Assembly (NCBI GenBank): GCA_027576995.1
Contig: JANBQC010000279.1
Coordinates: 1 to 35,303 of the forward strand
Length of the DNA: 35,303 nt
Direction: 5' to 3'
Source of the DNA: Dimargaris cristalligena
Taxonomy: Eukaryota > Kickxellomycota > Dimargaritomycetes > Dimargaritales > Dimargaritaceae
The translations under genes and the position numbers were made by a program. This document shows positions 1-35,303 of this stretch, in pieces (position 1 is the first letter of the stretch; each line of letters starts with the position of its first letter). The notes under the pieces were generated by a model. That model was not told the DNA's origin. It searched no databases and saw only the letters and a list, made by a program, of their open reading frames with translations.

Positions 1-962
1 TAAGGGGCTATCAATGATGTTCGGCCTGGTTAGGGCCGGGGGGTACACTATGGCGCTATACGGCCTGATATGACGGCGGTCATATCGGTTGGATTAGGAC
101 GGATTAGGAGGGGCGACAGAATATCGCATGTAAATTTGTTCAAAAATATTGTAGTGTAATGAACTACCGCTGATAAATCCGGCATTGGCACAATCAGGTA
201 GCACGAGCCGGAAATAGCAGTTGCCAGTTAAATAAGGTAATAGACGATGTATTTACATCAGATCGGATATCCACTAGAGGCAGGAGACATTGAAAAGATT
301 TTGTATCTATATGAATACCAAAATACATCTAGACAATTCAATTTTCGCCAGAGGGATATATTTTTAAAATATCCTAGGCAATTATCGTCTCTGAATATAG
401 AGAATATTAAGGTGCCAGTCATCGATTTGTAAACATTGACTTGTTACATGAAGACCAAATCGGAAACTGACAAATATGGTTTTATTGGAGCTAGAATGAA
501 GTTTTTTGGGCACTCTATAAGCCATATTCGCTTAGCATCCTAGAGTCTAGTTTGAATGTCGGATAGTCATCGCGCCCCTTTAAAACCCATCCAAAGGGTT
601 TAAAAAAAGAATAAAGCTACCAATGTAGTATGGCCACTACTACGCCTATTACTATTCAAACCTTAACCTCCTTTTTAATCTATCAGCATAACCCTATCAA
701 CAAGCCAACTCAGTATTTTTCTTCACAGCTATCAAAGGACTTTTTCTGCATTTCTTGCATTATCAATGCAGCCACAATGTCATTATAAACATTATGGATA
801 AGTTCAAACTAAGAGATACATTCCACTGAACGTAAAGTATTGCTGTTTAGTTATATATTTATTTGATTAATTAATAACCGAAGTTCCAGATATAAAAAGA
901 AGAATTCCCGCCATTCAAAAAACATACAGGTTCAAACATGATTTTTTTTTTAATATACGAAC
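1..962. other. Intergenic, no supported gene
   Basis: This AT-rich stretch holds nothing I can assign. A 61-codon open frame at 247-432 (plus) has no recognisable motif and no splice-linked neighbour. A poly-T run at about 941-952 lies next to the conserved 3' end of the retroelement fragment that starts at 963. In that element's own orientation it reads as an A-run, as expected of a poly(A)-like tail. Confidence 0.5.
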
Positions 963-1227
963 CATTTAACCTGCACATTGGCAGGCACCGCCCAGGTTGA
1001 AATTAACCGGCGGCTGGTTTTCGTGGCCGACCCCTGTCTTGATCAGTGAGGGTGGCAAAGGGGTCGGCAGTGGGGTAGTCCTCTGAAAAATTCAGGGATA
1101 TGCCCCTGGAGCCACCCTGTTGGGGATGGCTATTGTGATTATTTACCTGCGTTGTCGCAGGGAGCGGCCTCCATACTTTGATGAAGGCAGCCCAGATAGA
1201 GGTAAAAACGATCTTTGATCTGGCCAT
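963..1227 (-). mobile_element. Retroelement polyprotein C-terminal fragment, copy A
   Basis: The minus strand carries an open frame (1227 to 1003, 74 codons). Its end aligns by eye with two other places in the window: the frames ending at 9012 (plus) and about 18800 (minus). Shared features are a [KV]xRPL block, a PQQG block, a [GE]DY.TA.P.A.L segment and a terminal GRP followed by three to five residues and a stop. The 3' flank is conserved too: a hairpin (CCTGC, six-base loop, GCAGG, at 970-985) and TTAAATG, after which the copies diverge. This copy has no stop within the shared part and may be the least decayed. Conservation of both frame and 3' flank suggests the 3' end of a retroelement, probably Ty3/gypsy-like given the integrase-like block in copy B. 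It could instead be a small dispersed gene family. Confidence 0.5.
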
Positions 1228-4200
1228 TTGTAAGGAAATATGTATATAAAGAAATATGTGGATAAAGCAAGTGAAGGGGCAAGTGGTAATGGTGTAAGTG
1301 CTGTGACTTTCGGGCTATCAACTAGAAGTGGGAAAAGGAGACGGGGTTTCTTTGTCTTTTTATACTGAAGCCAAATGGCATTGTGTAATAATTTGGAGAG
1401 GTATAGAATGGTCAACTGGGTGTTCAAAGTAGGTTTAGACCATAGGGCCATCCAGTGTATTCACCGAGGGAACAATGACACAATTGGCGACTTGGGTTCA
1501 TAATTGGGCAAGACATGGTTAGCATGCCTACTCATTCCCATTGACAGCCATCCAGATGACTATAGGGAAGTCCGCCACCAAGTATTCAGTATTGGGTTAG
1601 TTTCTGGGTTTTGGACTAACGTAGCCAATCAATGCTATGGCCAAGGATACCTCCTATACTACCTGGTAACGGGACAGGACCACGAGAATGGCCAGTGACA
1701 TTGAATGAAGGCTTCTACAAAGTGCGGTATTTTTTATTACTGTACAGAAAATCACCTTGGGAAATTTAATATCAATTCACAATAGGATGATCAGACTAAC
1801 AATAATAGTTAGGCCCTACCACGAAGCCCGCTACATTGCCTATTGAAAGGGATTTGGCCCTGTCAGTTATTACAATGCAATACCGGCGTAACTGAGTATA
1901 CTCTACAATACTAGCCCTACCACCTACCAGATGGACACCAATTAGACACGACGTAGTCGATACCAACCACAATGCCCTTAATATTAAGGCAAGGCCCGGT
2001 TATTTCAGGATTTTCTTAATCTATTGACGAACTGGGAATGACTTATAGCCACCGCAGTACGGTTGTGGTTTAACATTTAATATACACCGCTGGTTTTTTA
2101 TTTTGGTGACAGTAGTAAGTTAGGGAAGAGGATGGGACGCCCGAATTGTAAATATTGAATGATCCAGTGGCTGTTTTGGACACCATCTTGGACTCGATAC
2201 TACAATGGGGTCTCCAATGAGCCATCACACATTCAAACCTCGGACTATTGTTGTGATTTCCACTACCGTTGCTAAGCCTTATCCCTACATTAATGGTCTC
2301 ATTTAACTGTACTAGTGGGTCCCCATCTGTAATGGGCCATTGCGTTGTCGGCATCATAGACAAAAGAGTACCTACAAGATTAATGCTAGAGTTTTATTTA
2401 GACAAGTAAGCGGTAGTAGATTCCATTAGTAAAGTGCCAGTCACACGATTTAGAAGGTACTATGCCTGACAATACAACAGTGCCCAAATTCCCAGGATGA
2501 CCCAATTGGCATCTTGAATCTGAAGGGGCATCCATTGTAATGACTACGGATACCACTTGCATACTGGTTAGCTGTTCAGGTGACTAGTCTATAACTCTTT
2601 GGTTGACACTATAGTATCCTTTAAATGGCATATGGCCGATTACGAATAGTGTTCATATATATAGAGGATCCTTTTAGACCGCCTGGCTAGGCCCAATACT
2701 ATTTGACCTTGTCTAGTGTAAAAATATTGAACACCTTGCCTGATATATCAATGAGTTATGCCGGATTTAGTCTTATTTGTAATTTTGCCGACAATGGCTT
2801 CCTGACATTAGATATATTGTCATATCACTACTCTCACCCCTCCTACCCCTAAATTCATCTTAAATCTATTGCCAGACCAGTCTTTAATCCATCACCATTT
2901 GGGCCATGCTGCAAGTGACTAGAATTGTTTTATCATTCAGTTTTCTTCAAATGGGCTAAATAATGGTTTGGTTTAGTGTCAACCTCCAGTTCAAGGGCAT
3001 TTTAGTTGCTGTCATTTTTTCTCACAGTTCACATATTATTATGTTCCCCCTTTTAGTTTTTGATATTGGTTATATAAAGCTGTTTATTGCTTTTCTGATT
3101 GAAATAATGTGCTTTAATCCTCAATATTATAACTCGCCGTGTTTAGCTAATCATCCATACATACCCTCAATGGCCATTGGCTTTGACTAGATTTCAACGT
3201 GTTCATTTACGAGGATTGGTATAATATAGTTTGACACCTGTACCGCTCACCCGTAGCCCTCTCCCCAGCAAAAACTACCCATCAGTTTCCTCTGGTTCCC
3301 ATATACTAACAAATGTCTTTCAACTAATAATGAGGCACCAGATGGCTATAAGCCTGCCTAATTCACTGCCAATGAAGGTTGTATCCATTTATTCACACAA
3401 TGACAAGTGCACCTATATTATTCCAGTTAAGCCGCTACATTTATAGTCAGATGTTCTGACAATGTTCCCTATCCTGGACTGTTCGTATTAACCACTATTG
3501 AAATTCTATTTTTCAATAGACTACCATTTTGCAAAGTCTGTAACTTATGTGTTTTATAGAATACTTCGGGATGAGGTGATTGTTCAGCAACCTAACCACC
3601 AATATTTATATTTGGGTTATGTCCCATAGGCACTTTATCATAGAGCAGCCTTATCACTTACATTGCCAAGAACACTGTATAGTATCTTCTACTTAATTTA
3701 ATTATTAGGAAGTGGCTTGGCAAGTTGGTGTAGTGTGCTACGCATGACAACCGCATTTTTATAATCAGACACATGGGCTGATCAGTCTGGCCTCGGGCTA
3801 CAGCAGTTAGTTGCTTAGGGCTGGCTTGCCAGATACTCCGTTACTGGAAGTGGCCCTGAAGGGCCTTGTTCTCTGACTATCTGCCAAGTCTCTGGGGATT
3901 CCAATCAGTACCCCGTCTTAACTAGTGTAGTTGGTTACCTGACCCCCCCCCATCTGGCTATTCTTTTAGGCAAACCTTACCCCAATATCCGAGGACTAGA
4001 TACAGATTATCCCATTCAGTCCCATCGGGAACTAGTGCTTTTATAAATATCTTAATCCGCCCAAATCCCCACCAATGTCCCGAATTTAGGTACGCCATTC
4101 CCTATATTTGAAATTCCTCCTTCACTACCAACATTCTCTGGTTGACGGACATCCCCAGTCTAGTAGGTTTCCAAATTCAGTGGACTCGCATGTGGCACTA

Positions 4201-4822
4201 AAGTAGTCTGCCATTGCGGCATCCCTGGTCCTCGAGTACCCCTGGTCACATCTAGTCTAGCGTTTGACACGGGTTAACGATGGCCATCCCTGACGATAAG
4301 CTACATTGAATATGGATTCTAAACAACAAAGCTGTACTCATTTAGATGGAATGGGTGGAAACCAAGATGATGGCAATTTGAGCCAGTCTTTCTGTGTTCT
4401 GTGAAACCATGCTGCCAATTGCCCACGTTAACAAGTATAGTTTATCCACTACAATGAATCATAAATTATAATACTTTAGTCAACTGCACCCATTAAGTAA
4501 TACTGCCATTACGTGCATGCCCATATAAAATCCAAAACCAAAATGCTGCCAATGTACTGTAAGCCATTGTTTAGTTATTTAGACGAGTCAGTGAGAGAAA
4601 TGTAGTTGGCTGGCCAATTATGGCGGACATTATAGGGAAAATCGAGGGCCCGGCTGAAAAAAAAACCAAAGTACGAGTAGATTTGGTTATAAAATTTGAT
4701 TGGTGAGAGAGAGTAGGCGAGCACGCCTCTAAATCCCTATACCTATAATGATTTGAAAAAGGGAAAATGACAAACCCCAAGGAGAAGGAGACCCCAATTC
4801 CAGACCCTGGGTCAGTATTTCC
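1228..4822. other. Intergenic, no supported gene
   Basis: There are about 3.6 kb without a convincing coding region. The open frames are short (at most about 100 codons), overlap on both strands and lack recognisable motifs. A C-run of nine lies near 3942-3950. 1228-1450 may contain more of retroelement copy A upstream of its visible frame, but I could not align it with copies B and C. Confidence 0.5.
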
Positions 4823-6682
4823 TCAGCTTTTCTTGACTTTGATGGTCGAATCACCGTTAAAAATCCAGATACCACAAAATACTAAAAAGCTGACCATCAA
4901 GGAGCCAGCGCTGATGTAGTACGGGTAGGCCGATACCAAATAGCGATCGTATTCATTGTGTTTGAAGGGTAGGATGGGGACCACATCAGTATGCTTCACG
5001 TGCGACAGTCCGCGGCGGAGGAAGTCGACCTTGAAGGTGAAAACACCGTAAACATCGGGCAGATCAATGATCTGACTGTAGACCGCCGCAGTACCAGTGC
5101 GCGACTCGGCCTCGAGAGTCTGGCGAACGTAGGGGTCCAACATGACGGCCTCGAATTGGAGTTGGTTCACCTGGGCTGGGTGCCACTGGTCAGCATAGTA
5201 CTCACTGAGGTTAATCGAGTACTTGATGCGGTCGCTAACGCGGAATGATCCGGGATTGGCGCTGGGGTTCGATTCCTTCTTCTCATCGCTTTCATTCGGT
5301 CCCACCACATGGTAGCTGACGGAATTAACCCGCACGACGCTCTTTTCCTGGAAGGTCCATTCAGTCAAATCCCGCACAAACTGATCGTTGCCATTGGGTT
5401 TGGGGGAGGTAAGGACCGTAGACGAGGGAACCGGGGTAGCGAAAAAGGCATCGCTGAAGAGGCTAGTGGAGCCTACCACCATGACTCGGGCATTATTACG
5501 GGCCTGAAAGGCACTGACTAGGTGCATTTTGGAGCCAGATAAAAGGCTATCCTTGGAAGTGACGACCTGGCCTTCGGAGGTATCAAAGGAATAGGTGGTC
5601 GGATACCCAGTCAGCACAGACCACAGCATAGTCGGTTGGGAGTTGGTCATGTGGCGGTGTCCCACGCCTTGGTAGAGAATCGGACCACCTTGGCGCACTT
5701 GATCGCCTACAATGTAGGTAGAATTGGTGTACTGATCGGTCAGAATGCGGGTGTGGTTCTCCGGATCACGTACTCCGGCTTCGGTCTCCGGTGCGGGCAG
5801 ATAGTGGAAATGATCAACTGCTACGTTTCCCCTCAAGTCAAAGTCAATCCCAAGCTGCTTGGCAAAATCCCGCTGGGCCCCGCCAAAATCTGATCCCGCA
5901 GCCATGACAATATTGCCACCATCATCGATAAACTCGACCAGGGATTTGGCCGTAATTCCGTTACCGAGTCCTGGTAGGGGAAAGTCGGCATATTAGGTCG
6001 GGATTTCATAGTAATAGGGTATACATGAAGAAAGGGTTAATTGCGAATTTAAAGGGAAGGTGTGTGATATATGTAACAGGTGCTCGACTCAACCATAGTG
6101 CCTCTCAATAATAAACTTACGTTTGGCTTTGGGGGCAAGAAGGACAAGGTGGTCGAATTGACGCTCGCCATAAACAAAAAGATTGAGTTTGTTCGAAGTC
6201 GCCGTTTGAAAGGTGACTGAGAAGCCGCGCGCTACAGAAGTCCAACAGGAATACCGGAATAGTCAACCCGAGGGAGTCCGCAAGGAGATCGGATCATTAA
6301 ATACATGAATATATAGGGAGAGGGGAAGGTCGACATTGAATAGACGTCGCTTATTGTATGGTCAGAAGCCGGCCCAAAGACTATATACGTCAGTAATATC
6401 AAACCACTTCTTAAAAGGTTATACTGGTAAATAGGTGCTTGGAATGAAGCACATCATCCAGGCGGACTTTAGAAGGTGTTGATAGAGACCAGGCGAACGA
6501 CGGCAATGATAGATGTTCTTACATTTTAGGGATTCGACGAATCGGCCATAATCTTCGGGCTTGGCCTCAGTAGCCTTGGGTAGCACGAGTAATGCACGAT
6601 CGCCAGTTAGGGACTTGGCTTGGCCTTCGGGTATAGATGTATAGGCCAGCGTAGCGGCCAGTAAAAGATGGAAGAACCGCAT
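4823..6682 (-). CDS. WBP1: Oligosaccharyltransferase subunit OST48/WBP1, three exons
   Basis: This is the OST48/Wbp1 subunit of the ER oligosaccharyltransferase, which transfers the lipid-linked glycan to asparagines of nascent proteins. Exons are 6682-6523, 6231-6121 and 5970-4823. Introns are 6522-6232 (GTAAGA...TAG) and 6120-5971 (GTAAGT...CAG), both phase 1. The product is 472 aa, close to the family length. Residues 1-22 form a signal peptide. SLKSRGFSVTF (51-61) and FIDDGGNIVMAAGSDFG (from 104) match the family's N-terminal domain. QARNNARVMVVGS, LPDVYGVFTFKVD and the PYY before the membrane span match the middle and C-terminal parts. One membrane segment lies at about 441-461. The cytosolic tail ends KVKKS, with lysines at -3 and -5, fitting a KxKxx ER-retrieval signal. 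The start was chosen because the signal peptide follows at once and the context has G at -3. Family assignment is secure; splice sites are inferred from frame and homology. Confidence 0.95.
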
Positions 6683-6708
6683 GGCAAGGATTAGAAAACT
6701 TAATGGAA

Positions 6709-6736
6709 CGATGTATATAAGGGTGTATATATAAAT
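6709..6736 (-). promoter_or_regulatory. Possible TATA region of WBP1
   Basis: Read on the minus strand, two TATA-like clusters (TTTATATATA and TTATATA) lie about 30-55 bp upstream of the WBP1 start codon. This would leave a very short 5' leader. Simple AT repeats are common in the spacers here, so this is only suggestive. Confidence 0.25.
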
Positions 6737-6830
6737 AGACAAGTCGCGCTAAAGATGAAGAAACAGGGCCGATACTGATGGGAGTAAGGAGGCCATGTCC
6801 ATCTTGGCAAGACCCGCGCAACACTACATT

Positions 6831-7035
6831 AAGGATATTTATGTTAGAAGCTCATTTCTCTCGCCCCACTGATTATATATACCTTAGGGTTATATCGTTT
6901 CATACTCGGGGGTCAATAATATTGATCTCATCTTTTACCTAACTTAATAAAACCAATGTACGGCATCCAGCGATACTACTTGCGGTTCCTTCTCTGGTTT
7001 CACACCCATTTAAGTTGCACTAGGAAGCACTTCCA
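6831..7035 (+). repeat. Dispersed repeat D, copy 1
   Basis: This segment aligns by eye, in the same orientation, with 17528-17775. Shared blocks include TCATTT(C/T)(C/T)C, CCCACTGATT, TACTCGGG, AATAAAACCAA, TTGCGGTT and AAGTTGCA-like sequence, in the same order and spacing with small gaps. Most substitutions I noted are transitions. There is no coding frame. It begins about 150 bp upstream of the WBP1 start codon, so it occupies the likely promoter region of that gene. Confidence 0.55.
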
Positions 7036-8029
7036 GAATTAGGACACTAACCGAACCTACCTGTACTTTAGGCACACCTGTTCTGTCTGTTCTGGTGGCA
7101 TCCTAATTACCCAATCACCATTACAATGTACACTCCATTACCTATGAAGCTGACAAGGTGGTTCCACGGATAAAATGTGGGGACACCTGTCCAAGTCATG
7201 AAATCATGACACTATCACCAAACCATTTATCATTGAAACTTGACATTCCCCTTGTTGCTGTCGTACTTAATACCACAAGGTAATATAGCCTGATAACCTT
7301 ATCAGGGCCGGCTGGAGCAGTGACAGTCCGATGGTAAAACTAGCTAACTATAGGAAAACACGCACTTGGTGGTGACGATTCTTATCTGATCTTCAGACAG
7401 GGACAACTAGGCAACTGGGGATCACTCAGGGATCCTTCTAGTACGCGGCGGAAAGGCACAATGAATGGACTTGGGCCAAATGACGACGTGGATAGAACAA
7501 AACCGGGGATCGAAATAAAACTTAATGGTGTAAAAACCGCCTGTTTTTATTTAAGAGAATGCCCAACGGGTATTTATGTAAAATGTAACATAGCGACTTA
7601 CTGGTGCTATGATGATACTAGATAATAGAATAATGAAGGCCGCCAATGTTGGCGGCTTTGGAGGTGCAAAGGCTGGGGATACGCCCCAGACTTCTATAAC
7701 TAGAAAATCCTTAGACTACGAATACTACTATGAATATTGAATAATGGAAAGGTGGCCTATAAATGGGTGGGAAAAGATGAAGACTGACCTTCGGTGATGT
7801 TCTTCATCTTTTCTAAGCTAGAAATAGCTTGGCCGGGATATACTATTAGAGATTAAGCAAGCCTGGCTACAACACCTTAGGCAATCACGACAGGTTTTAA
7901 TGTAGGAAATTGATGGTTACACGCGAAGGATTTATCACAGGAATATTTCAAATATTATCTGCATATTCTAAACCACCTGTTTTCAAACACTATTGGACAA
8001 GGTCACTTTCATCTTCGCGTTTGGCGACA
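7036..8029. other. Intergenic, no supported gene
   Basis: I see no coding region here. Sequence from about 7900 onward may be the eroded left end of retroelement copy B, since weak similarity to sequence above 19800 (minus) continues beyond the clearly alignable part. Confidence 0.4.
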
Positions 8030-9056
8030 TTGTGCTTGTAATTAGCTATACTATAGCTAAGCAGTGAGCACCTAATCGGGAGTTCAACTAATCTAGTAGG
8101 ATATGGTCAGATCTATTGGTAATAAATTAATATCTGACAGGGTTTGATCTTCACAAATTCATTATATAGCAGATTCCACAGCAGGGTCTAACTGTCTTCA
8201 CTATATCGACCACTATAGTGCGAAAATAGACAAATAGCCATGAGGTGTCATTCTGTGGTCACCATGAATATCAAGTTTTGTAGAAGCTACCATTGAAGAA
8301 TTTTGGTACAACCACTATCCCACGACCAGGTGCCGTAAGTAGTGCCTTTGGCCATTGCATTAAGCCATTGTGGCTAGCCTTTTCCAAGTGACTAGCCTGA
8401 CTCCAGGCACTTCATAATAAGATGCCATGGATCCAGTTGAATAGTTAATCTCGCTAATCCGTGGACATGGTCACTATTCCTTGTCAAGCTTCAACAATAA
8501 TTTAGCAATTGGCCCATAGTTCCCCCGATGGATATATATAATGACCATGCAATTGTAAGTTCACTTAAGAGGGGCAGTCGGCTATCCTATAGCGCACCTG
8601 CTTCATACGGGTGTTATTTCGATTTCTGATAAATAGGTGGATGAACGGCCTCCCACTAAATATTATATCGGACAGAAACAAATTTCTTATGCACTGGTCC
8701 TCACACTTATAGTACTCTTTAGTGAAACATCAAAGCTTTTGATTATTCCTTCTTGGGCAGTTCCCACTTTCTCACCTCCTTCTTTTTCGTATAGCCACTC
8801 CAAGGCCGGTATTTTCCAACTCGGGCACCTATAGCAAGGTGTACAGACCGCTCCTTGCAGAAATGCAAGCAAAACATATAATTATTCGCCCTCAACAAGG
8901 TACAAACGGCAATCCCTCCCTCGTCTTAGGGAGGGACTATACAACGGCCAACCCCTCTGCCAAGCTCTCCGAGGCAGACAAGGGTCGGCCCAATGTGCCA
9001 GCCACCCCATAATCCAAGCCCGGGTGATGCCTGCCAATGTGCAGGTTAAATGCGAT
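8030..9056 (+). mobile_element. Decayed retroelement (Ty3/gypsy-like), copy B
   Basis: This copy of about 1.03 kb aligns along its length with the reverse complement of 18757-19790 (copy C). One frame, from about 8617, reads MNGLPLNIISDRNKF at 8641-8685. That resembles the second catalytic-aspartate block of Ty3/gypsy integrases (GxPxxIxSDRxxxF). The same frame, broken by stops at 8710 and 8740, continues through 8836-9012 to the C-terminal block shared with copies A and C, ending at TAA 9010-9012. The hairpin CCTGC/GCAGG (9030-9045) and TTAAATG form the conserved 3' end. It is a pseudogene: no full pol frame survives and I found no LTRs. That it is a repeat is firm; the Ty3/gypsy label rests on one short motif. 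Confidence 0.6.
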
Positions 9057-9620
9057 ACCAATAAATTTTACATTTTTCAGATTAGTTTTATTAATATGGT
9101 TGAATTCGATAAGAAGTATCCTTTTTATATTGGTATTTTGTTGGTTGGGTTGATAATTTTTGAAGTATATAATTGTATCAAAACCAGTGAAGGATAAAGA
9201 CTAGTAACAAAGCAGTTGGTAAAAAGACATCTATATGCATGATAATGCCACAGTGACTGTTTAAATAATGCTGAGGCGGTGGATGTGTTTTGTTGGGTTA
9301 GATGCAAAACATTGATTATTCTAGTTAAAATCACTATACTGAAATCTATAATAATAGGGTTCATTGTATATTTCTGTGAGCGAGTGGCAACATATTCATT
9401 TGAGCTTGGGACTGGGCATACTCATTATATGTGTTTTTCGGGTATGTATAGACGGTTCCAAACGTAGTTTGGGGATTTAATGGATTATTATATTTTACCC
9501 ATAAATTGCACTGTTAACTTATGTACAATACCATATATAGTATGATATCCCGCGTGGTTGCCGTACTGATAGACGCGAGGCCCCTGGCCTATCGGTGGGG
9601 CTTTAAGTCGTGGTGATTTA
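9057..9620. other. Intergenic, no supported gene
   Basis: AT-rich sequence follows the 3' end of retroelement copy B. Open frames of 62 and 79 codons lie on opposite strands across the same bases and have no recognisable motifs. Confidence 0.4.
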
Positions 9621-9918
9621 ATGCACAGCGACAGCTTTCATGTTGCTTCCCATCTGGGAGTGATTCAAGCGACTGTTTCTCCTGGACACTACATACACCT
9701 TACGATCACTAATATCGGAAATCCGCCTCAGGAAGGGCAGTATGCTACCCAAACTTATTTACCAATTCGTTGTATACATTGTTTACATTCGCCCCCTGTG
9801 TACCTCGTGTTTAGACAAATTGTTTGTATGTTGGAAAATCCCCCTCGGCTTCTATTAATTCCTGGTTGATGACGTCGCCGTTCTAGTAGAATCCCGTCCA
9901 TTGGAACACGAGGAAATG
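9621..9918 (+). pseudogene. Probable reverse-transcriptase relic
   Basis: Two short blocks recall a retrotransposon reverse transcriptase. GVIQATVSP (9657-9683) resembles the GxxQGxxxSP motif. In another frame, FLVDDVAVLVESRPLEHEEM (9859-9918) resembles the [FY]xDDxxxL catalytic block followed by a helix. The frames differ by one base and each is stopped, so an intact enzyme is impossible. The spacing, about 70 codons, is longer than usual but tolerable for the family. The glycine after Q is replaced and the residue before DD is valine. The call is weak and rests on motif order alone. Confidence 0.3.
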
Positions 9919-10397
9919 TGATATTTCTGTTTCAACTGACCGTGGTACAATATCAACAAAATACCACTAATTACTGTCCAAACCTCAAGTTACCGCCATT
10001 AGTACCCCCGAATTGCGTAAGTCTTCAGAGCGGGATTATGGAAACCGGTTGCAACCCAGCTCCTTTCGACTTTCCTCTTAGTCCAAAAGCCATACTCTAC
10101 TGCCGACTACCCTTCCCTTTAAATATTAAAACACAGCACCTAGAACTGGTGGCCCATGGCTACCCGGGATTCTATTTTTCATAATTACTGGATTCGAAAT
10201 ATTATATAACAATATCCATCCTCTCCCTAGTCAGTATCACTGATTAGCCGAGGGAATTGTTCGGATAACTCTATTTATTACAAGTAGCAGTGATCGTACA
10301 GTATGTGATTGAAGCTAAACAAGAACACAAGGGGGAGAGGTGGATGACACGCATAAGAATCATTCCCTTCCCTCTCTCTTTCTACAATGTCCATCCA
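9919..10397. other. 3' flank of TopBP1, no separate gene
   Basis: This lies between the probable reverse-transcriptase relic and the TopBP1 stop codon. A plus-strand open frame at 9918-10184 is in frame with the first relic block and may be more of the same decayed element. The part near 10397 is expected to include the TopBP1 3' untranslated region. Confidence 0.35.
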
Positions 10398-13300
10398 TTA
10401 GGTTTGTTTCGTTCGTTTTCGTTTAACCGCCGAGAGGCTCATTGTTTTACCTGGCCGGGAAGTAGTAGTCCGGGTCAAGCGGGGTGTTTCACTAACGGAT
10501 GGGGATAAGGATGGGGTCGAGGACGTATCGCCGGGCCGGGGCGACGGGCTCATTTTACGCTTGGTTGACTGCGGGGTCGTTAGCTGGGCCATGTCGCTGA
10601 CTTTAGGGTTGAGCACCTTCGACATTAAAGCAAGGTAGGTGGTTTGGACCAGGGGCAGGTCAATCATGGTTTGCCCAATGGCCTTCAGTTCACCCACCGC
10701 AGGATCCATACGCCCCTTGTTTTTGCCTTTACTGCTTGGGCGGTTACATATCCAAGGGGGTAAACCCGTGGGGACGCCGTGTTGGTCGTGATCGACGGTT
10801 AGGAAATTGTGGATAAATTCGGTCGTGACGCATAGGCATTGCTGTTCTACTACCAAAATGTCCAACATATCGCGGCGGAGCTGGTTAACCACGTCCTTGT
10901 CCACAATAAGGTGGGTAAATACCTGGGTAGCCAGGGTGCGGAGTTTCTCGCGTTGCTCGCTAATTTTACAGGCAACGACCTGCGCCCCGCCCGCCTGGAT
11001 TATGCGCGTGTAGCAGTCGAGTTTACGGTCACTGGCGCATAGTAAAACCCGCCAAGCCACGAAGGCGCCCCGCACGGAGTGGGTGGTCCGACTTGATTTG
11101 GTCAAATGTTCCCTCCACTGTTGTGCGGCAAAGGCCAAATTCGCCTCATCCGGGGGGATATTATGGTTCTGTGACCATTCATAGGGGGTTTCGTCTAGAA
11201 ACTTACCCTGTTTGGCACTCTCTTCGAGATAGCTAGGTTGCAGAACCCTAAGTTAAGTTATCGTAAATCGGATATTATAGAATAGCGGAGAATTAGTACT
11301 AATTTATCATTCGAGTTATTCAGGAAACTCCAAATGGGGCCCTATCATTTTATGCAGAAAATTCACAAACAGATATACATATGAATTTCAACTTACCATA
11401 ATCCCATCGAAATTGCCGCAATCAGTTTCTCGCTACGATTGGCGTACCCGGCAATCAGGTGGGTACAGGTAGGGTCGAACCCGTCCTTATCAACCACCCG
11501 ACCGCCCAGTTTTTCTAAGAGCGCGACGATTTTCTTGCGCTTGACGGGCGGAATACTGGATAGTTGAAAGATACGGACTTTAGCGGGCGGAGCAGTCCTA
11601 TTCCTGCTTTGTTTCGAAGGCGACGAGCTCCTAGAATTAACCGACAGGGATGCGTCGCGTAAGGAAATGGGAGGGGGCTCCGAGCCTAGCGAGTCCAAAT
11701 TGGAATCGTTCTCGACCGACTTGGAATTAGCGGCGCGGGTCGACAAGATGTCTGATGTAGTAGTCGTTGCTGGCTTTGCAGCCTCCCCGCCGTCCGATAA
11801 ATGGGTGGCGGATGATGGTAATATTCGGGCGTCCAAGTCAGATGAGGTAAGCGCAGTTTCAAAGAGGGACAGGTCGCTATCGGCTCGGGGTAAGGGGGCC
11901 ACAGGTGGTACACCCAAGGTTTTGCCCGACCGTGGAACAGTTGGGACAGTGAGGGCTGCGGCAGAGGTTGGGGACAACCCTGACTCCAGGAACGGATTCT
12001 CATAATGGGTATCAATCCCAACTTGGCTGCCAGTTCCCTGGTGATTCCCGGGGGTCTGCGTGCTGCAGCCTGCCGAAGTACCCGATGGCATTGGTGACGC
12101 AGCAGCCTCGGAGGCCGTGCTACTATTGCTTGCATTGCTATTGGACCTATGGTGCGAAGTATCCCTTAGGCGATTAAGTAGTAGGCTTCGTTCCCGCTGG
12201 GCCTCGGGGTCTTGGTATTGGACCGTTAATTGTTCTTGTGTCATTAGGAATAGAGCCGGGCTCATTCCGCCCGTTTCCGCACCGGGGGCAGGTGGGACTG
12301 GTGTCGACTGGGCCAGGCTATTCCCTGAATCCGGGCGCGCCGATGGCTGTGGGGCGGTAGTCGTAGGTGTGGTGGCCACCTCAGTCCATACAGGCGACTT
12401 GGCTTCAACTACAGTAGCGGGTGCCATAGTAGTAGTAGTAGTGGTGGTGGAGGTGGTGGTAGCCGTAACTTTCAGCTCCTCTGGGCCTCGGTAGCGGCGC
12501 TTTAGGGATATTTTTGGGTCTCGCAGGGTCGGCATTTTCCCCAACAGAGTCTCGATTTCGGAGGCGTAGTCCTTGACTGGTACCGCAGGGACGGGGTGAG
12601 TAGGCGGGGGAGGGGGCAGACTGGCCTCAGGGGTTGCTGGGGAGGCCGATTGAACAATAATGCTAGGGGTCTGAGGCATTGTTGGTGGGTGACTTACAGC
12701 CGCTGGAGGCGGCGTTGGTGTGGGTGGTACGGCAGCCGTAACGATTGGAGTGGAGGGTCTGGCATTCGGCTCATCAGCAGCGTTAGGGAGGGCAGGTTGG
12801 AGATTTAATAATAAACAGGGGTTGAATGTATGGGGAAAGCCCGATACCGACAACCGGCGGCCTTCTTCGAGACAGCGGTAAAGCCACCAGGGAGAGACAA
12901 TCAGTTTATGCATACCCCGGGCCTGCTTGAACTCTTTGAAAGTCTCCTGCACCCGATTGCCCTGGTGTATATAATGGGTGCACGAGTCGTTCAGGGACCA
13001 TACTACATGGGCTCCCATGCGGCGGGCCAAGTCGGTTAGTTCGGATCGCCGGTGATTGATCCGAGTGCTTATATAGAGTACAGCGCCTCGCAATATTGAT
13101 TCGGGTGAAGGGGGGGTGTTGGAATCTGTAGCCGAAAACGCGCTCCAAGCCGAATCTCCTGAATGCTGATAATGAGGTGAATGCAATGAGGCGGACAATA
13201 ATGGCTGGCCCGTGACACGGGCCATAATTTCACGAGTGGGGGTTTTCAGGTCCAGTAGGGCATCGGTGATGTCGAATTGAAGGCCAGAGGGGGAATCGAG

Positions 13301-15904
13301 GCTGAAGCGGGCGTCCCGGGTATGGCCACCAAGAACAGGGTGCATGGGAGTCCCTAGGGGAGTATGAGAGGCCGACAGGGCCAGTGAAATAGCTGGGGTC
13401 GGAGTTAAGGGCTCGGCTACGCTCACGGCTGGAGTGGTACTTGAGCTCGGGTCGGCTGTTCGCCCAGCTGTGGAAGGAGTGAAGGTTTCGTAGAAATTCA
13501 AATGTACTGGTGTAACGGGGGCCGGTTGCCCGGCGGGTGTTAACAAATGGCTAATCGGGGGTGAAGCTGGTTTGCTTGGGTTTATCTCAGGATGTAGTTC
13601 GACGGAAGGCTCGTCCGGCGGTGACTGTTCAACGGGACGGGCCAGTTGGTACACCCAGTCTGCCCCATGGACGGGGATGCCCCATTCCAGGGCCTTGGTA
13701 TATTTGGCTCCCGAGGCGTGCAGAGCCACTAGGTGGGTGTGCCGCCGGGAGAATTTCACATTGCACGCGACTCCGAGGGTATTAAGGAGCTTGAGAAGGT
13801 GCCCCCGTTCGAGACCTTCAAACCCACTAATGCTGATCAAACAAGATGAGAGGGCAGACAACGGCCGCGGAACTTCAAGGGGTCGGTAGTGGATCGCACT
13901 GTATTCATCATATACAATATGATCTTCTAAGCATTTTTCCAGCCAGCACTCGGTTACAATGTGCAGAGTTGAGCGGCCATCGGCTAGGACAGGGGTATGC
14001 CGGGTCCGAGTTAGGAGGGCCTTGAAACGGTGCGGCTGGGGGACAGCATCGGCCGAGGAACCCCCAAGAGGGGTAATGATGTAGACGACTTTAGATGGTG
14101 ATGATTCACGGGTTCCTGAAGGGAAAGGCATACTTCGCAATTGATCGAGGACCGCGGCTGACTGATCCGATAACAACAGGTCCAAATCACTGTTGGTGAG
14201 GGCTGATTCCCAGATGCGGCCCCCGTGTTGGGTAATGACTCGGTGTAGTACGGCTAGCTGCTGTGAACTGAAATACAGGGTTATAAAAAGCACATGGGCC
14301 AAAAGAGCTGGGGTCTCGTTATTCGCCGACTGGATAGCCTTCGGACTCTGCTCTCTCAATGGATCTGGCAAAAGGGCTGGTAAAGGGACTGAGCCGGTAC
14401 ATGGTGTGGCCATAGTGCGACTAAGTAATGGGTGGACTTCACCGGCTATTTGGGGCCCAACTCGGCGAATGTAGGGCGAGTCAGGAGGACCATTCTTAGT
14501 AAATTCCGAGGTGAAGTCGTGACACGATGACTTGGCCCGCCGAATGGTATTGGGGGGCTTAGATTCCAACACCCCGGGCACGGGGTTACTTGGCGACAGG
14601 TAGCTAGGTGTATTTATATTTTCGGCTGAGGCCGTCATTAGATTGGTTTTGCCAGAGAGGGTTGAGATGGAGGCCAGTCGCCGGGAAAGTGGGGTAGGGG
14701 TGTCGGGATTCGCACCAGTTTCCCGCCGCGCCAACAAATCGACTTCCATTGCAAATTCATTGGGGGGCTCGACGGTTCGAGGAAAGGAAATCAGATAAGG
14801 AGTAATGGGCAATTGCGTGCGCTGATGGTAACAGTCCCGCAGCCAGCGCTGATTTACGATATGGAAGCCAGAGCTGAGGTGGGAGGTGAGCAAGATGCGG
14901 TCCTTGGCGGAAAGCTGGGAGCTAAAGGTGACGAAATGGGTAATGGAGGCCGCTGGGAACCGATTGAGTCTAACCCCACCTCCTTCGTCGATTATTTTTT
15001 TCAGGTGCAGCAACTTTGTGGGGCTGAATCCGTAGCCCAGATAAATGAAGCAACCGGCCAAATAGTGGGGGGCACTACCCCCCTCTAATTTAATGGGGAT
15101 ATGTAAGTGCGTCCCAGTGACGGGCTGAGGCTCGGGCGTAGGAGTGAAAGTGGGAGTAGGTGACCGGGCGGTAACTGCGGTGGAATTATCCTCAGCCGGA
15201 CCCTTTGGGGGGTCCGTCTCGCCCATTCGACCATCGGAGGCGGCCCGGCATAACGGCCGGCGAGGGGGGGAGTTCGGACCCTCGGGGGCAGTCGCCGCGC
15301 GTTGGAGTTTCGAGCCTGTGGAAGAGTGGGCCACTGGTACGGGATATAGGGATTCGTCCGCACAGGCCCCCATCTTCACGCTATCGTGGACCCAGTCCAT
15401 ATTGACGATATGAGTGCCGCCCCACCCCTGTGCCAACCGGTACTTTTCCCCCCTAGCGGCTTGGGCCACCAAATGGGTGCAGCGGGGAGTGGCAGACCGG
15501 TCGTACAGGCCGCCATGGTGGGTGATAAGGCCCTGAATTTCCGACCGAAGCGTCGTGCTGGGGAACCCGGTGAGATGCACGCGGCAGCCAGCGAAGGGGG
15601 GTAAAAGGAACCGCTTAAGGGTCACTTCAGGATCCAAATGCGCGGAAGAAGGAGTGACCTCCTCCGCTAGGGCGTGACGGTGGGTGTACACCCATTCGGG
15701 TCGCACAATCGGCTTGGAGACCCGGACGGCTAGTTTGTACTTGTCTGAGCCGGTTTTTTCCGCGATAAGCACGTTGACGTCTTCGGTGTAATCGCCCGTA
15801 TACCGACCACCACACTCTTGGATGGCAGCAGCCAGCTCTTGCCGCTGAGTAGGGCCAAGTCCCGTACTGCATATTAAATAGCGATTCAATGGACCAGGAG
15901 CCAT
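10398..15904 (-). CDS. TOPBP1: TopBP1-like multi-BRCT checkpoint/replication scaffold
   Basis: This encodes a 1785-aa TopBP1 homologue, a nuclear phosphopeptide-binding scaffold for replication initiation and ATR checkpoint activation. Exon 1 is 15904-11397, the intron 11396-11248 (GTAAGT...TAG, phase 2, inside BRCT7), exon 2 11247-10398. Approximate domains: BRCT1 7-92 (T14, K55), BRCT2 103-190 (T112, K154), BRCT3 281-370, BRCT4 534-675, BRCT5 685-760 (S693, K734), BRCT6 937-1032, BRCT7 1443-1520 (S1449 or S1450, K1493), BRCT8 1562-1655. The named residues match the phosphate-binding Ser/Thr and Lys of human BRCT1, 2, 5 and 7. VQYQDPEAQRERS (1228-1240) aligns with the ATR-activation motif, with Y1230 at the human W1145 position. 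BRCT0 is absent. Linkers are rich in Ser/Thr-Pro and include a threonine run near 1149-1159. A basic KRKRTK at the C-terminus may be a nuclear signal. Yeast Dpb11 and Rad4 have only four BRCTs. Confidence 0.95.
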
Positions 15905-17527
15905 GGGGCATGTGGGGTCGAGCCTCGGGCTACGATGTATTGAATTTCTGAAGAACCACTAGGAGAATTTACTAGGGCTGGTCAATAAAAAAAAGACTGG
16001 TGTACAATAGCTTGGCTCGCTGGTGACTGGCACTAATGTAGAAGAAAGAGGGACTACTTGGCAGGCTAATGTACCAAAAAAATAAATAGAAAAACAATGG
16101 TAGCACAGTGATGTGGCGGAGTTTGATAAGTGAAAAGCCACTAGAATTTATATATATAGGGGCCTAGGAATAACATTACAAAGGAAGTTTAGTACAACTG
16201 AAGGATATATATTAGTAAGGGAGCAAGGCAAATGAGCCCAGAAAAAAAGAGAACAATAATACACTGTTGGAGGTCAGAAAGAGTCGAGTGGACTAATGGT
16301 GATCTATACTAATACTAATTCCACGCCACCAACGGTGGGTTTCCGCAGCAGGCCTCGTCCCCTAGCCCATTTAAAGTAACTCTGATAATAATTTTCGACG
16401 CACAAGCAATCAGAGTTCACCGTAAGGAGCCAATTAGGAGCACCGGTAAATATATCATACGGGGAACTTGATAGATATAATTCCAAATGAATTCACTCAG
16501 GAATTATGTCTGCATAATTGGGTGGCATATTTATGTGGCTAACGGTTATCTATAGTGACATTCCCATCGTAACCCAGCGGTTCATGATATACAAAGGAAA
16601 GGACACGATCCCCCTGGCCAATTTAGTCAAAGACCAAGGCCGAGCTGGTGGGCAAAGCCGATATATGCTGTACACTATTGTTAATAAAAAGAATTGCAGT
16701 TATAAGGTCTATCACACAGTTTGGAAAAATCGTGAAATAATTACCTGATAGACTGAATGAATAGAATATAGTGGGCCATACTTCTTCCGAGAGGCATTTA
16801 TATAGACAGACCGACTAGGCAATGTGGGGCCACAATTTCTGAATAGACAGTCAGAATCACTCTTTCAAGAAACTACAGTCATACATGGTATTAATTTTTA
16901 GAAGCTAAGGCATAGTCCAACGAACTGTGGAAACTTACTGATTTGGGGCTGCTTCATTCTAGGCAGTATCCAATACCTTAACCAATGAGAATACTAAAGC
17001 AGCAGTGGAATCTTGGCCATTGAAATTTTAATTTGGAACCAGCATCAATATCAAGTGAATTCGCCTCTGAACAGTAGACCTTTATAGTAAAACATTGAGT
17101 ATTCACTCATGCATTATTCCTCAAAAAGTTATATATATAAGAGGTAGCACCCAGTAATTAAAATTCAATATAATATTAAGAAAATAGTAGACCATGTTGC
17201 CAAAACCCCATTTCAGAGCCAAGGGGCTGGGGGGAAGGAGGGGGACTTTTATTTTTGTAATAATGGGGTACTGGCTTTTAGGGAGATGGGATGCCTGTTA
17301 TCTTCTGGTATATACTATGAAGGTGTAGCTGGGGCATTGCTATGTACCAGGTCTTATGTCAAGTAGGAGAAGGATCGTTCAGTGCCAAAATGGTCAAATG
17401 TGAAAGGTGTCCATCATTTACCTGAGAAGCCATTTACAGTTACACTTATTTTTCATGGATAGCCATAATACAAAATTATGTATAGAGTACAGAAAAGTGG
17501 CATGGCAAAGTAAAGATGTTGAAGTAC
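15905..17527. other. TopBP1 upstream region, no supported gene
   Basis: A TATA-like run lies at about 16145-16161, some 245 bp upstream of the TopBP1 ATG, and is a possible promoter element. An out-of-frame ATG at 15911 precedes the chosen start by seven bases. Open frames at 16304-16486 (minus) and 16518-16748 (plus) have no recognisable motif; the second starts at TTG, so they are not called. A G-rich patch (about 17221-17250) stands out from AT-rich surroundings. Confidence 0.4.
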
Positions 17528-17775
17528 AAGGAATTGTTATTGGAAATTCATTTCCCCCGTCCCACTGATTCCATCTCTGTGATTGGCTCGTCCTATACTC
17601 GGGACTATATTCTAGCCATTACTATATCATTCTATACCTGGGACTTCGTCCTAATTATTATTACTGCTATTATCCAATTCAATAAAACCAACCGCGGGCA
17701 TCTAGCCTTGCCCCTTGCGGTTTTCTCTCTCTTCTTTAAATCTTTATAGTTGCAACTGAAGGTACTTGCATTTAC
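17528..17775 (+). repeat. Dispersed repeat D, copy 2
   Basis: This is the partner of 6831-7035, in the same orientation, with shared blocks in the same order (CCCACTGATT at about 17561, TACTCGGG at about 17596, AATAAAACCAA at about 17683, TTGCGGTT at about 17715). A 77-codon frame runs across it (17516-17749), but the equivalent frame is not conserved in copy 1, so I treat it as non-coding. Confidence 0.55.
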
Positions 17776-18008
17776 CATTATATTTATATTTCTAACAATT
17801 GTTACCAAGTAATTCACAATAGGCAAAATCAGGTAAATCACATTGGTGAAAAAACCACCAGTTGGAGCAATTATAGACAATACATTTGCCATTCCATTTT
17901 GTATACATTAGCTGTAGAAGTATTGTGAAAAATATGTGTCAGTGAGGTTCCCAAAATCAATTCCAACAAAGAAGCCAATGGCTGCAGGATATGGGAGAGG
18001 TTTAACCG

Positions 18009-18112
18009 AGCTGTATAACAAAAAATCCATTAGATGAAGCAAATATTACTGATTAAAAATAAATCTCTCATGTATTATCACACACACTTGTCATTTAAAA
18101 CCTTATACAGCT
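18009..18112. repeat. Short terminal-inverted-repeat element E, copy 1
   Basis: A 104-bp segment is bounded by perfect 10-bp inverted ends, AGCTGTATAA (18009-18018) and TTATACAGCT (18103-18112). It aligns with 27229-27334. The ends of the two copies differ, yet each stays self-complementary. Similarity also continues outside the inverted ends (for example TTCACCCAT about 12 bp beyond the right end), so the mobile unit, if there is one, is larger than the hairpin. It looks MITE-like, with no coding capacity. Confidence 0.5.
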
Positions 18113-18756
18113 AGGCCTGATTTCACCCATATGTTATTCACAATAAATTTATCTAAGGGCATCTTTAAAAATATATACCATAGCCAAATGACTTGATATG
18201 TAAAAATAGGTGCCTTCCATCAGTATTGTGTAGATTTATGGCAGTTGGTAAGGCAAAGGGCAGATCTGTATTATATAAGGAACAAATAAGTATAAAAGGG
18301 GAGTATATTTTGTAGCTATAAAATTATATTAGGCCAATCAAAAGATGGTACTAAGTGGTTTTCTAGAGACTTACTGTTACTAATAATACATATAGTGATG
18401 TAGATGAGTAATATTGATTGACCTAGATAAGCCCAAAAATATCACACTAGCTGACATGTCCAGTTAAACCTAGTACAGTCGTAGCCAGAAAGAGTGAGGC
18501 AAAATATTGAATCTAACTGAACAAAGAACCTCATCCACCACCCATGCATCATTCAAACTGCCGCCTTGCAATTGTCATAAGCACGGAAGAATCTAAACCA
18601 ATTGTCTTGGTACTAACCTTTATTTTACGCCAGTTTCAAAATAAATCCTTGTTTAATAAGTTATATTTAATTCACCAATATAAAAAGGCCATTATTTCCT
18701 ATCGAATTCAACCAGGCATACAAATTTATTAAGAAAATAAAAATTTAATTATACAC
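18113..18756. other. Intergenic, no supported gene
   Basis: AT-rich sequence lies between element E and retroelement copy C. A 62-codon frame at 18544-18732 (plus) has no recognisable motif. The sequence just below 18757 is very AT-rich, like the flank beyond the 3' end of copies A and B. Confidence 0.4.
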
Positions 18757-19790
18757 ACATTTAACCTGCACATTGGCAGGTACCACCCGGGTATGGATTA
18801 TGAGGTGGCTGGTACATTGGGTCGACCCCTGTGCCGCGGAGAGCTTGGCAGAGGGTTTAGCCGTGGTATAGTCCCTGCCTAATACCAGGGAGGGATTACT
18901 ACTTACACCCCACCGGGGGTGCATATCTGGGTTTTTAGCCTGCTTTGTAGCAGGAGGCAATCGGAATATTGCCATACAGATAGCTAATGAGTAAAGAGGA
19001 GACCTGAATGTGGTCCCACGAAATAGTGGTAGAAGATAACGGAAGCAATTCCAAAAAAAACAAGCAAGACCTTGGAGATTTCTTAGTAATAATACTAGGT
19101 GTGGGAAAGTGTAAAGCACGATGACAGCAGAGGGGTGCACATGGCATGTGTTTTTGTCTGATATAATGTTTAGTGGAGGGCCGCTCACCCTCCTTTATAT
19201 ATTAAAATTTATGCTCATATGAAGTAGGTGTTCTATAAGATGGCCAATTGAACTTCCAAAGTATGCTTGCATCAAAAGATATTATATATATTCTTCGGGT
19301 GAACAATAGGCCAATTGAATATTTATTGTCAAAACTTGACAAGGGATAATAACGATGTCCACAGATTGGCTGGGATAACTATTCGGCTGGATTCATGAAA
19401 TCTTATTATGAAGTACCTGGAATCAGGTTGGTCACTTGGAAAAGGCCGGTCACAGTGGCTTAATATAATGACTGAAGGCACTACTTACGATGCCTGGCTG
19501 TGGGATAGTGATTGTACCAAGATTCTTCAATAGTAACTTTTACAAAACTTGATATTCATGATGACTACAAAATGACACTCCACCGCTGCATGCTTGCCTG
19601 TTTTCAAACAATAGACACCTAATCAGGGAAGGAATCCAATCCCTGTTATGAGACCTACTGTACAATGTATTTGGGTTATTCAAACCAAGTCGGAAATTAA
19701 AATTTATCACCGATAAACCCGGTCATATCCTGCTAGATTAGTTGAACTCCCGATCAGGTGCTCATTGTCTCGACATATCAATGTCATTTT
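18757..19790 (-). mobile_element. Decayed retroelement (Ty3/gypsy-like), copy C
   Basis: This is the inverted counterpart of copy B. On the minus strand a 147-codon open frame (19188-18745) begins with PLNIISDKN, matching the integrase-like block of copy B. It continues through NPSLVLGRDYTTAKPSAKLS, nearly identical to copy B. A two-base deletion near 18826 then shifts the frame; in the shifted frame GRPNVPATS-stop matches the end of copy B. The 3' hairpin is at 18765-18780. Over 19326-19578 it aligns without gaps to 8245-8497, with 44 differences of which 40 are transitions. It is inactive by sequence. That it is a repeat is firm; the class is inferred. Confidence 0.6.
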
Positions 19791-21690
19791 CATACACAAT
19801 GTCGCTAATCACGATGAAGTTAGTTTGGTTTAGTAGTGTATTTAAAAATCCATAACTTGTACATCGTGGATGACCTTCGGTGTATGCTTGTGGTGTATCA
19901 TGTAAATGAAGTCGCAGGCTTCTTACATTGGAATCAATAGTTATTGGTATGAGGAAATATAAGTCTCAACGCCACATGGTCTGGCAGCGGTTTGATTCTC
20001 TTAGGAATTGGAGTATGTGCCGGAACCCTGTAATAACTGGGACACTGTCTCCATTGGCATGCTTCTTAAGAATAAAACTTCCCCTTCTACACTGTTAAAC
20101 GTAGGCGGAGTCTTGTATTTGGACATGTGTGTTCCCATTATTGCTGTGGAATTGTCTCGCCTTCATAGACGATGCAGTGCATACAGTAACAGTGCCAGGG
20201 TAACAGACAGATGTATACTAGATAATAATATCGTTTCGCAAGAAAACACTCACACAATTACGACACTACTAGAATATAATTATAATTAGAATGCCTAGTT
20301 TCGAGGTTAGCATGGTCAGTGTCCTAATGTTGGAAAGACATTCCCAGCCATAGTTTTAGTTGGCATCGGTGTACCCTTTATCCCGTTGGATGAGTCGGTC
20401 AGTTGAACCCTTCGGCCATTATCATGTCATTCATTTAATAATATTTACCAGAAAGTAATGGCGGGCATGGCCGATGTACTGTTTCCGTACCAACACGTTT
20501 GGTGTCCAATTGCTTTCCTTAGAAACGTAATATATATTTATATATTTAGATAGGTGTATAAATAAGGAAAATGTCAGTACTGGCTAATTTATAGATTCAA
20601 TCAACAATAACCACTATGTGTGTTAATTTGATGAATCCAGCACCATCCCATATGTGTCTAAATTTGTTCTACTTTTATTATGAACGGCCTATTTGATAAT
20701 TATTCTGAAACCGGTGCCAACTAATCCTAGCCCACCTAAAAGGATTACATGAACCAACCCTTTTCTATTCAAGTGGCTGAAAAATACTACAGTTTAGCCA
20801 CGTCCCCAAGCAGCATGTAATCTTCATGGTTTAAATCAGTATCCTATTTTCTATAAGATCTAACGCTTTATTTCTATATAATTCAACTTTTGCTTTTAGG
20901 AGCGCCTAGCTGCTGCTTGCTCTCATATTCAAAATATACTTAGCCACGAGGCCATATATTTTTTAACTATTATATTTCAAAATAATGCTACGCCTAACGC
21001 GTATTGTGTCCATACGTTAAAATTTTTTACTGGTATTAGGAATCCCGGGCCGTTTCCAATCAAATGCATTTTCCCTAACCCTTAGCCATTAGTTCCCAAT
21101 TACTCCCCCCATGCGAGTATGGAAAAGGCATATATCCATTGTAAAGCAAAAATTCCGTTAAAGGCAATTAACTGGGCTAATTAAAAATAGTGTTTCTGCC
21201 TTTTCTATTTACATTTTGATCATAATTATTTATAGATGCATTGAATTGCTCCCATATCAAGGTGAATGGTTGGGGACTATTGTGCAGCAACTGTGCATCA
21301 AAAGAATAGTTACACGACTAATCGGGAGACCAAGTTGAAAAGGCGGCAATATAATAGTTCATGACGCCGGGTTTACACCAGTTATGCCCGCCAAGCCTTG
21401 TTAGCTACACCTTTGCCGCATCTGTGGTATTTGATTAGTAGAAGGGCAGTTGCTAACAGGGGGTATAGATGACACCATCCAGTGGCATGGCCTAGGACGC
21501 ATCCACCGTCCTCTTTTGGTGGAACACCTCAACTGTAATTAAAACAATGGGCAATATTTTTGTATACCTTGGAATTAATAAAAAAGGGTGTTGGGCAATG
21601 CATGGAAAATTCCACATCTTCCCTTATCCAGCTCGGGCACTTTCCTCCCTGCCCATACCTCTCTGCCCACCTGTACTTCCTCTCCACGTC
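19791..21690. other. Intergenic, no supported gene
   Basis: Nothing is firmly coding. A 93-codon plus-strand frame (20008-20289) starts at TTG and has no recognised domain. Its left end may overlap the eroded 5' part of retroelement copy C. An AT-repeat patch lies at about 20528-20550. Sequence becomes pyrimidine-rich on the plus strand after about 21610, approaching the next gene. Confidence 0.4.
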
Positions 21691-21710
21691 CGACTATATT
21701 ATATATACTG
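21691..21710 (+). promoter_or_regulatory. Possible TATA element of the F-box-like gene
   Basis: A TATATTATATATA-type run lies about 200 bp upstream of the ATG at 21904, inside a pyrimidine-rich stretch. Position and composition suit a fungal core promoter, but no transcript data support it. Confidence 0.3.
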
Positions 21711-21903
21711 ACCACCTTCTCCATTGCCTTGTTTCTGGCATAGGTTCTCCATATTTACCAGGCTCCAGTTAATATTATCCTATACTTGAACTTCTTTTGT
21801 GTACCACTACATTATTCTACAGAAGATGGTATCTTATTGTTGCCCCCCTTTATATCTTCAGTCCATTTCCTATTCCTTCCACTGACCACTGGGATCCTTG
21901 AGA

Positions 21904-23442
21904 ATGAAGCCGTACCTCACTTCCTCAATTTGGCTGGGCTTAGCCCTGACCTATACTGTATCCAGTCTCCCCCGACCCATGGATGAGAGCAAAGCAGTAG
22001 GCGGTGTAAACCCAAATGACATTGTTGAACACCCACCTAACAGCGAGGAAAACGGTAAACCATTAATTGGCGGGGTGCAAGCCCAGAGTTCTTCCCAAAA
22101 CAAACTCCCCACTACGTTGGCATCCCTCCCCAATGAAATTTTACAAATAATTTTGCGCAGTTTTCCAGTAGATGCCCGTTTTCGCTTTTCCGAAGTGGAT
22201 CATAGATTAAAAAAAGCCATACAGGACGATAGAGATAGTTTGGATATTTTTAAAGTAAGTCCGCCAGTTTCGTCCCCAATCGTCCACTAACCGCTTCCCG
22301 TTCGCCAGCCATTAATTAAGTTAGGTTCTCTGCTTTAATGATGTGTTATCGATTGGTACACACACGGCCAGAGAGTTTTGGGGACTGCCCCCATCCTCCT
22401 ACCCATTACTGCATCCCACTTTCTAAACATTATATGTTGCTCGTATTTATCTGCTACCGTATTATCCAGGATGAGAAGCTTATTAAAGTCATCAACCCTG
22501 TAATATCAACAAAAGGTCCGATCACTTTGAAAGATTTGCAAACTCTCTTTCCATTGCAGCCGATGGATGCACTCATGGCCACCGCCTGGCAGCACAGTGG
22601 TGGTTATAAGGTGGGTAATGGTAAAGAACCAAGTCAAGAGGTCTATGATCCTGTGGGCTCAATCTTCCCCCTCAAAAGAAAACCCTCAAAACAACATCAA
22701 GGCGGAATGGGCGTATCTGGACTATACAGGGTTAAACAACGATCAAAGGCGTATCATATTCCCCGTATTACATTCATTATTGTCGTTGACCGTTAACGAT
22801 ATTATCAAAGTGAACCTGAAGTTAGCGTTCTCATCTCTACCCAACGTTAAATTCGAGAGCATTAAGAAATATCGGTATACAGAATCACTCAAGGTCTTTG
22901 GCAACCATTTCCCGTATGTGTGGATATTCCACACCAAATCCAGAACCATACAGCAAATGATGGCCAGTGTCAGTGCGGTCCTTGCCACTACAAACCAATT
23001 CAATCAGTTGAAGGAGCTAGTGGAAACGATGATGGCTTTCGAGAAGTTGCGTTTCCCGGAGTTTCAGGCATGCGCGACTGTGTTGCGTTGGGAATTCGAC
23101 GAGTCCTACACCGGCGTAGGGGATAAAATGGCTGAACAATTTGAGTATGGCTGTGGATATGGCGGTGAACTGGGATTCCAAAATGCCGAGACCAAGTGCT
23201 TGGCTATTAATCCACACACTGATAGGCAGGTCCTGCGTCTTAATTTTTGCACAGCCAATGGGCTCGTATACCCGCACCGGGACGCCAATGGCAAACTCAA
23301 GTGGGCTATTCGAGTCCGCCACCCGGCCGCCGAGAGATTGCTCAGCAAGGAAGGATTCAAGGCGGATGAGTCCCTTTGGCTACAGCCTGATATTCTCGAT
23401 AATCAGTTGAACTTGGTGAGACGTCGTAATCCTTCACTCTAG
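21904..23442 (+). CDS. Predicted secreted F-box-like protein, unknown function
   Basis: I do not recognise the family. The model has three exons: 21904-22254, 22470-22620 and 22679-23442, giving 421 aa. Intron 1 (22255-22469, GTAAGT...CAG, phase 0) is clear. Intron 2 (22621-22678, GTAAAG...AAG, 58 bp) is the best way to join two open frames that differ by one base. The ATG has A at -3 and is followed at once by a signal-peptide-like segment (residues 1-21, hydrophobic core about 9-19). Residues 72-112, starting LASLPNEILQIILRSF, resemble the first helix of an F-box, which in the cytosol or nucleus would bind Skp1. The rest (118-421) is soluble, has no membrane segment and matches nothing I know. 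Gene and frame are well supported; the F-box call is tentative. A genuine signal peptide would send the protein away from the usual SCF compartment, unless it is an effector or the N-terminus is misread. Confidence 0.75.
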
Positions 23443-26400
23443 TAGGGTTCCCACCTGAAATTAATGCTCCGACTTTGGTCAGACTTTAGCGTTTGCCCTA
23501 GGGTATACTTCCATGGTACCTTCTTTTCATTTTTCTTCTACCCTTAGTTATGCCCTATAAATGGCATGATTGCTCGCCTCCCTACTACCCTTCTTCATAA
23601 GGACACTTGCTTCGTTTTCTCCCTTCCTGCTACTGCCTCCTCCTTAAAAAATTTATGGCTAATGATTGTCAAATACTCTTTGCTGTAACTTACAGGTTTT
23701 AATAAATATGTACGGCTTACAAGCGTAGAAGTAGGCGCCAGTAACATCTAGAAATGCTTTATTTACCGTTTAATTGGTATTTTTAGCAGCATTTTACTTT
23801 ATTCAGCCTATGTAATATTGATTATTTTTGGTGTTTTTAGACTAATATGCTATTATGTTTTCACCTATAAAAGCAGTGTATGGCTTGGCCAGCTTACTCT
23901 ACCACTAGTGCAACTTAGCCACACTTAAAACCGATGTGCGCTCATACCCTCTCAAAATTGACATGTCCTCTTTTTGTCGAGTCTGGGAAATAATTGGCTG
24001 ACCAAATATCCATTCGCGTGAAAGTATGGCCTAGGCGAGCGAGTCATAGACATGGCCAGACCAATGCATGGTATCCTACTAAACCCGTCCGATTCCCTAA
24101 AGCATTTTGCCTGGGAGATTTTTATTGGTCATTAAATGGCTAGGCCCTCAACTATGTTGGCCAAATGAAAGTATGGGTTTGTTGGCAATGGCGCAAATAG
24201 CCACCAGTTCACTCGAAGACGCTACAGTTGGAAGAATAATAGAAAGTGACTTGAATATATTAGGGTTTGAAAATGGCCACAATGGGTAGTTAAGACACTG
24301 TGCAACAATATGGGGAAATGCTCAGGTTGGTTACATTATTGTAATATGGAGGAAAATTTTAGAGTATACTAATAATAAGTGGGAATGATATTAGGGGCCC
24401 TCTTAGTTCACGGAGGGGAGCATAAGTCAATATATCAGCAAACCCTTTTAGCTGGATGCTAGTATTGAAGACATGTATTTCTAATTGATTGGGTATTATT
24501 GCAGTAGTATGCAGAAGGGCTGGACTGTTTTGTTAATGTGAATAACCCTTTGGGCAAGAAGACAAGATATCAGTAAATGTCACAATTATCTTCCTTTATA
24601 TCCTTTATATCCTTGTACACTGTGGTTGAATTTCGTCCTTATCAGACCATCTAATCCACCTTAATCTGGCTGGCTTAGATGTCCAACTATATTCGGTCTT
24701 ATAGTGCCATATTAGCTTTTATATAGTCACCCCCAGTACTATGGGGTCATTCCTTAATATATAATGTTTCCCCTTCTGGACTTCACCTATTTACACTTAT
24801 CACTCAAGTGCTAACCTATTAGACTTTTCCAGTTACCATCAGAGTCTTCTAAATACTAATGGCTATCTAGTTAGCCTATTTACTTGTCCTATATCCTTAG
24901 TAGTATCATTACCTTGGGACCTTCCTCTGGAGTTATCCCTACATATATATAACTAGGCCCTATTGGGACTAGCTAAATTCCTTAGCTTATTCTTACCCCC
25001 TAGTTTACCCCAATAAACTCTATATATATATAGTGCCATGGGAATTGATAGTAATGGCACACACAGATAATCTGGCCAATAGTAAACAAAATGGTTATCT
25101 GATTCCAAATTTGTGTTGATAATGAGCTAATAATGACAAGTTAATTGAAGTCAGCATTATGAAATCATGTACTTGTTTATTATAATATATATTTTATTAT
25201 TTTGGTTTATTCAAATAAGTTATTATATTTTTATTTGATGAATATTGCAACTGATCCTAAGATGAAAGGAATTGTCCTTTGTTAAAGGAAAAGTTTCTCA
25301 GCAGATGGACAAATCAAGAAATAATATGTTATTAGTTTGTTCAATGGGTGGATAGAGAGACCAGGGGATACATAAACCCAGCAATATCCTGCTGTTTTGA
25401 AGAAAAATGATAATTCATCATCATCCATTCTTAAGGAAATATCACTATTACTACCACTCTTGTATTCTTTAAATAAAGCCACTTCTATTTTTTTACTATG
25501 TCTTCAGATGACAGAGCAAGAGTGCAGACGAGTGTCATGATCAAAGGACCTTTGAACACTGCACACAGTGATAAGGGAAGTGGGATCCCCACAATCACTA
25601 ACCCCAACATATACTCATTCCCCCTCATACTGACTAGTAAGTATGTTTACTGCATATCCCTTGTATATACCTATACTTAGCCTTTATTAGTTAGTACCAA
25701 GCCCTGTACCTAATACTAGTAGCCTACTTGGCTGAGTCTAAGCCCCACCTACTGTTAGAAGCCTATCCTTGGGACTCTTAACAGACTAGGAGTGGTTAAC
25801 TAGGTAACAGTTATACTACAGAGTTTAATACATTATTATTTAGACTAATTCCATTATTTTTCTTTTTTCACTGTATTATCTAATATTATATATATAGTTA
25901 AACACTATAACATTAATTTCCCAGTAGATCTAAATTAGCCTCCATAACCTAATTGAATATAGCCACCTTTCAGTCCATATTTTTTTACTAGTAATGCTGG
26001 GATATTTAATCCAGAGGGGGCCAATTTACATCATTTTTTACTGGTTTTCCCTGTAATAGTGTGCAATTTATAATCCAGTGTGCTTTTCTCTCTTAGTCTG
26101 GTCAATATACTTATACACCAGCCCCTTTTTTCCCAGTATCTTTTTAATATCAGATAATACTAGAGCTCACTTTAACCTAGGTCCCCTATCAATTAGCAAT
26201 TTACCTTTTGTTCACTCTCTGAACTTTGTTAACCCACTCCTATTTTGCAAAATAAAACCATTACAATGGAATATACCTGTCCTCAACTTACAAGAAGAGG
26301 TAAAATTGATATTTCTATTATTAAATCTTTGGTTCAATAAGTGGTCTGGTCCAAGTAAAATATTATCTAATGCCTATAATACTTAACTGTGTCAGCTGGG

Positions 26401-27228
26401 ATAATCACACTAATAGAATCACAATTCAGGGGACTATCAACAGCCAAGCCCAATGTGATTAATTATTCAGGAGCCAGCTACCCATTGTGACTCTAGATGG
26501 TCCTTAGGGTTACACAAGTCATATCTACAGGATTTATAAATTGAGGGGTTAACACAAGATCTTCCTGGCACAATTCTAAAAGGATGTTAGAAGAAACAGA
26601 GCCCCAAGTAGTACAGAAAAATGCTTAGATGTAGTTTTTATTAAGTTAGATGAAAAAAATAGGCAAAGTAGACTGAAGTCCTGAATGTTGTATTGAGTTA
26701 TTCAATGGAGTTCGGACAAGGCCTTTGAGCAAGGCTCACCTATATTAGACCTGATTATAACATACCACCTTCCCATGGCAATACCTGCTACCATAGGGAT
26801 CATCTAATACATGCTCCAGTGGCTATTATTGGACTCCACACTGTACATTTATGCGTGGCTCTGAAGATTCCTGTCTCCATCAGATTCCTCTAAATACTAA
26901 CAGCCACAGACTAGTCTCTTTCATCATTTTTAATATTCATCAATGTTCCTATCAGGGCAACCCCATTGTATTATCAGAGTGCATTACTACCCTGCCTAGG
27001 TCACATCCTGTCAGTTTCTTTGCCTATAGTATATCTAGTTAATCTGCTAAACCCTTATATATTCGCCCCCTCAATAGTAAATGTGCAACTGTCACTATTC
27101 ATCTCACTTTTACCTATTGAGTAGCAAATGTCAGTTAAGGGTTCCCACAGTACTATAGCTGATAGGGCTCTACCTACTCGGGCTCTTGGTGGATCAATAG
27201 TAGATAGCATGTGGGAGTAGTTCAACAA
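23443..27228. other. AT-rich relic-laden spacer
   Basis: There is no intact gene. An AATAAA at about 23700 could serve the F-box-like gene. A block near 24837-24867 (CATCAGA, TCTAAATACTAA) recurs at 26878-26909 in the same orientation. Just before the second occurrence, a frame at 26732-26853 reads RLTYIRPDYNI...HRDHLIHAPV, faintly like the C-terminal part of a LINE endonuclease (RxDYI...SDHxPV). Open frames at 25498-25680 and 26078-26386 have no motif. I read the region as decayed repeats. Confidence 0.4.
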
Positions 27229-27334
27229 GGCTGTATAACGAAAAACCCATTTGATGAGGCAAATACTACTGGTTGAAAATAAACATCCCACTGATTTTCC
27301 CATATACATATATTAGTTAAAACCTTATACAGCC
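27229..27334. repeat. Short terminal-inverted-repeat element E, copy 2
   Basis: A 106-bp segment is bounded by GGCTGTATAA (27229-27238) and TTATACAGCC (27325-27334). It is homologous to 18009-18112 in the same orientation. Over the first 55 bases I count eight transitions and one transversion between the copies. Flanking similarity runs on for at least 20-30 bp on each side. Confidence 0.5.
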
Positions 27335-28295
27335 GAGCTGCACTTCACCCATGTGTAATAGGCATACTATTGGAATACCCTACTACTAATAACTGAATAT
27401 ATTTATAAGATATTCTTTACATTTAGGTTAGCCAGGGAATATTCAAATGATGTTCCATTATGAATAAGGCACTAGGCTGCAGGTAACGAATTACCTGTAA
27501 AACATATATGATGCATGCTTGCGTGGATCGGCCAAATACTAGTTAGCTTTAATTATAAACTGGTGTAGCCCCAAGCCATTTGTGTAGATGGTTAAACCGG
27601 CCATTTTATAGTTTAGTCTGGCCTGATGCTATTAGTAAAGGTGTACTTTGGGACCCAGCACACCCATTGAACTGATCAATATAATGTTTCCCAGAAGGTC
27701 TTTGACTTAACTGAACTATTTAGAATGGTAAAAGACCCTTGGAATAAATAAACGTTTGACATTTTGACACCAACTGAACAGGAAAATGAGAGAATATGTA
27801 AATTAAGCGGGACAATCAACACTAATGGCGTTGTGGTCGCCAGCAGGGTCTTAGGCGTATATGAATATATAACAGGTGATGCTATTCGGTAGATACTCTA
27901 AACTATATTCCCCCTTACCATCCATGATATCAGAATAAGGGCACCTTCAACTGGTGTATATCCCAATTGATTGTATTTTTTGGAAGAATAGCCAAACGGC
28001 TTGAAGTGATTGACTTCTTCTGATATCCTACCCCGCTACGAAGAGGGGAGCATTCAATACATCGATTTTCAAGGGATCTTGTAGTAAGTGTAGGCACATA
28101 ATTTCTTCATTTAGTTTACAACTACAAACACAAGACTACAATGCTAATCACAACATCAACAGACACAGCAGAAACCTTAACCAAAGCGGAGGATAGAGAG
28201 AAAAGAGAAGACTAGACAAATGAGACCAAACGAGCAGTAGGAGAGGTAATAGTCGAAAAGTGAAAGGGGGGAAGTGGGCGGTGGGTGAGTTGATA
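27335..28295. other. Spacer and 3' flank of the cyclin gene
   Basis: I see no gene here. The part above about 28100 is expected to contain the cyclin 3' untranslated region (minus strand). A 67-codon minus frame at 28148-28351 overlaps the cyclin stop in another frame and is not credible. Confidence 0.4.
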
Positions 28296-30239
28296 TTAGA
28301 GATCCATTTGATAACCATCGTCCTCATCGTCCTCGTCCGAAAAGAAATCATCTTCGAAAGTTTGCAGACAACTGTCGAGCTCCTTGGAGGACACTCTCGT
28401 AATTTCTAGGGCACTGGCCATGGGGAAATCATGGCCCATGCACTGAGAAGCCTTGAGGAGTCCAGTCAAGGCGATAAGGGTAGGCGATAAACCCACATTA
28501 CTATGATCCAACAACGCTAGCTTCCAAAATTCGAGTGATTCTTCGTAGAGGGTGGGGGATAACGAGGCGAATTGCAAATCCTGGGGACTCGCGCACCGTG
28601 GACTGGGGAACACCACATGGATATCGCCGGATGCCAATGACCAGGGAGCGGGGGATGGTAATGAAGGTACGGGCACCATGGGATACATTTGGCCATTTTG
28701 TAGGGATGGGCTGGCGTCGGGCTGGGACTCGCAGGGACTGGGGTAATCCTGGGGCCCTTCATATGGCTTAGGGTTAGATTCCGCCGTTCGGCCCCAGTTG
28801 CAACTGCAGGTCAGGCATTTCAGCAATTCCTCGGCGATGGCGTGAGGGGTGATGACGAATAAATTCCAGTCGAGGGTATCTAAAATGTGTTTTTCGGCGG
28901 CAATGACGTCGCTGGTGGAGCACTGGTACATGGTTAGAAACTGGGCAAAAGTGCGAGCGGACGGAACGTAACAGTCTTCGCTGAATTTGGCGGCCAAGTA
29001 GAGACAGGTTACGGCAATGAGCTGTTGGTCAAAGGTGGCCCCGTAGGAGCTGCAGTAGGCCCGCGATGAACACATGGAGATCAGGGTACTGGGCAATGTT
29101 AGGGGTGACTTGGGATCCGTGGGACCGGTCAGGGCGCTATAATAGCGATCCATATAGGTGATGGCCGTGTAGACGGTTTCCGAATGGTACTGGAGGTCTT
29201 CGTGATCGTTGATTTGAATGATGCGATTTACTAGGCCCAGACGAACCGTGTGGTGGAGACCTGTCTGGTTAGGGGTGACCGACTGGGGCTGGGCAGCGGG
29301 AAACGCGGAATCCACCGAGAGGGTGGAGGAGGAGGAGGCCACACAGGCCAAGACCGGGGGGCGATTTTTGAGAAAGTAATCGGAGTGAGGGGAAGCGATG
29401 GATTCGAAGGGCTGGGCGGTCAGAAAGTGCGAATGAATACCGTGGTGGGGGGCCTTGTCCAGGAGAGTCCGGAGGGATCGACTGGCCGGCCCACAGCAGC
29501 ATGGGGAAGACACGTTAGGATGGGGCAGGGAGGGGACGGGGGGGTGGAAGGGAACCCGTTCGAAAGAGCGCTTCTTGGATGGGGTATGGCCGGTATAGCG
29601 GGTGGGGGAGGGTCGGGAAATAGACAAATCCGTAGCATCACTGTAGGAAAACGAAAGGGTCTGGCACATGGTGTCGGCGGTGACGGCGAGGAGTTGGTTG
29701 GACGAGCGACGTTTGCGCTTAAGGGGACCAATGGACGCAGCGGGGACGGGGTAGCACCTGGGGGTCACCGACTCCCAGTGCGCTTCGGCGGAAACGGGGG
29801 GCGGGGAGAGAGACACGAGAGCGGAATGGAAGTTGGAGACGGACACGGCGGAGTCAGACGGAGTATCGACGATGGTGGAAGCCAAGGAAGTGGAAGATAC
29901 GATGGATAGGGAAGAGGTCATCCGGCGGGGATAAAGGCGGGGAGGGGAGTACATGAAGGAAGTGCTCACGGGAAGGGCAGCGGCCTCCTTATGGCCAGGC
30001 CGATCCAGACCAATCAGAGAGGGGATAATTCCGGGAAGGGGGCAAGAGCGCCGCTTCATCCAAGGGGCATCGTACAAGACATTGGTGGGGGAGACGCTGG
30101 GGAATGCGGCCAAGGCACCACCCTCCCCCACAGCAATGCGGGGGGCCCAGGGGGCTTCCGCCGGGCGGGAGGGCAGCGGGGAGAACGGGCAGTGGGTCGA
30201 TGCATGGGACTCGAGCAGCTGGGCGGTGGACACGGCCAT
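28296..30239 (-). CDS. Cyclin with long disordered N-terminus (G1/D-type-like)
   Basis: This is a single-exon gene for a 647-aa cyclin, the regulatory partner of a cyclin-dependent kinase. The cyclin box spans about 327-476, with MDRYYS (363-368), AAKFSED (K418, E421), AAEKHIL (E449) and DWNLFVITPHAIAEELL. The last block resembles D-type cyclins (WNLxxxTPHDFIEHxL). The box is stretched by an insertion of about 25 residues after MDRYYS. A second helical repeat (about 563-602) fits the C-terminal cyclin fold. Residues 1-320 are Ser/Pro-rich, with basic clusters LKRKRRS (173-179) and PSKKRS (220-225) that may direct nuclear import. The tail (EDDFFSDEDDEDDGYQMDL) is very acidic. The start is the first in-frame ATG after a stop at 30323-30321; its context is strong (A at -3, G at +4). 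Cyclin identity is firm, the subtype less so. Confidence 0.9.
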   Translation of the reverse strand: MAVSTAQLLESHASTHCPFSPLPSRPAEAPWAPRIAVGEGGALAAFPSVSPTNVLYDAPWMKRRSCPLPGIIPSLIGLDRPGHKEAAALPVSTSFMYSPPRLYPRRMTSSLSIVSSTSLASTIVDTPSDSAVSVSNFHSALVSLSPPPVSAEAHWESVTPRCYPVPAASIGPLKRKRRSSNQLLAVTADTMCQTLSFSYSDATDLSISRPSPTRYTGHTPSKKRSFERVPFHPPVPSLPHPNVSSPCCCGPASRSLRTLLDKAPHHGIHSHFLTAQPFESIASPHSDYFLKNRPPVLACVASSSSTLSVDSAFPAAQPQSVTPNQTGLHHTVRLGLVNRIIQINDHEDLQYHSETVYTAITYMDRYYSALTGPTDPKSPLTLPSTLISMCSSRAYCSSYGATFDQQLIAVTCLYLAAKFSEDCYVPSARTFAQFLTMYQCSTSDVIAAEKHILDTLDWNLFVITPHAIAEELLKCLTCSCNWGRTAESNPKPYEGPQDYPSPCESQPDASPSLQNGQMYPMVPVPSLPSPAPWSLASGDIHVVFPSPRCASPQDLQFASLSPTLYEESLEFWKLALLDHSNVGLSPTLIALTGLLKASQCMGHDFPMASALEITRVSSKELDSCLQTFEDDFFSDEDDEDDGYQMDL

Positions 30240-30363
30240 GCTGGGCAGTATGATCCGATCCAAATGAGAGGGAACGGGGCGAAGGAAGAGCAGTTGTAGG
30301 GAAGAGTCGGATAGAGTAGACTAGAGGGAAATTAACGGGCGCGAAATATAAGAAGCACGACGA

Positions 30364-30420
30364 TTAGACAGCGAGGCGGGAAGAGGAGTATAATAAGAAA
30401 ATAGGAGGAGGAGGAGTCAT
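30364..30420 (-). promoter_or_regulatory. Possible uORF in the cyclin leader
   Basis: An ATG at 30420-30418 opens an 18-codon frame (MTPPPP start) ending in TAA at 30366-30364, about 125 bp upstream of the cyclin ATG. A five-codon frame (30532-30515, MSMCH-stop) lies further upstream. Either would be a uORF only if transcription starts upstream, which the TATA candidate near 30620 would allow. The leader is strongly pyrimidine-rich on the coding strand. Confidence 0.35.
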
Positions 30421-30616
30421 GAACGGGTTAGACGTAGAAAGAGGGATAAATAATAGGGATAAAGATAGGCGGAGATGAAGGCGAGGCGAGGGGAGGGGGA
30501 CAGATGGATATAATTCAGTGACACATTGACATTGGCGATTCAACGGAATGCACCGAACGAAGGATAAACAGATGTGGGGAAATGCAAGGGCGGCGAGAGA
30601 GGGGGGGCGGTCTGCG

Positions 30617-30627
30617 AGCTTTATAAG
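30617..30627 (-). promoter_or_regulatory. Possible TATA box of the cyclin gene
   Basis: On the minus strand CCTTATAAAGC lies in an otherwise GC-rich setting about 380 bp upstream of the cyclin start codon. A true TATA here would give a leader of roughly 350 nt that includes the two short uORFs. Confidence 0.3.
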
Positions 30628-30639
30628 GAGTAGGTCAGG

Positions 30640-31430
30640 GGTTGGCGCATATAGACACAGGGCCGAATGTATGCGGGGGAACGTGCCAAAAGCTTAAAAA
30701 TTAGGGGGAAAGCGGTAGTGGTCAGAAGCAAAATGGTGTGACCCTCCGAGCGTGGCGGCACGACTGAATCCCGAATGCAATAACAGCCACTGTGGCAATA
30801 CGGACGGCGCTGGAGATGTGGGGAGAGACCGTTACTATGCCTGGGACACACACAATGAGTAGCAAGGAGAAGGTGCTTCGAAACAGGAACAGAACCGCTC
30901 ACTAAGTTGGAGTTAATCACGTGGGTGGCTCGGGCGGAGTTGGCTAAACCGCAGAGGCCAGTAATAATATAGGGACCGGATTGAAACGATGAACAACAGG
31001 GCTGATGCTGCTCACTGTAGGTGTTGGATCCACTTGACTCTGTATATATATATATCTCAAGTCACAGATTGGGGTTGGGGGGGGTGAGCAGATAAGGGGG
31101 ACGGGTTGCTGCACCTGCAATAGAAGAAAAAAATGGATAGAAATGAATGGGGGGCTGTCTCACCCAAGGGGACAACAATGTACGAATGAAATAAATCAAT
31201 AAAACAACGTCGCAACACTTCGTAGAAGTAGTGTGAGTGGGCCGAAGGATGAAACGGAAGTACAAAAGACTCGACGGGCTGAAGTATGGGCACTGTCAGA
31301 GACGGGGATACCCAGTGGAGAAGTATAGGTGAATAGACAGGTTGGTTACTCAAGGGCCAAGAGGGGCACTGGGCTGGGGTAATACGCACAAGGTCGGCGA
31401 ATAAACTGCCACCTGTTTAAAACCGGAAAA
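30640..31430. other. Cyclin upstream region, no supported gene
   Basis: I see no gene. A (TA)n run lies at about 31041-31053. Minus-strand frames at 30621-30920 and 31057-31389 are without motifs. Confidence 0.4.
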
Positions 31431-31466
31431 AATGAAAGGAAAGGAGAGGAGAGGAGAGGAGAGGAA
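31431..31466 (+). repeat. Purine-rich GGAGA tandem repeat
   Basis: GGAGA-type units are repeated about five to six times, within a stretch (about 31430-31830) that is unusually purine-rich on the plus strand. It is a simple-sequence tract with no coding interpretation. Confidence 0.7.
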
Positions 31467-34400
31467 ACAAGAGATGAGTTGGAAAACAGGCGAATCCCAA
31501 AGAGTGGTGGATTCGAGTCCAGACTAGTCGGAGCTAGTGAGAAGGGGGAGGGTAGACAGACGGCCGAAAGGGAATGTAAGTGAAGGAGGGTGGACCGGGC
31601 TAATCTACCGGAGACAAGTCGGAGAGGGAGGTACCGATAAGTATAATACGGGGTATATGGGCGTTAACAGTAGTAGTCCTACGGGAATAGAGGGGGAGGG
31701 GTTCGTTACTAAAGGGACATTAAAAGCAGGGGAAATTAAGCGGGCTCGGCAGTGGGATAAAATTAAAGTAAACGAGGCGGGAGTTAATCTAGGGAGAGAG
31801 TCATTAAACAGGTAACAATAGAAGAAATACGGATATATGAATAATAAGAGTAATAGTGAGATTATGAAGATATAATAATAGAAATAAGAATAAGATTAGG
31901 AATGGCGTTAATATGCCTCGCATCAGTCGTGTCCAAGGAAAAGAAACCCCGTCGCAGAGCGAGGGCGGGACCCGGGGATTATAAAGGAATGGCTTGAGGA
32001 GAAGGGGCTTGGAAGACAGACAGAGTACAGATGGGACTTCAATGACCAACCCCGCTGATTCACTCCAGGGCTCGGCAGTTGTTTTGATTTCCCCTCCCAG
32101 CACCAGATACTCTATGACCAGACCCTCACCCTCTGTGTATCCCGACCCGATTCCTTTCCCCTTTGGCACGTCCCCAATTATAGCCGTCGTATGAGACAAG
32201 GCCTGGGCCCTTTACCCCGTCATAAAGGTTTTACTTCACTAAATGTTCGTTGACATCGCACTCCCGTCCGAGTGTTTGAATCGGGGAGTTCGTTCAGAAT
32301 ATGAACCCCGTCATTACAAGCGGGAAAACCCCCTTCCCCCTTCTTTTTTTTTGCCTTGACCCCCGCCGAATGAACCAAGGATTGCCAGTATCAGGGATAC
32401 GATCTTAGCCCATTGTGGACAGCCCCGCTGCCTACCAACCGCACAATAGCGGACCCGGGGGGTGGAGAGAGGATGTACTAGTACGTCGCAAGGGTTAACC
32501 GCTGGCCTTAGAAGGACTCGCGTTGCACCAACAGGCACTAATCGACCAACCAGCCCAATCTTCAACTATACCCATGGCCCCAATTGGCTTACCCTTTACC
32601 ATACAACACAACACCCCGCCCTGGGCATTCTTACCCTTTCCCTTGATTGTTGTTATTGAATTCCGCCCTAGTGCTTCAACGAACCCCCCCCCCCCGATTT
32701 TCCCATTCCTCCTCCACACACTCTCGTCTGCGTGGGTCGGGGCTTACATCTGAGCCGGTTGGCTAGTTTCCTCAAATAGGCATAGGACGGATATTCCCTC
32801 TGGGTTAGCCGCGCTGCATGGGACGCAGTAGTTGGCGATACCGATTTGGGACGAGTCTCTTCTAGTCCTATATTTGGACGGGAGGGAAATGAATGGTTCT
32901 GTTGGTGGGGCAGCTGGTTCAAAGTCCGCCGACAATCATTCACCCAGCCAACGATTGGGTAGCCCTCCGCACATTTCAGCCGACCCAAAACCATAATAAC
33001 AACACTCTAAACCCAGAGTAAAACTGATCAGCCCCCCCCCCACTGGCTACTATAATTACCGTCTCTGACCTTCACACGTTGCATTATCCAACCGCCCCGG
33101 ATTCATTAGGAACAATGGTGGATACCAGAAGAGTTCAAACATGGGTCAAGTCAAATCAAATCAAGCCAAGCCAAGCGACAAACTGCCCGTTCCTGGCTGC
33201 TGTATATAGCGTATTTGTTGTGATTACACTTTCCCAGTGTGGCCAACTGTTGCTGACCCGAATTCTGCTTCACTAGGCGTCCCAGTCGCTCCCAGCGTAG
33301 CCACACTTACTCCCATTCCCTGGCCAGCGCTAGCTGGCTGTATTTGGCCATAGCAATGGGAGACTAGAGAGCCATTCCACTGTGTCGACGATGGTCTCTG
33401 TGCATGGATGTGGTTAGGTTCTCTCTCTCTCTGTGTGTGTATGTTGTGGTAGATCGAACTGAGTCCTAAATCTTTTTCTCCCCTCTTCCTTTGGTCCACC
33501 CAGCAACAGCGTCGAAACGAGCCTCCCGATACAAAAGAAATAATAATAAAAACAGGCGGAATGGTACGGGTCTGGGGCCACCGTCACCATGGTGCAGTGG
33601 TAACCCAAGCATCCCCCTCTCCCACCTAATACGTGGCCGACACTGGATCAAAGCTATCCGGCATTATTTTGGGGTTGCACCGAGCTATCCCTGTTCTTCA
33701 TTAAGGGCTTATTTTGTTAGCTTGCTTTGGTTTGGCTTGTTGTGTTATGGCATTTCGCTTATTCAGCCCGTCTCATATTGGAGCGGGTTCCGCGCACTTC
33801 TAAATGCCGGGGTTTGGGGCCTCTGTCATTTGGCCCATACCGCTGGTTACGCCGGAAGTAAAAATAGCACGTCGATCTCTCCGACTTTTCAATAACAGTG
33901 ATGGAGTCACCTACGTTATACTAGTGCCACCCATCCCCAACGTTTCCATTAGAAGGCGTATCCACTATCCACTATCCACACGCACACACACCCTTCCCCT
34001 CCTTCGTATCCCGCTCCCCTGGCGGAGGTTCCCGAACTACTCAGCCTATACTCATGCTTGTTTATTTTCATTTAACTACTTCTACCCGAAACCGTGGTTA
34101 TAGAATGCCGCTGACTCATCGTCCTTGCCTTTGAATATCCACCACAGGTCTGGCAAACAATAGTGCACGGTGGTGATGGTCCACCGCCTCGCTACGTCAG
34201 GTCTGCAAACAAACGCTTCGAACACTGTAGGGCATCTACAGGACACCGTCAACCAAACAGCGGGTAAGAGAGTTAGGACATCCATAGGGATACGAAAGCT
34301 GGGGCAGTCCCAGTGGTCTAGCATGTTCTACTTCTTGGCAATGGCCCAGCCCTTCAAAATGAGCGGTATTGTTAAATAGAAAGGATGCTAGCCATTACCT

Positions 34401-35303
34401 ATAGCCATGGGTATGGTTGTGGTTATGGTTTTTGTAGAAGGCGCCGCTCCATTATTTGATGGTGCAAAAATAAATACAAGCCTGGCAATGTCACGGTGGA
34501 GCTTGTGGAGGGAATACAGGTATAACCTGTAACCAACTGTCGGCTTTAGAGCTCCAAGGTTTACCATACTACTGGGGGCGGGGTTCTGTTCCCCACATCG
34601 TTGATCTAATTGAGCACCACCATGCCGCCATAATAATCATTCGATATTAAACAAGATGTAAATCAGAGACAGCCATGGCTATTATTATAATAGAACGGTG
34701 TGATTTGTATGATCTTAAATCATCCGTGCTGTGCTGAGGAGGGCGTGTAAAATGCTGAATAACTAAATGTTTTTTCATGAATACACAGCATCCTTGGGCG
34801 GCATTTGATGACTGCATAACAAAATTATTACTACAACGCAAATAGCAATCATTGTGCTTGAAAATAGAAGCGTTGAAAACCCACTTGGAGTATAGCTCGC
34901 TGGTATAATCGGGGTTTTTCGTCTCTTTTGTACCAAATTTCTGGAAGGGCTCAAGGTGATTTAGAGCCCGTGGACCTTCAGTGGGGGCATACTAGCCCCT
35001 GTAACCTATACCAAGTGTGGTATTCTTTAGCTGATTGATTCTTATTTCCACCCGCCAGATACTACTGGTAAGGGTCCCCTCCTTGTAGTGAGAGCTCCTC
35101 AGTCTTCACAACCTTATTCGGGAAGACCGTCTCGCGCTTCGATAGACACCCCTAATAACGCGAACTGAGAATTCCCCCATTCGTATTCCCTAAACTCGAC
35201 AGTCCATCTGCTATAGTTGCTGCTGCCCATTATCGTTGATAGATGCCGTCGACGTTTTGTTATTTATTGGCAATACTTATTACGCCAATTGGACAAGTCC
35301 ACG
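31467..35303. other. Intergenic, no supported gene
   Basis: Nothing reaches the standard of a gene. The longest frames (31804-32199 minus, 131 codons; 33491-33895 plus, 134 codons) start at TTG and have no conserved motif. Simple tracts include C-runs of about 12 near 32685 and about 10 near 33032, a CT/GT dinucleotide tract at 33419-33440 and a short CCACTAT tandem near 33960. A conserved-looking tRNA internal promoter was sought and not found. Confidence 0.4.

Follow-up and report, generated by a model that had tools for sequence, protein, structure and literature searches.

We find that Dimargaris cristalligena, a mycoparasitic fungus of the Kickxellomycota (Dimargaritales), very probably carries a single-copy orthologue of TopBP1 that has the ancestral layout BRCT1/2-3-4/5-6-AAD-7/8 (AAD, ATR-activation motif), a layout cut to BRCT1/2-4/5-AAD in the yeast lineage. 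The DNA analysed, called the window here, is the forward strand of contig JANBQC010000279.1 of assembly GCA_027576995.1, positions 1 to 35,303. By open reading frame and splice model the gene spans 15904 to 10398 on the minus strand and encodes 1785 aa. It is single-copy in the genome, where just two other, weak matches were found at E<=0.01 (2.3e-5 and 0.005).

Domains and phosphate pockets

The preliminary description of this DNA had placed BRCT1/2, 3, 4/5, 6 and 7/8 in the product, and that layout is borne out by sequence matches to the PDB, by Pfam and by genome scans (Table 1). The profile searches proposed there as a test found BRCT6, 7 and 8, and the motifs that it had read (PHTFNP after BRCT6, FQLSS, DPTCTHLI, and TPYEW after BRCT7) are all present.

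Table 1. Features of the D. cristalligena TopBP1 gene, with positions in the window
Feature	Position	Strand	Residues and remarks
Exon 1	11397..15904	-	1-1502 and first two bases of codon 1503; matches P0001
Intron	11248..11396	-	149 nt, phase 2, GTAAGT...TTAG; identical join in P0001
Exon 2	10398..11247	-	last part of BRCT7, then BRCT8, a basic tail and the stop
BRCT1	15656..15892	-	5-83; pocket T14/R21/K55 = human T114/R121/K155
BRCT2	15335..15613	-	98-190; pocket T112/R120/K154 (K154 = human K250)
BRCT3	14777..15073	-	278-376; 1wf6 (E=1e-7) and domain tree
Candidate GINS-binding GINI core	14489..14524	-	461-472, CHDFTSEFTKNG; weak
BRCT4	13901..14311	-	532-668; lineage-specific insertion
BRCT5	13631..13858	-	683-758; pocket S693/R700/K734
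Candidate first CIP2A-binding patch	13478..13519	-	796-809, PVTPVHLNFYETFT; weak
Main CIP2A-binding motif (predicted)	13235..13291	-	872-890, PSGLQFDITDALLDLKTPT; FD at 877-878
BRCT6	12818..13111	-	932-1029; PHTFNP at end
ATR-activation motif	12161..12226	-	1227-1248, TVQYQDPEAQRERSLLLNRLRD; Y1230 at human W1145 position
BRCT7	11166..11587	-	1440-1530, intron-interrupted; pocket S1449/K1493 (K1493 = human K1317)
BRCT8	10776..11072	-	1562-1660; 3al2 match covers 1442-1660

In searches against the PDB the best match reached E=4e-26 for BRCT1/2, E=2e-14 for BRCT6 and E=5e-32 for BRCT7/8, while BRCT4/5 matched three chains at 7e-10 to 5e-9, the best stretch being residues 648-760 and so mainly BRCT5. 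The match of BRCT3, 1wf6, bears a PDB title that says only "similar to rad4/cut5 product", and we take it to be TopBP1 BRCT3. A fold search with the model of residues 1-780 gave BRCTs of XRCC1 and PARP4 as the nearest rows for BRCT3, a result that excludes nothing, the TopBP1 BRCT3 structure not being among the rows. BRCT8 was weak in the Pfam scan of the full protein (5.6e-5, 23.5 bits, below the Pfam cut-off of 27) and has lower confidence in the structure model, for which the alignments took in fish and frog TopBP1; in the genome scan for BRCT8, exon 2 scored 28.8 bits, above the cut-off, and was the sole match at E<=1.

Pocket residues are present at four phospho-sites, in BRCT1, BRCT2, BRCT5 and BRCT7, and the pocket serine of BRCT5 is kept in both sister species. 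The protein has the features of the TopBP1/Dpb11/Rad4 family, namely a BRCT1/2 pair at the N-terminus whose two domains each hold a phosphate pocket, a central pair with a pocket in the second domain, and, by sequence, an ATR-activation motif with an aromatic residue, Y1230. BRCT3, BRCT6 and the BRCT7/8 tandem give it the animal-type layout, and the yeast type, with only four BRCTs and a C-terminal AAD, does not fit a protein with eight BRCTs and an internal AAD. BRCT0 had been described as lacking, and in agreement with this a search with 12 vertebrate BRCT0 queries found nothing in the window better than E=0.03, and that match lay away from the gene's upstream flank. The flank itself, read on the gene's strand, yielded a single match at E=7.8; a BRCT1-2 query run as the control reached 2e-30.

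Linker motifs, predicted function and a candidate partner

The ATR-activation motif was matched by 1 of 2000 shuffles in the motif scan (hhalign P=0.025, probability 2%) and forms a helix, at low confidence, in the structure model. The scan recovered no motif in two of four ascomycete-type proteins (asc28, 578/2000; asc30, 1368/2000) and is therefore not infallible. A conserved element that precedes the AAD (in the fungal proteins, DYxxEIExLL) did not match the vertebrate profile significantly in any of the eight proteins scanned. By analogy with animal and yeast studies, from which we infer partner binding and ATR activation, the D. cristalligena protein most likely works like animal TopBP1: BRCT1, 2 and 5 would dock phosphorylated partners, presumably the 9-1-1 clamp and Sld3/Treslin, the linker motif with Tyr1230 would activate ATR, and the C-terminal BRCT7/8 is predicted to add another site for phosphopeptides, one that yeasts lack. 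Profiles of Sld2, MTBP (MTBP_C) and ETAA1 had no match in the D. cristalligena genome; the controls were silent too, so that absence is not shown.

The main CIP2A-binding motif predicted between BRCT5 and BRCT6 was matched by 4 of 2000 shuffles, and in a comparison of linker profiles the paired linkers gave P=7e-4 (hhalign probability 26%), against P of at least 0.42 for six mismatched linker pairs. Two further candidates are not claimed: for the GINI core the top hhalign alignment does land on the vertebrate GINI core, but with P=0.25 and 223/2000 shuffles, and the first CIP2A patch is the best window in the protein, yet was reached by 121/2000 shuffles.

A candidate CIP2A gene lies on contig C421. 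Its product matches Pfam CIP2A_N (2.4e-5, 23.6 bits against a curated cut-off of 26.3) and, in the PDB, 5ufl (4.5e-5); both searches rank CIP2A first, and nothing else falls below E=0.08. Its likeness to CIP2A would lie in this N-terminal ARM-domain match and in a downstream coiled coil, encoded by an exon (L015:7791-8147; heptad test, 0/2000 shuffles) that is presumably spliced to the ARM exons; it differs in that the match is below the curated cut-off and the gene model is incomplete in the middle exons. A gene model lengthened from 445 to 605 aa matched no better. The accessible portions of two papers describe a coiled coil in animal CIP2A (PMC9288427) and conservation within animals, from human to lancelet (PMC9974998). 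In the open-access literature we found no report of a fungal CIP2A homologue with armadillo, which is weak evidence for its being unpublished.

A core CIP2A motif in the BRCT5-6 linker, taken with a candidate CIP2A gene, suggests the hypothesis that the arm of TopBP1 function that tethers breaks in mitosis may predate animals. We hold the chances to be evenly balanced that the CIP2A-TOPBP1 partnership, which tethers broken chromosomes in animal mitosis, predates the animal/fungal split and survives here, with TopBP1 keeping the CIP2A-binding motif and BRCT7/8 and the C421 gene encoding the partner. It is quite conceivable, at somewhat under an even chance, that the motif arose by coincidence or was kept for another partner, and that the C421 gene encodes an unrelated armadillo/coiled-coil protein. 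The sub-threshold Pfam score that the extended model did not raise, the first patch, which is not significant, and the modest hhalign probability of the linker comparison all point that way, as do the higher score for patch 2 in P0030, an ascomycete-type Dpb11 without the FD core (31.2, 0/2000), and the lack of significance for this patch in D. verticillata alone (298/2000). Against coincidence stand the agreement of Pfam and PDB on CIP2A, the clear coiled coil, and the paired linkers, which match where the mismatched pairs do not.

Origin of the layout

The near-complete animal module set in an early-diverging parasitic fungus suggests loss of modules in yeasts and not their gain in animals. 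The domain tree establishes orthology domain by domain: the fungal BRCTs cluster with their animal namesakes and not with sister domains of their own protein, apart from BRCT2, which is unresolved (B2 is not a single clade in the best tree). Support is 97/96 for B3 and low for B7 as its own group (75/41). The fungal B6 domains, including that of Calcarisporiella, stand beside vertebrate B6 and not inside it, and the C-terminal BRCT pair of a plant protein, from poppy, joins B7 and B8.

A review (PMC8651625, in the part available) holds that, relative to yeasts, BRCT3 was inserted and BRCT6 and BRCT7/8 were added. That these domains were added in animals and gained separately in Dimargaritales, through duplication or transfer from animals, we consider very unlikely; the full set was found in few fungi (three, all Dimargaritales), but the grouping by namesake, the position of fungal B6 and the poppy pair argue against separate gain, and domain order, AAD, main linker motif and pockets likewise agree with animal TopBP1. 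Fungal sampling is thin: the BRCT7/8 region, used as a protein query, did not retrieve even the two sister orthologues, and a Calcarisporiella query returned itself and four relatives, S. japonicus Rad4 and three called ascomycete-type by layout. No report of a fungal TopBP1 BRCT6 was found in the open-access literature, again weak evidence for its being unpublished.

Retention with C-terminal loss in yeasts, as first proposed, is supported by the tree, including the plant pair. Of the proposed ancestor with eight or nine BRCTs, it is the retention part that is supported; BRCT0 was observed, among the proteins compared, solely in vertebrates. Judging from these proteins, the loss in the yeast lineage took in the internal BRCT3 in addition to BRCT6-8, BRCT3 being missing from the four ascomycete-type proteins.

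The intron of 149 bp, which had been proposed from the letters of the window, is corroborated by a separate annotation and by the orthologues of two sister species. NCBI protein BJ085DRAFT_39125 of D. cristalligena (P0001) is of equal length and differs at one residue (S1405 here, L there), and the exons are therefore joined identically in another annotation; the orthologue has 1810 aa in D. verticillata and 1931 aa in Dispira simplex, and both run across the same junction. An artefact, with exon 2 taken from another gene or the assembly chimeric, is scarcely credible, for although single-cell sequencing, a method able to make chimeras, has been applied to D. cristalligena (available text of PMC6784888; the assembly used here is not necessarily that one), BRCT7 is in frame through the junction and gap-free there against human BRCT7/8, P0001 lies on a different contig (20,171 bases as against 35,303), the sister species share the arrangement, and the genome has no other BRCT8-type match at E<=1.

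Comparison with known systems

Dpb11 and Rad4 are among the leading models for TopBP1 biology, and the modules they lack have been reviewed as insertions or additions (PMC8651625, in part). If yeasts did lose these modules, then the functions of BRCT6-8, and perhaps CIP2A tethering too, would be ancestral and the yeasts simplified. A fungus that has all these modules would permit tests of what BRCT7/8 and the BRCT5-6 linker do outside animals.

Vertebrate TopBP1 (TOPBP1) shares with the fungal protein BRCT1/2, 3, 4/5 and 6, an AAD that separates BRCT6 from BRCT7, the BRCT7/8 tandem, phosphate pockets at four sites and, in the BRCT5-6 linker, the core CIP2A-binding motif; the fungal protein differs in having no detected BRCT0, long linker insertions, Tyr where the vertebrate AAD has its aromatic Trp, and the BRCT4 insertion. 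The BRCT pair of SLF1 is a weaker match to the Dimargaris pair (2e-20 vs 5e-32), which stands in a TopBP1 context. Calcarisporiella thermophila VTP21DRAFT_8776 (P0004) shares BRCT1-6 and an AAD with Tyr, but stops right after the AAD without BRCT7/8, and the motif scan found no CIP2A-type motif in its BRCT5-6 linker; on its domain order it is an intermediate state, with BRCT1-6 and then a C-terminal ATR-activation motif. Fission yeast Rad4/Cut5 and budding yeast Dpb11 share BRCT1/2, BRCT4/5 (their 3,4) and an AAD with an aromatic residue, and Rad4 also is without BRCT0, but the yeast proteins contain four BRCTs, with the AAD at the C-terminal end (PMC6175577 and PMC8651625, as far as their available text goes), where Dimargaris has eight and an internal one.

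Gene model and identity of the protein

The window corresponds to contig C279 in a 27.1-Mb assembly of D. cristalligena (Kickxellomycota, Dimargaritales). The TopBP1 gene opens with an ATG and its frame stays open as far as a TGG at the donor GTAAGT; excision of the intron keeps the frame open into exon 2 and gives a product of 1785 aa. The codon split by the intron encodes a Trp in BRCT7, and the alignment with the human protein runs across this codon without a gap. The D. cristalligena protein deposited at NCBI is identical to the product of the window except for S1405L, which lies in a linker, and the sister orthologues measure 1810 aa in D. verticillata and 1931 aa in Dispira simplex. The animal-type fungal TopBP1 put forward in the preliminary description is real. 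The D. cristalligena protein is a TopBP1 orthologue of a known kind, and its domain state is unexpected in a fungus. Residue 1405, encoded in exon 1, is Ser in the window and Leu in the deposited protein, a difference of allele, strain or amplification. Other genes of the window are listed in the table.

Positions of the features in contigs of D. cristalligena and in two proteins of other species
Feature	Sequence	Position	Strand	Remark
TopBP1 exon 1	window	15904-11397	-	ATG at 15904
TopBP1 intron	window	11396-11248	-	149 nt
TopBP1 exon 2	window	11247-10398	-	end at 10398
OST48/WBP1 oligosaccharyltransferase subunit gene	window	4823-5992	-	
Cyclin N-terminal domain gene	window	28296-30320	-	
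CIP2A_N profile match	contig C421	13940-14248		E=1.4e-4
Candidate fungal CIP2A	contig C421, stretches L009 and L015	L009 775-2112 + L015 4215-9762		ARM-type exon, then coiled-coil coding exons
Second BRCT7-like match	contig C257	14357-14662		2.3e-5
C-terminal BRCT pair	P0005 (protein)	1219-1442		
Stretch after BRCT5	P0030 (protein)	658-676		FRPPSALKNSFKSLDAPS

History of the BRCT domains

A maximum-likelihood tree was built from 92 BRCT domains of 13 proteins and one poppy protein, the 13 being those of three Dimargaritales, Calcarisporiella, S. japonicus Rad4, three ascomycete-type proteins and 5 of the 20 vertebrates. Eight of the nine listed groups require a single origin. Support was 97/96 for the BRCT3 group, 99/99 for BRCT6 and 97/81 for BRCT8; BRCT7 by itself reached 75/41 and, together with the poppy C-terminal BRCT, formed a branch at 97/99. 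The partner domain of that poppy BRCT joined BRCT8 at 95/89 on a long branch. The BRCT2 group fell into more than one clade in the best tree, and the deep forks were unresolved because just 95 columns were usable. The poppy protein (P0005, Papaver californicum), in which a C-terminal BRCT pair groups with TopBP1 BRCT7 and BRCT8, also has a PHD finger. A second, weak BRCT7-like match in the D. cristalligena genome lies inside a 1179-aa open frame on another contig.

On the simplest reading, BRCT7/8 would predate the split between plants and opisthokonts, BRCT3 and BRCT6 would already have been present in the animal-fungal ancestor, and BRCT3, 6, 7 and 8 would have been lost on the line to ascomycetes. 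A review, in the passages available, describes the reverse direction, the animal form having gained domains by being inserted into and added to (PMC8651625). The earlier proposal, an ancestral set cut down in the yeast lineage, is supported and extended by the domain tree, the poppy BRCT7/8-like pair included. The protein of Calcarisporiella thermophila (P0004), a fungus placed in a phylum of its own, keeps BRCT1-6, is without BRCT7/8 and ends right after the ATR-activation motif (AAD), a layout intermediate between animal and yeast TopBP1.

ATR-activation motif and phosphate pockets

The AAD of D. cristalligena is TVQYQDPEAQRERSLLLNRLRD, with Tyr1230 in place of human Trp1145. The aromatic residue of this motif in S. 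pombe Rad4 is Tyr599, as stated in an excerpt of PMC3386226, and Tyr is therefore compatible with AAD function. In a scan with a vertebrate profile, where significance was the number of linker shuffles (of 2000) reaching the motif score, no other window scored as well as the AAD in any of the three Dimargaritales or in Calcarisporiella (1, 13, 0 and 0 shuffles of 2000); the counts for four ascomycete-type proteins were 35, 578, 0 and 1368 of 2000. The genome of D. cristalligena encodes Sld3 (4.8e-13) and Rad9 (2.3e-34), so the main docking partners of TopBP1 exist.

In BRCT5 the equivalents of the phosphate-binding residues are S693/R700/K734. Equivalent positions in the other fungal pockets are T14/R21/K55 in BRCT1, T112/R120/K154 in BRCT2 and S1449/K1493 in BRCT7. 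The phosphate-binding residues named in the sections available of the respective papers are T114, R121 and K155 in BRCT1 of human TopBP1 (PMC12661054), K250 in BRCT2 (PMC6175577) and K1317 in BRCT7 (PMC9288427).

Linker motif and candidate CIP2A

Human CIP2A contacts TOPBP1 between BRCT5 and BRCT6 at two patches, according to parts of PMC9288427: the short one covers 778-796, and the longer one, 813-892, was mapped by two-hybrid to 830-852. The corresponding linker motifs of the three Dimargaritales are FDITDALLDLKTP, FDLTGVLLDLKTP and FDLDSALSALKTP, and the vertebrate counterpart is FDVKDALAALETP. Profile-profile comparison of the fungal and vertebrate linkers gave P=7e-4, with an hhalign probability of 26% and an alignment that falls on the CIP2A-type motif; six mismatched linker pairings gave P>=0.42. 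In an ungapped scan the motif reached significance in D. cristalligena (4/2000 shuffles) as well as in Dispira (2/2000), and missed it in D. verticillata (298/2000). The ascomycete-type P0030 gave 0/2000, a good score but without the FD core. The stretch after BRCT5 in this Dpb11 resembles the vertebrate CIP2A-binding patch minus the FD core, and is possibly a relic.

A CIP2A_N profile search of the D. cristalligena genome found a single place, on contig C421. A 445-aa frame there has CIP2A as its top Pfam match (2.4e-5, under the curated cut-off) and also as its top PDB match (4.5e-5). Conservation is reported inside animals, from human to lancelet, in the portion seen of PMC9974998. We offer the CIP2A part, that is, the fungal linker motif together with the candidate gene, as a hypothesis whose chances of being right or wrong we hold to be about equal. 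Animal CIP2A is laid out as an ARM domain and a coiled coil (PMC9288427, in part). At the candidate locus a coiled-coil exon, which may belong to the same gene, lies downstream of the ARM-type exon.
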